Shown in pieces: positions 1-64,000 of a stretch of 64,000 nucleotides of DNA. The stretch covers positions 6,014,001 to 6,078,000 of the forward strand of contig NZ_CP108095.1 in the NCBI RefSeq assembly GCF_036194065.1. The letters are read 5' to 3'. Positions within the stretch are counted from its first letter, which is position 1, and every line of letters starts with the position of its first letter. The DNA comes from Streptomyces sp. NBC_00239 (GTDB taxonomy: Bacteria; Actinomycetota; Actinomycetes; Streptomycetales; Streptomycetaceae). The notes beneath the pieces were generated by a model, which did no database searches, was not told the DNA's origin, and saw only the letters and a list, made by a program, of their open reading frames with translations. The position numbers and the translations under genes were made by a program.

Positions 1-2831
1 AAGTGCCGCGGGAGGGGCGGATCGCGTTCTGGTCGCCCGGCTCGGAACCGCTGCCGGACGACGTGCCGGAGGCCCTCCAGGACGGCCTTCCGGAGGCCGG
101 GCGGCGCACCCTGCTGACGGTCGTCGGCCCGCACGGGGCCGGTGCCCGCAGCCGGTCGGTGCCGGCCGTGGTGCTGCCCGTCGGACCGGCGCTGCCGCTG
201 CTCGGTGCGGCGGCGGCCGCGCCGGGCGTCCATCCCGCGACCCGCTGCTGGGCCGCGGCCGCCCGCCAGGCGCTCCAGCTCACCGCCCGCGGCCGGCTGC
301 TGCCCGGGGTGACGGCCGCGGACCAGGACGCGTGGCGGGCCGGTCCGCTCACCGCCGACGACCTCGCCCACCTGCGGGCGATCGCCGCCGCGATGCCGTA
401 CGAAGGGCACGCGACCCCGCTGCCGGGCCGCGGACCGCTCAGGCTCCCGGAGCCCGAGGCGCTGCTGCGGGCCTTCCTCGACGCGGTCGCGGACAGCCTG
501 CCGCGCACGCCGGCGGCGCCGTATGCGGCGGGGCGTCCGTTCGCGGCGCGCGAGCCGCAGCGGGTGCCGGGGATACGCGACTGGGCGGTGCAGGTGGCCG
601 CGGGCGCGGACGCCGGCGTGGGCATCTCGCTTCGCCTCGACCTGAACGCGTACGGGGTCTTCGACGCCTCGGACGAGCCCCCGACGGACGCATCGGACGC
701 ATCGGACGGCCGCTCGGCCGAGGCCGTGCGCCGGGCGGGTGCGGCCGTGGTGCAGGTGCACAGCCTGGCCGACCCGACGCGGGTGACGGACGCCGGCCTG
801 CTGTGGGCGGGCCTGGCTGCGGCCGACAGTTTCGGGCCGCGGGCCCGGATCGACGCGGTGCTGGCGCTGCGCCGGGCCGCCCGGGTCTGGCCGCCGCTGC
901 TGCGGCTGCTGGACCAGCCGGTGCCGGACGTCCTCGCGCTGTCCGACGAGGAGTTGGAGGACCTGCTCGGTGTCGCCGCGGCCCGGCTCGCCGCGGCCGG
1001 CGTGCCGGTGCACTGGCCGCGCGAACTCGCCCGTGGCCTCACCGCCACCGCGGTGGTGCGCGCGGCGCCCGGCTCGGCCGCCGACGGGACGTCCTTCTTC
1101 GACGCGCAGAAGCTCTTCTCGTTCGAATGGGAGGTGGCCCTGGGCGGCGACCGGCTCACCCCCGCCGAGCTGGACGTGCTCGCCGAGGCGCACCGGCCCA
1201 TCGTGCGGCTGCGCGACCAGTGGGTGGCCGTGGACCCGGTGCTGGTGCGCAAGGCCCGCAAACGCGAGCTGGGGCTGCTCGACCCGGTCGACGCGCTGGC
1301 CCTGGCCCTCACCGGTACGGCCGAGGTCGACGGGGAGCCGGTGGCCGCGGTGCCCGTCGGTGCGCTGGCGGCCCTGCGGGCCCGGCTGACCGGGGAGCTC
1401 GCGCCGCTTCCCGAGCCGCCGGGGCTGGCGGCGGTGCTCCGCGAGTACCAGCAGCGCGGGCTGGCCTGGCTGGACCTGATGACCTCGCTCGGCCTGGGCG
1501 GCTGCCTCGCCGACGACATGGGCCTGGGCAAGACGGTCACGCTGATCGCCCTGCACCTGCACCGGGCGCGGCCGGAGCCCACCCTGGTGATCTGCCCGGC
1601 CTCGCTGCTGGGCAACTGGCAGCGGGAGATCGAGAGGTTCGCGCCGGGCGTGGCCGTGCGCCGCTTCCACGGCAGCACCCGCAGCCTCGACGGGCTCGCC
1701 GGCGGCTTCGTCCTGACCACGTACGGGACGATGCGCGCGAGCGCCGAGCGGCTGGCCGGGCAGGCCTGGGGCATGGTCGTCGCCGACGAGGCCCAGCACG
1801 TGAAGAACCCGTACTCCGCGACCGCGAAGGCGCTGCGGACGATCCCGGCGCCGGCCCGGGTCGCGCTCACCGGCACCCCCGTCGAGAACAACCTGTCCGA
1901 GCTGTGGGCCCTGCTCGACTGGACCACGCCCGGGCTGCTGGGCCCGCTGACCGCCTTCCGGGCCCGGCACGCGCGGGCCGCCGAGCAGGGCGAGAACCCG
2001 GGACACGAGGAGGCCGTGGCCCGGCTCTCCCGGCTGGTGCGGCCCTTCCTGCTGCGCCGCAGGAAATCCGACCCGGGCATCGCCCCCGAACTGCCGCCGA
2101 AGACCGAGACCGACCACCCGGTGGCCCTCACCCGCGAGCAGGTCTCGCTGTACCAGGCGGCGGTCACGGAGACCATGGCGCTGATCGAGGCCAGCGAAGG
2201 CATCGCGCGCCGCGGACTGGTCATGAAGCTGCTCGCCTCGCTCAAGCAGATCTGCAACCACCCGGCGCAGTTCCTGAAGGAGGACCGGCCGCGGATCGCA
2301 CACCGCTCCGGCAAGCTGGCCCTGCTGGACGAGCTCCTGGACACCATCCTCGCCGAGGACGGGTCCGTGCTGGTCTTCACGCAGTACGTGACCATGGCCC
2401 GGCTGCTGTCCGACCACCTGACCGCGCGCGGGGTGTCCTCCCAACTGCTGCACGGCGGCACCCCGGTGGACCGCAGACAGGAGATGGTCGACCGCTTCCA
2501 GTCCGGTGAGGTGCCGGTGTTCCTGCTGTCCCTGAAGGCCGCCGGCACCGGGCTGAACCTCACCCGGGCCGGACACGTCGTGCACTACGACCGCTGGTGG
2601 AACCCGGCGGTCGAGGAGCAGGCCACCGACCGGGCGTACCGGATCGGGCAGACCCAGCCCGTGCAGGTCCACCGGCTGATCGCCGAGGGCACCGTCGAGG
2701 ACCGCATCGCCGAACTCCTCGCCTCCAAGCGGGCCCTGGCCGACGCGGTGCTCGGCACCGGCGAGACCGCCCTGACCGAACTGTCCGACGCCGACCTCGC
2801 CGATCTCGTCTCCCTGCGCAGGCCCTCATGA
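1..2831 (+). CDS. SNF2/Rad54-type helicase-like ATPase, 5' end outside window
   Basis: A Swi2/Snf2-family DNA-dependent ATPase, probably remodelling protein-DNA or protein-RNA polymerase complexes. The visible 942 codons carry a roughly 480-residue bacterial SNF2-associated N-terminal region, then Walker A DDMGLGKT near residue 503, motif II DEAQH near 594, the TGTPVENN motif III region, and a C-terminal helicase lobe ending in QATDRAYRIGQ near 872. The frame is open to the left edge; a GTG at position 3 is available, but homologues usually have extra N-terminal sequence, so I treat the gene as 5'-truncated. The stop codon overlaps the ATG of the SWIM-domain gene (ATGA), so the two are translationally coupled and probably act together. 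The helicase family is certain; the substrate is unknown. Confidence 0.93.
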   Translation, partial: VPREGRIAFWSPGSEPLPDDVPEALQDGLPEAGRRTLLTVVGPHGAGARSRSVPAVVLPVGPALPLLGAAAAAPGVHPATRCWAAAARQALQLTARGRLLPGVTAADQDAWRAGPLTADDLAHLRAIAAAMPYEGHATPLPGRGPLRLPEPEALLRAFLDAVADSLPRTPAAPYAAGRPFAAREPQRVPGIRDWAVQVAAGADAGVGISLRLDLNAYGVFDASDEPPTDASDASDGRSAEAVRRAGAAVVQVHSLADPTRVTDAGLLWAGLAAADSFGPRARIDAVLALRRAARVWPPLLRLLDQPVPDVLALSDEELEDLLGVAAARLAAAGVPVHWPRELARGLTATAVVRAAPGSAADGTSFFDAQKLFSFEWEVALGGDRLTPAELDVLAEAHRPIVRLRDQWVAVDPVLVRKARKRELGLLDPVDALALALTGTAEVDGEPVAAVPVGALAALRARLTGELAPLPEPPGLAAVLREYQQRGLAWLDLMTSLGLGGCLADDMGLGKTVTLIALHLHRARPEPTLVICPASLLGNWQREIERFAPGVAVRRFHGSTRSLDGLAGGFVLTTYGTMRASAERLAGQAWGMVVADEAQHVKNPYSATAKALRTIPAPARVALTGTPVENNLSELWALLDWTTPGLLGPLTAFRARHARAAEQGENPGHEEAVARLSRLVRPFLLRRRKSDPGIAPELPPKTETDHPVALTREQVSLYQAAVTETMALIEASEGIARRGLVMKLLASLKQICNHPAQFLKEDRPRIAHRSGKLALLDELLDTILAEDGSVLVFTQYVTMARLLSDHLTARGVSSQLLHGGTPVDRRQEMVDRFQSGEVPVFLLSLKAAGTGLNLTRAGHVVHYDRWWNPAVEEQATDRAYRIGQTQPVQVHRLIAEGTVEDRIAELLASKRALADAVLGTGETALTELSDADLADLVSLRRPS

Positions 2832-4036
2832 TCACCGCGCGGGACGACCGCCGCCGCACCTTCGACACGCTGCACGGCGGGCCGGAGGCCACCACCTGGT
2901 GGGGGCGGGCCTGGGTGGCCGCCCTGGAGGAGCGGTCCCGGGACTCCGGGCGCCTCGCGCGCGGCCGCAGCTACGCGGCCGAGGGCCACGTCGAGGCGGT
3001 CACCGTCACCCCCGGCCGGCTGGTGGCGTACGTGCGGGGCAGCCGGTCCCGGCCGTACCGCACCGAGATCGGCCTGGCGGTGTTCGACGCGGAGGACTGG
3101 GAGGTGTTCCTGGAACGGACCGCCGCCGACCCCGCCTACCTGGCGGCCCTCCTCGAACGGGAGGTGCCGCAGGGCCTCGCCGAAGCGCTGCTCCCCGGCC
3201 CGGGCGAGCTGGTGCCCCGCTGCTCCTGCCCCGATTCCGGCCCGCCGCCGTGCAAGCACGCGGCGGCGCTCTGCTACCGGGTGGCGCACCTCCTGGACGA
3301 GGACCCGTTCGTGCTCCTGCTGCTGCGCGGCCGCGGCGAGCGCGAGGTCGTCGAGGAGCTGACCCGGCGCAATGCCGCGCACGCCGCCCGCGAACAGACG
3401 GCGGAAGCCGCCGGCCTGCCCGGGGTGCCGGCCCGTACCGCCGTCGCGCCCCGGAGCCTGCCGCCGCTGCCCGCCCCGCTGCCGGACCCGGCCGTCCCCG
3501 CGCACCCGCCGTCGTACCCGGAGGGGCCGGGCGCCCCGGACCCGCTGGCCCTGGACCAGCTGGCGACGGACGCGGCGGCGCGCGCGCACGCGATCCTCGG
3601 CACCGGGCGGGACCCGATCGCCGGGCTGACGCTCTGGCAGGACGCGGTCCGGCTGGCCGCCGCGCATCCCACGCAGGGCCTGACGGGCCAGGCCCGCGTG
3701 CTCTACCGCGACCTCGCCCGGGCCACCGGCCGGTCCACCACCGACCTGGCGCGCGCCGCCACGGCCTGGCGGCACGGCGGGCGGGCCGGGCTCGCCGTAC
3801 TGGAGGAGGCGTGGGACCCGCCCGCGGGCCCCTTCGACCGGGCCGGCCCGGCGCTCCTGGCCGCGGGCGAGGGCCAGTTCCGCCCGCACCGCAACGCCCT
3901 CACGGCGGGCGGCCGCCAAATCCGTCTGGGCCGCGACGGCCTCTGGTACCCGTACGCGGGCACCGGGCCCGAGCCCGACTGGTGGCCCGCCGGCCCCCCG
4001 TGCCCGGACCCGGTCGAGGCCCTGCGCCGCCCGTGA
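2828..4036 (+). CDS. SWIM zinc-finger family protein
   Basis: A 402-residue protein with a SWIM zinc finger (C-S-C, seven residues, C-K-H) at about residues 132-144, a fold that binds nucleic acid or protein partners and is often paired with SNF2-type helicases. The start is the ATG at 2828 inside the ATGA overlap with the upstream helicase; this matches the natural N-terminus beginning MITARDDRRR, and the longer open frame upstream merely runs through helicase coding sequence. The region after the finger contains a Pro/Ala-rich linker (about residues 195-240) and an alpha-helical C-terminal part of unknown function. The tight coupling suggests SWIM protein and helicase are made in fixed ratio and form one machine; this is inference. 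Confidence 0.88.
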   Translation: MITARDDRRRTFDTLHGGPEATTWWGRAWVAALEERSRDSGRLARGRSYAAEGHVEAVTVTPGRLVAYVRGSRSRPYRTEIGLAVFDAEDWEVFLERTAADPAYLAALLEREVPQGLAEALLPGPGELVPRCSCPDSGPPPCKHAAALCYRVAHLLDEDPFVLLLLRGRGEREVVEELTRRNAAHAAREQTAEAAGLPGVPARTAVAPRSLPPLPAPLPDPAVPAHPPSYPEGPGAPDPLALDQLATDAAARAHAILGTGRDPIAGLTLWQDAVRLAAAHPTQGLTGQARVLYRDLARATGRSTTDLARAATAWRHGGRAGLAVLEEAWDPPAGPFDRAGPALLAAGEGQFRPHRNALTAGGRQIRLGRDGLWYPYAGTGPEPDWWPAGPPCPDPVEALRRP

Positions 4037-4097
4037 GGGCGAAGATCGGGAAGTACGGAGGTCCCAGTACACGATGGAGTGAAATGAGTACCGGCTC

Positions 4098-4125
4098 TAT
4101 AACCCGAACGGGTTTACCGCGTTGA
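4098..4125 (+). promoter_or_regulatory. candidate sigma-BldN promoter of the chaplin gene
   Basis: TATAAC (4098-4103), a 16-bp spacer and CGTTGA (4120-4125). The sigma-BldN consensus known from Streptomyces is CGTAAC-N16-CGTTGA, so the -10 is perfect, the spacer exact and the -35 matches 4 of 6. Chaplin genes are established sigma-BldN targets. The inferred transcript would have a leader of about 45 nt before the ATG at 4177. Confidence 0.6.
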
Positions 4126-4176
4126 TCCGGGTGCGGGCGGAACGCCCGTGAACTCCTCCGGAAGGCAGGGAAACTG

Positions 4177-4866
4177 ATGCGGCAGAGTCGTCGGAACGGC
4201 TTGATCGCGGCGGTCGTCGCGAGCGGTGCGCTGTCGGTGGCGGGGGCCGCCGGGTACGCGTTCGCGGACACGGGTGCCGCGGGGCAGGCCGCAGGGTCGC
4301 CGGGACTGCTGTCCGGGAACCTGGTGCAGCTTCCGGTCCACGTGCCGGTGAACGCCTGCGGGAACACGGTCAGCGTGGTGGGGCTCCTCAACCCGGCCGC
4401 GGGCAACACCTGCGTGAACGAGGGGGACCATGCGCCGCGGGCGACGCCGTACGGGTCCAAACCGGGGCCGGGGCCCCGGAATGCCGGGGGCGCCGTGGCG
4501 GAAGGTCGCGGAAAGGATTCGCCCGGGGTGCTCTCCGGGAACGCGGTCCAGCTCCCGGTCGACCTCCCGGTCAACGTCTCGGGCAACTCGGTGAACGTCG
4601 TCGGCGTCGGCAACAGCTCCACCGGCAACACGTCCGTCAACGGTACGGAGCCCGGGCGCAGCGGCGCGAAGCCGCCGCAGCAGCCGCCCCGCAAGCCCCC
4701 GGTGGTCCGCCCGGTGGTGGCGCCGCCCGCGCCCGCCAAGCCGGTCACCCCCGCACTGGCCCACACCGGGGCCGACGGGCTCGGCTACGCGGCGCCCGCC
4801 GGCGCCGCCCTGCTGCTGGGCGGCGCGGTCCTCTACCGCCGCTTCCGTCCCTCCGCCGCCCGATAG
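4177..4866 (+). CDS. long chaplin with two chaplin domains and LAXTG sortase signal
   Basis: A 229-residue cell-wall-anchored chaplin, one of the amphipathic surface proteins that coat aerial hyphae. It has a signal peptide (residues 1-30, cut after AFA), a first chaplin domain (about 41-82) with the usual cysteine pair C61 and C79, a Pro/Gly spacer, a second chaplin domain (about 113-155), a Pro-rich wall-spanning linker, LAHTG at 194-198, a hydrophobic stretch and a basic RRFRP tail. This is the architecture of the long chaplins ChpA/B/C. The start ATG is preceded by GAAGGCAGGG. Oddly, the second chaplin domain has serine at both cysteine positions. An upstream CGTTGA box suggests developmental control by sigma-BldN. 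Confidence 0.92.
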   Translation: MRQSRRNGLIAAVVASGALSVAGAAGYAFADTGAAGQAAGSPGLLSGNLVQLPVHVPVNACGNTVSVVGLLNPAAGNTCVNEGDHAPRATPYGSKPGPGPRNAGGAVAEGRGKDSPGVLSGNAVQLPVDLPVNVSGNSVNVVGVGNSSTGNTSVNGTEPGRSGAKPPQQPPRKPPVVRPVVAPPAPAKPVTPALAHTGADGLGYAAPAGAALLLGGAVLYRRFRPSAAR

Positions 4867-4879
4867 TCCCCGGACCGGT

Positions 4880-5539
4880 CTACGCGGCCTCCGGGTGCCG
4901 CCAGGCCGTCAGGATCGCCTCGATGCGCGGCGCCAGCCGGGCGCGGGCCTGGTAGCGGGGGACTCCCGCCATCAGCATCGCGTCGTAGTCCGTGTCGTCG
5001 TGGCGTACCGAGGCCCGCACCGCGACCGAGACCGCGTCCTCGTCGAGGGCGCGTCCGGCCGCGGTGCGGCCCACCCGGCCGCTGCCGCGCGCCGAGGCGT
5101 GCGCGGCGACCGCCAGGGCGCGTTCCGGCGGGATGCCGGGGAACAGCCGCTGTATCTCCGCGGCGAACGCGGCCGTGAAGCGCGTGTCCGCGGCCGCCCG
5201 CCGCACCTGGTCGCGGGCGCGCCGGCGGGCCCGCGCCTCGGCGTCCGCGAGGCAGCGGACCTCGGCGCGGGCCAGCGCCTCCTCCTCGACGAGCAGCCCC
5301 TGCCGTTCGTGGCGGCGCCGGCGCCTGACGTACCGGACGACCACCGCGTACAGCGAACTGCCCTCGCGGGCCCGCCGGGTGAGCGCGGCGTTGCCGCGCG
5401 GCAGGTAGACGAGATGCCCGAGGTCGGCGCAGTCCAGGCAGCGCGGCACGCCCTCCTCGCGGACGAGCATCGGCAGCGGCCCCCGCCGGCACTCCGCGCA
5501 GTGCACGGGCTTCGGCACTTCGAAGACGACGAGATTCAT
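4880..5539 (-). CDS. DUF2293-type protein with N-terminal zinc ribbon
   Basis: A 219-residue protein of unknown function. The N-terminus has two CxxC knuckles (C14/C17 and C34/C37) typical of a small zinc ribbon, followed by an Arg/Ala-rich helical region and a C-terminal part containing the DTDYDAMLMAGVPRYQAR stretch found in DUF2293 proteins. I chose the ATG at 5539, which places the zinc ribbon near the N-terminus; an upstream ATG at 5593 would add 19 unlikely residues. It converges on the chaplin gene with only 13 bp between stops and is divergent from the cupin gene. A nucleic-acid role would fit a zinc ribbon with basic helices but is only a guess. Confidence 0.75.
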   Translation of the reverse strand: MNLVVFEVPKPVHCAECRRGPLPMLVREEGVPRCLDCADLGHLVYLPRGNAALTRRAREGSSLYAVVVRYVRRRRRHERQGLLVEEEALARAEVRCLADAEARARRRARDQVRRAAADTRFTAAFAAEIQRLFPGIPPERALAVAAHASARGSGRVGRTAAGRALDEDAVSVAVRASVRHDDTDYDAMLMAGVPRYQARARLAPRIEAILTAWRHPEAA

Positions 5540-5673
5540 GCCCGGTTGATACCGCCGCCGGGATCCGCTCGCACCTCTCCCGCACGGATTCACCAACCGA
5601 TCTTGGTTCCAGGGGAATTGGATCTAGGGTGTGGTCCGTTTGTGTCAATGAGCCGGATGGGGGAGGGGTTTGC

Positions 5674-6147
5674 GTGCGGGGTGACGGGCAGGGACGGCGA
5701 ATACGGGTGCGGGGAGTCGCCGCGGCGCGCGGAGCGGGGCCGGTGCTGGCCCCGAAGGCGGCGCCGGCGACTGCCGGGTCGGGCATCTCGGGGGTGGTGC
5801 TGGCCGCCGGGACCGCGAACGCGGGCGTGAAGGTGAAGGGCCAGGGCCCCACCGACGTGATCGTCCGCGAGGTCACCATCCAGCCCGGTGGCCACACCGG
5901 CTGGCACTACCACCCCGGCCAGGTGGTCGCCGTGGTCAAGTCGGGCACCCTGACCCGGACCCTGGACGACTGCTCGGTGGAGGTCAGCGGGGCAGGCTCG
6001 GTGGTCTTCGAACCCGGGGGCCGCGGCGACGTCCACATCGGCCGCAACCACGGCACCGAACCGGTGGTCCTCTACGTCACCTACGTGCTGCCCAAGGGCA
6101 GCCCGCTGTCCGTGGACGTCGACCCCCCGGCCTGCGCCCCCCACTAG
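5674..6147 (+). CDS. cupin-domain protein
   Basis: A 157-residue small cupin. The core shows the double-histidine motif GWHYHPGQ followed by VVAVVKSGTL and, later, the glycine-rich second cupin motif with VHIGRNHG, so a metal-binding beta barrel is likely. I take the GTG at 5674 as start because GGGGGAGGGG lies just upstream; a GTG at 5629 in the same frame is possible. The first 40 residues are Arg/Gly/Ala rich with a weak hydrophobic stretch (GPVLAPKAAPATA). Related Streptomyces cupins usually carry a clear signal peptide, so this N-terminus may be degenerate, misassigned or altered by an old frameshift. Substrate unknown. It converges on the WGR gene with 27 bp between them. Confidence 0.72.
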   Translation: MRGDGQGRRIRVRGVAAARGAGPVLAPKAAPATAGSGISGVVLAAGTANAGVKVKGQGPTDVIVREVTIQPGGHTGWHYHPGQVVAVVKSGTLTRTLDDCSVEVSGAGSVVFEPGGRGDVHIGRNHGTEPVVLYVTYVLPKGSPLSVDVDPPACAPH

Positions 6148-6174
6148 GCCGTCTCGTCCGACCCGGCCCGCCGC

Positions 6175-7614
6175 TCAGACCAGGCGGTGTATCTCGCCGC
6201 GCACCCGGTAGAAGCCGCCGACGGACGGATGCAGGCCGTCCACCACGTAGCGGGCTCCGGCCTCGCGGATGCCGCGCGGGAACTGCACGTGCCAGCCGGG
6301 CTCGAAGCCGCCCGACACCACCTGCACCCGCAGCCGCCCGCCGACCTGCACGCATTCGACGACCACGGCCCCCGCGGGCGCCACGGTGACCGTCGCCACC
6401 GCTGCGGGAGACGCCGCCGGGGTGTACGTCGGCAGCGCCGCAGCGGACTTCACGTCCACCGCCGTCGGCACCGTGCCCTGTTCGGCCGCCGCGATGGCCG
6501 CCTCGCTCGCGTCCACGCAGACCAGCGAGCCGTCCGTGGTGACCAGGTACAGCTTCCCGTTCAGGTACTGCATCGACAGGGCCGCCCCGGCGCCGGTGCC
6601 CAGCTTCCACAGCCGGTGCCCGGAGGCGTCGAAGCAGTACACCGACGAGGCCAGGTCGCCGGCGAAGACGTGCCGGCCGTCCGGCGAGGTCGCGCACGAG
6701 TACACCGCCGCGTCGCACCGGTAGGTGGCCTCCACCGCGCCGGTGTCCTTCGCCAGCCGCTGCACGGTGTGCCGCCCGGTGCCCGCGTACACCGCGGACT
6801 CCTCCTGCCAGCCGAACAGCACGCCGCCGTCGGTCCGGGTGTGCCACAACTCGCCGCTGCCGTCGGGTGCGTACGCCGTCACGCCCTCGCTGTGCCCGTG
6901 GTAGACGGCTCGGTCGTCCGCCCGCACCATCCACGCGTTCGACCCCGAGGAGCGCCGGGACCACTGGAACTCGTCCTCGTGGTCGATGACCGTCAGGCCG
7001 CCGTTGCGGTCCGCCACGTTCAGCACGCCCTCGCGGATGTCCAGCCAGAAGATGTCCACGTCCGCGGCGATGTCGTAGGCACCGAAGGGCACCTTCGACG
7101 ACAGGTCGTACACCGTGCCGTCGTCGCAGCCCGCATAGATCCAGAACTCGTCCGCCACCAGGCACTTGACGCCGTCCGGCAGCGAATAGCGGGCGAGCAC
7201 CTCGCCGCTGTGGCTGAGCGTGTACACGTCGCCCGACTGATTGCCGACCCAGCAGCGGTCCTCGTCCACGTGGATGCCGAAGGCCGCCGCCCCCGTGCGG
7301 AACCGCCACAGCACCGGGGCCACGGCCCGCGCCGTCGAAGGCGCCGCCGTCACCTGGCGGCGGGTCACCGCCCGGGCCGCGCGCTGCCCCCGGACCGCGG
7401 GCGCGTACCCCTTGCGCATCTTCTCCGCGATCTTCTTCGTGGCGGCGGCCTGCGCCTTCGCGGCTGTGGGGAAGGCGGAGTCCTGCGTCTGGCCGTCCGC
7501 GCCGATCCGCCCGTACCGCACCGACACCGCGGTCCCGTCGACGGTCACCTCGTAGAACTTGTGGGCACCGCCGTCCTCCTGAGACAGCTCCAGATACGTG
7601 GTGTTCCGAGACAT
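6175..7614 (-). CDS. WGR-domain protein with beta-propeller-like repeats
   Basis: A 479-residue cytoplasmic protein. Residues 1-80 form a WGR domain (the YLELSQEDG and VRYGRIGADGQ motifs), a DNA-end- or nucleic-acid-associated fold also found in PARP1 and bacterial MolR-like proteins. A basic, Ala/Arg-rich linker follows, then from about residue 100 a WD/PQQ-like propeller whose blades repeat Trp- and Gly-Asp-rich strands (VGNQSGDVYTLSHSGEVLARY, VYAGTGRHTVQRLA, VFAGDLASSVYCFDASG), then a small C-terminal beta domain. The ATG at 7614 has a strong GGGGAGGGG ribosome site. It diverges from the uridine-kinase-like gene. The role is unknown; the WGR plus propeller combination suggests a scaffold or sensor. 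Confidence 0.85.
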   Translation of the reverse strand: MSRNTTYLELSQEDGGAHKFYEVTVDGTAVSVRYGRIGADGQTQDSAFPTAAKAQAAATKKIAEKMRKGYAPAVRGQRAARAVTRRQVTAAPSTARAVAPVLWRFRTGAAAFGIHVDEDRCWVGNQSGDVYTLSHSGEVLARYSLPDGVKCLVADEFWIYAGCDDGTVYDLSSKVPFGAYDIAADVDIFWLDIREGVLNVADRNGGLTVIDHEDEFQWSRRSSGSNAWMVRADDRAVYHGHSEGVTAYAPDGSGELWHTRTDGGVLFGWQEESAVYAGTGRHTVQRLAKDTGAVEATYRCDAAVYSCATSPDGRHVFAGDLASSVYCFDASGHRLWKLGTGAGAALSMQYLNGKLYLVTTDGSLVCVDASEAAIAAAEQGTVPTAVDVKSAAALPTYTPAASPAAVATVTVAPAGAVVVECVQVGGRLRVQVVSGGFEPGWHVQFPRGIREAGARYVVDGLHPSVGGFYRVRGEIHRLV

Positions 7615-7705
7615 GGCAGACCCCTCCCCAGGCCGGATCCGGCGGACTTCGCCCACCGCAGATCCACTGATCACCAAGCTAGGGTCGACCACTGACAATG
7701 GGCCC

Positions 7706-8356
7706 GTGCAGCTGGAACCGATCACCTGGGAACGGATGGCCGAGGCCCTCGCCCGCCATCTCGACGGACCGCTCCGCACGTCCGCGCCGCCGGGCGGCCG
7801 GGTGCGCGTGGCGATCGACGGGGCGCCCGCCGCGGACACCGGCGCGCTGGCCGCCCTGGTCGCGGACGCGCTGCGGCTGCGCGGACGTCCCGTACTGGCC
7901 GTCGCCGCCGACGGGTTCCTGCGGCCCGCCTCCCTCCGCTTCGAGCACGGCCGCGAGGACGCCGACAGCTACCTCGACGAGTGGTACGACGTCCCCGCCC
8001 TGTGGCGGGAGGTGTTCGTGCCGGCGGAGCCGGACGGCAGCGGGCGGCTGCTGCCCGACCTCTGGGACCCCGTCACCGACCGGGCCACGCGCAGCCCGTA
8101 CGCGGAACTCCCGCCCGGCGGCGTGCTGATCGTGCACGGGCCGCTGCTGCTGCGGCACTGGTTCCCCTTCGACCTGAGCGTGCACGTCGGCCTGTCCGCC
8201 GGTGCGCTGGCCCGCCGCACCCGCGAGAGCGAGCGCTGGACGCTGCCGGCCTTCGCCCGCTACGAGTCCGAGACCGAGCCGACGGAGGCCGCCGACGTCC
8301 TCGTACGCGCCGACGACCCCCGGCACCCGGCCTGGTCCGGACTGCCGCCCGCCTGA
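7706..8356 (+). CDS. uridine-kinase-like protein with degenerate P-loop
   Basis: A 216-residue protein related to the uridine kinase/phosphoribulokinase group of P-loop NTPases: an N-terminal strand VRVAIDG, a central SLRFEHGREDADSYLDEWYD motif and a GVLIVHGPLLLRHWF strand that are recognisable in Streptomyces uridine-kinase-like proteins. The usual Walker A GxxxxGK[ST] after IDG is replaced by APAADTGALA, so the catalytic lysine is missing. The start is GTG 7706; there is no strong ribosome site, but a TAGGGT -10-like box lies at 7680-7685, so a very short leader is likely. The 3' end lies in a perfect hairpin. It may be a non-catalytic homologue; family certain, activity doubtful. Confidence 0.8.
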   Translation: MQLEPITWERMAEALARHLDGPLRTSAPPGGRVRVAIDGAPAADTGALAALVADALRLRGRPVLAVAADGFLRPASLRFEHGREDADSYLDEWYDVPALWREVFVPAEPDGSGRLLPDLWDPVTDRATRSPYAELPPGGVLIVHGPLLLRHWFPFDLSVHVGLSAGALARRTRESERWTLPAFARYESETEPTEAADVLVRADDPRHPAWSGLPPA

Positions 8357-8364
8357 CGGGCGGC
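8344..8364. terminator. hairpin at convergent gene ends
   Basis: A perfect 8-bp stem GCCGCCCG/CGGGCGGC with loop CCTGA; the TGA of the uridine-kinase-like gene sits in the loop. It lies between two convergent genes (psuK ends at 8366), so it could terminate both. Confidence 0.55.
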
Positions 8365-8365
8365 C

Positions 8366-9307
8366 TCACGCCGGGCGGCCGCCCAGGCGGGTCACCGCCG
8401 CCGCGCCCGCCCGGCAGCCGGACGCGGCGGCCGTCGCCGGGTCCGCGCCCGCCAGCCGCGCGGCCAGGAAGCCGCCCGTGAACGCGTCGCCCGCGCCCGT
8501 CGAGTCCACCGCCCGCGCCGGGGTGCCCGGCACCCGGGCCGTGACCTCGCCGCCCTCGGCCACCAGCGCGCCCGCCGCGCCCCGCGTGACCACGACCAGC
8601 GGGACCCGCCGGCTCAGCTCGGCGGCCGCCAGGGACGGGTCCGCGTCCGCCGGCAGCCCCGCCAGCAGCCGGGCCTCCGCCTCGTTGGGCAGCAGTATCC
8701 CGGCGCCCGCGATGTCGGCGAGGAAACGATCCGCCCCCTGCGCCGCGAGGAATCCCGCCGACGCCGGATCCACGCTCACCGGTACCCCGCGGTCCCGCGC
8801 CGCACGCAGCACCAGCCGGGCGAGTTCCCGGCTGGTCTCCGCGAACAGCAGGTACCCCGACACGTGCACGTGGGACACCCCGTCCAGCAGCTCCGCCGAC
8901 CAGTCCGCGGGCGACAGCCGCAGCGCCGCGCCGCTGTCCGTCAGGAAGGTCCGCTCGGCCGTCCCGTCCACGAGCGAGACCACCGTGCCGGTCGGCTCGT
9001 GCGGATCGAGGACCAGCCGCGCCCGCACCCCCGCACGTACCAGCGCCTCCTCGTGCCATCCGGCCGACTCCGCGCCCACCCGGGCCAGCAGGCCGACGTT
9101 CCGCAGGCCCGCGTGCACCGCCCAGCACGCCGCGTTCGCGCCCGCCCCGCCGGGCAGCGTGCGGATCCGGGCCGCCGTGTCCGTCGCCGGGGCCAGCGGC
9201 CGGGCGTGCACCGCCACCACGTCCGTGATCACATCGCCCACGACGAGCAGGGACCCGGCCACCGGGGACCCCGTCGCGGCGGACCCCGCCACCGACGAGC
9301 CGGTCAC
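8366..9307 (-). CDS. psuK: PfkB-family kinase, probable pseudouridine kinase
   Basis: A 313-residue ribokinase/PfkB-family kinase. The N-terminal signature region (GGAGANAACWAVHAGL) and the C-terminal PfkB signature DSTGAGDAFTGGF with the catalytic aspartate are intact. The GTG start at 9307 overlaps the stop of psuG (GTGA), so the two enzymes are translationally coupled. By context it should phosphorylate pseudouridine to pseudouridine 5'-phosphate, which PsuG then cleaves; substrate assignment rests on this pairing, since PfkB specificity cannot be read from sequence alone. The first ten residues (GSSVAGSAATGSPVAG) are low-complexity. A perfect hairpin lies just beyond the stop. Confidence 0.85.
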   Translation of the reverse strand: MTGSSVAGSAATGSPVAGSLLVVGDVITDVVAVHARPLAPATDTAARIRTLPGGAGANAACWAVHAGLRNVGLLARVGAESAGWHEEALVRAGVRARLVLDPHEPTGTVVSLVDGTAERTFLTDSGAALRLSPADWSAELLDGVSHVHVSGYLLFAETSRELARLVLRAARDRGVPVSVDPASAGFLAAQGADRFLADIAGAGILLPNEAEARLLAGLPADADPSLAAAELSRRVPLVVVTRGAAGALVAEGGEVTARVPGTPARAVDSTGAGDAFTGGFLAARLAGADPATAAASGCRAGAAAVTRLGGRPA

Positions 9308-10239
9308 CGCGCCGCCCGCTCCGCCCAGGCGGCGGCGATCCGCGCCGCCAGCCGTACGTTGCCGCGCACGGCCGCCAGATTGGCCTCCAGGGACGCCCCT
9401 CCGGTGTGCGTGACCAGGCGTTCCAGCAGGAACGGCGTCACCGCCTGCCCGGTGACACCGCGTTCCCGCGCCTCCGCGAGGGCCTCCGCCAGCACCCGGT
9501 CGTGCAGCGCCGGATCGAGCTGCTTCGCCACCGGCACCGGGTTCGCGACCAGCAGCGCCGACGCGGGCCCGTCCAGGGCGTCCTGCGCGGCCATCACCCC
9601 GGCCACCTCCCCGGGCGTGTGCACGGTCCAGTCCACCGGCTCGCCGGAACTGGCCAGGTAGAAGCCGGGGAAACGGTCGGTGCCGTACCCGATCACGCCC
9701 ACCCCCAGCGTCTCCAGGCGCTGCAGCGTGGCCGGCACGTCCAGGATGGACTTCACGCCCGCGCACACCACCGTGATCCGGGTCCGCGCCAGCAGCGCCA
9801 GGTCCGCGGACTCGTCCTGGGTCCGCGTCCACTCCCGGTGCACACCGCCCAGCCCGCCGGTGGCGAAGACCCGCAGGCCCGCCCGCGCGGCCAGGAACGC
9901 GGTGGCCGAGACGGTGGTCGCCCCCGAGGCGCCCGCCGCCATCGCGGGCGCCAGATCGCGGTGGCCCAGCTTGCGCACCGCGTCGTCACCCGCGATCCGC
10001 TCCAGCTGATCCTTGTCCAGGCCCGCGTACGGCACCCCGTCGAGCACCGCGACGGTGGCCGGTACGGCGCCTTCCGAGCGGACCAGGGCCTCCAGCTCCG
10101 TCCCCACCAGCAGGTTGCGCGGGCGTGGCAGGCCATGGGCGAGAATCGTCGATTCCAGGGCGACGACGGGCCGTTGCCGGGCCATCGCCTCCCGGACTTC
10201 CTCCGACAGGACCGGTACGGCCGATGAGTGCAGTGGCAT
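9304..10239 (-). CDS. psuG: pseudouridine-5'-phosphate glycosidase
   Basis: A 311-residue enzyme that splits pseudouridine 5'-phosphate into uracil and ribose 5-phosphate, the second step in recycling pseudouridine from RNA turnover. Diagnostic motifs are VALESTILAHGLP near the N-terminus (catalytic Glu region), KLGHRDLAPAMAAGASGATTVSATA (catalytic Lys region), FATGGLGGVHR and PFLLERL near the end. Length equals that of E. coli PsuG (312). I chose ATG 10239; ATG 10251, four codons upstream, is also possible and neither has a strong ribosome site. It is the first gene of a two-gene operon with psuK, divergent from the cupin gene at 10378. Confidence 0.9.
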   Translation of the reverse strand: MPLHSSAVPVLSEEVREAMARQRPVVALESTILAHGLPRPRNLLVGTELEALVRSEGAVPATVAVLDGVPYAGLDKDQLERIAGDDAVRKLGHRDLAPAMAAGASGATTVSATAFLAARAGLRVFATGGLGGVHREWTRTQDESADLALLARTRITVVCAGVKSILDVPATLQRLETLGVGVIGYGTDRFPGFYLASSGEPVDWTVHTPGEVAGVMAAQDALDGPASALLVANPVPVAKQLDPALHDRVLAEALAEARERGVTGQAVTPFLLERLVTHTGGASLEANLAAVRGNVRLAARIAAAWAERAAR

Positions 10240-10363
10240 GTACCCATCCATGGCGCGGGAGACGGGCCCCCAAACGCGCCCGCGCCGCCGGGTGGACAGG
10301 GTGACGGGTCGGCGCACCTGATCATGGACGCGTTGGCCACCCTGGCGGGCCGGACCGGCAGGC

Positions 10364-10369
10364 TAGGGT
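10364..10369 (+). promoter_or_regulatory. -10 box of a probable leaderless promoter
   Basis: TAGGGT lies 8 nt before the ATG at 10378 and there is no Shine-Dalgarno, the spacing seen in leaderless Streptomyces transcripts that start at the initiation codon. No clear -35 is visible. Confidence 0.5.
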
Positions 10370-10377
10370 GACGCGCC

Positions 10378-10746
10378 ATGAGCACCAGTGACCAGACCCC
10401 CGCCCCCGCCTCGTTCGCCGTGTCCATCGCGGACGCCGAACTGGAGACCGAAGACCTCGACCCCTCCCAGATCGTCTCCGGCGACCCCGTGGTGACCGGC
10501 AAGGTCCTGTGGGAGTCCCCGGACGGCAAGCAGCTGCGGGGCATCTGGCAGATCACCCCGGGCGTGGTCACGGACACCGAGGCCAACGAACTCTTCGTGG
10601 TGATCAGCGGTCGCGCCACCATCGAGGTCGAGGGCGGCGACACGCTGGAGGTCGGACCGGGCACGGCCTGTGTGCTCCGCGAGGGCGACAAGACCACCTG
10701 GACCGTCCACGAGACGCTCCGCAAGGCGTACCACATCACCCTCTGA
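10378..10746 (+). CDS. small cupin (DUF861/cupin_3-type) protein
   Basis: A 122-residue single-domain cupin. The segment VLWESPDGKQLRGIWQITPG followed by ELFVVISGRATIEVEGGDTLEVGPG and WTVHETLRKAYHITL matches the cupin_3/DUF861 group related to ureidoglycolate-type enzymes, in which the metal-binding histidines are often reduced. Start ATG 10378 is fixed by a TAGGGT -10 box 8 nt upstream and no ribosome site, so it is probably translated from a leaderless mRNA. It is monocistronic, divergent from psuG, and followed by a hexanucleotide repeat tract. Substrate unknown. Confidence 0.82.
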   Translation: MSTSDQTPAPASFAVSIADAELETEDLDPSQIVSGDPVVTGKVLWESPDGKQLRGIWQITPGVVTDTEANELFVVISGRATIEVEGGDTLEVGPGTACVLREGDKTTWTVHETLRKAYHITL

Positions 10747-10747
10747 C

Positions 10748-10801
<54 letters not shown>

Positions 10802-10830
10802 ACGGCCGCGGCCCCGCGGGCGCCCACGGC

Positions 10831-12132
10831 TCAGGCGGCGTCGCCCTTGCCCGCCCCGGCCGGGTGCCGGCGGGCGGTGAGCAGGGCGAGGCCCGCCATC
10901 GGCAGCAGCAGGGCCGCGCCGATCGCGTTGAGCCAGCCGTAGCCGGCCTGCGCCACCACCAGGCCGGCCACCGCGCCGCCGACCCCCGCCGCCGTGTTCA
11001 TCGTCAGGTCGGAGAGGCCCTGGACCGCGGCCCGGGCGGCCTGCGGCACCGAGTCGGTCAGCAGGGCCGAGCCCGAGACCATGCCCGCCGACCAGCCGAG
11101 CCCCAGCAGGAACAGGCCCGCGGCGGTCTGCTCGTGCCGCGGCCCGGCCGTGCCGGCGAGCAGCGCGGCGATGGAGAACAGTCCGGCCGCCAGCCCGATC
11201 ACCGACAGCCGGCCGAGCCGGTCGGAGAGCCAGCCCATCACCGGCGAGAAGGCGAACATGCCCGCGATGTGACCGCTGATCACGAGGCCGATCAGGCTGA
11301 GACCGGCGCCGTGGTGGCTGAGGTCCAGCGGGGTCATCACCATGATCGACACCATCGTGGTGTGGGACACGGCGATGGTGACCAGCGCGAGCCGGGCCCG
11401 CGGCGAGGCCTTCACCGCGGCGAACCCGGCCTTGAGGGACCGGGCGGCGGCGCTCTGCCCGGTGGGCCCGGCCAGCGCCCGCGCGGTCAGCAGCGGGTCC
11501 GGCCGCAGCAGGACGGTCACCAGGGCGGCGGACAGGACGAAGATCCCGGCGGCCCACACGAAGGGGCCCGCCGTCTCGGGTATGGAGGTGCCGGCGAATC
11601 CGTGGCTGGCGGGTGCGGACAGGTTCGGGCCCAGCACCGCCCCGATCGTGCTCGCCCACACCACCGTGGAGATCGCCCGGGCCCGGTGGTCGGGGGCCGC
11701 GAGGTCGGCGGCCGCGAACCGGGCCTGGAGGTTCGCGGAGGACGCCGCGCCGAACAGCGCCATGCCGAGCAGCAGCAGCGGGAAGCTGCCGACGGCGGCG
11801 GCGAGGACGACCAGGCCCGCGCCCACCGCGCCGGTCAGGTAGGCGACGACCAGGCCCGGCCGGCGGCCGCGCGCGGTCATCAGGGCCGCGAGCGGCAGCG
11901 ACACCAGCGCGGTACCGGCCACGGCCGCGCTCGACGCCAGCCCGGAGAGCTCCTCCGAGCCGCTGATCTCGGTGGCCAGCACCGGGGCCAGCGCGATGCT
12001 GATGGGCACGCCGAGACTGCTGACCATCTGCGTCGCCATGAGCACCCGGGAGATCCGCCGCTGGAGCGCGGGGAGATCGGCGGCCGTCACCGCCGGGCCG
12101 GGCTGTGCGCGGGGAGAAGAGTCAGTAGTCAC
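10831..12132 (-). CDS. MFS transporter
   Basis: A 433-residue major facilitator superfamily membrane protein with about 12 hydrophobic segments, beginning with RRISRVLMATQMVSSLGVPIS. A motif-A-like loop, MTARGRRPGLVVAYL, follows the second membrane segment and MGWLSDRLGRLSVIG recurs after the central loop, which indicates a drug/proton antiporter-type exporter; the substrate cannot be read from sequence. The start is GTG 12132 (VTTDSSPRAQ); an upstream ATG at 12168 would add 12 residues. It lies downstream of ogt on the same strand, separated by about 185 bp of repeated GC-rich sequence, so it is probably transcribed on its own. The C-terminus is cytoplasmic. Confidence 0.88.
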   Translation of the reverse strand: MTTDSSPRAQPGPAVTAADLPALQRRISRVLMATQMVSSLGVPISIALAPVLATEISGSEELSGLASSAAVAGTALVSLPLAALMTARGRRPGLVVAYLTGAVGAGLVVLAAAVGSFPLLLLGMALFGAASSANLQARFAAADLAAPDHRARAISTVVWASTIGAVLGPNLSAPASHGFAGTSIPETAGPFVWAAGIFVLSAALVTVLLRPDPLLTARALAGPTGQSAAARSLKAGFAAVKASPRARLALVTIAVSHTTMVSIMVMTPLDLSHHGAGLSLIGLVISGHIAGMFAFSPVMGWLSDRLGRLSVIGLAAGLFSIAALLAGTAGPRHEQTAAGLFLLGLGWSAGMVSGSALLTDSVPQAARAAVQGLSDLTMNTAAGVGGAVAGLVVAQAGYGWLNAIGAALLLPMAGLALLTARRHPAGAGKGDAA

Positions 12133-12179
12133 CGGCGAAGTGTCGCACCCCTTACCGGATCGGTACACGGGTGAGCCCG

Positions 12180-12312
12180 GCAGAGCTCCGACCGGCCCGC
12201 CCGGGCCCGGCCCGGCACCCCCGGCACAGCTCCGACCGGCCAGGCCGCGCCGGGCGAGGAGGCCGGAAGGCAGGGCGGGGCGTAGGAGGCCGGAAGGCCG
12301 GGCGGGGCGGCC
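12180..12312. repeat. imperfect direct repeats between ogt and the MFS gene
   Basis: Two copies of GGCA[GC]AGCTCCGACCGGC near 12180 and 12223 are followed by two near-identical copies of AGGAGGCCGGAAGGC[AC]GGGCGG near 12258 and 12286. They are local duplications in non-coding DNA; I see no gene here. Confidence 0.7.
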
Positions 12313-12318
12313 GGCGGA

Positions 12319-12864
12319 TCAGAAGAGCGGCTGCGGCAGCACGCCCTCCAGCGCCAGCAGGATGCGTTTGGCCTCCAGGCCGCCACCGAAGCCGCCCAGA
12401 CCGCCGTCGCTCTCCACCACCCGGTGGCACGGCACGACCACCGGCAGCGGATTGGACCCCATGGCCGCCCCCACGGCCTGGGCGGCGCCCGGCTGGCCGA
12501 CCCGCGCGGCCAGGTCCCCGTACCCCACCACCGTGCCGTACGGCACGGTGCGGGCCAGCTCCTGGAGGACCTGGCGGTTGAAACCGGCGCTGAACCGCCA
12601 GTCCAGGGGCAGCCGGAACCGTCTCAGCTCGCCGGCGAAGTACGCGCGGATCTGGCGTATCGGCTCGGCGAGCAGGACCTCGTGGCCCGCCGGCGGCCGC
12701 ACCGCCGTCAGGCCGAGCCGCGCCTCCAGGGCGCCGCCCATCCGCTCCTCGCCGTGGAACCCCACCTGGACCAGCCCGGTGCCGGTGGCGGCGAGGAACA
12801 GCGGGCCGACGGCGCTGTCCGCCAGGGTCCATTCGAGCTGCTGCCCGTCGCTGTTCTCGTTCAC
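12319..12864 (-). CDS. ogt: methylated-DNA--protein-cysteine methyltransferase
   Basis: A 181-residue suicide DNA-repair protein that transfers the alkyl group from O6-methylguanine to its own cysteine. The active-site PCHRV is at about residue 144, preceded by AVGAAMGSNPLPVVV and followed by GGLGGFGGGLEAKRILLALEG, the usual helix-turn-helix and lid elements. The start is GTG 12864 with GGTGG upstream. Length is normal for Ogt/MGMT. It sits 47 bp downstream of the glycerophosphodiesterase gene on the same strand and could be read from that transcript. Family assignment is secure. Confidence 0.94.
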   Translation of the reverse strand: MNENSDGQQLEWTLADSAVGPLFLAATGTGLVQVGFHGEERMGGALEARLGLTAVRPPAGHEVLLAEPIRQIRAYFAGELRRFRLPLDWRFSAGFNRQVLQELARTVPYGTVVGYGDLAARVGQPGAAQAVGAAMGSNPLPVVVPCHRVVESDGGLGGFGGGLEAKRILLALEGVLPQPLF

Positions 12865-12911
12865 GCCACCACCGTACGGCCGGGCACTGACAGTGCCCGG
12901 CCGGCAGGCGG

Positions 12912-13973
12912 TCAGTAGCCGCCCACGGCGTCTCTGACCACGTCCGGGTTGTTCGAGATGAGCCCGTCGACGCCCTGGTCGCGGACCCGCCGCGCGGTCG
13001 CCGCGTCGTTGACGATCCAGGCGTCCACCGTCAGCCGCCGCCCGTGGGCGCCCGGGACGGCGTGCACCGCGGCGACCCACTCCTTGGAGATGGTGGTGTA
13101 CGCGGGGTTGATCCGGTCGGTGAAGGCCCCGTAGTCGCGCAGTTCGGAGACCCGGGGCGTGCCGAGGAAGCCGGTGGTCAGGTCGGGCCGCTCGCGGTGC
13201 ACGGTCCGTACGGAGGCGGCGCTGAAGCTCTGGACCACCAGACGGTGTGTCACGTGGTGCTCGTCCAGCCAGCCTTCCTCGTCCAGCACCCGCAGGACGT
13301 CGAGCTCGATGCCCGGGTACAGCTCGGGCTTCTTGATCTCCAGGAGCAGCCGCTGCTGGTTCAGCCCGACCTCGCGCAGGTACTGCCGGAGGGTGGGCAC
13401 CCGGGCGCCCTCGTACGCGGCGCCGAACCAGCTGCCCGCGTCCAGCCGGGCGATCTCGGCCGCCGTGAAGTCCCCGACCCGCCAGGGGGACCGGCCGGGG
13501 AAGACGCTCTCGACGTTCGTGGTCCGGGCGAGGGTGTCGTCGTGGATGACGACGAGCACGCCGTCCTTGGTCCGCTGGACGTCGTTCTCGACCCAGTCGA
13601 TGCCCAGGCGGGCGGCGTAGTCGATCGCCTCGAGGGTGTTCTCAGGGGCGTACGCGGAGGCCCCCCGGTGGGCGAGGACGACCGGGGCATTCAGCCGGTA
13701 CGGGTCCTGGACGCGCACGGCGCGGCCGCGCGGCCCGCCCTGCCCGGCGGCCGGACCCGGCCCGCCGGAGGCCGCGGCGGGCGCGCCGGCGGCCGGGGGC
13801 GGGGCGGCGGACCGCGCGGCGGGCACGGCGGCGCCGGAAGCGGCAGAGGAGACAGATGAGGTGGACGAGGCCGATGAGGCGGAGGGGGCGCCGGCGACGG
13901 TGGAGCCCGCCGGGATGACGAAGGTGAGGCCCAGGAGGGCGGCGGCGGCCGCCGCGAAGGATCGTACGAACAT
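12912..13973 (-). CDS. secreted glycerophosphodiester phosphodiesterase
   Basis: A 353-residue exported enzyme that hydrolyses glycerophosphodiesters (or teichoic-acid-type polymers) to glycerol 3-phosphate and an alcohol. The signal peptide is residues 1-27; a Ser/Ala- and Pro-rich linker runs to about residue 88; then the GDPD TIM barrel begins with LAHRGASAYAPENTLEAI near residue 100, carrying the catalytic His-Arg and Glu-Asn, and continues with WVENDVQRTKDGVLVVIHDD (metal ligands and second His). It ends with VDGLISNNPDVV. Start ATG 13973 has AGGAGAA at good spacing. It could recover phosphate or phosphoglycerol from outside the cell. Divergent from the MHYT gene. Confidence 0.93.
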   Translation of the reverse strand: MFVRSFAAAAAALLGLTFVIPAGSTVAGAPSASSASSTSSVSSAASGAAVPAARSAAPPPAAGAPAAASGGPGPAAGQGGPRGRAVRVQDPYRLNAPVVLAHRGASAYAPENTLEAIDYAARLGIDWVENDVQRTKDGVLVVIHDDTLARTTNVESVFPGRSPWRVGDFTAAEIARLDAGSWFGAAYEGARVPTLRQYLREVGLNQQRLLLEIKKPELYPGIELDVLRVLDEEGWLDEHHVTHRLVVQSFSAASVRTVHRERPDLTTGFLGTPRVSELRDYGAFTDRINPAYTTISKEWVAAVHAVPGAHGRRLTVDAWIVNDAATARRVRDQGVDGLISNNPDVVRDAVGGY

Positions 13974-14252
13974 GTGCGTTCTCCTCGGTGTCGGCAGCCG
14001 GGCGGACCGGCGGGCGACGCGGTGGTGACCACAGGCAGCGTGACAGCGCATCAGCAACGGGGGACGGGCCGCGGATGACCGCAGAGTGAACGAATCCGTC
14101 CGGAACGGCGCCTTGGCGGAAATCGGGCGGGCCAATCTGGCCGGAGGCGGTGCGCGAGGTTGCCCGTTCGGCCTAATCTCGCCATCAATCGGGCACGCAC
14201 CAGCACGAGTTCGACTGGAAGACGGCCTGGAACGGGTGAAGGGCGGGCGAGG

Positions 14253-15122
14253 ATGCACGGAACGGGCGCGATGTCCGGCACGTACGGCACGGTCGACGGC
14301 TTCAGCTATGGCCTGATCACGCCCCTCGCGGCGTACCTCATGGCCTGCCTGGGCGGCGCGCTCGGACTCCGTTGCACGACCCGGTCCCTCCTCGTCGAGC
14401 GCTCCTGGCGGCCCGGCTGGTTGGCCCTGGGGGCGACCGCCATCGGATCCGGAATCTGGACCATGCATTTCATTGCGATGATGGGCTTTTCCGTCGCCGA
14501 GTCGCCACTGAACTACGACAAACGGACCACGTTCGCGAGCCTCGGAGTTGCGATCGTGATGGTCGGGATCGGGATCTTCATCGTGGGATACCGGGGCAGC
14601 ACCCCGATGTCCCTCGTCACCGGCGGCACCATCACCGGCCTCGGCGTCGCCTCCATGCACTACCTGGGCATGGCCGGCATGCGGCTGCACGGGCACCTGG
14701 AGTACGACACGAAAGTGGTGGCGCTGTCGGTCGTCGTCGCCGTCGTCGCCTCCACCGCCGCCCTCTGGGCCGCCGTCAGCGTCCGCGGACTGCTGCCCGC
14801 GATCGGCGCCAGCCTGGTGATGGGGCTCGCCGTCACCGGCATGCACTACACCGCGATGACCGCGCTGCGGGTCCGGATCGGCGGCGGGTACGGGGAGCTC
14901 GCCGGCGACCGGCCCACCACCCTGCTGGCACCCCTGCTGATCGGCCCGGTGGTCTTCCTGATCGTGGCCGCCGTGGTGGTCATGTTCGACCCGCTGCTGG
15001 TCATGGGCACCCAGGACTGGCAGAAGCCCGGCGAGGTGCGGTACCGGGAGCCCGTGCCCCAGCGCCCGGTGTGGCCCGCCCGGCCGACCTACGAGGATTC
15101 CTCGTACCCGCGGGAACCCTGA
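14253..15122 (+). CDS. stand-alone MHYT-domain integral membrane sensor
   Basis: A 289-residue membrane protein with about seven membrane segments and three MHYT-type motifs: MHFIAM (near residue 71), MHYLGM and MHYTAM. The MHYT domain is thought to bind copper and to sense oxygen, CO or NO; in many bacteria it is fused to a GGDEF/EAL output, but here the protein ends after the last membrane segment with a short Pro-rich cytoplasmic tail (RPVWPARPTYEDSS). I chose ATG 14253, with GGGCGGGCGAGG upstream; ATG 14271 is an alternative. The partner that receives a signal is not obvious, as flanking genes are the divergent glycerophosphodiesterase and uvrB. Confidence 0.87.
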   Translation: MHGTGAMSGTYGTVDGFSYGLITPLAAYLMACLGGALGLRCTTRSLLVERSWRPGWLALGATAIGSGIWTMHFIAMMGFSVAESPLNYDKRTTFASLGVAIVMVGIGIFIVGYRGSTPMSLVTGGTITGLGVASMHYLGMAGMRLHGHLEYDTKVVALSVVVAVVASTAALWAAVSVRGLLPAIGASLVMGLAVTGMHYTAMTALRVRIGGGYGELAGDRPTTLLAPLLIGPVVFLIVAAVVVMFDPLLVMGTQDWQKPGEVRYREPVPQRPVWPARPTYEDSSYPREP

Positions 15123-15173
15123 CGCGGGGCGCGAGGCGACCGGTGTGTCAGTGGGGAGTCGTACGGTGGTGTC

Positions 15174-17312
15174 ATGCGGCCCGTATCGAAGATCGAACGC
15201 ACGGTGGCCCCCTTCGAGGTGGTCAGTCCCTACCAGCCCAGCGGCGACCAGCCGGCGGCCATCGCCGAGCTGGAGAAGCGCATCCGCGCGGGTGAGAAGG
15301 ACGTCGTACTGCTCGGCGCCACCGGCACCGGAAAGTCGGCGACCACCGCCTGGATGATCGAGCGGCTCCAGCGCCCGACCCTGGTCATGGCGCCGAACAA
15401 GACCCTCGCGGCCCAGCTGGCGAACGAGTTCCGCGAGCTCCTGCCGAACAACGCGGTCGAGTACTTCGTCTCGTACTACGACTACTACCAGCCCGAGGCG
15501 TACGTCCCGCAGTCGGACACCTACATCGAGAAGGACTCCTCGATCAACGAGGAGGTGGAGCGGCTGCGGCACTCCGCCACCAACTCGCTGCTGACCCGCC
15601 GCGACGTGATCGTCGTCGCGTCCGTCTCCTGCATCTACGGCCTCGGCACCCCGCAGGAGTACGTGGACCGCATGGTCCCCCTCAAGGTCGGCGAGGAGAT
15701 CGACCGCGACCAGCTGCTGCGCCGCTTCGTCGACATCCAGTACACGCGCAACGACGTGGCCTTCGCCCGCGGCACCTTCCGGGTGCGCGGCGACACCATC
15801 GAGATCTTCCCGGTCTACGAGGAGCTCGCCGTCCGCATCGAGATGTTCGGCGACGAGATCGAGGCGCTGTCCACGCTCCACCCGCTGACCGGCGAGGTCA
15901 TCAGCGAGGACCGCGAGCTGTACGTGTTCCCCGCCAGCCACTACATCGCCGGCCCCGAGCGCATGCAGAAGGCCATCGCCGGGATCGAGACCGAGCTCGC
16001 CGACCGACTCGCCGAGCTGGAGAAGCAGGGCAAGCTGCTGGAAGCCCAGCGGCTGCGCATGCGCACCACGTACGACCTGGAGATGATGCAGCAGATCGGC
16101 TCCTGTTCCGGCATCGAGAACTATTCGCTCCACATGGACGGCCGGGAGCGCGGGTCCGCGCCGCACACCCTCATTGATTACTTCCCCGAAGACTTCCTTC
16201 TGGTCATCGACGAGTCGCACGTGACGGTCCCTCAGATCGGCGCCATGTACGAGGGCGACGCCTCCCGCAAGCGGACGCTCGTCGACCACGGCTTCCGTCT
16301 GCCCTCCGCGCTCGACAACCGGCCCCTGAAGTGGGAGGAGTTCCTCGACCGGGTGGGCCAGACGGTCTACCTGTCCGCCACTCCCGGCAAGTACGAGCTC
16401 TCGCGCGGCGACGGCTTCGTCGAGCAGATCATCCGGCCGACCGGCCTCATCGACCCGGAGGTCGTCGTCAAGCCCACCGAGGGCCAGATCGACGACCTGG
16501 TGCACGAGATCCGCAAGCGCACCGAGAAGGACGAGCGGGTCCTGGTCACCACCCTCACCAAGAAGATGGCCGAGGACCTCACCGACTACTTCCTGGAGCT
16601 CGGCATCCAGGTCCGCTACCTGCACAGCGACGTGGACACGCTGCGCCGCATCGAGCTGCTGCGCGAGCTGCGGGCCGGCGAGTACGACGTCCTGGTCGGC
16701 ATCAACCTGCTCCGCGAGGGCCTCGACCTGCCCGAGGTGTCGCTCGTCGCGATCCTCGACGCCGACAAGGAGGGCTTCCTGCGCTCCGGGACCTCCCTCA
16801 TCCAGACCATCGGCCGGGCCGCGCGCAACGTCTCCGGCGAGGTCCACATGTACGCCGACAAGATGACCCCGGCGATGGAGAAGGCCATCGAGGAGACCAA
16901 CCGCCGCCGGGAGAAGCAGGTCGCGTACAACACGGCGAACGGCATCGACCCGCAGCCGCTGCGCAAGAAGATCAACGACATCGTCGCGACGATCGCCCGC
17001 GAGGAGATCGACACCGAGGAGCTGCTGGGCAGCGGATACCGGCAGGCCAAGGAGGGCAAGGGGGCCAAGGCGCCCGTGCCCGCGCTCGGCGGCAAGGCGG
17101 CCAAGGGCGGCGGCAAGGCCGCCAAGGGGGCCAAGAGGGAGGTCCTCACCGACCGGCCGGCCGCCGAACTGGCCGAGCTGATCGAGGAGATGACCGCGCG
17201 GATGCGGGCCGCCGCCGCGGACCTCCAGTTCGAGGTCGCGGCCCGGATCCGCGACGAGGTCGGAGAGCTGAAGAAGGAGCTGCGGCAGATGAAGGAGGCG
17301 GGCATCGCCTGA
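15174..17312 (+). CDS. uvrB: excinuclease ABC subunit B
   Basis: A 712-residue UvrB, the helicase-like damage-verification subunit of nucleotide excision repair. Visible are Walker [14 protein letters not shown] near residue 48, the beta-hairpin region [21 protein letters not shown], the DESH motif II (VIDESHVT near 345), the [10 protein letters not shown] and [10 protein letters not shown] motifs, and the C-terminal UVR domain that contacts UvrA/UvrC ([18 protein letters not shown]). Between residues 622 and 656 there is a Lys/Ala/Gly-rich insertion, absent from short UvrB proteins. Start ATG 15174 lacks a strong ribosome site; TACGGT (15162-15167) would fit a leaderless transcript. Confidence 0.97.
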
Positions 17313-17335
17313 GCCCGGCGGGCGGGTTTCGTGGG

Positions 17336-17355
17336 TGTGTCTCAGGAGAGACACA
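17336..17355 (+). terminator. hairpin after uvrB
   Basis: A perfect 8-bp stem TGTGTCTC/GAGACACA with loop AGGA, 24 bp after the uvrB stop. It lacks a U-tract, as is common in Streptomyces terminators. Confidence 0.55.
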
Positions 17356-17463
17356 GATTCGTACGCATCCGGCCGGTTCGCCGGTGCCGGTGCGTAGGGT
17401 TGGGCACGGCAGGGCAGCCGCGGGAACTCGCCGCGTGAGGATCGCTAGGAGAGGGGACAGCGC

Positions 17464-18042
17464 GTGACGGTCAACATGACCAAGGGGCAGGCCATCAGCC
17501 TGGAGAAGGCCGACGGGGGAACCCTGACCGCGGTGCGGATGGGCCTGGGATGGCAGGCGGCCAAGCGCCGCGGGCTGTTCGGCTCGCGGACCCGGGAGAT
17601 CGACCTGGACGCCTCGGCCGTGCTCTTCGCCGACAAGCAGCCCGTCGACGTGGTCTTCTTCCGGCACCTCGTCAGCGAGGACGGCTCGGTCCGGCACACC
17701 GGTGACAACCTGGTCGGCGGCGTCGGCCAGGGCGGCGACGACGAGGCGATCCTCGTCGACCTCCAGCGGGTCCCGGTGCACGTCGACCAGATCGTCTTCA
17801 CGGTGAACTCCTTCACCGGCCAGACCTTCCAGGAGGTCGAGAACGCCTTCTGCCGGATCGTGGACGAGACGAACGGCCAGGAGCTGGCCCGCTACACGCT
17901 CGACGGCGGCGGCCAGTACACGGCGCAGATCATGGCGAAGGTCCACCGGGCGGGCAGCGGCTGGAAGATGACGGCCCTGGGCAATGCGGCCAACGGCCGC
18001 ACCTTCCAGGACCTGCTCCCGGCGATCGTCCCCCACCTGTAG
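17464..18042 (+). CDS. TerD-family protein
   Basis: A 192-residue TerD-domain protein. The family motifs are MTKGQAISLEKADGG (strand 1), IDLDASAVLFADKQ and the acidic GDNLVGGVGQGGDDEAI calcium-binding loop, followed by NSFTGQTFQEVENAFCRIVDE. TerD proteins bind Ca2+ and belong to the tellurite/stress-response complex linked to membrane stress in many bacteria; in Streptomyces several copies occur and affect development. The start GTG 17464 has the strong AGGAGAGGGG site. A TAGGGT box at 17395-17400 is a plausible -10. It is followed after 47 bp by a second, larger TerD-family gene, so both are probably co-transcribed. Confidence 0.93.
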   Translation: MTVNMTKGQAISLEKADGGTLTAVRMGLGWQAAKRRGLFGSRTREIDLDASAVLFADKQPVDVVFFRHLVSEDGSVRHTGDNLVGGVGQGGDDEAILVDLQRVPVHVDQIVFTVNSFTGQTFQEVENAFCRIVDETNGQELARYTLDGGGQYTAQIMAKVHRAGSGWKMTALGNAANGRTFQDLLPAIVPHL

Positions 18043-18089
18043 GCACGGCAGCAGTACGCACGACCGGACACGACGGGGGAACGACGGCG

Positions 18090-20120
18090 ATGACGGCCGA
18101 GCTGGTGCGGGGGCAGAACCACCCGCTGCCGCACACGCGGGTGGAGATCCGGGTCTCGGCGGGCACTCCCGTGCTCGTCGGCGCCACCCTGGGCGACGAG
18201 CGGGGCCGGCTCCCCGGACCCGACTCGGTCGCCCATCCCGGCCGGCCGCAGCTCCCCGGGGCCGAGGTCCCGGCGGCCGTCGCCGCCGGGCAGCGGGTCA
18301 CGGTCGACCTCGACGCGGTCCCGGCGGCCGTGCACCGGATCGGGGTGCTGCTCGCGCTGCCCGCGGGCGGACCCGCCCGGTTCGGGGCGGTCCCCGCGCC
18401 GCACCTCGCGCTGCTGGGCGAGGACGGCGGCGACATCGCCGGCTTCACCCTCACGGGGCTCGACGCAGAGTCCGCGGTCGTCGGCTTCGAGCTGTACCGG
18501 CGCCAGGGCGCCTGGAAGGTGCGGGCGGTCGGCCAGGGGTACGCCGACGGGCTCGCGGGGCTCTTCGCCGACCAGGGGCTGCCGGCCCCGGCGGCGGCCG
18601 CCCTCGCCGCCGAGGCGCACGCGGCGGCCGTACCGTCTCCGCCCCGTCCCTCCACCCTGCCGGTCCCGGGCGGCTCGCCCGACGCGACCACGGCCACAGC
18701 CACGACCGCGACCGGAGCCGGTGGTGCGGGCCCGTCGGACGACGTGCCCGTCTCCGGCGTGCCGTACCCGGGCACACCGGGCCTGCCGGGTGCCTCGGGT
18801 ACGCCGGATGCCTCGGGTGCACCGGGCTTGCCGAGCGCCTCAGGAGTGCCCGGCACCTCGGGTACGCCGCTGTCCGGGGGCGGCATCAACTACGCGCATC
18901 CGCGCCGGGCACGGACCGAGGCGCCGCCCCCGGGGCCGGCGGTGCCCGCGGCCGGGCCGGGCGAGGCGCCGCCGCCGGTCGCCGGGGACGCCACCGGCTG
19001 GTCGATGGAGGAGCGCCTCCACAACCAGGTCTGGGGCATGTTCGAGGACGCGGCGCGCTCGGTCGCCGCCTACCGCAGCGCCGTCGACTTCGCCGAATCC
19101 CGCCTGGACCGCGAGCTGGACCAGGCGCTCTCGGACCCGCGGAGCCGGATCGGCGGCACCGGCGACGCCGCCCGCGACGCGGCCCGGGCCCGCCGTGACG
19201 AACTGGTGGCCCAGGCGGCCGCCGTACTCGACCGCGACCTGGACCGGCTGGCCGCCGAATCGGCGGTCGTCGAACCGGCCCTGCCCGCCGCCTTCGCACG
19301 CTGGGACGCGCCGCAGTGGCAGGACCACCGGCTGCCCGACGAGCGGCCGATGTCGCTCCGGCTCGGCGATCTGCACCTGCCCGAGCGGCCCGACCTGCGC
19401 ATCCCCATGCTGGTCCGGCTGCCGCTGGAGCGCGGTGTGTGGATCGACAGCGGCCGCACCGGCTCGGAGGCGGCGATGACGATGGACACCGCGCCGCTGC
19501 GCCGGCTCGCCCTGGACACCGCCGTCGCGCACGCCGTACGCCTGCTGGCCGTCCACCCGGCCGGCGGCTTCCGCGTACACGCCATCGACCCGGCCGGGGC
19601 CGGTGCGCAGGCCCTCGCGCCGCTGCGGCAGGCCGGGCTGCTCGCGGGTCCCGCCGCCGGCGGCGCCGACGGGGTCACCGAGCTGTTGGCCCGGCTCACC
19701 CGGCGGGTGGACCTGGTCCAGATGGCGGTGCGCGGAGGGGCGCCCGACTCGCTGCCGCCCGACCTCGACACCGCCGATCAGCTGCTGATCGTCCACGACT
19801 TCCCGCACGGGTTCGACGACCGCGCCGTCACACGGCTGCGCTACCTCGCGGACGAGGGGCCGGCGGTGGGCGTCCACCTGCTGATGGTCGCGGACCGCGA
19901 CGAGGCCTCGGCCTACGGGCCGCTGCTCGACCCGCTCTGGAAGTCGATGCTGCGGCTGTCGCCGGTGCCGGACGACCACCTCGCGGACCCCTGGGTGGGC
20001 CACGCCTGGACCTTCGAACCGAGCCTGCCCCCGTCGGGCGGCGCGGTCCTGGAGCGGGTGCTGGCCAGGATCGCGGAGCGCCCGGGCCCGGCCGGCCGGA
20101 GCTACGGCTACGGCCACTGA
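18090..20120 (+). CDS. TerD-like N-terminal domain fused to a degenerate FtsK-like domain
   Basis: A 676-residue multidomain protein. Residues 1-180 form a TerD-related beta sandwich (MTAELVRGQNHPLPHTRVEIRV; DIAGFTLTGLDAESAVVGFELYRR). A Pro/Gly/Ser linker (about 185-310) contains collagen-like PGTPGLPGASGTPDASG stretches. An Arg/Ala-rich helical region (310-415) comes next. The last 250 residues resemble the nucleotide-binding fold of FtsK/SpoIIIE-type ATPases, with a Walker-B-like strand ADQLLIVHDFPHGF and a following GVHLLMVADRDE strand, but I find no Walker A GK[ST]. ATG 18090 follows the first terD by 47 bp. Related large TerD proteins exist in Streptomyces; function unknown. The C-terminal assignment is by pattern only. 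Confidence 0.82.
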   Translation: MTAELVRGQNHPLPHTRVEIRVSAGTPVLVGATLGDERGRLPGPDSVAHPGRPQLPGAEVPAAVAAGQRVTVDLDAVPAAVHRIGVLLALPAGGPARFGAVPAPHLALLGEDGGDIAGFTLTGLDAESAVVGFELYRRQGAWKVRAVGQGYADGLAGLFADQGLPAPAAAALAAEAHAAAVPSPPRPSTLPVPGGSPDATTATATTATGAGGAGPSDDVPVSGVPYPGTPGLPGASGTPDASGAPGLPSASGVPGTSGTPLSGGGINYAHPRRARTEAPPPGPAVPAAGPGEAPPPVAGDATGWSMEERLHNQVWGMFEDAARSVAAYRSAVDFAESRLDRELDQALSDPRSRIGGTGDAARDAARARRDELVAQAAAVLDRDLDRLAAESAVVEPALPAAFARWDAPQWQDHRLPDERPMSLRLGDLHLPERPDLRIPMLVRLPLERGVWIDSGRTGSEAAMTMDTAPLRRLALDTAVAHAVRLLAVHPAGGFRVHAIDPAGAGAQALAPLRQAGLLAGPAAGGADGVTELLARLTRRVDLVQMAVRGGAPDSLPPDLDTADQLLIVHDFPHGFDDRAVTRLRYLADEGPAVGVHLLMVADRDEASAYGPLLDPLWKSMLRLSPVPDDHLADPWVGHAWTFEPSLPPSGGAVLERVLARIAERPGPAGRSYGYGH

Positions 20121-20240
20121 CCGCCCTGCGCCGAACACGCCCTCGACGGGACTCCGTCGGCCGCGCTCCTTTCCTCCGGCCCCCGCAGACCACTCCCTGA
20201 CCTGCCGATGACCGCCAGCTGACCTTTCTTTGGGCATCCC

Positions 20241-20270
20241 TTTACCTTTGGCGGTCTCTCCCGGTACTCT
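20241..20270 (+). promoter_or_regulatory. candidate vegetative promoter of terC
   Basis: TTTACC (20241-20246), an 18-bp spacer and TACTCT (20265-20270) sit in an unusually AT-rich patch. A start near 20277 would place the riboswitch at the very 5' end of the transcript, which supports the call. The 318-bp gap between the TerD fusion gene and terC is filled by about 100 bp of plain sequence, this promoter, the riboswitch and a leader ORF. Confidence 0.5.
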
Positions 20271-20274
20271 TATG

Positions 20275-20438
20275 TGTGCGGAGGGGAGTATTCCTGCTGT
20301 TTCTGCACGTCGTTCCCGTCAATACGGACCGCCATCGGTCCCGGGGCGGCGGCCCGCGGCCGATCGGCCGTCCGGGTGGAAGAGACCTCCGGCAGCGATG
20401 ACGCTGACCTTGAGCCATAGCGATCTGCCGGAGGCGTA
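20275..20438 (+). ncRNA. yybP-ykoY (manganese) riboswitch with SD-sequestering expression platform
   Basis: The conserved 5' element GGGGAGTA (20283-20290) and 3' element GAGACC (20382-20387) of the yybP-ykoY class are present, closed by P1 CGGAGG (20279-20284) with CCTCCG (20386-20391). A 6-bp hairpin GGACCG/CGGTCC (20326-20341) and a GC-rich stem fill the middle. CCTCCGGCAG (20386-20395) is also perfectly complementary to CTGCCGGAGG (20425-20434), which contains the terC Shine-Dalgarno. P1 and this helix share 20386-20391 and so exclude each other: with Mn2+ bound P1 would form and free the SD. Known family members control Mn exporters, including TerC-type proteins. The fold is drawn by eye. 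Confidence 0.82.
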
Positions 20439-20439
20439 A
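20398..20439 (+). CDS. possible 13-residue leader peptide coupled to terC
   Basis: ATG 20398 opens a 13-codon frame (MTLTLSHSDLPEA) whose TAA overlaps the terC ATG as TAATG. It lies inside the loop of the SD-sequestering helix. Ribosomes translating it would melt that helix and could reinitiate at terC. There is no convincing Shine-Dalgarno of its own, so it may be chance. Confidence 0.3.
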   Translation: MTLTLSHSDLPEA

Positions 20440-21422
20440 TGGACGTTTCGTTGACCCTTTGGGTGCTGACCATCTTGGGTCTGGGCATCCTCATCGGCGC
20501 CGATTTCTTCATCGGCCGCAAGCCGCACGACGTGTCGATCAAGGAAGCCGGCACCTGGACGGTCGTCTGGATCGTCCTCGCCGTCCTCTTCGGACTCGGC
20601 CTGCTGTTCTTCGGCAACAGCCAGGCGTCCGGCGAGTTCTTCGCCGGCTTCATCACCGAGAAGTCGCTGAGCGTCGACAACCTCTTCGTCTTCGTCCTGA
20701 TCATGGCGAAGTTCTCGGTCCCGTCCCACCTCCAGCAGCGCGTGCTGCTCGTGGGCGTCCTGATCGCCCTGGTACTGCGCGCGATCTTCATCGCGGCCGG
20801 CGCCGCGGTCATCGCCAACTTCTCCTGGATCTTCTACATCTTCGGCGCGTTCCTGATCTACACCGCCTGGAAGCTCATCCAGGAGGCGCGCTCCGACGAC
20901 GAGGAAGAGGAGTTCGAGGAGAACCGCCTCCTCAAGTCGGTCGAGAAGCGGTTCGGCGTCGCCGACCAGTACCACGGCACCAAGCTCTTCATCCAGAAGA
21001 ACGGCAAGCGCGTCCTGACCCCGCTGATGGTCGTCATGCTCGCCATCGGTACCACCGACGTGCTGTTCGCGCTGGACTCGATCCCGGCGATCTTCGGCCT
21101 CACCCAGGACCCGTACATCGTCTTCACCGCGAACGCCTTCGCGCTGATGGGCCTGCGACAGCTGTACTTCCTCATCGGCGGCCTGCTCAAGAAGCTGGTC
21201 CACCTCAGCTACGGCCTGTCGGTCATCCTCGGCTTCATCGGCGTCAAGCTCGTGCTGCACGCCCTGCACGAGAACGGGGTCGACGTCCCCGAGATCTCCA
21301 TCCCGTTCTCGCTCGCGGTCATCTGCGGCGTCCTGGTCATCACCACGATCACCAGCCTGATCGCCTCGAAGAAGCAGGCGGCGGCGGAAGCCGCCGAGGC
21401 CAAGGAGTCGGTCGAGGCCTGA
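20439..21422 (+). CDS. TerC-family integral membrane protein, probable Mn2+ exporter
   Basis: A 327-residue TerC/Alx-family membrane protein with about eight or nine hydrophobic segments. The family signature is EKSLSVDNLFVFVLIMAKF, with the membrane-embedded acidic residue, repeated as GTTDVLFALDSIPAIFG in the second half. An acidic cytoplasmic loop (SDDEEEEFEEN) separates the halves, and the tail is Ala/Glu-rich. Family members export manganese, and some work with exoenzyme metalation at the membrane. The ATG 20439 follows GGAGG at ideal distance; this SD is the target of the upstream riboswitch. It sits next to two TerD genes, but the riboswitch suggests separate, metal-dependent control. 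It ends in a 15-bp-stem terminator. Confidence 0.94.
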   Translation: MDVSLTLWVLTILGLGILIGADFFIGRKPHDVSIKEAGTWTVVWIVLAVLFGLGLLFFGNSQASGEFFAGFITEKSLSVDNLFVFVLIMAKFSVPSHLQQRVLLVGVLIALVLRAIFIAAGAAVIANFSWIFYIFGAFLIYTAWKLIQEARSDDEEEEFEENRLLKSVEKRFGVADQYHGTKLFIQKNGKRVLTPLMVVMLAIGTTDVLFALDSIPAIFGLTQDPYIVFTANAFALMGLRQLYFLIGGLLKKLVHLSYGLSVILGFIGVKLVLHALHENGVDVPEISIPFSLAVICGVLVITTITSLIASKKQAAAEAAEAKESVEA

Positions 21423-21443
21423 CCGCGCGGGGCAGGACCACAG

Positions 21444-21476
21444 GAGCCGGCCGGGGCAGCGCCCCGGCCGGCTCCG
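21444..21476. terminator. strong bidirectional terminator between terC and MFS gene
   Basis: A perfect 15-bp stem GGAGCCGGCCGGGGC/GCCCCGGCCGGCTCC with a 3-nt loop AGC, located between the convergent ends of terC (21422) and the MFS gene (21543). Confidence 0.85.
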
Positions 21477-21542
21477 GCCGTATCCGCACCCGCGCGCCGC
21501 GGCGGCCCGCAGGCCGTCGGCCGCGTACGGTGCCGCCGCCCG

Positions 21543-23060
21543 TCAGGCGGCGAGCGGTTCGGCCGCGGTGGCCCGGTGCGGCACCGGGACGGTTTCCGGC
21601 AGCAGCGCGAAGCAGCAGAGGCTGACCAGGGAGAGGCCGGCCAGGTACGAGGCCACCGCCCACGGCGGTCCCGTGCCGCTCGCCAGCGCGGTCGCCACGA
21701 TCGGGGTGAGGGCGCCGCCCAGCACCCCGCCCAGGTTGTAGCCGACGGCCGCGCCCGTGCAGCGGACCCGGGGCTCGTACAGCTCCGGCAGGTAGGCGGC
21801 GATCACCCCGAACACCGCCGCCAGGGCGGTCAGCGCGCCGACGAAGCCCAAGGCCATCGGCAGCGGGCTGCCGGTGCGCAGCAGGGCGGCCATCGGGAAC
21901 ATCCACAGCGCCGTCGCCGCGCAGCCGGCCAGGCACAGCGGCCGCCGCCCGTAGCGGTCGCCGAGCACGGCGCAGACCGGGGTGGCGACGCCCAGGACGG
22001 CGACCGCGGCCATGATGCAGGCGAGCATGGTGGTCCGGCCCACCCCGAGGTGCTCGGTGCCGTACGCCAGCGACCAGGTGGTCACCGTGTAGAAGACGGC
22101 GTACGCGGACGCGAGCGCGCCGGCGGTGAGCAGCACCAGCCGCCAGTGGCCGCGGAACACCTCGGCGAGCGGCGCCTCGGCCCGCTGTCCGGACGCGGCC
22201 AGCGCCCGGAACTCGGGCGTCTCCTCCAGGGTGGCGCGCAGCAGCAGCCCGGCGGCGGCCAGTACGCCCGCCGCCCAGAACGGCACCCGCCAGCCCCAGG
22301 AGCGGAACTGGGCGTCGGTGAGGGCGGCCGACAGCGCCAGCAGGACGCCGTTGGCGAGCAGGAAGCCGATGGGCGGACCGACCTGCGGGAAGCTCGTCCA
22401 CAGTCCGCGGCGCCGGGCCGGGGCGTGCTCGGCGGTCAGCAGCACCGCGCCGCCCCACTCGCCGCCCAGCCCGAACCCCTGGAGGAAGCGCAGGACGAGC
22501 AGGAGGACGGGGGCGGCGACGCCGATCGAGGCGTACGTCGGGACGCAGCCGACGGCGACCGTGGCGAGCCCGGTGAGCAGCAGCGAGGCCAGCAGGACGG
22601 GGCGGCGGCCGTAGCGGTCGCCGATGTGGCCGAAGACGGCGGAGCCGAGCGGCCGGGCCACGAACCCGACGCCGAACGTGCCGAAGGCGGCGAGGGTGCC
22701 GGCGAGCGGCGAGAAGGTCGGGAAGAACAGCGGGCCGAGGACGAGCGCGGCCGCGGTGCCGTAGACGAAGAAGTCGTAGAACTCGATGGCGGTGCCCGCG
22801 AGCGAGGCGGCGGCCAGGCGGGGCATGCCGGTCGAGGTCCGCTGCGCGGGCCCGGCGGGGCCGGGTTGCGCTTCCGGGTCCCCGCCCGGGACCACGAGCC
22901 TCGAACTCCCCCCGACTCCGCCCGGGGGTACCCCCGGACGAGGCTGGGGGCTGCCGTCGAGCCGGGTGGCAGGGGGCTCTGGAGCCGGACCGGTGGTGGG
23001 AGCCGGGGCCGTGAGGGGTTCGAGGTCCGGGGGCGGGGTCGAGGCGTGGGGTTCTTGCAT
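21543..23060 (-). CDS. MFS transporter, metabolite:H+ symporter type
   Basis: Up to 505 residues. The 12-segment core starts near residue 84 with LAGTAIEFYDFFVYG, typical of the MHS (ProP/ShiA/KgtP-like) symporters, and contains the motif-A loop GHIGDRYGRRPVLLASLLLTG and LQGFGLGGEWGGA. The substrate is probably a small carboxylate or osmolyte but cannot be read. The annotated ATG 23060 has GGAG upstream yet adds about 80 Pro/Gly-rich residues not expected in this family; part of that extension is encoded by a palindromic repeat (22922-22937). Starts at GTG 22895 or ATG 22826 would remove most of it. It lies 174 bp downstream of the MBL gene on the same strand, behind a hairpin. Confidence 0.87.
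   Translation of the reverse strand: MQEPHASTPPPDLEPLTAPAPTTGPAPEPPATRLDGSPQPRPGVPPGGVGGSSRLVVPGGDPEAQPGPAGPAQRTSTGMPRLAAASLAGTAIEFYDFFVYGTAAALVLGPLFFPTFSPLAGTLAAFGTFGVGFVARPLGSAVFGHIGDRYGRRPVLLASLLLTGLATVAVGCVPTYASIGVAAPVLLLVLRFLQGFGLGGEWGGAVLLTAEHAPARRRGLWTSFPQVGPPIGFLLANGVLLALSAALTDAQFRSWGWRVPFWAAGVLAAAGLLLRATLEETPEFRALAASGQRAEAPLAEVFRGHWRLVLLTAGALASAYAVFYTVTTWSLAYGTEHLGVGRTTMLACIMAAVAVLGVATPVCAVLGDRYGRRPLCLAGCAATALWMFPMAALLRTGSPLPMALGFVGALTALAAVFGVIAAYLPELYEPRVRCTGAAVGYNLGGVLGGALTPIVATALASGTGPPWAVASYLAGLSLVSLCCFALLPETVPVPHRATAAEPLAA
22922..22937. repeat. 16-bp perfect palindrome within the MFS N-terminal extension
   Basis: CCGGGGGTACCCCCGG lies in a GC-rich block that resembles intergenic repeats of Streptomyces. 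Its presence inside the reading frame questions the 5' boundary of the MFS gene. Confidence 0.75.
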
Positions 23061-23188
23061 GGGGCTCCGTCTACCCGGCCCGGGGTCGTCACGGAGCGTG
23101 GTCCCGGGGTGCTCGACCCGAACGAGTTCCCGGCGGTGCGGTGTTGACGTACGGGCGCGGCCCCGGGAGCCGAGGGACGGCCCGTGAC

Positions 23189-23223
23189 CTGCCCTCCGGC
23201 CCGGATCACGGGTGGGAGGGCAG
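23189..23223 (-). terminator. hairpin after the MBL hydrolase gene
   Basis: A 9-bp stem CTGCCCTCC/GGAGGGCAG encloses an inner 4-bp stem CCCG/CGGG. It lies 12 bp past the stop of the minus-strand MBL gene. Confidence 0.6.
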
Positions 23224-23234
23224 GCCGGGATCCG

Positions 23235-23891
23235 CTACCAGCCGCGCTCGCGCCACTCCGCGAGGTGCGGGCGCTCGGCACCGAGCGTGGTGTCGCCGCC
23301 GTGTCCCGGGTAGACCCAGCTCTCGTCCGGCAGCGCGCCGAACAGCTTGGCCTCGACCCCGTCGAGCAGGCTCGTGAAGGCGTCGCGGTCGTCATGGGTG
23401 TTGCCGACCCCGCCCGGGAAGAGGCAGTCGCCGGTGAACACGTGGGGGTGTCCGTGCGGGTCGTCGTAGACGAGGGCGATCGAGCCGGGGGTGTGGCCGA
23501 CCAGGTGCCGCGCGGTCAGTTCGACCCGGCCGACCCGGATCGTGTCGCCGTCGCCCACCGGCACGTCCGTGGGCACCGGGATGCCCTCGACGTCGTCGCG
23601 GCCCGCGTACGTCCGCGCCCCGGTCGCGTCGACGACCTCCTGCAGCGCGCCCCAGTGGTCGCCGTGGCGGTGCGTGGTGACCACGGAGGCGATGCCGTCG
23701 TCCCCGATGAGCGCGAGCAGGGTGTGCGCCTCGGCGGCCGCGTCGATCAGCAGCTGCTCGCCGGTCGCCCGGCAGCGCAGCAGGTACGCGTTGTTGTCCA
23801 TCGGGCCGACCGCGACCTTGGAAATCATCAGGTCCGCGAGCTCGTGCACGTCCGCCGGCCCGCCAACCTTCACCGCTCCGCTGTATGTCAT
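23235..23891 (-). CDS. MBL-fold metallo-hydrolase (glyoxalase II-like)
   Basis: A 218-residue metallo-beta-lactamase-fold hydrolase. The first metal motif THRHGDH gives H74, H76, D78 and H79; HLVGHTPGSIAL provides the next His and FTGDCLFPGGVGNT the bridging Asp; WVYPGHGGDTTLG the last His. This arrangement matches glyoxalase II and persulfide-dioxygenase-like enzymes, which hydrolyse thioesters or related substrates. It is flanked on the same strand by a mycothiol-dependent-type enzyme gene (58 bp upstream) and the MFS gene, so a role in mycothiol-linked detoxification is plausible but inferred. ATG 23891 is the only sensible start. Confidence 0.92.
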   Translation of the reverse strand: MTYSGAVKVGGPADVHELADLMISKVAVGPMDNNAYLLRCRATGEQLLIDAAAEAHTLLALIGDDGIASVVTTHRHGDHWGALQEVVDATGARTYAGRDDVEGIPVPTDVPVGDGDTIRVGRVELTARHLVGHTPGSIALVYDDPHGHPHVFTGDCLFPGGVGNTHDDRDAFTSLLDGVEAKLFGALPDESWVYPGHGGDTTLGAERPHLAEWRERGW

Positions 23892-23921
23892 GTCGGCAGC
23901 CTAATTCGTCGTGGCCCAGGT

Positions 23922-23947
23922 CGTCTCTACAAGATCCGGAAGAGACG
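23922..23947 (-). terminator. hairpin between mycothiol-type enzyme and MBL genes
   Basis: A 7-bp stem CGTCTCT/AGAGACG with a 12-nt loop, immediately after the stop of the minus-strand gene at 23950. Confidence 0.45.
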
Positions 23948-23949
23948 GT

Positions 23950-24654
23950 CTAGAGCGGGGGCAGGGTGGGGAGGTCGCCGCCGGTGACGGTCAGGTGGGC
24001 GCCCTTGTCGCCGCGGCCGGCCAGCCAGCCGAGCAGCTGGGCGCCGGTGCCGTTCAGGGTCACGGGAGCGCCCTGGGTGCCGCCGGTGTGCCAGGTGGGG
24101 TCCCCGTCCCCGTCCCCGTCCCCGAGTACGAGGGTCACCGGGGGCACCTCGGGGCGGCCGGACCAGCGGTCGGCGAGGAAGGTGATCTCCCGCTGCGTGA
24201 ACTCGTCGGGCAGGTCTTCCAGCTCGTAGCCGACGTTGAGGTCGACGTGGTGCAGCTCGACCTCGATGAGGCGGCGGAACGGGATGTTCGCGGCGGCGTC
24301 CTTGACGCCGTTGCGCAGCTCCACGGTCCGGGACCAGTCCTGGGCCGGCTCGGTGGTGGCCAGGAAACGGGCCGTGCTCTCGCGCAGGTCGGTGATCTGC
24401 GCGTCGAGGGTCCGGGGCGCGTCGCGCTCGATGTCGCCGTCGCGGGCGTCGGCGCTCGCGTACATCGGACGGCCCTCGAACACGTTGACGAGTGCGTCCG
24501 CGTTGCGGGAGAGGTGGGCCAGGACGTGGCCGCGGCTCCAGCCGGGCAGGCGTGACGCCTCGGCCAGTGCCGCGTTGTCGAGTGTGGCGAGCGAGGCCAG
24601 CAGACGGTCGGTCGCCGAGCCGAGGAGCGCCAGGTCATGTACGTGATCGTTCAT
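23950..24654 (-). CDS. maleylpyruvate isomerase family mycothiol-dependent enzyme
   Basis: A 234-residue protein of the DinB/MDMPI fold. The N-terminal four-helix bundle includes LPGWSRGHVLAHLSRNADALVN, with the characteristic metal-binding His, and LIEVELHHVDLNVGYE, with a further His pair. Such enzymes use mycothiol, the actinobacterial thiol cofactor, for isomerisation or S-transfer. The C-terminal domain is SCP2-like and contains an unusual GDGDGDGD acidic run coded by a CCCCGT hexamer repeat at about 24106-24123. I chose ATG 24654; a longer frame to 24810 would overlap the uvrA promoter region. It is divergent from uvrA and upstream of the MBL hydrolase gene. Confidence 0.87.
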   Translation of the reverse strand: MNDHVHDLALLGSATDRLLASLATLDNAALAEASRLPGWSRGHVLAHLSRNADALVNVFEGRPMYASADARDGDIERDAPRTLDAQITDLRESTARFLATTEPAQDWSRTVELRNGVKDAAANIPFRRLIEVELHHVDLNVGYELEDLPDEFTQREITFLADRWSGRPEVPPVTLVLGDGDGDGDPTWHTGGTQGAPVTLNGTGAQLLGWLAGRGDKGAHLTVTGGDLPTLPPL

Positions 24655-24676
24655 GCGCCCGACGATAGCTCCGCCA

Positions 24677-24694
24677 CTCCTTCGGGTGAAGGAG
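24677..24694. other. hairpin in the uvrA / mycothiol-enzyme divergent region
   Basis: A perfect 7-bp inverted repeat CTCCTTC/GAAGGAG with loop GGGT, 23 bp upstream of the ATG at 24654. It might be an operator or part of the leader. I see no good SOS box in this 173-bp divergent region. Confidence 0.4.
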
Positions 24695-24827
24695 CCTTCC
24701 GACCGCCGCAAATCGAATGCGCGTGCTATAAGCTCGGAATCCTCACCGCGGCGCACTGGTGTGGCCGCCCCCATACCCTGGGACAGGGGACCCGTCCCCC
24801 GCTCTCTCAAGAAAGGTGCGGACCGGC

Positions 24828-27800
24828 GTGACCGACCGTCTCATCGTCCGCGGCGCTCGCGAGCACAATCTCAAGAACGTCTCGCTCGACCTGCCCCGCG
24901 ACTCACTCATCGTCTTCACCGGGCTCTCGGGGTCGGGCAAGTCCTCCCTCGCGTTCGACACGATCTTCGCGGAGGGGCAGCGCCGCTACGTCGAGTCGCT
25001 GTCCTCGTACGCCCGGCAGTTCCTCGGCCAGATGGACAAGCCCGACGTCGACTTCATCGAGGGGCTGTCCCCGGCCGTCTCGATCGACCAGAAGTCGACC
25101 TCGCGCAATCCGCGCTCCACGGTCGGCACCATCACCGAGGTCTACGACTACCTCCGCCTGCTCTTCGCGCGCATCGGCAAGCCGCACTGCCCCGAGTGCC
25201 GGCGCCCGATCTCCCGCCAGTCGCCGCAGGCCATCGTCGACAAGGTGCTCGCCCTGCCCGAGGGCAGCCGGTTCCAGGTGCTCTCGCCGCTGGTGCGCGA
25301 GCGCAAGGGCGAGTTCGTGGACCTCTTCGCCGACCTCCAGACCAAGGGCTACAGCCGGGCCCGGGTCGACGGCGAGACGATCCAGCTCTCCGAGCCGCCC
25401 GTGCTGAAGAAGCAGGAGAAGCACACCATCGAGGTGGTCGTCGACCGCCTCACCGTCAAGGACAGCGCCAAGCGCCGCCTGACGGACTCGGTGGAGACCG
25501 CCCTCGGGCTGTCCGGCGGCATGGTCATCCTCGACTTCGTGGACCTCGCGGAGGACGACCCCGAGCGCGAGCGGATGTTCTCCGAGCACCTCTACTGCCC
25601 GTACGACGACCTGTCGTTCGAGGAGATGGAGCCGCGGTCCTTCTCCTTCAACTCGCCCTTCGGCGCGTGCCCGGACTGCACCGGCATCGGCACCCGCATG
25701 GAGGTCGACCCCGAGCTGATCATCCCGGACGAGGACAAGAGCCTCGACGAGGGCGCGGTCTCGCCCTGGTCCCTGGGACACACCAAGGACTACTTCCAGC
25801 GCCTGATCGGCGCGCTCGCCGACGAGCTGGGCTTCCGTACGGACATCCCGTGGGCGGGCCTGCCGCAGCGCGCCCGGAAGGCGCTGCTGTACGGGCACAA
25901 GACCCAGATCCAGGTCCGCTACCGCAACCGTTACGGCCGGGAGCGCGCCTACACCACCGCCTTCGAGGGCGCGGTGCCGTTCGTCAAGCGGCGCCACTCC
26001 GAGGCGGAGAGCGACTCCAGCCGCGAGCGCTTCGAGGGCTACATGCGCGAGGTGCCCTGCCCGACCTGCGAGGGCAGCCGCCTCAAGCCGATCGTGCTGG
26101 CCGTCACGGTGATGGAGAAGTCCATCGCCGAGGTGTCGGCGATGTCGATCAGCGAGTGCGCCGACTTCCTCGGCCGGCTGCGCCTGGACGCCCGCGACAA
26201 GAAGATCGCCGAGCGGGTGCTGAAGGAGGTCAACGAGCGGCTGCGCTTCCTCGTCGACGTCGGCCTCGACTACCTGTCGCTCAGCCGGGCCGCCGGCACC
26301 CTGTCCGGCGGCGAGGCCCAGCGGATCCGGCTGGCCACGCAGATCGGCTCCGGCCTGGTCGGCGTGCTGTACGTACTGGACGAGCCGTCCATCGGCCTGC
26401 ACCAGCGCGACAACCACCGGCTGATCGAGACGCTGGTGCGGCTGCGCGACATGGGCAACACCCTGATCGTCGTCGAGCACGACGAGGACACCATCAAGGT
26501 GGCCGACTGGATCGTGGACATCGGCCCCGGCGCCGGCGAGCACGGCGGCAAGGTCGTGCACAGCGGCTCGCTGAAGGAGCTCCTGGCCAACGAGGAGTCG
26601 ATGACCGGGCAGTACCTGTCCGGGAAGAAGTCGATCGCGCTGCCGGACACCCGGCGGCCGGTGGACGGCGAGCGCAAGCTGACCGTCCACGGCGCGCGCG
26701 AGAACAACCTCCAGGACATCGACGTGTCCTTCCCGCTGGGCGTGCTCACCGCCGTCACCGGCGTCTCCGGCTCGGGCAAGTCGACCCTGGTCAACGACAT
26801 CCTGTACACCCACCTGGCGCGCGAGCTGAACGGTGCCCGGTCGGTGCCCGGCCGGCACACCCGGGTCGACGGCGACGACCTGGTCGACAAGGTCGTGCAC
26901 GTGGACCAGTCGCCGATCGGCCGCACCCCGCGCTCCAACCCGGCCACGTACACGGGCGTCTTCGACCACGTGCGCAAGCTGTTCGCGGAGACGATGGAGG
27001 CGAAGGTCCGGGGCTACCTGCCCGGCCGCTTCTCCTTCAACGTGAAGGGCGGCCGCTGCGAGAACTGCTCCGGCGACGGCACGATCAAGATCGAGATGAA
27101 CTTCCTGCCGGACGTGTACGTGCCGTGCGAGGTCTGCCACGGCGCGCGCTACAACCGCGAGACCCTGGAAGTCCACTACAAGGGCAAGTCCATCGCCGAG
27201 GTCCTGGACATGCCGATCGAAGAGGCCCTCGGCTTCTTCGAGGCGGTGCCGACCATCGCCCGCCACCTGCGCACCCTGCACGAGGTCGGCCTCGGGTACG
27301 TGCGCCTGGGGCAGTCCGCGCCCACCCTCTCCGGCGGCGAGGCGCAGCGCGTGAAGCTGGCCTCCGAACTGCAGAAGCGCTCCACGGGCCGGACGGTGTA
27401 CGTCCTGGACGAGCCGACGACGGGCCTGCACTTCGAGGACATCTCGAAGCTGATCAAGGTGCTGTCCGGGCTGGTCGACAAGGGCAACTCGGTGATCGTC
27501 ATCGAGCACAACCTGGACGTCATCAAGACCGCGGACTGGGTCATCGACATGGGCCCCGAAGGCGGTTACGGCGGCGGCCTGGTGGTGGCCGAGGGCACGC
27601 CCGAGCAGGTCGCGTCGGTCGGCGACAGCCACACCGGCAAGTTCCTGCGGGACATCCTGGGAGCGGACCGGGTCAGCGACGCGGCGTCGGTACCGGCCGC
27701 GCGGAAGCCGGCTGCGCGGAGCGCTGCGAGGAAGACGGCGGCCAAGGGCGGCGCGGCCGCCAAGACGTCCGCCGCCAAGACGTCCGCCGCCAAGGCGGCG

Positions 27801-27908
27801 AAGGCGGCTGCGGACGAGGCGGTGGTGCCGGCGGCGAAGAAGGCCGCGGCGAAGAAGGCGGTCGCCAAGACGGCTGCGGCCAAGCCGGCACGCACCCGCA
27901 AGGCCTGA
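24828..27908 (+). CDS. uvrA: excinuclease ABC subunit A
   Basis: A 1026-residue UvrA, the ABC-type ATPase that first recognises bulky DNA lesions and loads UvrB. It shows two ABC modules: Walker [12 protein letters not shown] near residue 33 and [11 protein letters not shown] near 645; [12 protein letters not shown] and [12 protein letters not shown] signatures; zinc modules CPECRRP, CPDCTG and CPTCEGS in the first half and CENCSGDG...CEVCHG in the second. The start is GTG 24828 ([16 protein letters not shown]) preceded by GAAAGGTG. After the conserved end near residue 945, about 80 Ala/Lys-rich residues resembling histone H1 tails extend the protein beyond the usual 940-960. Confidence 0.97.
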
Positions 27909-28242
27909 CCCCCGGCGCCGACGAGGCGGGGACCTCGGGCGGGGCCCGCCCCAGCCTCGTCAGTGCCCTGGGGCGCAATTCCCAGCCTCGCCGGCGTTTG
28001 AGGCGCGGGCCTGGGCAGAGCCCGCTCCAGCCCCGCCGGCACCCTGAGGCGCCACCTCCAGCCTCGCCGGCGTTTGAGGCGCGGGGTTTGGGGCGGAGCC
28101 CCAACGAACAACCCGGCTGGCGCCGGGCACCGGGCTCCGCCCGGACCCGCTCCTCAAACGCCGGAGGGGCTGGAGTTGCCCCTCAGGGCGTCGGCGAAGC
28201 CGGAGGGGGCCAAGGCCGGCCGGCGGGGCTGGAGGCGTGGGG
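27909..28242. repeat. cluster of Streptomyces-type interspersed repeats; no gene seen
   Basis: This 334-bp gap holds two plus-oriented copies of CAGCCTCGCCGGCGTTTGAGG (27982-28003 and about 28053-28074), each followed by a GCGGG stretch, and an inverted copy, GCTCCTCAAACGCCGGAGGGG, near 28150. Short inverted GC blocks (GGGGCGGAGCCCC; GGGCTCCGCCC) lie between. Similar sequence recurs near 46705-46750. Such repeats lie between genes throughout Streptomyces genomes and can fold into long hairpins, so they may terminate uvrA and the opposing kinase gene. Confidence 0.8.
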
Positions 28243-29124
28243 TTACAGCTCCGACGCGTAGGGCGGGGTGGCGCCCGGGTGGGTGCAGGTGAGGGCGGCG
28301 GCTCGGGCGGCGTAGGAGAGGACGGCGGGCCAGTCGGGCGCGCCGGGCTCGACGGTCAGCCGGTGCAGCAGCGCCGCGTTCACGGTGTCGCCCGCCCCGA
28401 TCGTGTCCGCCACCTCCACCCGGCACCCCGGCACGCTGTGGTGCTCGCCGTCGCGGGTCGTCACCGACAGGCCCGCGGCGCCGCGGGTGACCACGACCGC
28501 GGACGGGCCCGCCGCCAGCCAGGCCTCGGTCCCGCCGCCCAGCCACCGCGCGTCCTCCTCGGACAGCTTCAGCACGCGGACGTACGGCAGCCAGGACAGG
28601 AACCGCTCCCGGTAGGCCGCCGGGTCGGGGATCAGGGCCGGGCGGATGTTCGGGTCGAGCAGGGTGAGCAGCCCGCGGTCCGACTCCCGGCGCAGCAGGG
28701 CCTCGTACGCGCTCGCCCCGGGCTCCAGCACCAGGGAGCAGGTGCCCAGGGCCAGCGCCCGGGCGGCGGGCGGCAGCGCGGCCGGCAGGGAGAAGAGCCG
28801 GTCGGCGGTGCCCTCGGTGTAGAAGCCGTACGCGGCGGAGCCGTCGGCGCCGACCGAGGCCACGGCCAGGGTGGTGGGCTCCGGGCCGCGTTCGACCAGT
28901 GACAGGTCCACGCCCGCCGCCCGCAGCCCGGCGAGCAGGGTCTCGCCGAAGCCGTCCGTGGAGACCCGCGAGCAGAAGGCGGCCGGGGCGCCGAGCCGGC
29001 CCAGGGCGAGCGCGGTGTTGTACGGTCCGCCGCCCGGCCGGGGCAGCAGCATTCCCCCGGCCGCGGGAACCAGGTCGATCAGTGCTTCTCCGCCGACGAC
29101 GATCACGCGGGGAAGGTATCCCAT
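28243..29124 (-). CDS. PfkB-family carbohydrate kinase (fructokinase-like)
   Basis: A 293-residue sugar kinase of the ribokinase/PfkB fold. It begins with the nucleoside/sugar-binding strand VIVVGGEALIDLVP, then GGGPYNTALALGRLGAPAAF (PfkB signature 1 region), LLDPNIRPALI and the C-terminal signature DTIGAGDTVNAAL with the catalytic Asp. The DPNxRP and lid features fit fructokinases, but the substrate is not proven. ATG 29124 is chosen; GTG 29106 directly in front of the first strand is an alternative. It is divergent from the Rieske gene and its 3' end abuts the repeat cluster downstream of uvrA. Confidence 0.88.
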   Translation of the reverse strand: MGYLPRVIVVGGEALIDLVPAAGGMLLPRPGGGPYNTALALGRLGAPAAFCSRVSTDGFGETLLAGLRAAGVDLSLVERGPEPTTLAVASVGADGSAAYGFYTEGTADRLFSLPAALPPAARALALGTCSLVLEPGASAYEALLRRESDRGLLTLLDPNIRPALIPDPAAYRERFLSWLPYVRVLKLSEEDARWLGGGTEAWLAAGPSAVVVTRGAAGLSVTTRDGEHHSVPGCRVEVADTIGAGDTVNAALLHRLTVEPGAPDWPAVLSYAARAAALTCTHPGATPPYASEL

Positions 29125-29198
29125 GCGGGGGTACCGCGCTCCGGGGCCCCCGGTATCGTCGGGAACCACATCCCCGCACCCCGAACCGTGGAGAAGCC

Positions 29199-29615
29199 AT
29201 GCCCGAGCAGTCTGCCGCCCGCCGCACCGTCCTCAAGGGGGCAGCCCTGGCCGGCGCCGGTGCGACGCTCGCCGCCTGCTCCACGGAGGGCAACAGCGGT
29301 GGCCGCACCCCCGCGACGCCGACCGCGCCGGTGGAGGTGGGAGCCGCCGCCGACGTGCCGGTGGGCGGCGCGAAGCTGTTCCGGGAGCGCAAGCTGGTCG
29401 TGAGCTGCCCGGCGGAGGGCCGGTACAAGGCCTTCAGCGCCCAGTGCACCCACGCGGGCTGCGTCCTGGACAAGATCGAGGACGGCGAGGGCAACTGCCC
29501 CTGCCACGGCAGCCGTTTCGACGTCGCCACCGGCAAGGTGCTGCGCGGCCCGGCCACCGACCCGCTGCCCGAGGTGCCCGTGCGGGCCGAGGGCGGCAAG
29601 CTCATCGCCGGCTGA
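29199..29615 (+). CDS. Tat-exported Rieske [2Fe-2S] lipoprotein-like protein
   Basis: A 138-residue exported iron-sulfur protein. The N-terminus has a twin-arginine motif (SAARRTVLKG, R8-R9), a hydrophobic stretch and a lipobox-like LAAC with C27, so Tat export followed by lipidation is likely. The Rieske domain has CTHAGC (C83, H85, C88) and CPCHGS (C100, C102, H103): C83/H85/C100/H103 as cluster ligands and C88-C102 as the stabilising disulfide. Export of the folded, cluster-loaded protein explains the Tat signal. ATG 29199 follows GGAGAAGCC. The electron-transfer partner is unknown; no oxidase or oxygenase gene adjoins it. Confidence 0.92.
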   Translation: MPEQSAARRTVLKGAALAGAGATLAACSTEGNSGGRTPATPTAPVEVGAAADVPVGGAKLFRERKLVVSCPAEGRYKAFSAQCTHAGCVLDKIEDGEGNCPCHGSRFDVATGKVLRGPATDPLPEVPVRAEGGKLIAG

Positions 29616-29703
29616 CCCCCGCGCGAGCGCCACCCCGCCCAGGCGAACGCCCCGCACCCCCGCACCACCCGGCGCCCGGCGCCCGGCGCCCGGCTCCGGG
29701 CGG

Positions 29704-30690
29704 TCAGTCCCAGTCCCACGCGATGCCGACCAGGCCCCGCCGGACGCCCTGTTCGAGCAGGTGGACGGCGCGGTGCCGGCCGTTCGGCGTGAGGTCGGCG
29801 AGGTCGGCGCGCGGGGCGCCCGGCGCGCTCTGCGTGAAGCGTCGGCAGCGCACCGGCAGGGCCGCCTCGTCGAAGCGGACCTGGAGCACGTACTGGCCGC
29901 CCGCATAGCTGAAGCCGCGCAGGTACTCGACGCTGTGCCCGCCGGTGCCGTCCTCGAAGCCGTAGCCGAAGACGTACGTGTCCCCGGCCCGCAGCCGGGC
30001 GTCGAAGAGCAGCTCGGCGACGACCACCCCGGTGTCGCGGTCCCAGCGGACCCGCCCGGTACGGCAGTTCTCGTGCGCGCGGACCTCGACCCGGGCCGGG
30101 TCGCACCCCGGATCGCCGTGGTGGATGGCCAGGTAGCGGTCGACCCCGTCCCGGTGGGCGCGCAGCACGTGCTGGGAGTCGCGGCCCAGGAGTTCGCGGG
30201 CGGGCCCGATGCGGACCCGTTCGTGGTGGCCCACCGTGTGCAGGCCGCCGTCCGCGGGGACCTCCAGCCCGGCCAGCAGCTCCTCGACGGCGGCGCCCGC
30301 GGCGACCAGCGCGCGGTACGGCCGGGCGGTCGGGCGGGCCGGATGCGGCGCCTCCGGGGGCGGCCCGCCGGGGACCAGCAGCCGTACGAGCGAGCCCTCG
30401 GGCAGTTCCAGGATCTGCTCCAGGGCCCGTACCGCCTTGAGCGACTCGGCGCGCTGCGGGCGCCGGGCCCCCTGCTGCCAGTAACTGAGGCTGGTCACCC
30501 CGACCTTGATGCCGCGTGCCGCGAGCCGGTGCTGGACCCGGTGGAGCGGCAGGCCGCGGGCCGCGAGCGCGGCCCGCAGCGCGAGGTGGAAGGGGCCCCC
30601 GAGCAGCAGCTGTTCGAGCTGGCCGGCGACGGCCTCCGACGCTCGTGCGGCGCCCGGGGCAAGCGGGGCCGGGCCGGTGGTCCGCCCCAT
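29704..30690 (-). CDS. XRE-like helix-turn-helix protein with unknown C-terminal domain
   Basis: A 328-residue likely DNA-binding protein. Residues about 30-80 (LRAALAARGLPLHRVQHRLAARGIKVGVTSLSYW QQG) fit a helix-turn-helix of the XRE type in which the recognition helix follows VGVTSLSYW. The remaining 230 residues form no family I recognise; the last part is beta-rich with aromatic and glycine residues (GDTYVFGYGFEDGTGGHSVEYLRGFSY), suggesting a ligand-sensing domain. ATG 30690 has AGAGGAG at 6 nt; the longer frame from 30714 is unlikely. A perfect 12-bp palindrome sits just upstream of the ribosome site, consistent with autoregulation. It is divergent from a secreted protease operon that it may control. 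Confidence 0.78.
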   Translation of the reverse strand: MGRTTGPAPLAPGAARASEAVAGQLEQLLLGGPFHLALRAALAARGLPLHRVQHRLAARGIKVGVTSLSYWQQGARRPQRAESLKAVRALEQILELPEGSLVRLLVPGGPPPEAPHPARPTARPYRALVAAGAAVEELLAGLEVPADGGLHTVGHHERVRIGPARELLGRDSQHVLRAHRDGVDRYLAIHHGDPGCDPARVEVRAHENCRTGRVRWDRDTGVVVAELLFDARLRAGDTYVFGYGFEDGTGGHSVEYLRGFSYAGGQYVLQVRFDEAALPVRCRRFTQSAPGAPRADLADLTPNGRHRAVHLLEQGVRRGLVGIAWDWD

Positions 30691-30702
30691 GGTGACTCCT
30701 CT

Positions 30703-30714
30703 GTGAACGTTCAC
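30703..30714. promoter_or_regulatory. perfect palindrome GTGAACGTTCAC, candidate operator
   Basis: A 12-bp perfect palindrome directly upstream of the ribosome-binding site of the minus-strand HTH gene. Position and symmetry fit an operator for a dimeric regulator, possibly the HTH protein itself. Confidence 0.5.
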
Positions 30715-30808
30715 GTGCGGTGTGGCAGTGAAGGCGGGAATCCGTGCCGGTGACGCCGGGGAACCTGGTGGTGCGGTGTCAGCTGTTCACACCGGCGTTC
30801 CGCCATTC

Positions 30809-30820
30809 ACATTGCAATGT
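30809..30820. promoter_or_regulatory. perfect palindrome ACATTGCAATGT, candidate operator
   Basis: A second 12-bp palindrome, flanked by TTC on the left and CAC on the right, lies mid-way in the 240-bp divergent region between the HTH gene and the papain-like protease gene. The whole intergenic region is AT-richer than its surroundings. Confidence 0.5.
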
Positions 30821-30930
30821 CACCGCGTATTGAAGCCTGTTGACCTGGTCGCGACAACACCATGATGCTCCTCCACAGCGTCCGGACGCGCTCCTCCATC
30901 CCCACGAAATCCCCACTCGGGAGGAACGCG

Positions 30931-31554
30931 ATGCGCCACACGAAGGGGCGGCTGACCCTGGCCGCCGTCGTCACCGCCTTGCTGCTCGCCCTGCCCGTCG
31001 GCACCGCAACCGCCGTGCCCGCCGCCGGGCCGGGCAACGTACAGCAGTCAGAACAGTCGCCGACCGGTGCCTACATATGGAAGCGCCTCGGCATCACGAT
31101 GCAGGCCCAGCAGAAGACCAACTGGTGCTGGGCCGCGAGCGGCAACACCATCGCCACCTACTTCGGCCGCACCTACACCCAGAACCAGTTCTGCAACGCC
31201 GCCTTCAACCGCCAGCAGGGCTACGACTGCCCCAACAACCAGGCCACCCTGGGCAACGTGCAGACCGGCCTCGCCTGGGCGGGCATCAACTCCGGCTCGT
31301 ACGTCAACGGCTGGCTGCGCTACTCCACCGTCCAGACCGAGGTCGACGCCAACCGCCCGATCGAGACCCGCATCCAGTGGTCGTCCGGCGGCGGGCACAT
31401 GCACGTCGTCTACGGCTACGACACCGACAACAGCTGGGTGTACTGGGGCGACCCGTGGCCCTCCAGCGACCGCTACAACTGGGCCTCGCACTCCTGGTAC
31501 GTCAACAACAGCTCCTTCTCCTGGACCCACTCGCTCTACCGGATCGGGGCGTGA
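30931..31554 (+). CDS. secreted papain-like cysteine protease (C39/C70-like)
   Basis: A 207-residue exported protease. The signal peptide is residues 1-28 (basic MRHTKGR, then LTLAAVVTALLLALPVG). The mature part begins the papain-like fold with QQKTNWCWAASGNTIA, in which C66 is the nucleophile, and continues to SSGGGHMHVVYGYD with the catalytic His (H156 or H158) and to WVYWGDPW. This NWCWAA...GGHxH pattern is that of the AvrRpt2/Peptidase_C39_2-like secreted proteases. ATG 30931 has GGAGGAACGCG. The stop overlaps the GTG of the next gene (GTGA), so protease and membrane partner are translationally coupled. Substrate unknown. Confidence 0.87.
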   Translation: MRHTKGRLTLAAVVTALLLALPVGTATAVPAAGPGNVQQSEQSPTGAYIWKRLGITMQAQQKTNWCWAASGNTIATYFGRTYTQNQFCNAAFNRQQGYDCPNNQATLGNVQTGLAWAGINSGSYVNGWLRYSTVQTEVDANRPIETRIQWSSGGGHMHVVYGYDTDNSWVYWGDPWPSSDRYNWASHSWYVNNSSFSWTHSLYRIGA

Positions 31555-32372
31555 CCGCGATGACCTCCACGACCCCGAAGCGGCTGCGCGCCACCACCCT
31601 CGGCGCCGTCCTCGCCGCGGCCCTGCTCGGCCTCGCCCCGCAGGCCTCGGCCGTCACCCCGCAGCCCCCGTCCGCCGACCCCGGCAGCCGTGCCGCCGCC
31701 CACGAGGCCGCCGCGGCACCCGCCACCCTGTCGACGCTGTCCCGGTTCTTCGCCCGCGAGGGCAAGGTCGCGCTCACCGCGGCCCGGCCCCGCATCGAGG
31801 GCGCGGCCCTGCCCGTCCACTACCTCTCGCCCGAGTTCGTCGCGGGGAAGGCCGGCGCCCCGGTGGCCCGGCTGGAGTTCCTCGTCAGCAAGGCGGTCGC
31901 CTCGGACGGCCAGCTCGCCGCCCTGTGGACGGCGAAGACGGACCGGGGCTGGCAGGTGGTGAACATCGCCACCGGCGACGACGAATTCCGCTACGCCGCG
32001 CAGGGGGCCCGCACGCTCCCCGGCGGCACGGTCTTCCGAGAGCCCCAGATCGACGCCTGGTACGTGGCCAAGGGCTCCCGGGTCCTGCCGCTCGACCAGG
32101 ACGCCGTCCGCGTGGTCGGATCCCGCGGCACCACCCTGGCCGCGTACCGCACCCGCGTCGCGAAGGCCTACGGGGGCAAACTGCCCGGCTCCGCCTACGC
32201 CAAGGCGGGCAAGGCCGGCGGCTACGCCCCCACGGTAGCCGCGCCCGCCCCGCAGGACTCCCCGTCCGCCGTACCCCTGGCGGCCGGGGCCACCGGAGGC
32301 GCACTCGCCCTCGGCGCACTGGGCGCCCTGGCGCTCCGCAGAACCCGGCGGACCGCCACCGCCCGCGGCTAG
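31551..32372 (+). CDS. membrane-anchored secreted protein coupled to papain-like protease
   Basis: A 273-residue protein of unknown function. It has a signal peptide (TLGAVLAAALLGLAPQASA), an extracytoplasmic domain of about 170 residues with a strand-rich core (ARLEFLVSKAVASDG; GWQVVNIATGDDEFRYAAQG; FREPQIDAWYVAKGSRVLPL) and a C-terminal transmembrane helix (VPLAAGATGGALALGALGALAL) followed by RRTRR, leaving a short cytoplasmic tail. GTG 31551 overlaps the protease stop; ATG 31560, three codons later, is the alternative start. Co-translation with a secreted protease suggests a tether, inhibitor or substrate-presenting partner. No LPxTG/LAxTG motif is present. It ends in a strong terminator. 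Confidence 0.8.
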   Translation: MTAMTSTTPKRLRATTLGAVLAAALLGLAPQASAVTPQPPSADPGSRAAAHEAAAAPATLSTLSRFFAREGKVALTAARPRIEGAALPVHYLSPEFVAGKAGAPVARLEFLVSKAVASDGQLAALWTAKTDRGWQVVNIATGDDEFRYAAQGARTLPGGTVFREPQIDAWYVAKGSRVLPLDQDAVRVVGSRGTTLAAYRTRVAKAYGGKLPGSAYAKAGKAGGYAPTVAAPAPQDSPSAVPLAAGATGGALALGALGALALRRTRRTATARG

Positions 32373-32397
32373 CGGGCACGGCGCACCACGGCACGAA

Positions 32398-32430
32398 GAC
32401 GACCGGGCCCGGCAGACGGGCCCGGTCGTC
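32398..32430 (+). terminator. strong terminator after the protease operon
   Basis: A perfect 13-bp stem GACGACCGGGCCC/GGGCCCGGTCGTC with a 7-nt loop GGCAGAC, 26 bp beyond the stop. Confidence 0.85.
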
Positions 32431-32442
32431 GCCGTGCCTCAG

Positions 32443-32493
32443 GGCCCGGTTGTCGCACCCGCCGGTAGGCCCGGTTGTCGCACCCCGCCAGTA
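32443..32493. repeat. tandem duplication of about 25 bp upstream of uvrC
   Basis: GGCCCGGTTGTCGCACCC occurs at 32443-32460 and again at 32468-32485, each followed by a GCC[GA]GTA-like end, giving a period of 25-26 bp directly in front of the uvrC -10 region. Confidence 0.8.
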
Positions 32494-32497
32494 GGGT
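32492..32497 (+). promoter_or_regulatory. -10 box of the uvrC operon
   Basis: TAGGGT ends 7 nt before the uvrC ATG at 32505, so transcription could begin at or next to the start codon. The AGGGTGG within it could equally serve as a Shine-Dalgarno if transcription starts upstream. Confidence 0.45.
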
Positions 32498-32504
32498 GGA
32501 TGCC

Positions 32505-34550
32505 ATGGCCGACCCCTCCAGCTACCGCCCCAAGGCGGGACAGGTCCCCGATACCCCCGGGGTGTACAAATTCCGCGACGAGCACCGCCGGGTGATCTAC
32601 GTCGGGAAGGCCAAGAGCCTGCGCCAGCGCCTGGCGAGCTACTTCCAGGACGTCGCCGGACTCCACCCGCGCACCGCCACGATGGTGACCACGGCCGCCT
32701 CCGTCGAGTGGACCGTCGTCTCCACCGAGGTCGAGGCCCTCCAGCTCGAATACTCGTGGATCAAGGAGTTCGACCCCCGGTTCAACGTCAAGTACCGGGA
32801 CGACAAGAGCTATCCCTCCCTCGCCGTCACCCTGAACGAGGAATACCCGCGGGTCCAGGTCATGCGCGGCCCCAAGAAGAAGGGCGTGCGCTACTTCGGC
32901 CCGTACGGGCACGCCTGGGCCATCCGCGAGACCGTCGACCTGATGCTCCGCGTCTTCCCCGTGCGGACCTGCTCTGCCGGGGTGTTCAAGCGCTCCGCCC
33001 AGATCGGCCGCCCCTGCCTGCTCGGCTACATCGGCAAGTGCTCGGCCCCCTGCGTCGGCCGGGTCACCCCCGAGGAGCACCGCGAACTCGCCGAGGACTT
33101 CTGCGACTTCATGGCCGGCCGCACCGGCACCTACCTCTCCCGCCTGGAACGCCTCATGCACGAGGCGGCGGAGGAGATGGAGTACGAGAAGGCGGCCCGG
33201 CTGCGCGACGACATAGGGGCGCTGCGCCGCGCCATGGAGAAGAACGCGGTCGTCCTCGCCGACGCCACCGACGCCGACATCTTCGCTCTCGCCGAGGACG
33301 AGCTCGAAGCCGCCGTCCAGATCTTCCACGTCCGCGGCGGCCGGGTCCGCGGCCAGCGCGGATGGATCACCGACAAGGTCGAGGCCGTCGACACCGCCGG
33401 CCTCGTCGAACACGCCCTCCAGCAGTTGTACGGCGAGGAGCAGGGCGAGGGCGTCCCCAAGGAGGTGCTCGTCCCGGCGCTGCCCGAGGACGCGCCCGCC
33501 GTCGCCGAATGGCTCGGCGGCCGCCGCGGGGCGCAGGTCAGCCTCCGGGTCCCGCAGCGCGGTGACAAGAAGGACCTGATGGAGACGGTCCGGCGCAACG
33601 CCCAGCAGTCCCTGGTTCTGCACAAGACCAAGCGGGCCGCCGACCTCACCACCCGCTCGCGGGCCCTGGAGGAGATCGCCGAGGCCCTGGACCTGGACGG
33701 CGCGCCGCTGCGCATCGAATGTTTCGACATCTCCCACCTGCAGGGCGACGACGTCGTGGCGTCCATGGTCGTCTTCGAGGACGGCCTGGCCCGCAAGAGC
33801 GAGTACCGGCGCTTCCAGATCAAGGGTCGGGTCGGGGACACCCAGGTCTGGCACGGCGAGGGGCAGGACGACGTCCGCTCCATGCACGAGGTCGTCGCCC
33901 GCCGCTTCCGCCGCTACCTCCAGGAGAAGCTGCGTACGGGGGAGTGGGGCGCGGAGGACGGGGACGGCGAGGTGCCGCAGGACCGGGACGACGAGGGCAG
34001 GCCGCGCCGCTTCGCGTACCCGCCGCAGCTCGTCGTCGTCGACGGCGGGCAGCCGCAGGTCGCGGCCGCCCAGCGGGCCCTCGACGAGCTCGGGATCACC
34101 GACGTCGCCGTGTGCGGCCTGGCCAAGCGGCTGGAAGAGGTCTGGCTGCCCGGCGAGGACGACCCGGTGGTGCTGCCCCGCACCAGCGAGGGCCTCTACC
34201 TGCTCCAGCGGGTGCGCGACGAGGCGCACCGGTTCGCCATCCAGTACCAGCGCAGCAAGCGCGGCAAGCGGATCAAGGCGAGCCCGCTGGACGCGGTGCC
34301 GGGACTGGGCGAGACGCGCAAACAAGCCTTGATCAAACACTTCGGTTCGGTGAAAAGACTGAGACAGGCGACAATCGACCAGATCTGCGAGGTCCCCGGC
34401 ATAGGCCGCAAGACGGCCGAGACCGTGGCCGCGGCCCTCGCCCGGGCGGTCCCCGCCGGCCCTGCCGTCAACACGGCGACAGGAGAGATCATTGAGGATG
34501 AGACCCCCGCGCCCGCGGGGAGCTCGTCCGAACGGGGGAACCGGCAATGA
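32505..34550 (+). CDS. uvrC: excinuclease ABC subunit C
   Basis: A 681-residue UvrC, the nuclease that makes both incisions in nucleotide excision repair. In order: the GIY-YIG domain ([27 protein letters not shown], residues 15-45) for the 3' cut, the cysteine-rich [16 protein letters not shown] segment, the UVR UvrB-binding motif ([19 protein letters not shown], near 226), the RNase H-like endonuclease core ([21 protein letters not shown], near 405) for the 5' cut, and tandem helix-hairpin-helix motifs ([30 protein letters not shown]) at the C-terminus. Its stop overlaps rapZ (ATGA). It heads the conserved uvrC-rapZ-yvcK-whiA gene string. Confidence 0.97.
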
Positions 34551-35497
34551 CCGAGCACGACGCAACAGTGCACGACCGAGACGGAGCACAGGTGAGTACG
34601 GGCACGAGCGTGGAGGCAGCCGCGGCCGCCGAGGCGGCCATCCCCGAGCTGGTGATCATCTCCGGCATGTCCGGAGCCGGCCGCAGTACGGCCGCGAAGT
34701 GCCTGGAGGACCTCGGCTGGTTCGTCGTCGACAACCTCCCCCCGGCGCTGATCCCCACCATGGTGGAGCTGGGCGCCCGCTCCCAGGGCAATGTGGCGCG
34801 CATCGCCGTCGTCGTCGACGTCCGCGGCCGCCGCTTCTTCGACAACCTCCGCGAGTCCCTCTCCGACCTCGACAGCCGCGGGGTGACCCGGCGGATCGTC
34901 TTCCTGGAGTCCTCCGAGGACGCGCTGGTCCGCCGCTTCGAGTCGGTCCGCCGCCCGCACCCCCTCCAGGGCGACGGCCGCATCGTCGACGGCATCGCCG
35001 CCGAGCGCGACCTGCTGCGCGAGCTGCGCGGCGACGCCGACCTGGTCATCGACACCTCCAGCCTGAACGTGCACGAGCTGCGCGCCAAGATGGACGCCCA
35101 GTTCGCCGGCGACGAGGAGCCCGAGCTGCGGGCCACCGTCATGTCCTTCGGCTACAAGTACGGCCTGCCCGTCGACGCCGACCTCGTCGTCGACTGCCGC
35201 TTCATCCCGAACCCGCACTGGGTCCCGGAGCTGCGCCCCTTCACCGGCCTGAACACCGAGGTGTCGGACTACGTCTTCGACCAGCCCGGCTCCAAGGAGT
35301 TCCTGGACCGCTACACCGAGCTCCTCCAGCTCATCGCCGCGGGCTACCGGCGCGAGGGCAAGCGGTACGTGACGATCGCGGTCGGCTGCACGGGCGGCAA
35401 GCACCGCAGCGTCGCCATGTCCGAGAAGCTCGCCGCCCGCCTTGCCTCCGAGGGAGTCGAGACCGTCGTCGTACACCGGGACATGGGGCGCGAGTGA
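34547..35497 (+). CDS. rapZ: RNase adapter / nucleotide-binding protein RapZ
   Basis: A 316-residue P-loop protein of the RapZ/YvcJ family. The Walker A is [20 protein letters not shown], with Arg in place of the usual Lys-Ser context (GAGRS), as is typical of the family; DNLPP and [20 protein letters not shown] follow, and the C-terminal sensing domain has [14 protein letters not shown], binding glucosamine-6-phosphate or a nucleotide in characterised members. In Gram-negative bacteria RapZ guides RNase E to sRNAs; in Gram-positives the role is less clear. The 25-residue N-terminal extension is acidic and Ala-rich. It overlaps uvrC by 4 bp and yvcK by 4 bp, so the three are translationally coupled. 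Confidence 0.95.
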
Positions 35498-36579
35498 CCG
35501 GCAGGAGCCTGCGGCTGCGCCGCCTGCGCCGGCTGACCCCGGGGCGCGACGAGTCCGCGCCCCGGGCGGCCCGCAGGCGCGGCGCCCAGCCCAAGGTCGT
35601 CGCCCTCGGCGGCGGCATGGGCCTGTCGGCGTCCCTGGCGGCCCTGCGCCGGATCACGGGCGACCTGACGGCAGTGGTCACCGTCGCCGACGACGGCGGC
35701 TCCAGCGGCCGGCTCCGCGAGGAGCTCGGCGTCCTGCCCCCCGGCGACCTGCGCAAGGCGCTGGCCGCGCTGTGCGGCGACGACGACTGGGGCCAGACCT
35801 GGGCCCGGGTCATCCAGCACCGCTTCGCCAGCAAGGGCGAGATGCACGGGCACGCGGTCGGCAACCTGCTGATCGTGGCCCTGTGGGAGCAGCTCGGCGA
35901 CCACGTCAGCGCCCTCGACCTGGTCGGGAAGCTGCTGGGCGCGCAGGGCCGGGTGCTGCCGATGTCGGCGGTGCCCCTGGAGCTGCAGGCGCTGGTACGG
36001 GGCCACGATCCGGCTCGCCCGGACGACGTGGACACCGTCCGCGGGCAGGCCACGGTGGCGCTCACGCCCGGCGAGGTGCAGTCCGTGCACGTCGTGCCGC
36101 ACGACCCGCCGGCCGTCCCGGAGGCGGTCGAGGCGGTGCTCGACGCGGACTGGGTGGTGCTCGGCCCGGGCTCCTGGTTCTCCTCGGTGATCCCGCACCT
36201 GCTGGTGCCCCAGCTGCTCGATGCGCTGGTCGAGACCCGGGCACGCCGGGTGCTGTCGCTGAACCTCGCTCCCCAGCCCGGGGAAACAGAAGGCTTCTCT
36301 CCGCAGCGTCATTTGGAGGTTTTGGCCCGACACGCCCCTAAACTCGCCCTGGACGTGGTGCTGGCCGACGAGGCTGCCGTGCCCGACCGCGAGTCCCTCG
36401 CCGATGCCGCCAAGCGGTTCGGCGCCGCGGTCGAGCTGGCGCCGGTTGCGGCCAGGCTTGGGGTTACCTCCCAGGCCGACGGCTCCGGGGGTTTCTCTGC
36501 GAAGCACGACCCGGAGCTGCTCGCCGCCGCGTACGACCGTATTTTTCGGATGCATGGAAGGATCGGCCCATGGCGATGA
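35494..36579 (+). CDS. yvcK: gluconeogenesis factor YvcK/CofD-like protein
   Basis: A 361-residue Rossmann-like protein of the YvcK/CuvA group. It shows [41 protein letters not shown], the UDP-sugar-binding hallmark, then [23 protein letters not shown] and [13 protein letters not shown]. Homologues bind UDP-GlcNAc or UDP-glucose and link carbon metabolism to cell-envelope synthesis; several are essential on gluconeogenic carbon. The first 35 residues are Arg-rich, more basic than in firmicute homologues. GTG 35494 overlaps the rapZ stop (GTGA). The last ten bases overlap the whiA start. Confidence 0.94.
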
Positions 36580-37559
36580 CGGCAGCGGTGAAGGATGAGA
36601 TCTCCCGGCTCCCCGTCACCCGGACCTGCTGCAGGAAGGCGGAGGTTTCGGCGATCCTTCGGTTTGCGGGCGGTCTGCACCTGGTGAGCGGCCGGATCGT
36701 GATCGAGGCGGAACTCGACACGGGGATCGCGGCGCGCCGGCTGCGCAAGGACATCCTGGAGATCTTCGGACACTCCTCGGACCTCGTCGTGATGGCCCCC
36801 GGCGGCCTGCGGCGCGGCAGCCGCTACGTGGTCCGCGTCGTCGCGGGCGGCGACCAGCTGGCCCGCCAGACGGGCCTCGTGGACGGCCGCGGCCGCCCGA
36901 TCCGGGGTCTCCCCCCGCAGGTGGTCTCCGGTGCCACCTGCGATGCCGAGGCGGCCTGGCGCGGCGCGTTCCTGGCGCACGGCTCGCTCACCGAGCCCGG
37001 CCGGTCCTCCTCGCTGGAGGTCACCTGCCCGGGTCCCGAGGCCGCACTCGCGCTGGTCGGCGCGGCCCGCCGGCTCTCCATCGCGGCCAAGGCCCGCGAG
37101 GTGCGCGGGGTGGACCGGGTGGTGGTCCGCGACGGCGACGCCATCGGCGCCCTGCTGACCCGCCTCGGCGCGCACGAGTCGGTGCTCGCCTGGGAGGAGC
37201 GGCGGATGCGGCGCGAGGTCCGCGCCACCGCCAACCGGCTGGCCAACTTCGACGACGCCAACCTGCGCCGCTCGGCGCGGGCGGCCGTGGCCGCCGGGGC
37301 CCGCGTACAGCGCGCCCTGGAGATCCTCGCCGAGGAGGTGCCCGAGCACCTCGCGGCGGCCGGCCGGCTCCGCATGGAGCACAAGCAGGCCTCGCTGGAG
37401 GAGCTCGGCGCGCTCGCCGACCCGCCGCTGACCAAGGACGCGGTGGCCGGCCGGATCCGGCGGCTGCTCGCGATGGCCGACAAGCGGGCCCAGGACCTGG
37501 GCATCCCGGGCACCGAGTCGAACCTGACCGAGGAGATGGCCGACAACATGGCCGGCTGA
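36570..37559 (+). CDS. whiA: sporulation transcription regulator WhiA
   Basis: A 329-residue WhiA, a transcription factor needed with WhiB to trigger sporulation septation in Streptomyces and conserved in most Gram-positives. It has the LAGLIDADG-homing-endonuclease-like N-terminal domain ([39 protein letters not shown]) without nuclease activity, and the C-terminal helix-turn-helix ([29 protein letters not shown], near 270-300) that recognises GACAC sites. Sequence is nearly identical to the S. coelicolor protein as I recall it. ATG 36570 overlaps yvcK by 10 bp; ATG 36576 is also possible. A 13-bp-stem terminator follows. Confidence 0.97.
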
Positions 37560-37587
37560 CGGAGCCCCCTCCGCCCGTGACGACCGT

Positions 37588-37623
37588 GAAAGGGACCTGC
37601 GCACCCGCGTGCAGGTCCCTTTC
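37588..37623 (+). terminator. terminator after whiA
   Basis: A perfect 13-bp stem GAAAGGGACCTGC/GCAGGTCCCTTTC with a 10-nt loop, 28 bp after the whiA stop. It closes the uvrC-rapZ-yvcK-whiA operon. Confidence 0.85.
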
Positions 37624-37655
37624 GGCGTGTTCCGGCCGCGTTTCGGCACGTTGTA

Positions 37656-37670
37656 TTGACATGGTCATGT
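37656..37670 (+). promoter_or_regulatory. TTGACA -35-like element with inverted repeat
   Basis: A perfect TTGACA (37656-37661) lies 66 bp upstream of the carboxypeptidase ATG and overlaps the imperfect palindrome ACATG-GT-CATGT (37659-37670). No convincing -10 is seen at 17 bp. It could be a repressed or weak promoter. Confidence 0.35.
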
Positions 37671-37727
37671 GGGGTCGTGAGCCTTACGTCCATCCACTTT
37701 CGTGGCACACGACGCCCAGGGGGGCCC

Positions 37728-40682
37728 ATGAGGCACCGTGCGAGATCGATCCTCGCCGCCAGCGCACTCGTCCTCGGTTCGATGGCCGCCGTCCCGGTGG
37801 CCCAGGCGCAGTCCGGCGGCGACAGCACCGCACCGGCAGCCGACGAGGTACGGGTCTACGACGCCGACATCACCCGCGAGCAGGTCCCGCTCGTCCTCGC
37901 GGCGGGCCAGGACGGCCACGAGCTGAGCGAGCGGGCTCCGGCCAAGGGCACCGCCCGGGTCGAGCTGTTCCTCACCGGGGCCCAGGCCGAGGCGCTCGGC
38001 GCGCAGGGCGTGAAGCTCGCAGAGCGCCGGCTCCCGGCGAAGGCCGCGGCCCGCGCCCGGGCCGCGGGGGACGGGGTCTTCCGCCCGTACAGCGGCCCCG
38101 GCGGTCTCAAGGAGGAGATCGTCCGCACCGCCCAGGCCAACCCGGGCCTGGCCAAGGTCGTCTCCATCGGCAAGACCGTCCGCGGCCAGGACATCCTCGC
38201 GCTCAAGGTCACCCGCGGCGCCCGGCAGACCAAGGACGGCTCCCGGCCCTCCGTGCTCTACATGTCCAACCAGCACGCCCGCGAGTGGATCACCCCGGAG
38301 ATGACCCGGCGGCTGATGCACCACGTCCTGGACGGCTACGGCAAGGACAAGCGGATCACCCGGCTGGTGAACACCACCGAGATGTGGTTCCTGCTCTCCG
38401 CCAACCCGGACGGCTACGACTACACGCACGCCCCCGACGGCGACCGGCTGTGGCGCAAGAACATGCGCGACAACAACGGCGACGGCGAGCACGGCACGGG
38501 CGACGGCGTCGACCTCAACCGGAACTTCGCCTACAAGTGGGCGTACGACGACGAGGGTTCCTCGCCCAGCCGGTACAACGAGACCTACCGCGGCACCGGC
38601 CCCAACTCGGAGCCCGAGACCAAGGCCCTCGACCGGTTCGAGCGCCGCATAGGCTTCGAGTACGGCATCAACTACCACTCGGCCGCCGAGCTGATCCTCT
38701 ACGGCGTGGGCTGGCAGGTCGCCACCCCCACCCCCGACGACGTGATCTACAAGGCGCTCGCCGGCACCCCGGAGAAGCCGGCCGTCCCCGGCTACTACCC
38801 GCAGGTCTCCTCCGAGCTGTACACGACGAACGGCGACGCCGACGGCCACGCGGCCAACGTCAACGGCGTCATGATGTTCACGCCGGAGATGACGACCTGC
38901 CAGACGGCCTCCGAGAGCGACCCGAACGACGCGTGGAAGCCCGAGGACTGCGCCTCCGGCTTCAACTTCCCGGACGACGAGAAGCTCATCCAGGCCGAGT
39001 ACGCCAAGAACGTGCCGTTCGCGCTGTCGGTCGCCGAGACCGCCTCGCACCCGGACCGGGCGACCTCCTCGGTGGGCATGACCGCCGCCGACTTCACGCC
39101 GAACCGGTTCGCCACCTCCTACGCCCGCGGCGGCGCCCAGCCGGTGTCCGTCACCGCCCGCAAGGCGCTGCGCGACAAGAAGCTCAACTACCGCATCAAC
39201 GGCGGGCGCACCCACCGCGCGGACCTCAAGCCCTGGAAGGGCGGCGAGATCTACGGCGGCGAGGACAACCTGCGCTTCGACGAGTACCGCGCCAAGGTCG
39301 AAGGCGCCGGCCGCGGCGACACCGTCGAGGTCTGGTTCACCGGCCGCAACGCCTCCGGCCGGACCGTCGCCAGCAACTACTTCTCGTACACCGTCGCCAC
39401 CCGCCCGCGCGCGGACGTCCTCGTGATCGCCGAGGAGGGCGCCCCGGCGCAGCACGCCAAGGCGTACGTGGACGCCCTGCGGGCCAACGGCCGCTCCGCC
39501 GTGGTCTGGGACGTCGCCACCCAGGGCGCGCCGCACGCCCTCGGCGTGCTGTCCCACTTCCGCACCGCCGTCCACTACACCGGCGCCCAGGCGCCCGGCG
39601 GCGCCACCCAGCTCGCCCTGCGCGACTACCTCAACGAGGGCGGCAAGCTGATCGAGGCCGGCGAACTCGCCGGCGGCCGCGCCCAGGTCGGCCGCGCGCT
39701 GACCGACGACTTCAGCCAGTACTGGCTCGGCGCCTACGGCCGCGCCAACGCCCGCGGCGCCACCGGCTTCACCGGCGCCAGGGCGCTGGCCGGCGCGGGC
39801 GGTCCCCTCGGCGACGTCGCCGGGAACCCGCTGAACGCCCCCGGCGCGTACACCGTCACCTCCGAGGCCCTGGCCCCGGCGCAGTTCCCGCAGTTCAAGA
39901 GCGCGCAGGGCGGCACGTACAAGGGCGTCGTCAACCCGTACGCCCCGTACGCCGGTTCGTACATGGCCTCGGCCACGCACGAGGACAGCGACTGGAAGCG
40001 GCTGGTGCGGACGGTCGACCTGACCGGGGTCTCGGCCGCCGACAGGCCGCAGCTGAAGGTCGCGCTCAACTGGAACGTCGAGCCGGGCTACGACCACGCC
40101 GTCCTGGAGGCCCACACCGCGGGCGCCGAGGACTGGACGACCCTGCCCGAGGCCTCCGGCCTCACCTCCGCCACCGTGCCGGAGGAGTGCGGGGGCGGGT
40201 TCTTCGTCAACGGCCAGCCGTTCCTGCGCCACTACCTCACCGTCGCCGGTGGCGGCTGCACCGCCACCGGCACCAGCGGCGCCTGGAACAGCTTCACCGG
40301 CTCCTCAAACGGCTGGCAGCAGACCGGCTTCGACCTGAGCGCCTACGCGGGCAAGAAGGTCGAGGTGTCCCTCTCCTACATCACCGACCCGAGCTCGGGC
40401 GGCCGCGGGGTGTTCGCGGACGACGCCAAGCTCGTCGTCGCGGGCGCGGAGCGGGACGTCGAGGGCTTCGAGACCTCGCTGGGCGGCTGGACCGCCCAGG
40501 GCTCGCCGGCCGGAAGCCCCGAGGTTCCGGGCGACTGGTCCCGTACGGGCGAGCTGTTCCGGTCGTTCGCATCGGTCACAACGCGTGACACGGTCCTCCT
40601 CGGATTCGGGCTGGAGCACCTCACCGCCCCCGCGGACCGCTCGGTACTCATCGGTAAGGCACTGCACTCCCTCCGCCGCTGA
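37728..40682 (+). CDS. secreted zinc carboxypeptidase (M14) with C-terminal accessory domains
   Basis: A 984-residue exported metallopeptidase. Signal peptide: residues 1-27 (LAASALVLGSMAAVPVAQA). An N-terminal prodomain-like region (40-115) precedes the M14 domain, which has the zinc ligands NQHAREW...E (near 182), the substrate-binding DLNRNF (near 265) and the third ligand in NYHSAAELILYG (near 314). After about residue 450 follow Ig-like/jelly-roll modules similar to those at the end of immune-inhibitor-A-type secreted proteases, with HEDSDWKRLVRTVDLTG and VEGFETSLGGWTAQG. It probably trims C-terminal residues from extracellular peptides. ATG 37728 has AGGGGGG upstream. Monocistronic between two terminators. 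Confidence 0.93.
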   Translation: MRHRARSILAASALVLGSMAAVPVAQAQSGGDSTAPAADEVRVYDADITREQVPLVLAAGQDGHELSERAPAKGTARVELFLTGAQAEALGAQGVKLAERRLPAKAAARARAAGDGVFRPYSGPGGLKEEIVRTAQANPGLAKVVSIGKTVRGQDILALKVTRGARQTKDGSRPSVLYMSNQHAREWITPEMTRRLMHHVLDGYGKDKRITRLVNTTEMWFLLSANPDGYDYTHAPDGDRLWRKNMRDNNGDGEHGTGDGVDLNRNFAYKWAYDDEGSSPSRYNETYRGTGPNSEPETKALDRFERRIGFEYGINYHSAAELILYGVGWQVATPTPDDVIYKALAGTPEKPAVPGYYPQVSSELYTTNGDADGHAANVNGVMMFTPEMTTCQTASESDPNDAWKPEDCASGFNFPDDEKLIQAEYAKNVPFALSVAETASHPDRATSSVGMTAADFTPNRFATSYARGGAQPVSVTARKALRDKKLNYRINGGRTHRADLKPWKGGEIYGGEDNLRFDEYRAKVEGAGRGDTVEVWFTGRNASGRTVASNYFSYTVATRPRADVLVIAEEGAPAQHAKAYVDALRANGRSAVVWDVATQGAPHALGVLSHFRTAVHYTGAQAPGGATQLALRDYLNEGGKLIEAGELAGGRAQVGRALTDDFSQYWLGAYGRANARGATGFTGARALAGAGGPLGDVAGNPLNAPGAYTVTSEALAPAQFPQFKSAQGGTYKGVVNPYAPYAGSYMASATHEDSDWKRLVRTVDLTGVSAADRPQLKVALNWNVEPGYDHAVLEAHTAGAEDWTTLPEASGLTSATVPEECGGGFFVNGQPFLRHYLTVAGGGCTATGTSGAWNSFTGSSNGWQQTGFDLSAYAGKKVEVSLSYITDPSSGGRGVFADDAKLVVAGAERDVEGFETSLGGWTAQGSPAGSPEVPGDWSRTGELFRSFASVTTRDTVLLGFGLEHLTAPADRSVLIGKALHSLRR

Positions 40683-40692
40683 CTCTGCGTGA

Positions 40693-41895
<1,203 letters not shown>

Positions 41896-41983
41896 GTCTC
41901 AGGGCAGGCACCACGATGTGAGCACAGGGTCCGAACAGCGCAACGAAGCGCCGCTCGGGCCCTGTCGCTTGCCCTGTCCCCTT

Positions 41984-42002
41984 TTCGCCCGACCCGGGCG
42001 AA
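41984..42002 (+). other. hairpin between gap and pgk
   Basis: A perfect 8-bp inverted repeat TTCGCCCG/CGGGCGAA with loop ACC ends 24 bp before the pgk ATG. It may be a partial terminator or an mRNA processing or stability element that lets gap exceed pgk-tpiA expression. Confidence 0.5.
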
Positions 42003-42026
42003 GCGCTCAAAGGAGTCACACCAGCA

Positions 42027-43238
42027 ATGAAGACGATCGACGAACTTCTCGCCGAAGGCGTCGCGGGCAAGCGCGTGTTCGTCCGCGCGGACCTCAACGT
42101 CCCGCTCGCGAACGGCAAGATCACCGACGACGGCCGCATCCGCGCCGTCCAGCCGACCATCGCGAAGCTCGCCCAGGCCGGCGCCCGCGTGGTCGTCGCC
42201 TCGCACCTCGGCCGCCCCAAGGGCGAGCCGGACCCGGTCTTCTCGCTCGCCCCGGCCGCCCAGCGCCTGGGCGAACTGCTCGGCCAGGACGTCGCGTTCG
42301 CCACCGACACCGTCGGCGCCTCCGCCAAGGAGACCGTCGCGGCGCTCGCCGACGGCCAGGTCGCCGTCATCGAGAACCTGCGCTTCAACCCCGGCGAGAC
42401 CTCGAAGGACGACGCCGAGCGCGGCGCCTTCGCGGACCGGCTCGCCGAGCTCGCCGACGTGTACGTCGGTGACGGCTTCGGCGCCGTCCACCGCAAGCAC
42501 GCCTCGGTGTTCGACCTGCCCGCGCGCCTCCCGCACGCGGCCGGCCACCTCATCGCCACCGAGGTCGGCGTCCTCCAGAAGCTCACCGCCGACGTCAAGC
42601 GCCCGTACGTGGTCGTGCTCGGCGGCGCCAAGGTCTCCGACAAGCTCGCCGTCATCGACGAGCTGCTCGGCAAGGCCGACCGCATCCTCATCGGCGGCGG
42701 CATGGCGTACACCTTCCTCAAGGCGCAGGGCCACGAGGTCGGCATCTCCCTCCTGCAGGAGGACCAGATCCCGGTCGTCACCGAGTACATGGAGCGCGCC
42801 AAGGACACCGGCGTCGAGCTGGTGCTCCCCGTCGACGTGCTGGTCTCCACGGAATTCCCCGACCTCAAGGGCAAGACCCCGGCCGTCTTCGAGACCGTCG
42901 ACGCGGACGCCATCCCCGCCGACAAGGAGGGCCTGGACATCGGCCCGAAGACGCGCGAGCTGTACGCGTCGAAGATCGCCGACGCGGCGACCGTGTTCTG
43001 GAACGGTCCCGTGGGCGTCTTCGAGCACCCCGACTACGCGGGCGGCACCTCGGCCGTCGCGCAGGCGCTCCTGGACAGCAGCGCCTTCACCGTGGTGGGC
43101 GGCGGCGACTCCGCCGCGGCCGTGCGTACGCTCGGCTTCGACGAGAACGCTTTCGGACACATCTCGACCGGCGGCGGCGCCAGCCTCGAATACCTCGAGG
43201 GCAAGACGCTCCCCGGCATCGCGGCACTGGAGAACTGA
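42027..43238 (+). CDS. pgk: phosphoglycerate kinase
   Basis: A 403-residue monomeric glycolytic kinase transferring phosphate from 1,3-bisphosphoglycerate to ADP. Family motifs are [65 protein letters not shown], and near the end [11 protein letters not shown] and [10 protein letters not shown] with the [19 protein letters not shown] terminus. ATG 42027 has AAAGGAG upstream. It is separated from tpiA by 7 bp, so the two are co-transcribed. Confidence 0.97.
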
Positions 43239-43245
43239 CACCCCC

Positions 43246-44031
<786 letters not shown>

Positions 44032-44054
44032 GAGTTGCTGTGAGTAGGCGGTAG

Positions 44055-44066
44055 GACGGATCCGTC
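44055..44066. promoter_or_regulatory. palindrome GACGGATCCGTC in the tpiA-secG gap
   Basis: A perfect 12-bp palindrome, 24 bp after the tpiA stop and just upstream of the hairpin at 44075. It may be a protein-binding site; the function is unknown. Confidence 0.35.
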
Positions 44067-44074
44067 GTACCCTT

Positions 44075-44112
44075 GCGGGGGCCGGTGGCTGAGACAGTCG
44101 CCCGGCCCCCGC
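44075..44112 (+). terminator. terminator between tpiA and secG
   Basis: A perfect 11-bp stem GCGGGGGCCGG/CCGGCCCCCGC with a 16-nt loop, followed by TTCCATTCC. Confidence 0.7.
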
Positions 44113-44169
44113 TTCCATTCCAGGAAAGTCCCGGAAATCCCGGAAAGCCCAGGAAAGTAGGATCCAGCC

Positions 44170-44406
44170 GTGATTATGGGGTTCTCGATCGCCCTGATCG
44201 TCTTCAGCCTGCTGCTGATGCTGCTGGTGCTGATGCACAAGGGCAAGGGCGGCGGCCTCTCCGACATGTTCGGCGGCGGCATGCAGTCGTCCGTCGGCGG
44301 CTCCTCCGTCGCTGAGCGCAACCTCGACCGCATCACCGTGGTGATCGGTCTGCTGTGGTTCGCGTGCATCGTCGCGCTCGGCCTGATCATGAAGCTGGAC
44401 AGCTGA
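44170..44406 (+). CDS. secG: preprotein translocase subunit SecG
   Basis: A 78-residue membrane protein, the small accessory subunit of the SecYEG channel. It has two transmembrane helices (GFSIALIVFSLLLMLLVLMH and RITVVIGLLWFACIVALGLIM) linked by the characteristic Gly-rich loop KGKGGGLSDMFGGG. GTG 44170 follows AGGAAAGTAGGATCC; ATG 44176 could also serve. SecG commonly lies downstream of tpiA in actinobacteria, here with an intervening terminator, so it may have its own promoter. Confidence 0.95.
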   Translation: MIMGFSIALIVFSLLLMLLVLMHKGKGGGLSDMFGGGMQSSVGGSSVAERNLDRITVVIGLLWFACIVALGLIMKLDS

Positions 44407-44420
44407 CCGATCCCCGAAGG

Positions 44421-44448
44421 GTCCCGCCGGCGCGAGCCGGGCGGGATC
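44421..44448 (+). terminator. terminator after secG
   Basis: Inverted repeat TCCCGCCGGC/GCCGGGCGGGA with loop GCGA and a single-base bulge, 15 bp after the stop. Confidence 0.6.
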
Positions 44449-44489
44449 CGACCTTGGCCACGGCGCCGCCCGGCGACGTGGCCAACTGC

Positions 44490-44495
44490 TAGAAT
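44490..44495 (+). promoter_or_regulatory. candidate -10 box of the RbpA-family gene
   Basis: TAGAAT, a good vegetative -10, lies 62 bp upstream of the GTG at 44558. A matching -35 is not clear. Confidence 0.4.
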
Positions 44496-44557
44496 CTCCA
44501 CCTGCCTTCGCGCAGCGGACAGGGCTTGTCCGGGCTACCACGCAGGGAGTTACGACC

Positions 44558-44893
44558 GTGGCAAGTGGCAACGCGATCCGTGGAAGTCGGGTCGGAGCGG
44601 GGCCGATGGGCGAGGCGGAGCGCGGCGAGTCCGCGCCGCGCCTGCGCATCTCCTTCTGGTGCTCGAACGGGCACGAGACGCAGCCGAGCTTCGCCAGTGA
44701 CGCACAGGTGCCGGACACCTGGGACTGCCCGCGCTGCGGGTTCCCGGCCGGTCAGGACCGGGAGCATCCGCCCGCTCCGCCGCGTACCGAGCCCTACAAG
44801 ACGCACCTCGCCTACGTGCGGGAGCGGCGCACCGACGCCGACGGCGAGGCGATCCTCGCCGAGGCGCTCGCCAAGCTCCGCGGCGAGATCTGA
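44558..44893 (+). CDS. rbpA: RNA polymerase-binding protein, RbpA family
   Basis: A 111-residue actinobacterial transcription factor that binds RNA polymerase and principal sigma factors and stabilises open complexes. It begins with the RGSRVG element, has a zinc-ribbon-like core with C35, H39, C57 and C60 (FWCSNGHE; DTWDCPRCGFPAG), and ends with the sigma-interaction segment KTHLAYVRERRTDADGEAILAEALAKLR. This sequence resembles the RbpA-type protein encoded near secG in Streptomyces, which differs from the better studied RbpA of the sigma-R regulon, so the symbol denotes the family. GTG 44558 has GGGAG upstream. Flanked by terminators, it is monocistronic. Confidence 0.9.
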   Translation: MASGNAIRGSRVGAGPMGEAERGESAPRLRISFWCSNGHETQPSFASDAQVPDTWDCPRCGFPAGQDREHPPAPPRTEPYKTHLAYVRERRTDADGEAILAEALAKLRGEI

Positions 44894-44910
44894 CGCATGT
44901 GAGTGACCAC

Positions 44911-44952
44911 GGGCCCGTCCCGCGGAAGTGAAGACTTCCGCAGGCCGGGCCC
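44911..44952 (+). terminator. terminator after the RbpA-family gene
   Basis: An outer stem GGGCCCG/CGGGCCC encloses an inner 8-bp stem GCGGAAGT/ACTTCCGC with loop GAAG; TTGTGTTT follows. A strong two-part hairpin. Confidence 0.8.
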
Positions 44953-45034
44953 TTGTGTTTGTCGTGTGCGAAGCCACGCCCCTGATCCTTTAGGTTGGAG
45001 CACGGCGGGGCACAACAGGACGGGATGATTTGCT

Positions 45035-46699
45035 ATGGCCGAGATGAACGCAGGCGGTGGCCGTACCAGGCTCAACCGGACCCCCGAGTGGGCGGCTCTG
45101 GGCAAGCACCGCGAGCAACTGGGCGGCACGCACCTGCGGGAGCTGTTCGCGGGCGACCCGGGCCGCGGCTCCTCGTACACGCTGCAGGTCGGCGACCTGC
45201 ACATCGACTACTCGAAGCACCTGGTGACCGACGAGACGCTGGGGCTGCTGCGGGACCTGGCGGAGGCGACCGGGGTGGCCGCCCTCCGCGAGGCGATGTT
45301 CCGCGGCGAGAAGATCAACACCACCGAGGACCGGGCGGTCCTGCACACGGCGCTGCGGGCGCCCGCGGACGCCGAGATCGACGTGGACGGGGCCAACGTC
45401 GTCCCCGAGGTGCACGCGGTCCTCGACAAGATGGCGGCCTTCGCCGACCGGGTGCGGTCGGGGGAGTGGACCGGCCACACCGGGCGCCGGATCCGCACCG
45501 TCGTCAACATCGGCATCGGCGGCTCCGACCTCGGTCCGGCGATGGCGTACGAGGTGCTGCGGCCCTTCACGGACCGCGACCTGACGGTCCGCTTCGTCTC
45601 CAACGTGGACGGCGCCGACCTGCACGAGGCGCTGCGGGACCTGGACCCGGCCGAGACGCTGTTCGTCATCGCCTCCAAGACCTTCACCACCATCGAGACC
45701 ATCACCAACGCGACGTCCGCGCGCGGCTGGCTGCTGGACGGGCTCGGCGGAGACCGGGCCGCGGTCGCCAGGCACTTCGTGGCGCTGTCCACGAACGCCG
45801 GGAAGGTCTCGGAGTTCGGCATCGACACGGCCAACATGTTCGAGTTCTGGGACTGGGTCGGCGGCCGCTACTCCTACGACTCGGCCATCGGCCTGTCGCT
45901 GATGATCGCGATCGGCCCGGACCGCTTCCGCGAGATGCTCGCCGGCTTCCGGCTGGTCGACGAGCACTTCCGTACGGCGCCCCCGGAGGCCAACGCGCCG
46001 CTGCTGATGGGCCTGCTGGGCATCTGGTACGGGGAGTTCTTCGACGCGCAGGCGCACGCGGTACTGCCGTACAGCCACTACCTCTCGAAGTTCACCGCGT
46101 ACCTCCAGCAGCTCGACATGGAGTCCAACGGCAAGTCCGTGGACCGCGACGGCAATCCGGTGGACTGGCAGACCGGCCCGGTGGTGTGGGGCACGCCGGG
46201 CACCAACGGGCAGCACGCGTACTACCAGTTGATCCACCAGGGCACCAAGGTGATCCCGGCGGACTTCATCGGCTTCGCGCGGCCGGTCGCGGAGCTGGAG
46301 CCGGCGCTCGCCGCCCAGCACGACCTGCTGATGGCGAACTTCTTCGCGCAGACGCAGGCGCTGGCCTTCGGCAAGACGCCCGACGAAGTGCGGGCGGAGG
46401 GGGTGGCGGAGGAGCTGGTGCCGCACAAGACGTTCCTCGGCAACCACCCCACGACGACCATCCTGGCGTCGGAGCTCACCCCGTCGGTGCTGGGTCAGCT
46501 GGTCGCGCTGTACGAGCACAAGGTGTTCGTCCAGGGCGCGGTGTGGAACATCGACTCCTTCGACCAGTGGGGCGTCGAGCTCGGCAAGGTGCTCGCCAGG
46601 CGGGTGGAGCCGGCGCTGACCGAGGGGGCCGAGGTGCCGGGGCTGGACCCGTCCAGCGTTGCTCTGGTGGCCAAGTACCGGGAGCTGCGCGGGCGCTGA
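45035..46699 (+). CDS. pgi: glucose-6-phosphate isomerase
   Basis: A 554-residue PGI interconverting glucose 6-phosphate and fructose 6-phosphate. Signature motifs are [34 protein letters not shown] (phosphate-binding), the active-site [15 protein letters not shown] region, the catalytic Glu/His segment [20 protein letters not shown], and the C-terminal [18 protein letters not shown]. Length and motifs agree with the long E. coli-like form. Start ATG 45035 or ATG 45044; no strong ribosome site. It faces the pentose phosphate operon, whose last gene converges on it, so the genes for both branches of glucose-6-phosphate use meet here. Confidence 0.96.
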
Positions 46700-46702
46700 C
46701 GT

Positions 46703-46752
46703 TCCGGGGCTCCGCCCCGGACCCCGCGCCCCAAACGCCGCCGGGGCCGGAT
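46703..46752. repeat. Streptomyces-type interspersed repeat after pgi
   Basis: GGGGCTCCGCCCCGGACCCC followed by CCCCAAACGCCGCCGGGGCCGG resembles the repeat cluster at 27909-28242 (GGGGCGGAGCCCC block and CAAACGCCGG core). Confidence 0.6.
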
Positions 46753-46783
46753 GATGCACCCCGCCCGGCCGGTGCACGCGAAA

Positions 46784-46811
46784 GGCCCCGCTCTCCGAGG
46801 GGAGCGGGGCC
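46784..46811. terminator. bidirectional terminator between pgi and pgl
   Basis: A perfect 10-bp stem GGCCCCGCTC/GAGCGGGGCC with an 8-nt loop between the convergent pgi and pgl genes. Confidence 0.8.
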
Positions 46812-46827
46812 CATCGCGCTTCCGTGC

Positions 46828-47610
46828 CTACGCGGAGGCCGGCGGGTAGAGCTGCGGCGGGAGTTGGGCGGCCGCAGCCCGGTCGAGCAGCCACAGCGTC
46901 CGGGTCCGTCCGTACGCGCCCGAGGCCGGTGCCTGGAGCTCGCCGGCGCCGCCGAGCGCGATGGCGACCGCGCCCGCCTTGTCCTGGCCCGCGGCGAGCA
47001 GCCACACCTCGCGGGCCGCCCGGATCGCCGGGAGGGTCAGCGAGATGCGGGTCGGCGGCGGCTTCGGGGCGCCGTGCACCCCGACGACCGTCCGCCCGGT
47101 CTCCCGCACCGCCGGGTGCCCCGGGAAGAGCGAGGCGACGTGCGTGTCCGGGCCCACGCCCAGCATCAGCACGTCGAACCGCGGCACCGGGCCGTGGTCC
47201 TCCGGGCCGGCCGCCGCCGCGAGCTCGTCGGCGTACGAGACCGCGGCCGCGTCCACGTCGGCGCCGTACGGGCCGTCCGAGGCGGGCATGACGTGCACCC
47301 GCGCCGGGTCGACCGGCACCGCGTCCAGCAGGGCCGCCCGGGCCTGGGTGTGGTTGCGCTCGGGGTCGTCCGCGGCGAGGTACCGCTCGTCCCCCCACCA
47401 CAGGTCCAGACGCGACCAGTCGACCGCGTCCCGGGCGGGCGCCGCGGCGAGGGCCGCGAGCAGCCCGTTGCCGTTGCGGCCGCCCGTGAGGACGACGGAC
47501 GCCGAGCCGCGCGCGGCCTGGGCGTCCACGATCTTCGTGATCAGCCGGGCCGCGGCGGCCTGCGCCATCAGGTCCTTGTCGCGGTGGACGACGACCTGGG
47601 GAGTCGTCAT
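46828..47610 (-). CDS. pgl: 6-phosphogluconolactonase
   Basis: A 260-residue DevB-type lactonase, the second step of the oxidative pentose phosphate pathway. It belongs to the glucosamine-6-phosphate isomerase fold: VVLTGGRNGNGLLAAL, LDLWWGDERYLAADDPERNH, LMLGVGPDTHVASLFPGHPA and RISLTLPAIRAAREVWLLAAGQDKA are all conserved. I chose ATG 47610, which matches homologues starting M-S/T-x-P-Q; GTG 47616 would overlap the opcA stop as GTGA. It is the last gene of tkt-tal-zwf-opcA-pgl. Confidence 0.95.
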   Translation of the reverse strand: MTTPQVVVHRDKDLMAQAAAARLITKIVDAQAARGSASVVLTGGRNGNGLLAALAAAPARDAVDWSRLDLWWGDERYLAADDPERNHTQARAALLDAVPVDPARVHVMPASDGPYGADVDAAAVSYADELAAAAGPEDHGPVPRFDVLMLGVGPDTHVASLFPGHPAVRETGRTVVGVHGAPKPPPTRISLTLPAIRAAREVWLLAAGQDKAGAVAIALGGAGELQAPASGAYGRTRTLWLLDRAAAAQLPPQLYPPASA

Positions 47611-47612
47611 GC

Positions 47613-48686
47613 TCACTTGGCGACCGCCTTCTTGGCGGCGGGCTTCGCCGTCTTGCGTGCGGGCGCGGACTCGGACGACGCGGCGGCGGACGCGTCCGCC
47701 GCCTGCTCGTCCGCGGTCCCGGCGGCCGCCGGCTCCGCCGCAGCGGGCGCCGCCTTCGCCTGGGCCGCCAGCCGCTCCACGCCGAACTTCACCGAGGACT
47801 CGTACGTGTTGTCCGGGTCCAGCCGGCGCAGCTCCTCCGCGAGCAGCTCGGCCGTGTCGCGGCGCTTGAGCGCCACCGCGCGGTCCGGCTGCCCCGGCAT
47901 GCACAGCGTGGCCAGCGAGCCGTCCGCCCGGTCCAGGACGATGGCGCCGTCCGAACTCTCCAGGCGTACGGCGGTCAGGCCCGGACCCCGCGACCGGGTC
48001 CGGCGGACCGGGACCTCCAGGCGGTCCGCCAGCCACATGGCCAGCAGCTCGCAGCTGGGGTTCTCGTCCTCGCCCTCGACGACCGCCGAGGTGACCCGCA
48101 CGGGCTGCTGGTCCAGGGCCGCGGCGAGCATCGAGCGCCACGGGGTGATCCGGGTCCAGGACAGGTCCGTGTCGCCCGGCGCGTACGCGGCCGCCCGCGC
48201 GGAGAGGGCCCCGATGGGGTCCTCGGCCGCGTAGGTGTCCGCGATGCGGCGCTGGCCGAGGGCGCCCAGCGGGTCGCCCGCGAGGTCCGCGGGCGCGCCC
48301 TCCGGCCACCAGACGACCACGGGGGCGTCCGGCAGCAGCAGCGGCAGGACGACGGACTGGGCGTGGTCGACCAGTTCGCCGTGCAGGCGCAGCACGACCG
48401 TTTCGCCGGTGCCCGAGTCGGTGCCGACGCGCACCTCCGCGTCGAGTCGCGCGTCCCGCCGGCTGCGGGGCGAGCGGCTGACGCGCTTGATCACGACGAT
48501 GATCCGCGAGGGGTGCTCGTGGGAGGCGTCGTTCGCCGACTTGAGCGCGTCGTACGCGTTCTCCTCGTCGGTGACGATCACCAGCGTGAGCACCATGCCG
48601 ATCGCCGGCGTCCCGATGTCCCGGCGGGCCTGCACCAGGGCGCTGTTGATCTTGCTGGACGTGGTCTCCGTCAGGTCGATCTTCAT
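47613..48686 (-). CDS. opcA: glucose-6-phosphate dehydrogenase assembly protein OpcA
   Basis: A 357-residue OpcA, the allosteric assembly partner of glucose-6-phosphate dehydrogenase in actinobacteria and cyanobacteria. Conserved segments are IGMVLTLVIVTDEENAYDAL, HPSRIIVVIKR, VLPLLLPDAPVVVWWPEGAP and LSWTRITPWRSMLAAALDQ. From about residue 300 the protein continues with an Ala/Glu-rich then Lys/Ala-rich tail ending [13 protein letters not shown], absent from short homologues. ATG 48686 overlaps the zwf stop (ATGA), so the two partners are made in fixed ratio. Confidence 0.95.
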   Translation of the reverse strand: MKIDLTETTSSKINSALVQARRDIGTPAIGMVLTLVIVTDEENAYDALKSANDASHEHPSRIIVVIKRVSRSPRSRRDARLDAEVRVGTDSGTGETVVLRLHGELVDHAQSVVLPLLLPDAPVVVWWPEGAPADLAGDPLGALGQRRIADTYAAEDPIGALSARAAAYAPGDTDLSWTRITPWRSMLAAALDQQPVRVTSAVVEGEDENPSCELLAMWLADRLEVPVRRTRSRGPGLTAVRLESSDGAIVLDRADGSLATLCMPGQPDRAVALKRRDTAELLAEELRRLDPDNTYESSVKFGVERLAAQAKAAPAAAEPAAAGTADEQAADASAAASSESAPARKTAKPAAKKAVAK

Positions 48687-50209
48687 GGCCGGCGCCAGCT
48701 CCGTCCGTCTCGTGCGAGCATCTCGTCCGCCTCGACCGGTCCCCAGGTGCCCGCCGGGTACTGCGCGGGCTTGCCGTGCTTGTCCCAGTACTGCTCGATC
48801 GGGTCGAGGATGTTCCAGGACAGCTCGACCTCCTGGTGGCGCGGGAAGAGGTTCGCGTCGCCGAGGAGCACGTCGAGGATGAGCCGCTCGTAGGCCTCCG
48901 GGCTGGACTCCGTGAACGACTCGCCGTACGCGAAGTCCATCGTCACGTCGCGGACCTCCATGGAGGTGCCCGGGACCTTGGAGCCGAAGCGCACCGTGAT
49001 GCCCTCGTCCGGCTGCACCCGGATGACCAGGGCGTTCTGCCCCAGTTCCTCGGTGGCGCCCGATTCGAACGGCAGGTACGGGGCGCGCTTGAAGATCACC
49101 GCGATCTCGGTGACGCGGCGGCCCAGCCGCTTGCCGGTCCGCAGGTAGAACGGGACCCCCGCCCAGCGGCGGTTGTTGATCTCCAGGCGGATCGCGGCGT
49201 ACGTGTCGGTCTTCGACTTGGGGTCGATGCCGTCCTCTTCGAGGTAGCCGACGACCTTCTCGCCGCCCTGCCACGCGCCCGAGTACTGGCCGCGCACGGT
49301 GTGCTTGCCCAGGTCCTCGGGGAGCTCGACGGCCGTGAGGACCTTGAGCTTCTCCGCCACCAGCGCCTTGGGGTGGAAGGAGCCGGGCTCCTCCATCGCC
49401 GTCAGCGCGAGGAGCTGGAGGAGGTGGTTCTGGATGACGTCGCGGGCCGCGCCGATGCCGTCGTAGTACCCGGCCCGGCCGCCGATGCCGATGTCCTCGG
49501 CCATGGTGATCTGCACGTGGTCCACATAGGACCGGTTCCAGATCGGCTCGAACATCGTGTTGGCGAAGCGGAGCGCCAGGATGTTCTGGACGGTCTCCTT
49601 GCCGAGGTAGTGGTCGATCCGGAAGACCTCGTCACGGGGGAAGACCTCGTGGACGATCTTGTTGAGCTCCTGCGCACTGGCCAGGTCGTGGCCGAACGGC
49701 TTCTCGATGACCGCGCGGCGCCAGGAGCCCTCCTTCTCGGCCAGCCCGTGCTTCTTGAGCTGCTGGACGACCTGGGGGAAGAACTTCGGCGGCACGGACA
49801 GGTAGAAGGCGAAGTTGCCGCCCGTTCCCTGCTGCTTGTCGAGCTCTTCGATCGTCGCCTTCAGCGTCTCGAACGCCGTGTCGTCGTCGAAGTCGCCCTG
49901 CACGAACCGGCAGCCCTGGACGAGCTGCTGCCAGACCTCTTCCCGGAACGGCGTACGGGAGTGCTCCTTGACGGCCTCGTAGACCTCCTGCGCGAAGTCC
50001 TCGTGTTCCCACTCGCGGCGGGCGAAGCCGATGAGGGAGAAGCCCGGCGGCAGCAACCCGCGGTTGGCCAGGTCGTAGACGGCCGGCATCAGCTTCTTGC
50101 GCGAGAGGTCGCCCGTAACGCCGAAAATGACCAGGCCGGACGGCCCCGCGATGCGCGGGAGCCGCCGGTCCTGTGCGTCACGAAGCGGGTTCGCTCCGTT
50201 TACAGACAA
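48683..50209 (-). CDS. zwf: glucose-6-phosphate 1-dehydrogenase
   Basis: A 508-residue G6PDH, the committing step of the oxidative pentose phosphate pathway. It shows the nucleotide-binding GLVIFGVTGDLSRKKLMPAVYDLA, the active-site RIDHYLGKETVQNI, EKPFGHD, and RWAGVPFYLRTGKRL. The start is a rare TTG at 50209 (LSVNGANPLRDAQDRRLPRI), set by similarity to known Streptomyces Zwf N-termini and by GGAGG at 50219-50223, inside the end of tal. It is 5 bp downstream of tal and overlaps opcA by 4 bp. Confidence 0.96.
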   Translation of the reverse strand: MSVNGANPLRDAQDRRLPRIAGPSGLVIFGVTGDLSRKKLMPAVYDLANRGLLPPGFSLIGFARREWEHEDFAQEVYEAVKEHSRTPFREEVWQQLVQGCRFVQGDFDDDTAFETLKATIEELDKQQGTGGNFAFYLSVPPKFFPQVVQQLKKHGLAEKEGSWRRAVIEKPFGHDLASAQELNKIVHEVFPRDEVFRIDHYLGKETVQNILALRFANTMFEPIWNRSYVDHVQITMAEDIGIGGRAGYYDGIGAARDVIQNHLLQLLALTAMEEPGSFHPKALVAEKLKVLTAVELPEDLGKHTVRGQYSGAWQGGEKVVGYLEEDGIDPKSKTDTYAAIRLEINNRRWAGVPFYLRTGKRLGRRVTEIAVIFKRAPYLPFESGATEELGQNALVIRVQPDEGITVRFGSKVPGTSMEVRDVTMDFAYGESFTESSPEAYERLILDVLLGDANLFPRHQEVELSWNILDPIEQYWDKHGKPAQYPAGTWGPVEADEMLARDGRSWRRP

Positions 50210-50214
50210 AATGC

Positions 50215-51333
50215 TCAGGCCTCCGTGGGGGCGAGGCGCGCGAGCTCCGCCTCGGTCGACTTCAGCAGGTCGTTCCAGGACTGCTCGAACTTCTCGACGC
50301 CCTCGTCTTCGAGCAGCTGAACGACATCGTCGTACGAGATGCCCAGCTTCGCGACCGCGTCGAGCTCCGCGCGGGACTGCGCGTAGGTGCCGCGGATGGT
50401 GTCGCCGGAGACCTCGCCGTGGTCGGCGGTGGCCTCCAGGGTGCCCTCGGGCATGGTGTTCACGGTGCCGGGGGCGACCAGGTCCACCACGTACAGGGTG
50501 TCCTTGTACGACGGGTCCTTGACGCCGGTCGAGGCCCACAGCGGACGCTGCTTGTTGCCCTGCGCCTTGTCCAGCGCGGCCCAGCGGTCGGAGGAGAAGA
50601 CCTCCTCGAAGGCCTCGTAGGCCAGACGGGCGTTGGCGAGCGCCGCCTTGCCCTTGAGGGCCTTGGCCTCGTCGGTGCCGACGCCGTCGAGGCGCTTGTC
50701 GATCTCGGAGTCCACGCGGGACACGAAGAAGGACGCGACCGAGTGGATCTTGGAGAGGTCCAGGCCGGCGGCCTTGGCCTTCTCCAGGCCCGCCAGGTAG
50801 GCGTCCATGACCTCGCGGTAGCGCTCCAGCGAGAAGATCAGCGTGACGTTGACGCTGATGCCCTTGCCGATGACCTCGGTGATCGCCGGCAGGCCGGCCT
50901 TGGTCGCCGGGATCTTGATGAGCGTGTTCGGGCGGTCCACCAGCCACGCGAGCTGCTTGGCCTCGGCGATGGTCGCCGCGGTGTCGTGCGCCAGGCGCGG
51001 GTCGACCTCGATGGAGACCCGGCCGTCCTGGCCCTGCGTCGCGTCGTAGACGGGGCGCAGGATGTCGGCGGCGTCACGGACGTCCGCCGTCGTGATCATG
51101 CGGATGGCCTCGTCCACGGTGACCTTGCGGGCCGCGAGGTCGGCGAGCTGCTGGCCGTAGCCCTCGCCGCCGCTGATGGCCTTCTGGAAGATCGCCGGGT
51201 TGGTGGTGACACCGACCACGTGCTGCTGGTCGATCAGCTCGGCGAGGTTGCCGGAGGTGATCCGCTTGCGGGACAGGTCGTCCAGCCAGATCGCCACGCC
51301 CTCGTCGGAGAGGCGCTTGAGTGCGTCTGTCAT
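50215..51333 (-). CDS. tal: transaldolase
   Basis: A 372-residue transaldolase of the actinobacterial (TalB-type-4) length, transferring a dihydroxyacetone unit between sugar phosphates in the non-oxidative pentose phosphate pathway. Motifs are [15 protein letters not shown], the [13 protein letters not shown] strand with the Schiff-base lysine region, [11 protein letters not shown] and [18 protein letters not shown] 51333 has AGGAGAT 13 nt upstream. It lies 35 bp downstream of tkt. Its last codons carry the ribosome-binding site of zwf. Confidence 0.96.
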
Positions 51334-51368
51334 GAGAGTTGCATCTCCTACTAGTTCTGGTGCCGGTG

Positions 51369-53477
51369 TCAGCGCGCGTCGGCGGCGGCTGCGAGCGATG
51401 CGCGGGCGGCGGCGGTCACGGCCTCGGCGGTGAAGCCGAACTCCCGGAACAGCACCTTCGCGTCGGCCGAGGCTCCGAAGTGCTCCAGCGACACGATCCG
51501 GCCCGCGTCGCCCACGTAGCGGTGCCAGGTCAGGCCGATGCCGGCCTCGACGGCCACGCGGGCCTTGACCGACGGCGGCAGGACGCTGTCCTTGTACGCC
51601 TGGTCCTGCTCCTCGAACCACTCGACGCACGGCATCGAGACCACGCGGGTCGGCACGCCGTCGGCCTGGAGGGCCTCGCGGGCGGCGACGGCGAGCTGGA
51701 CCTCGGAGCCGGTGCCGATGAGGACGACCTCGGCGGCGGCGGTCTTCCCGTCGGGGCCCTCGGCCTCGAACAGCACGTAGCCGCCCTTGGCCGTGTCCTC
51801 GTTCGGGGCGTACGTCGGAACGCCCTGGCGGGTGAGCGCCAGGCCGTGCGGGGCGCCCTTGCCGAACACCTTGGTGTGGCGCTTGAGGATCTCGCGCCAG
51901 ACGAGGGCGGTCTCGTTCGCGTCCGCCGGACGGACCACGTTCAGGCCCGGGATGGCGCGCAGCGCGGCGAGGTGCTCGACCGGCTGGTGGGTCGGGCCGT
52001 CCTCGCCGAGGCCGATGGAGTCGTGCGTCCACACGTACGTCACCGGCAGGTGCATCAGCGCGGACAGGCGGACGGCGTTGCGCATGTAGTCGGAGAACAC
52101 CAGGAAGGTGCCGCCGTAGATGCGGGTGTGGCCGTGCAGCGCGATGCCGTTCATGGCCGCGGCCATGGCGTGCTCGCGGATGCCGAAGTGGATGGTCCGG
52201 CCGTACGGGTCGGCCTCCGGCAGCGGGTTGCCCACCGGCAGGAACGAGGAGTTCTTGTCGATCGTGGTGTTGTTGGAGCCGGCCAGGTCGGCCGAGCCGC
52301 CCCACAGCTCCGGGATGACCGCGCCGAGGGCGCCGAGCACCTTGCCGGAGGCGGCGCGGGTGGCGACGCCCTTGCCGGGCTCGAAGACGGGGAGCTCGCC
52401 CTCCCAGCCCTCGGGCAGCTCGTTGGCCTGGATGCGGTCGAACTGCGCGGCGCGCTCCGGGTTGGCGGTGCGCCAGGCGGAGAAGTCCTTCTCCCAGGCG
52501 GCCTTGGCCTCGCGGCCGCGGTCGAGAGCCTTGCGGGCGTGGGCGATGACCTCGTCGGAGACCTCGAAGGTCTGCTCCGGGTCGAAGCCGAGGACCCGCT
52601 TGGTGGCCGCGACCTCGTCGTCGCCGAGCGCCGAGCCGTGCGAGGCCTCGGTGCCCTGGGCGTGCGGGGCCGGCCAGGCGATGATCGAGCGCATCGCGAT
52701 GAAGGAGGGGCGCTCGGTCTCGGCCTTGGCGGCCTGGAGGGCGGCGAACAGCGCCTTCGGGTCGAGGTCGCCGTTCTCCTGCTGCGCGACGCGCTGGACG
52801 TGCCAGCCGTACGCCTCGTACCGCTTGAGGGTGTCCTCGGAGACGGCCGTCTCGGTGTCGCCCTCGATGGAGATGTGGTTGTCGTCCCACAGCAGCACCA
52901 GGTTGCCGAGCTTCTGGTGGCCGGCCAGCGCGGACGCCTCGTGGGAGATGCCCTCCTGGAGGCAGCCGTCGCCCGCGATCGCGTAGACCATGTGGTCGAA
53001 CGGGGAGGTGCCCGCGGCGGCCTCCGGGTCGAACAGGCCGCGCTCGTAGCGGGCGGCCATGGCCATGCCCACCGCGTTGGCGATGCCCTGGCCCAGCGGG
53101 CCGGTGGTGGTCTCGACGGCGGCCGTGTGGCCGTACTCCGGGTGGCCGGGGGTCTTGGAGCCCCAGGTGCGGAACGCCTTGAGGTCGTCCAGCTCCAGGC
53201 CGAAGCCGCCCAGGTAGAGCTGGGTGTAAAGAGTGAGGGACGAGTGCCCCGCGGAGAGCACGAAGCGGTCGCGGCCGACCCACTCATGGTCCGCCGGGTC
53301 GTGCCGCATCACCTTCTGGAAGAGGGTGTACGCGGCGGGGGCCAGGCTCATCGCCGTACCGGGGTGGCCGTTTCCGACCTTCTGGACCGCGTCAGCGGCC
53401 AGGATGCGGGCGGTGTCGACGGCCCGCTGGTCCAGTTCGGTCCAGTCGAGCTCTGTGCTGGTCGGCTTGGTGCTCAC
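51369..53477 (-). CDS. tkt: transketolase
   Basis: A 702-residue thiamine-diphosphate enzyme moving two-carbon units between sugar phosphates. The substrate- and cofactor-binding motifs are [29 protein letters not shown], the ThDP motif [14 protein letters not shown]...[18 protein letters not shown] and the [20 protein letters not shown] loop. GTG 53477 starts the gene ([10 protein letters not shown]), with GAGAGGAG upstream. It is the first gene of the pentose phosphate operon tkt-tal-zwf-opcA-pgl and is divergent from ctaB across 289 bp. Confidence 0.97.
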
Positions 53478-53766
53478 CGTGGGTCAGGGCTCCTCTCCCA
53501 ATGTCTGAGAACCGGTGACGGACGGTGCACCGGCTGCGATTCCGAGCCTACCCCCGCGGCGGCGTGCAGCTATTCGAGTGCTCGCCGCCGCCGCGTCCGG
53601 ATATCGGAGCCGGGGTTACGGCTCCCGGCCCAACACGACGCCACCCCCGCGCGGGGCCACGTATGGGCAACGTCTAGAGTGGCGTGGTACGCGCAAGCCT
53701 CACGGGACGTTCACATGATGGACGGGCCTTGCGGGAGCTTGCTGGGAGTCTCTGTCAGGGGTGTGC
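53478..53766. promoter_or_regulatory. divergent promoter region of tkt and ctaB
   Basis: 289 bp without a gene. For ctaB, TAGAGT at 53675-53680 is a fair -10. For tkt, TAGGCT on the minus strand (53546-53551 region) is a fair -10. Neither has a convincing -35. I see no clear operator. Confidence 0.35.
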
Positions 53767-54708
53767 GTGACGGCCGTCGAATCCCGTCCAGCGGGGGTAC
53801 TCGGGACGAGCCCCGATCACCGGCCGTTCGGGGCCCGGGTCATGGCTTTCGTGGCTTTGACCAAGCCGCGGATCATCGAACTTCTGCTGATCACCACAGT
53901 GCCGGTGATGTTCCTCGCCGAACAGGGCGTGCCGTCGCTCTGGCTGGTCTTCGCGACCTGCTTCGGCGGTTACCTGTCCGCGGGCGGCGCCAACGCGCTG
54001 AACATGTACATCGACCGCGACATCGACGCGCTGATGGACCGCACGGCCCAGCGTCCGCTGGTGACCGGCATGGTCAGTCCGCGCGAATCGCTGGTCTTCG
54101 GCATCACGCTCGGCGTGATCTCGACGCTGTGGTTCGGACTGCTCGTCAACTGGCTGTCCGCCGCGCTCGCCCTCGGCGCGCTGCTCTTCTACGTCGTCGT
54201 CTACACGATGCTGCTGAAGCGGCGTACCGCCCAGAACATCGTCTGGGGCGGCATCGCGGGCTGCATGCCGGTGCTCATCGGCTGGTCCTCGGTCAAGAAC
54301 GAGGTCTCCTGGGCCGCGGTCATCCTCTTCCTCGTCATCTTCTTCTGGACGCCGCCGCACTACTGGCCGCTGTCCATGAAGGTGAAGGACGACTACGCCC
54401 GGGTCGGCGTGCCGATGCTCCCGGTCGTGGCCGGCAACACGGTCGTGGCCCGGCAGATCGTCCTCTACAGCTGGGTGATGGTCGCCGTCTCGCTGCTGCT
54501 GACCCCGCTCGGCTACACCGGCTGGTTCTACACGTCGGTCGCGCTGGTGGCCGGCGGCTGGTGGCTGTGGGAGGCGCACGCGCTGCAGGCGCGGGCCAAG
54601 GCCGGGATCACGGGCGCGAAGCTCAAGGAGATGCGCCTGTTCCACTGGTCCATCACCTATGTGTCGCTGCTCTTCGTGGCGGTGGCCGTGGATCCCTTCC
54701 TCCGTTGA
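53767..54708 (+). CDS. ctaB: protohaem IX farnesyltransferase (haem O synthase)
   Basis: A 313-residue UbiA-family prenyltransferase adding farnesyl to haem B to make haem O for cytochrome oxidase. About eight or nine membrane helices surround the prenyl-diphosphate motif [15 protein letters not shown] (N-x3-D-x3-D), the [13 protein letters not shown]-terminal element and the second Asp-rich loop [16 protein letters not shown] chose GTG 53767, which has AGGGG 6 nt upstream; GTG 53761 is also in frame. The haem A synthase gene ctaA lies 2.6 kb away on the other strand, so both steps of haem A synthesis are encoded here. Confidence 0.95.
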
Positions 54709-54719
54709 TTACTCACCGG

Positions 54720-54725
54720 TAGCAT
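54720..54725 (+). promoter_or_regulatory. -10 box of a probable leaderless promoter
   Basis: TAGCAT lies 7 nt before the ATG at 54733 with no Shine-Dalgarno, within the 24-bp gap after ctaB. Confidence 0.4.
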
Positions 54726-54732
54726 GTTGTCC

Positions 54733-55044
54733 ATGGCAGACACCAAGCAGGAGCGCATCGCGGCCAGACTGGCCAAGCAGATCGGTGCCTTCGCCCAGCA
54801 GCACGGCGGCGCCGAGGGGCAGCTCGCGTACATCGGACAGATGGGCACCCGGATCGTGCTCGTCGGCGAGGACGGCGGCTGGGGCGACCTGGTCGCCCCC
54901 AGCCACGCGGTGGCCCAGCAGGCCGCCCAGAAGGCCGGACTCACCCTCCACGAGGAGTTCGACGGGGACTTCGCCGCCAAGGTGAAGACCGGCCCGTACG
55001 AATGGAAGCGGATGGCCGGCCTCCAGCTCGGCGGCGGCAAGTAG
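54733..55044 (+). CDS. small conserved protein of unknown function
   Basis: A 103-residue soluble protein that I do not recognise by family. It has an amphipathic N-terminal helix (QERIAARLAKQIGAFAQQHGG), a strand-turn-strand segment (LAYIGQMGTRIVLVGEDGGWGDLVAP), a helix (HAVAQQAAQKAGLTLHE) and an ending KTGPYEWKRMAGLQLGGGK. The mix of charged and hydrophobic residues and normal codon use argue for a real gene. It starts 24 bp after ctaB and may be leaderless. Its conserved-looking place next to haem O synthase hints at a link to respiration, but this is only context. Confidence 0.8.
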   Translation: MADTKQERIAARLAKQIGAFAQQHGGAEGQLAYIGQMGTRIVLVGEDGGWGDLVAPSHAVAQQAAQKAGLTLHEEFDGDFAAKVKTGPYEWKRMAGLQLGGGK

Positions 55045-55137
55045 CAGCGGCCGGCCGCGCCGCCGCGGCAGCCGTCGGCGTCGGGGGCAGCGCTCGGGCA
55101 ACAGCACGAGCAACACCTGACACCGGGGTCACCCGTT

Positions 55138-55176
55138 AGGACGTGTGGAAGCACGTCCTCCCGGACCCCGTCCGGG
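55138..55176 (+). terminator. tandem hairpins upstream of the amidohydrolase gene
   Basis: A perfect 8-bp stem AGGACGTG/CACGTCCT (loop TGGAAG) is followed directly by a 7-bp stem CCCGGAC/GTCCGGG (loop CCC). They probably terminate the ctaB transcript or structure the leader of the next gene. Confidence 0.5.
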
Positions 55177-55207
55177 GGGACCCCGACGTCCACAACGGGA
55201 TGCCCGG

Positions 55208-56317
55208 ATGATCGACACGCCGTCCCTGGTGGACCAGTACTGCCACGGAGTGCTCCGCACGGAGCTGGGCCTCGGCACCTTCGAGGCCCACCTGGCCCGG
55301 GCCACCGGCCCGGCGGCCGCCGGCACCACCTTCTTCGACACGCAGACCGGCTTCGCCGTGCGCCGCTGGTGCCCGCCGCTGCTCGGCCTCGAACCGCACT
55401 GCGCGCCGGCCCGCTACCTGGCCCGGCGCCGGGAGCTCGGCGTGCTCGAATCGGGGCGGCGGCTGCTGCGCGGCTCCGGAATCTCCACCTACCTGGTCGA
55501 CACCGGCCTGCCCGGCGACCTGACCGACCCCGGGGAACTCGCCGCCGCGGGCGACGCCGAGGCCCATGAGATCGTCCGCCTCGAACTGCTCGCCGAGCAG
55601 GTAGCGGACACCTCCGGCACCGTCGAGTCCTTCCTCGCCAACCTCGCCGAGGCGGTGCACGCGGCCGCGCACAGCGCCGTCGCCTTCACCTCGGTCGCGG
55701 GTGCCAGCAGCGCCCTCGCCTTCGCCCCCGAGCCGCCCGGCCCCGGCGAGGTGCGGGGCGCCGCCGGACGCTGGCTGGCCCGCCGGCCCAAGGGCGGCGA
55801 GGTGCGCGATCCGGTCCTCCTGCGGCACCTGCTGTGGAGCGCCGTGGCCTCCGGGCTGCCGCTCCAGCTGCACGCCGGCGCCGGCGACCCGCACCAGCGG
55901 ATCGACCGTACGGACCCCACCCTGCTCACGGACTTCGTACGGGCCACCGCGGGCCTGGGCACCGACCTGGTGCTGCTGCACGGCTACCCGTACCACCGGC
56001 ACGCCGCGCACCTCGCGGGCGCCTTCCCGCACGTGTACGCCGACCTCGGCCCGGCGCTCGCGCACACCGGGGCGCGCGCCGCCGAGGTCCTGGCGGAACT
56101 CCTGGAACTCGCGCCGTTCGGCAAACTGCTGTTCTCCAGCGGCGGCGGCACACTGCCCGAACTCCACGTGGTGGGAGCCCGGGTGTTCCGCGAGGCGCTG
56201 GCCCGGGTGCTCGGCGGCTGGGTCGGCGACGGCGCCTGGTCCCACCGGGACGCCGAACGCGTCGCCGCCATGATCGCGGCGGGCAACGCCCGCCGCGTCT
56301 ACGGCCTGGCGGGCTGA
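55208..56317 (+). CDS. amidohydrolase family protein
   Basis: A 369-residue TIM-barrel metal-dependent hydrolase of the amidohydrolase-2 group (related to the N-terminal part of FluG/nodulin-like proteins). Seen are VDQYCHGVLR near the start, in place of the usual HxH, LPLQLHAGAGDP (metal-binding His), VLLHGYPYHRHAAHLAGAFPHVYADLG, and LLFSSGGGTLPELHVVGA near the end, where an Asp is often found. The replacement of canonical ligands (YCHG, SSGGG) suggests altered metal binding. ATG 55208 is chosen; a GTG at 55145 would start inside the hairpin. It converges on ctaA with 27 bp between stops. Substrate unknown. Confidence 0.85.
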   Translation: MIDTPSLVDQYCHGVLRTELGLGTFEAHLARATGPAAAGTTFFDTQTGFAVRRWCPPLLGLEPHCAPARYLARRRELGVLESGRRLLRGSGISTYLVDTGLPGDLTDPGELAAAGDAEAHEIVRLELLAEQVADTSGTVESFLANLAEAVHAAAHSAVAFTSVAGASSALAFAPEPPGPGEVRGAAGRWLARRPKGGEVRDPVLLRHLLWSAVASGLPLQLHAGAGDPHQRIDRTDPTLLTDFVRATAGLGTDLVLLHGYPYHRHAAHLAGAFPHVYADLGPALAHTGARAAEVLAELLELAPFGKLLFSSGGGTLPELHVVGARVFREALARVLGGWVGDGAWSHRDAERVAAMIAAGNARRVYGLAG

Positions 56318-56344
56318 ACCCGCCGGCCGCGGCGACCGGACGGA

Positions 56345-57304
56345 CTAGACCCGGCTGAGCTCGGGGTCGTTCTGCGCCGGGATGTCCGCGGTGGCCACCG
56401 GGCGCTCCCGCAGGCTCAGGGCGACCCGGACCACCGCGATCCACACCAGGCAGGAGCCCAGCATGTGCGCGGCGACCAGCGCCTCCGGCAGCTTCGTGAA
56501 GAACTGGACGTAGCCGATGCCGCCCTGCGCCACCAGCACGATCAGCAGGTCCCGGGCGCGGGCCCGGGTGTCGTCCGGGGCGTCCACCACCCGCAGCACC
56601 AGCCACATCGCCAGCGCCAGCGCGCACACCAGCCAGGCGGCGATCGCGTGCAGGTGGGCGACGGACTCCCAGTCGAACGGCATCCGCGCGACGTCGCTGC
56701 TGTCACCGGCGTGCGGACCCGAGCCCGTCACCACGGTGCCCGCGGCGATGAGCACGAACGTCGTCGCCAGCAGCGCCCAGGAGAGCTTGCGGACCGGCCG
56801 CGGCACCCGCGGCCGGGGCGCGCCGTCACCCTCGCGGGTGCGCTGCCAGGTGACCGTGGTCACGGTGATGAGCGTGGTGGCGAGCAGGAAGTGGCCCGCC
56901 ACGCTGTACGGGTTGAGGCCGGTCCAGACGGTGATGCCGCCGAGCACGGCGTTGCCCATCACGATGAAGAACTGGGCCCAGCCCAGCCGGGTCAGCGGCC
57001 GGCGCCACGGCTTGGTCGACCGGGCCGCGATGATCGCCGCCCCGACGGCCGCGCACAGCACGTACGTCAGCATCCGGTTGCCGAACTCGATGGCGCCGTG
57101 GAAGCCCTGAGCGGGCGTCGCGAAGAGGCTGTCGTCGGTGCACTTGGGCCAGGTGTCGCAGCCCAGACCGGATCCGGTGAGGCGCACGGCCCCGCCGGTG
57201 ACGACGATGGCCACGCTCATCACGAGTGCGGCGAGCGCGGCACGCCGGAGCGCCCGGGGTGTGGGCGTCCAGCGCCGGGCGATGAAGGCGAGGGGGTTCA
57301 ACAC
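56345..57304 (-). CDS. ctaA: haem A synthase (COX15/CtaA)
   Basis: A 319-residue integral membrane enzyme oxidising the methyl group of haem O to make haem A for aa3 oxidase. Eight membrane helices are arranged as two four-helix bundles. Key features are GGAVRLTGSGLGCDTWPKC (cysteine pair loop), FHGAIEFGNRMLTYVL (haem His), GHFLLATTLITVTT, GTVVTGSGPHAGD and HLHAIAAWLVCALAL plus AHMLGSCLVWIA (further His). The GTG 57304 has no Shine-Dalgarno; a TACGAT box 7 nt upstream suggests a leaderless transcript, and a Rex-like operator lies 24-39 bp upstream. It may also be read from the upstream TPR gene. Confidence 0.95.
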   Translation of the reverse strand: MLNPLAFIARRWTPTPRALRRAALAALVMSVAIVVTGGAVRLTGSGLGCDTWPKCTDDSLFATPAQGFHGAIEFGNRMLTYVLCAAVGAAIIAARSTKPWRRPLTRLGWAQFFIVMGNAVLGGITVWTGLNPYSVAGHFLLATTLITVTTVTWQRTREGDGAPRPRVPRPVRKLSWALLATTFVLIAAGTVVTGSGPHAGDSSDVARMPFDWESVAHLHAIAAWLVCALALAMWLVLRVVDAPDDTRARARDLLIVLVAQGGIGYVQFFTKLPEALVAAHMLGSCLVWIAVVRVALSLRERPVATADIPAQNDPELSRV

Positions 57305-57311
57305 GGGCCCT

Positions 57312-57317
57312 ATCGTA
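57312..57317 (-). promoter_or_regulatory. -10 box of probable leaderless ctaA promoter
   Basis: On the minus strand TACGAT is followed by 7 nt and the GTG start. No Shine-Dalgarno is present. Confidence 0.45.
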
Positions 57318-57327
57318 GGCCGCGCCT

Positions 57328-57343
57328 TGTGCAAACTTTCACG
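57328..57343 (-). promoter_or_regulatory. Rex-like operator upstream of ctaA
   Basis: Minus-strand sequence CGTGAAAGTTTGCACA matches the Streptomyces Rex operator TGTGAA-N4-TTCACA at 10 of 12 half-site positions with exact spacing. Rex senses NADH/NAD+ and represses respiratory genes. The site lies just upstream of the putative -10. Confidence 0.5.
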
Positions 57344-58520
57344 AGGGGGGCCGGTCCGCACCGGTGCCGGGCGCGTGCATCAGCCGGAAGCGGGAACCCG
57401 CCGGGTCGCCCTCCTCGTGCCACCACACGTGCACCCGCCAGTGCGCGGCCGGCCCCGGATGGTCCGGCGAGGCCGTGAACTCCCTTATCAGCCCGGCCCC
57501 CACGTCCTCGGCCGTACGGTCGGTCACCTCGGCCGAGCTGTGCCACGGATACCCCTGTACGGTCCACAGCCCGCCCGGCTCGCGGACGTCGAGCCGCCAC
57601 ACCGCACGCCAGGGGCGGCTCGCCAGGAAGCCGGCAACCGTGTCCGCATCGAGATGCAGGCGGTCCGCGATCTCCTCGGCGCCGGCACCCTGGATGCGGG
57701 CCGCGAGCACGGCCTGCGGCAGCAGCCGGTCCGGCAGCAGGCCGTCGGCGCGCAGCCGTTCCAGGCTGTCGAAGGACAGGTAGCGCAGCCGCAGCTCCAA
57801 CTGGCGGGCCAGGTGCGCGAGGGCTTCCGCGGCTTCCTCGCGGGCCTCTTCCAGGGCTTCGTCGTCCGGCGCGCCGCCGCCGTGGCCGGCCGGCGCGGCC
57901 AGCAGGAAGCGGAAGTCGTTCTCGGCGGACACCGACCACGCCACCGCGTCGTGGGCCAGCCCCAGTTCGGCCAGCCGGTCGGCGAGGAACACCTTCGCCT
58001 GGGCCAGCCCACGGCGGTTGACCGGGTCCACGCCGTCGTCGGAGGTCAGCCCCAGCCACACCTCGACGGCCGCCCGGGTCAGGTCCCGGGCCCGCTCGCC
58101 CGCCGCGCGCTCCATCGGATCCGGGCCGTCCTCGGCGCTCGGGCCCAGCGGGTGCCGGGGCAGCCGCCGCTCGTCGCTGAGCGGCCAGGCGAGCCACACC
58201 CCATGGTTGATCAGACCGCGCGCGTACCAGCGGGCGTACTCGGGGGAGTGCGGGGCGGCGCGCCGGGCATGGGCCAGCGCCTCGTCCACCGCGGACAGCG
58301 CCCCCGCCCGGTCGCCGTGGGCGAACCGTCGGGCGGCCAGGTCGCCCAGGCGCAGTCCGAGCCGGGCGGTGCACTCCGGGTCCTGTTCGGCCGGCCGGCG
58401 CAGCGCCGTGATCAGTTCGTCGAGCATCCGGGCCTGCTCCGCCGGCCCGGCGTCCAGCTCCCCCGACCTGACCCGGGCCCACTGCTCGTCCAGCCGCAGA
58501 GCGGCCTCCCGCTGCGTCAT
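57339..58520 (-). CDS. TPR-like helical protein of unknown function
   Basis: A 393-residue soluble protein. The first 200 residues are helical with tetratricopeptide-like periodicity ([66 protein letters not shown]). A helix-turn-helix-like stretch follows (RIQGAGAEEIADRLHLDADTVAGFLASRPW), then a C-terminal beta-rich domain with many Trp residues (HWRVHVWWHEEG). I do not recognise a named family. ATG 58520 has GGGGAGGGGG. It lies between the ABC permease gene and ctaA on the same strand; its last codons overlap the Rex-like site of ctaA. Confidence 0.78.
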   Translation of the reverse strand: MTQREAALRLDEQWARVRSGELDAGPAEQARMLDELITALRRPAEQDPECTARLGLRLGDLAARRFAHGDRAGALSAVDEALAHARRAAPHSPEYARWYARGLINHGVWLAWPLSDERRLPRHPLGPSAEDGPDPMERAAGERARDLTRAAVEVWLGLTSDDGVDPVNRRGLAQAKVFLADRLAELGLAHDAVAWSVSAENDFRFLLAAPAGHGGGAPDDEALEEAREEAAEALAHLARQLELRLRYLSFDSLERLRADGLLPDRLLPQAVLAARIQGAGAEEIADRLHLDADTVAGFLASRPWRAVWRLDVREPGGLWTVQGYPWHSSAEVTDRTAEDVGAGLIREFTASPDHPGPAAHWRVHVWWHEEGDPAGSRFRLMHAPGTGADRPPS

Positions 58521-58562
58521 GCCGCCCCCTCCCCTCGGTCCCGCCCACCGCTTCCGGCCGGC

Positions 58563-58580
58563 GCGCCCGCTCGCGGGCGC
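58563..58580 (-). terminator. hairpin after the ABC permease gene
   Basis: A perfect 7-bp stem GCGCCCG/CGGGCGC with loop CTCG, between the permease stop and the TPR gene. Confidence 0.5.
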
Positions 58581-58616
58581 CGCCAGGTTACGGACGAGTA
58601 CATCCTCGCGGGAAGG

Positions 58617-59399
58617 TCACTCCCAGCGGAAGAGCTTCGCGGCCGCGCCCAGGCCCAGGACCGCCCACACGGCGAGGACGGCGAGGTCGCCCCACGGCAT
58701 CGCGGCGCCGTGCTGGAGCACGTCGCGCAGCCCGTCCGAGAGCGCCGAGATCGGCAGCAGGGCGAGGACGTCGCGGACCGCGTCCGGGAACTTCTCCAGC
58801 GGCACGATCACTCCGCCGCCGACCAGCAGGAGCAGGAAGACCAGGTTGGCGGCGGCCAGCGTCACCTCGGCCTTGAGGGTGCCCGCCATCAGCAGGCCGA
58901 GCCCGGAGAAGGCGGCGGTGCCCAGCAGGACCAGCGCGGCGACCGACAGCGGGTTCCCCTGGGGGGACCAGCCCAGCGCGAAGGCGATCGCCGTCAGCAG
59001 GGCGATCTGCAGCACCTCGGTGACCAGCACGGACAGCGTCTTGGACGCCATCAGGGCCCAGCGCGGCAGCGGCGAGGCGCCGAGCCGCTTGAGCACGCCG
59101 TAGCGGCGGTCGAAGCCGGTGGCGATGGCCTGCCCGGTGAAGGCGGTGGACATCACGGCCAGCGCCAGCACGCCGGGGGCGAGGAAGTCCACCCGCTCCT
59201 GCGGGCCGCTCTCGCCGCCGGGCAGGCTGATGATGTCGACGGAGGAGAAGAGGACGAGCAGCAGCGCCGGAATGATCACGGTGAGCAGCAGCTGCTCGCC
59301 GTTGCGCAGCAGCATCCGGGTCTCCAGCGCGGTCTGCGCGGCGACCATGCGGGACACGGGTGCGGCCCCCGGGCGGGGGGTGAACGTACCGGCGCTCAT
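58617..59399 (-). CDS. ABC-2 type transporter permease
   Basis: A 260-residue ABC-2 permease with six hydrophobic segments: LLRNGEQLLLTVIIPALLLVLF near the N-terminus, FLAPGVLALAVMSTAFTGQAIATGFDRRYGVLKRLGASPLPR with the conserved ERRxGxLKRL-type motif, then membrane segments ending AVLAVWAVLGLGAAAKLFRWE. It pairs with the ATPase encoded immediately upstream to form an exporter of the DrrAB type. ATG 59399 has GGAGCTG upstream. Substrate unknown; location next to ctaA suggests a role in haem or oxidase maturation, but drug export is equally possible. Confidence 0.92.
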   Translation of the reverse strand: MSAGTFTPRPGAAPVSRMVAAQTALETRMLLRNGEQLLLTVIIPALLLVLFSSVDIISLPGGESGPQERVDFLAPGVLALAVMSTAFTGQAIATGFDRRYGVLKRLGASPLPRWALMASKTLSVLVTEVLQIALLTAIAFALGWSPQGNPLSVAALVLLGTAAFSGLGLLMAGTLKAEVTLAAANLVFLLLLVGGGVIVPLEKFPDAVRDVLALLPISALSDGLRDVLQHGAAMPWGDLAVLAVWAVLGLGAAAKLFRWE

Positions 59400-59420
59400 G
59401 CGCGCAGCTCCTTACCGGTG

Positions 59421-59480
59421 GCGGTCGGCGTCACGGCGGTCGGCGTCGTGACCTTCGGCGTCGTGGCGGTCCGCGTCACG
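59421..59480. repeat. four tandem 15-bp repeats at the ATPase/permease junction
   Basis: Units GCGGTCGGCGTCACG, GCGGTCGGCGTCGTG, ACCTTCGGCGTCGTG and GCGGTCCGCGTCACG run without gaps from 59421 to 59480. They fill the space between the two ABC genes; the last unit overlaps the ATPase stop codon. Confidence 0.85.
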
Positions 59481-60402
59481 AGCGCAGCTCCCGGCCCGTG
59501 AGCTCCAGGAAGACGTCCTCCAGGGTGTGCCGCTCGACGGAGAGGCGGTCGGGCATCACGCCGTGCTGGGCGCACCAGGAGGTGACGGTGGCCAGCAGCT
59601 GGGGTCCGACGCTGCCGGTGACCCGGTAGTTGCCGGGGGTGAGCTCGGCGGCCTCGGTGCCGTGCGGCAGGGCCTTGAGCAGGGAGGCGAGGTCGAGGGC
59701 GGGGCGGCCGGTGAAGCGCAGGGTGTTCTCGGCGCCGCCGCGGCACAGGCTCTCCGGGGTGCCGTGGGCGATGACCTTGCCCGCGTCGATGACGGCGACC
59801 TCGTCGGCCAGCTGCTCGGCCTCGTCCATGTGGTGGGTGGTGAGGACCACGCCGACCCCGTCGGCGCGCAGCTCGCGCACGAGCTCCCAGGTGGCCCGGC
59901 GGGCCTGCGGGTCCAGGCCGGCCGTCGGTTCGTCGAGGAAGACCAGCTCGGGGCGGCCCACGACGGCCATGGCGAGCGCGAGGCGCTGCTGCTGGCCGCC
60001 GGAGAGCCGGCGGTAGGGGGTGCGCCCGCAGCCGCCGAGGCCGAGGCGCTCGACGAGCGGGGCGATCTCCAGGGGGTGGGCGTACAGCTTCGCCATGTGG
60101 GTGAGCATCTCGACGGCGCGGGCGCCGGAGTACACCCCACCGGACTGGAGCATCACGCCGATCCGCGGCCGCAGGGCCTCGGCCTGGGCGAACGGGTCGA
60201 GCCCGAGGACGCGCACGGTGCCCGCGTCGGGGCGGCGGTAGCCCTCGGCAGTCTCCACCGTGGTGGTCTTGCCCGCGCCGTTGGGGCCGAGCACCGCGGT
60301 CACCGCCGCGGCACGGACGGTGAGGTCCAGCCCGTCCACCGCGGTCTTGGTGCCGTACCGCTTCACCAGTCCGCGGATTTCCACGGCGGGATCGTTGCTC
60401 AT
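59476..60402 (-). CDS. ABC transporter ATP-binding protein
   Basis: A 308-residue DrrA/CcmA-type ATPase. Walker A GPNGAGKTTTVE near residue 39, Q-loop VMLQSGGVYSG, signature LSGGQQQRLALAMA, Walker B LVFLDEPTAGLD and the switch His in LTTHHMDEAEQLAD are all intact. The C-terminal 80 residues form the DUF4162-like regulatory domain ending LEDVFLELTGRELRS. It is the first gene of the minus-strand set ATPase-permease-TPR-ctaA and is divergent from sufR. Confidence 0.95.
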   Translation of the reverse strand: MSNDPAVEIRGLVKRYGTKTAVDGLDLTVRAAAVTAVLGPNGAGKTTTVETAEGYRRPDAGTVRVLGLDPFAQAEALRPRIGVMLQSGGVYSGARAVEMLTHMAKLYAHPLEIAPLVERLGLGGCGRTPYRRLSGGQQQRLALAMAVVGRPELVFLDEPTAGLDPQARRATWELVRELRADGVGVVLTTHHMDEAEQLADEVAVIDAGKVIAHGTPESLCRGGAENTLRFTGRPALDLASLLKALPHGTEAAELTPGNYRVTGSVGPQLLATVTSWCAQHGVMPDRLSVERHTLEDVFLELTGRELRS

Positions 60403-60540
60403 GCGGGGGAGTCTACGGAGGGCGAGGGGGTGGCAGGTCCCGGGGGCATCGGGCCCGGGGTGACCTGGGCGGGGGGCCCGAAGCCAAACCGGATTGCTTG
60501 ATTCTGAATTACTCTCCGTCGATTGATTAGGTAACCCTTA

Positions 60541-60573
60541 GTGATGGATGCCACCCGGAGTGGCGTCCATCAC
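60541..60573. promoter_or_regulatory. 14-bp inverted repeat upstream of sufR
   Basis: GTGATGGATGCCAC and GTGGCGTCCATCAC form 14-bp arms with one T-G mismatch around loop CCGGA, 39 bp before the sufR start in an AT-richer divergent region. It could be an operator, a leader hairpin, or a terminator for transcription entering from either side. Confidence 0.5.
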
Positions 60574-60599
60574 GGCTTGTGGGGTCTCGCTTAATTACG

Positions 60600-60613
60600 C
60601 AACAATGGCGTTG
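60600..60613 (+). promoter_or_regulatory. SufR operator CAAC-N6-GTTG
   Basis: CAAC-AATGGC-GTTG matches exactly the CAAC-N6-GTTG palindrome described for SufR repressors of suf operons (first in cyanobacteria and, as I recall, also in Streptomyces). It overlaps the GTG start of sufR, so binding would block transcription of a leaderless or very short-leader mRNA. Confidence 0.7.
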
Positions 60614-61368
60614 TGAAATACGGCGAACGGATGATCGAGACCCCGCAGGGGGAGCTCGCGCCCGGAGAGCGGTCAACCCGCAACCGGGTCGCGCGGTCGA
60701 TCCTGGACCACGGTCCCTCGACCGTCGCCGACCTCGCGCAGCGCCTCGGCCTCACCCAGGCCGCCGTACGACGCCACCTCGACACCCTCGTGGCGGACGA
60801 CGTGGTCGCCGCCCGCGAGCAGCGCGTCTACGGGGCGCGCACCCGGGGCCGGCCCGCGAAGGTCTTCGCGCTCACCGACTGCGGACGCGACGCGTTCGAC
60901 CAGTCCTACGACTCGCTGGCCACCGACGCCCTGCACTGGATCGCGCAGGCGGCCGGCGGTGGCGAACAGGGGGAGGCGGCCGTCGCCGCCTTCGCCAGGG
61001 CCCGGCTGGCCGTACCGGCCGAGACCTACCGGCAGGCCGTCGACGCGGCCGCCCCCGAGGGCCGCACCGAGGCACTGGCCAGGGCGTTGACCGCGGACGG
61101 GTACGCTGCTATCGCGAAAAGCGCGCCCGGTCCGCACAGCGGTGAACAGCTCTGCCAGCACCACTGCCCGGTCGCCCACGTTGCCGAGCAGTTCCCGCAG
61201 CTGTGCGAGGCGGAGACCGAGGTCTTCTCCCGCCTGCTCGGGACACACGTACAGCGTCTGGCCACGATCGCCCACGGCGACGGAGTGTGCACCACGTTCA
61301 TTCCGCGCAGCGCCGCACAGGCTCACCCATCAGCATCTGCAAGCACGGCCGGGAGGAACCCCGCATGA
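60613..61368 (+). CDS. sufR: SufR, Fe-S cluster-sensing repressor of the suf operon
   Basis: A 251-residue ArsR/DeoR-like transcription factor. The winged helix-turn-helix is at residues 22-90 ([36 protein letters not shown], then the wing [19 protein letters not shown]). The C-terminal half carries the cysteine cluster [22 protein letters not shown], expected to ligate a [4Fe-4S] cluster; loss of the cluster relieves repression. The GTG 60613 overlaps the operator; ATG 60631 is a later alternative. The stop overlaps the sufB ATG (ATGA), giving the typical sufR-sufB-sufD order. Confidence 0.93.
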
Positions 61369-62786
61369 CTCTCCCCACGGAGACTGCTCACCCCGAACTC
61401 GAGGGTCTGGGCAATTACGAGTACGGCTGGGCCGACTCCGACGCGGCCGGCGCCGCCGCCAAGCGCGGGCTCAACGAGGACGTCGTCCGCGACATCTCGG
61501 CGAAGAAGAGCGAGCCCGAGTGGATGCTGAACCTGCGCCTGAAGGGTCTGCGCCTGTTCGGCAAGAAGCCCATGCCGACCTGGGGCTCCGACCTCTCCGG
61601 CATCGACTTCGACAACATCAAGTACTTCGTGCGCTCCACCGAGAAGCAGGCCGCTTCGTGGGAGGAACTGCCCGAGGACATCAAGAACACGTACGACAAG
61701 CTCGGCATCCCCGAGGCGGAGAAGCAGCGCCTCGTCGCCGGTGTCGCGGCCCAGTACGAGTCCGAGGTCGTCTACCACCAGATCCGCGAGGACCTGGAGG
61801 AGCAGGGCGTCATCTTCCTCGACACGGACACCGCGCTGAAGGAGCACCCGGAGCTCTTCCAGGAGTACTTCGGCACGGTCATCCCCGTCGGTGACAACAA
61901 GTTCGCCTCGCTGAACACCGCGGTGTGGTCGGGCGGATCGTTCATCTACGTCCCGAAGGGTGTCCACGTCGACATCCCGCTGCAGGCCTACTTCCGTATC
62001 AACACGGAGAACATGGGCCAGTTCGAGCGGACGCTGATCATCGTCGACGAGGACGCCTACGTCCACTACGTCGAGGGCTGCACCGCCCCGATCTACTCCT
62101 CGGACTCGCTGCACAGCGCCGTGGTCGAGATCATCGTGAAGAAGGGCGGCCGCTGCCGCTACACGACGATCCAGAACTGGTCGAACAACGTCTACAACCT
62201 GGTCACCAAGCGCGCCGTGGCGTACGAGGGCGCGACCATGGAGTGGATCGACGGCAACATCGGTTCCAAGGTCACCATGAAGTACCCGGCCGTCTACCTG
62301 ATGGGCGAGCACGCCAAGGGCGAGACCCTCTCCATCGCCTTCGCGGGCGAGGGCCAGCACCAGGACGCCGGCTCCAAGATGGTCCACATGGCGCCGAACA
62401 CCTCCTCGAACATCGTCTCCAAGTCGGTGGCCCGAGGCGGGGGCCGCACCTCGTACCGCGGCCTGGTCGAGATCGGCGAGGGTGCGCACGGCTCCAAGTC
62501 CAACGTGCTCTGTGACGCGCTCCTGGTCGACACCATCTCCCGCTCGGACACGTACCCCTACGTGGACGTCCGCGAGGACGACGTGACGATGGGCCACGAG
62601 GCGACCGTCTCCAAGGTCTCCGACGACCAGCTCTTCTACCTGATGGCCCGCGGCCTCACCGAGTTCGAGGCCATGGCCATGATCGTGCGCGGCTTCGTGG
62701 AGCCGATCGCGAAGGAGCTGCCCATGGAGTACGCGCTGGAGCTCAACCGGCTGATCGAGCTGCAGATGGAGGGCTCCGTCGGCTGA
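61365..62786 (+). CDS. sufB: Fe-S cluster assembly protein SufB
   Basis: A 473-residue scaffold protein of the SUF system on which, with SufC and SufD, Fe-S clusters are built. Conserved regions are [29 protein letters not shown] segments, [45 protein letters not shown] with the cluster-site cysteine, and [26 protein letters not shown] followed by CDALLVD. ATG 61365 is preceded by GGGAGGAA and overlaps the sufR stop by 4 bp. No intein is present, unlike the mycobacterial SufB. SufD follows after 85 bp. Confidence 0.97.
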
Positions 62787-62871
62787 CGCCGACCCGCCCG
62801 ACCCGACCGCAGCACCGCGGCATTCTTCGACGTACGCAGTGCTTTTTAAGAGAGTGAGCAACACGACAGCC

Positions 62872-64000
62872 ATGGCTGAGGCTCAGAACATTCCGGCGGG
62901 ATCGACCACCGCCGGCGCGATCGCGGTGGCCGCCGAGTCCACCGTCGCCACCCGGATGAGCGCGCCCCCGTCCTTCGACGTGGCGGACTTCCCCGTGCCG
63001 CACGGCCGCGAGGAGGAGTGGCGCTTCACTCCGCTGGAGCGGCTGCGCGGGCTGCACGACGGCACCGCCATCGCGAACGGGTCGATGAAGGCCCAGATCG
63101 ACGCCCCCGAAGGGGTCACCGTCGAGTCGGTGGACCGCGGCGACGAGCGCATCGGCAAGGCCGGCACGCCCGTCGACCGGATCGCCGCCCAGGCCTTCTC
63201 GTCGTTCGCCAAGGCCACGGTCGTCACCGTGCCCAAGGAGACCGTCCTCACCGAGCCCGTGCGCGTCTCGCTGCACGGCGAGGGCGGCACCACCTTCGGC
63301 CACACCGTCTTCGACGTGCAGGCCTTCGCCGAGGCGATCATCGTGATCGACCACACCGGCGACGGCGTGCGCGCCGCCAACGTGGACTTCCTCATCGGCG
63401 ACGGCGCCAAGGTCACCGTCGTGTCGGTGCAGGACTGGGACGACACCGCCGTCCACTGCTCCCAGCACAACGCCCTGGTCGGCCGCGACGCCAGCTTCAA
63501 GTCCGTCGTCGTCACCTTCGGCGGCGACCTGGTGCGCCTGCACCCGCGCGTCAGCTACGCGGGCCCCGGCGGCGAGGCCGAACTGCTCGGCGTCTACTTC
63601 ACCGACGCCAAGCAGCACCAGGAGCACCGCCTCCTGGTCACCCACGACGCCCCGCACTGCAAGTCCCACGTGGTCTACAAGGGCGCGCTCCAGGGCGAAG
63701 GCGCGCACGCGGTGTGGATCGGCGACGTCCTCATCCAGAAGACCGCCGAGGGCACCGACACGTACGAGATGAACCGCAACCTCGTCCTCACGGACGGCGC
63801 GCGGGTCGACTCGGTCCCGAACCTGGAGATCGAGACCGGCGAGATCGCCGGCGCCGGCCACGCCTCGGCGACCGGCCGCTTCGACGACGAGCAGCTGTTC
63901 TACCTGCAGGCCCGCGGCATCCCGGCCGACGAGGCCCGCCGCCTGGTCGTGCGCGGCTTCTTCGCCGAGCTCGTTCAGCAGATCGGCGTCCAGGACATCG
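62872..64000 (+). CDS. sufD: Fe-S cluster assembly protein SufD, 3' end outside window
   Basis: The first 376 codons of SufD, partner of SufB and SufC in the SUF complex. The N-terminus has PHGREEEWRFTPLERL, typical of SufD; the beta-helix core follows, with LHPRVSYAGPGGEAELLGVYF and HHLLV-type strands (HQEHRLLVTHDAPHCKSH VV), then NRNLVLTDGARVDSVPNLEIE and FYLQARGIPADEARRLVVRGFF. The frame is open to position 64000. ATG 62872 has GAGAGTGAG upstream; GTG 62854 in frame would add six residues. sufC, sufS and a SufU-like gene are expected just beyond the window. Confidence 0.95.
   Translation, partial: MAEAQNIPAGSTTAGAIAVAAESTVATRMSAPPSFDVADFPVPHGREEEWRFTPLERLRGLHDGTAIANGSMKAQIDAPEGVTVESVDRGDERIGKAGTPVDRIAAQAFSSFAKATVVTVPKETVLTEPVRVSLHGEGGTTFGHTVFDVQAFAEAIIVIDHTGDGVRAANVDFLIGDGAKVTVVSVQDWDDTAVHCSQHNALVGRDASFKSVVVTFGGDLVRLHPRVSYAGPGGEAELLGVYFTDAKQHQEHRLLVTHDAPHCKSHVVYKGALQGEGAHAVWIGDVLIQKTAEGTDTYEMNRNLVLTDGARVDSVPNLEIETGEIAGAGHASATGRFDDEQLFYLQARGIPADEARRLVVRGFFAELVQQIGVQDI

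Follow-up and report, generated by a model that had tools for sequence, protein, structure and literature searches.

The terC locus and its leader

The window, which is the whole 64,000-nucleotide stretch of Streptomyces DNA analysed here, carries on its forward strand a gene for a membrane protein of the TerC/Alx family. The naming of this gene as terC in the initial annotation is borne out, as the product matches PF03741 (E 7.6e-53) and scores above the cut-off of TIGR03718 (R_switched_Alx; 380.7 bits with a cut-off of 246.4). By our reading, the name of the latter family seems to expect a switch of the kind described below. The protein is 41% identical to Escherichia coli Alx over 288 aligned positions, and a search for solved structures related to it by sequence returned none at E<=0.01. 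TerC proteins of Bacillus subtilis are described as metalating exported enzymes and as having minor efflux activity (PMC10550928). The preceding gene (window 18090-20117) includes part of a TerD domain (PF02342). Thus, terC adjoins a ter-type gene, yet it has a leader of its own. The features of this region are as follows, wherein R1 and R2 are two purpose-built covariance models.

20241..20270, + strand: likely promoter, with a putative -35-like TTTACC (20241-20246) and a putative -10-like TACTCT (20265-20270)
20276-20441, + strand: yybP-ykoY leader of terC (Alx subfamily), with the named motifs and both helices present
20276..20394, + strand: yybP-ykoY (Mn2+) aptamer, scoring 102.8 bits with R1, whose training set includes this window sequence, and 35.1 bits with R2
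20279..20284, + strand: 5′ strand of P1.1, CGGAGG, identical to the core of the Shine-Dalgarno (SD) strand; P1 covaries across genera
20285..20290, + strand: 5′ side of L1, GGAGUA
20291..20294, + strand: 5′ strand of P1.2, UUCC, pairing with GGAA at 20378-20381
20295..20307, + strand: rudimentary P2 of 3 base pairs, UGC/GCA (constrained fold)
20308-20313/20346-20351 and 20315-20318/20342-20345, + strand: P3 (covariation, constrained fold)
20319..20325, + strand: L3, the seven bases UCAAUAC, matching L3 of the class
20326-20330/20337-20341, + strand: P3.2, within the P3 region 20308..20351
20352..20377, + strand: P4, a variable hairpin (covariation, constrained fold)
20382..20387, + strand: GAGACC, comprising the 3′ side of L1 and the first two bases of the P1.1 3′ strand
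20386..20395, + strand: switching strand, whose CCUCCG closes P1.1 with 20279-20284 and which as CCUCCGGCAG would be the OFF-state anti-SD
20393..20406, + strand: optional local hairpin CAGCG-AUGA-CGCUG, which excludes the outer end of the SD helix
20425..20434, + strand: SD strand CUGCCGGAGG, complementary to 20386-20395
20439..21422, + strand: terC, 327 amino acids, ATG at 20439

All of the motifs named in the initial annotation are located where it had placed them. Positions obtained by script put GGGGAGTA at 20283-20290 and CCCGTCAATACGG at 20315-20327, each the sole plus-strand copy in the window; the latter is the L3 element of the class and is an addition to the earlier description. Also on the plus strand, CGGAGG is found twice (20279-20284 and 20429-20434), CCTCCG at 20386-20391 and GAGACC at 20382-20387, such that the two P1 strands proposed to join the L1 motif to GAGACC (20279-20284 and 20386-20391) can be assigned. 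Similarly, CCTCCGGCAG (20386-20395) and CTGCCGGAGG (20425-20434) form a perfect complement over the claimed 10 base pairs, with the SD sequence included.

By itself this complement is weak evidence, because the two 10-mers occur three and two times on the plus strand of this G+C-rich window and because the whole leader folds no better than its shuffled versions (z -1.12; 34 of 200 shuffles did equally well or better). It is raised above chance by its conservation in 108 of the 110 best-scoring Streptomyces loci and by R1 matches in 180 of 296 genomes of the taxonomic class. A search for other Rfam families around the leader yielded nothing but four matches to small nucleolar-type RNAs, all below cut-off and on the opposite strand within terC, which we attribute to chance.

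The initial annotation delimited the element as 20265..20441. A riboswitch element is indeed found there, but its 5′ boundary needs revision, as a TANNNT box, which likely serves as the -10 element, starts at 20265. Such a box starts 14 nucleotides 5′ of P1 in 101 of 108 Streptomyces leaders, where CTTTACC is also conserved; in the 64 loci sampled from the taxonomic class outside the genus, its spacing scatters. From the spacing within Streptomyces, the transcript probably begins at P1, with its 5′ end near 20276-20278, or about the first P1 base. A sigma-70 consensus scan around the leader was built for E. coli-like hexamers and, since it tests for these, it found no promoter. Upstream of the -10-like box, CTTT-rich repeats (window 20228-20250) with the pattern ctTT..c.ttc.CTTTACCTt are conserved in the 108 Streptomyces leaders and are candidates for a -35 element or an operator.

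Aptamer architecture and the predicted Mn2+ site

The consensus model of the aptamer draws on alignment A2, one of two alignments (A1 and A2) that contain 56 and 40 chosen sequences, respectively. In A2, 93.8% of the cells are paired and 17 of the 30 pairs exhibit double changes. Versions of the structure slid along the alignment reach at most 55.1% paired cells and at most 9 pairs with double changes, and none of 500 shuffles equalled the true register. Covariation is evident in P1.1, P1.2, P3 and P4. Exceptions occur in the outer, closing pair of P1.2, which is unpaired in 24 of the 40 sequences, and in some P3 pairs adjoining L3, which fail in 4 of the 40 where the alignment is poor.

The window carries the L1 motif GGGGAGUA together with GAGACC, closed by P1. 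Among the 64 loci of the taxonomic class outside the genus, GGGGAGTA is present in 62, and the partner segment reads GAGACC in 59, GAAGACC in 3 and GAGACT in 2. The presence of GGGGAGTA in the 108 Streptomyces leaders was demanded by the regular expression used to select them. By our own alignment, A20287 corresponds to the cross-helix A10 in the published crystal structures (PMC6754395, PMC9190785).

In L3, GUCANNNC is matched in 172 of 172 leaders (108 from Streptomyces and 64 from the taxonomic class; full pattern GUCANNNC(G/A)). The published L3 sequences are UCA41AU43UC in Lactococcus lactis and ACA48U49ACU52 in Xanthomonas oryzae, and the adenosine A41 or A48 of these loops contacts Mn2+ via N7 (PMC6754395). 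Because UCAAUAC aligns with these sequences free of gaps, A20321 corresponds, by our mapping, to the Mn2+-contacting adenosine.

P2 is limited to 3 base pairs in the window, which falls short of a P2 stem with a four-way junction, and reading the alignment by eye leaves no room for P2 in most aligned Streptomyces leaders. As a canonical class member with a three-way junction has been described (PMC9495176), we do not count P2 or the four-way junction as defining features.

The CAGCG hairpin just downstream of the aptamer is paired in 97.5% of the cells of A1 and is missing in locus L090. It is retained as optional only, since covariation for it in A1 is absent. The loop of this hairpin holds the ATG of a 13-codon ORF (20398-20439) that ends in TAATG on the terC start. 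This ORF was set aside because its ATG is replaced by ACG in most rows of A1.

Assignment to the yybP-ykoY class

The initial annotation had offered a search with the Rfam covariance model as the test on which its class assignment should stand or fall, and the match it expected is lacking. At its gathering score, RF00080 gives no match in the window, and it misses the leader even at E<=10 when applied to 401 bases. A search of the whole genome at E<=10 gives three matches, the best of 11.1 bits, and all of these are outside the leader. The control searches fail as well. At the loci of E. coli K-12 it scores mntP at 41.6 bits, below its cut-off of 45, and alx is missed at E<=0.1. The cut-off is passed in only 2 of 14 named control genomes, and L. 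lactis, from which a crystal structure of this riboswitch class was obtained, gives a match at E<=10 and none at E<=0.001. Given that the same model misses the known alx leader, we take its failure at terC to reflect a limit of the model, and negative Rfam results for the yybP-ykoY class deserve caution.

Two further models were therefore used, with E-values that are rough owing to a short calibration. R1 was built from 40 aptamers (33 from Streptomyces and 7 from other actinobacteria, three of the latter from genomes that also appear in the search of the taxonomic class) with a hand-drawn structure. With it, alx of E. coli scores 47.5 bits (E 6.4e-9), and mntP goes unreported at E<=10. The source of R2 is a set of 12 elements from 10 genomes, all in a single family that belongs to the phylum and lies outside the window's class. 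Its alignment, A4, comprises 12 of the 16 sequences of alignment A3, from which both E. coli leaders and loci L127 and L128 were left out, and its members are elements assigned by motif and known from their sequence. This independent model finds the window at 35.1 bits (E 1.1e-6), the best among 11 sources. It also recognizes E. coli mntP (23.1 bits, E 0.0013) and, weakly, alx (17.5 bits, E 0.036), as well as the remaining eight loci, the lowest of which is L090 (15.2 bits, E 0.14); the scores of alx and L090 are close to that of the next-best, chance match of R2 in the window (16.0 bits, E 0.089). With R1, the next-best match in the window has an E-value of 0.23.

The class assignment made in the initial annotation is thus upheld by the L1 and L3 motifs, by covariation in the aptamer, and by two models that connect the Streptomyces element to alx (R1) and elements elsewhere to both the window and mntP (R2). 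We conclude from these comparisons that the leader is a well-supported further member of the known yybP-ykoY riboswitch class, a membership that points to Mn2+ as its ligand.

Distribution

At E<=0.001, R1 matches 180 of 296 genomes of the taxonomic class, representing 70 of 114 genera and including 26 of the 28 listed Streptomyces genomes. RF00080, which like R1 was run on these genomes with stricter filters, passes its cut-off in none of the 296 and reaches E<=0.001 in 7. Of 396 genomes of the phylum, 26 contain a strict sequence pattern, and none contains the reversed pattern used as a control.

A TerC match is present in all 101 Streptomyces genomes. The element precedes 108 of the 110 best-scoring Streptomyces terC loci (96 distinct sequences), which are a non-random draw composed of 30 plus 80 best-scoring TerC loci (L001-L110). 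The regular expression that selected these 108 leaders requires (C/G)GGAGGGGAGTA, then GAGACC(T/C)(T/C)CGG, then a start codon, and therefore the invariance of P1 and much of that of the shared strand is partly built into this set. In the two single assemblies L062 and L096 (1300-1510 in each), terC is retained with a reduced leader in which all or most of the aptamer is gone: L062 keeps the P1-like ends and the SD helix while the aptamer body is lost, and L096 keeps the SD sequence in a short leader that lacks the aptamer body.

Outside the genus, 60 loci were hand-picked from the top of the R1 listing, passing over loci already in the set and apparent repeats of a genus, and four more were taken from the loci of that search. 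By tblastn, 60 of these 64 precede terC, which agrees with a position upstream of a manganese homeostasis gene.

Covariation of the two competing helices

The compensatory changes that the initial annotation sought across Streptomyces in both helices are found once for the SD helix and not at all for P1 among the 56 aligned leaders. P1 is invariant in this set, partly by selection, and so it yields no covariation within the genus. Eight base pairs of the SD helix are kept in 56 of 56 leaders, the only departures being a C-G to U-A replacement in L090, which is compensatory, and a single C-G to U-G. In the window the helix extends to a ninth and a tenth pair, which 24 and 30 of 55 leaders, respectively, retain. 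Within Streptomyces, both helices are therefore conserved yet almost untested by variation, and the evidence comes from other genera.

Among 60 terC leaders outside the genus, the SD helix, counted as uninterrupted pairing of the P1 3′ strand with the region 5′ of any in-frame start, has at least 7 base pairs in 45 and at least 6 in 50. Its mean length is 7.25 base pairs, versus 4.29 in shuffled leaders. Since any CCUCC fits any GGAGG, the SD regions of other loci are a fairer control. For 59 distinct loci, the fit to the SD region of the same locus averages 7.22 base pairs, compared with 5.69 (sd 0.15) when the regions are permuted, and the true value is not reached in any of 5000 permutations. 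In 47 of the 59 loci, the own fit is above the mean of the others. The effect is also seen in the 26 loci whose strand departs from CCUCCG: these fit their own region with 7.08 base pairs (17 of 26 with at least 7) and the SD regions of CCUCCG loci with 5.12. Examples of such locus-specific pairs are CCUUCGGC/GCCGAAGG, CCUCGAAC/GUUCGAGG and CUUUCGG/CCGAAAG.

A three-strand comparison was made for the 50 leaders preselected for an SD helix of at least 6 base pairs, a choice that affects every result here except the permutation test. In 6 of these leaders, the C at the fourth base, with G in both partner strands, is replaced by U with A in both; at the fifth base, G paired with C replaces C paired with G, also in 6. 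Across 28 substituted sites in the shared strand, pairing is preserved in P1 and the SD helix alike at 19 and in the SD helix alone at 9; some of the latter perhaps pair in P1 via bulges that the fixed register bars. Such co-change of P1 and the SD strand is what one would predict for a strand that two helices share. The weakest SD helices are found in 15 of the 60 leaders (fewer than 7 base pairs), only one of which rises to 7 in a wider register. The ten leaders with fewer than 6 base pairs probably use another platform.

Proposed mechanism and alternatives

We consider it highly probable that the leader is a Mn2+-sensing yybP-ykoY riboswitch that acts as a translational ON switch for terC. 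In this account we infer that Mn2+ is the ligand, where transcription starts, which way the switch responds and that it acts on translation. Transcription would start at about the first base of P1. The segment 20386-20395 (CCUCCGGCAG) would then have two mutually exclusive partners with the same core, namely CGGAGG at 20279-20284 and the SD CGGAGG at 20429-20434. When Mn2+ is scarce, the longer SD helix should win and hide the ribosome binding site, which would make OFF the default state. When Mn2+ is held between L1 and L3 by A20321, the docked aptamer and P1 would be stabilized, P1 would take up the CCUCCG strand, and the freed SD would permit TerC to be made at high Mn2+.

This switching logic, in which P1 and the SD helix compete for one strand, had been put forward in the initial annotation and gains support from the three-strand covariation outside Streptomyces. 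Predicted energies are -79.0 kcal/mol for the SD-helix state and -74.5 kcal/mol for the aptamer state, which favours OFF by about 4.5 kcal/mol without ligand. Forcing P1 alone is predicted to fold the whole conserved aptamer and to leave SD bases 20429-20432 mostly free (0.60-0.87), with 20428 staying at 0.24 and 20433-20434 at 0.01. No terminator-like site was found in 20200-20560. Mn2+ is reported to stabilize P1.1 in the X. oryzae riboswitch, and, for mntP, the 5′-UTR is reported to activate translation initiation in response to Mn. A default-OFF translational switch turned on by Mn2+ is therefore the simplest account.

An untranslated leader could expose the mRNA to Rho, and the same aptamer might act mainly on transcription, through intrinsic or Rho-dependent termination, with the SD helix as a by-product. 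The X. oryzae and L. lactis switches are indeed described as antiterminating with the same P1.1 3′ strand. We nevertheless regard this as improbable for terC, given that terminator-like sites are lacking in 20200-20560, that the SD lies within the competing helix, whose end is 4 nucleotides 5′ of the start codon and is not followed by a T-run, and that the SD strand covaries with P1 outside the genus. A comparably small chance attaches to the element being related to the class but responding naturally to something other than simply Mn2+, such as another divalent ion or pH. Most aligned Streptomyces leaders lack P2 and thus form a three-way junction, and E. coli alx is reported to respond to alkaline pH as well as to Mn; however, all of the published Mn2+-site positions that we could map (GG-A of L1, UCA...C of L3 and GAGACC) are kept in the window.

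It is very unlikely that the complementary 10-mers are a coincidence arising because a GGAGG SD always resembles the complement of CCUCC. Although any CCUCC does fit any GGAGG SD, fits to other loci average 5.7 base pairs, whereas the own-locus fits are longer at 7.22, a value as high as which arose in 0 of 5000 permutations, and the 26 loci lacking CCUCCG prefer their own SD region (7.08 versus 5.12 base pairs elsewhere).

The translational Mn2+ switch could also be part of a broader picture that we offer with considerable doubt. Mn2+ riboswitches whose junction is reduced to a three-way form might make up a large actinobacterial clade that is for the most part unannotated, and their P1 would duplicate the ribosome's own SD/anti-SD duplex, with its 5′ strand resembling an SD and its 3′ strand resembling an anti-SD. 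The aptamer, the SD and possibly 16S rRNA would then compete for one strand. In such a clade, the 5′-terminal SD copy may be a decoy or standby site, and the loss of P2 may have shifted metal affinity.

Comparison with known systems

The E. coli alx leader resembles that of the window in carrying GGGGAGUA, GAGACC and an L3 of UCAUUAC (UCAAUAC in the window), and the two genes belong to the same subfamily, TIGR03718. Its P1 strands, GCAAAGG/CCUUGC, include one bulge, and its strand AGACCUUGCC can, as read from the sequence, also pair downstream with GGCGAGGUCU. However, the alx leader is A+T-richer, with a long P4 and more structure between the aptamer and the start, and the competing strand in Streptomyces, unlike that of alx, is the SD itself. 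The L. lactis and X. oryzae structures, as described, share with the window L1, the invariable Mn-contacting adenosine of L3 and the P1.1 switch helix. They differ in having a four-way junction and in acting by transcription antitermination, whereas the Streptomyces elements mostly have a three-way junction and would act by SD occlusion.

Another described case is cg2157 (terC) of Corynebacterium glutamicum, which by its description is likewise an actinobacterial terC with a yybP-ykoY leader. This leader was predicted at 49.13 bits with RF00080 in the then-current Rfam, and its transcript was observed (PMC3890552). Therefore, the presence of the class 5′ of terC in actinobacteria was already known, although the earlier RF00080 predicted cg2157 whereas the Streptomyces element escapes the present one. 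The main text of an S. lividans reannotation reporting 22 Rfam elements mentions neither yybP, manganese nor terC, and the main texts of an S. avermitilis study and of a second S. lividans study mention neither yybP nor terC. The introduction of PMC8164766 states, citing other papers, that surveys in Corynebacterium and Streptomyces found yybP-ykoY, and for this reason we do not claim the Streptomyces element as unreported.

Implications and other associated genes

Secreted enzymes and antibiotics from Streptomyces are of wide interest, and the genus gains here a concrete candidate Mn2+ sensor on the gene for a conserved membrane protein. The counts for the taxonomic class (0 of 296 genomes with RF00080 versus 180 of 296 with R1) expose an annotation gap, and the way in which the three strands covary provides direct comparative support for a two-state switch. 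The leader is also short, which makes for an easy reporter and possibly a Mn2+-controlled expression part for Streptomyces.

The aptamer is located upstream of other genes in some loci. In L116 it precedes a P-type cation ATPase, and in L192 it precedes a PGPGW membrane protein and has its own matching SD pair, CCUUGUG/CACAAGG. In L118 (which is the same place as L169), L119, L171 and L179, all from one family, it precedes an orphan protein of about 280 amino acids. These orphan proteins are candidates for a new Mn-regulated family. For the representative in L179, Pfam gave no match at E<=0.01, and its sequence is identical to that of a Microbacterium protein which a database labels ‘cation-transporting ATPase’.
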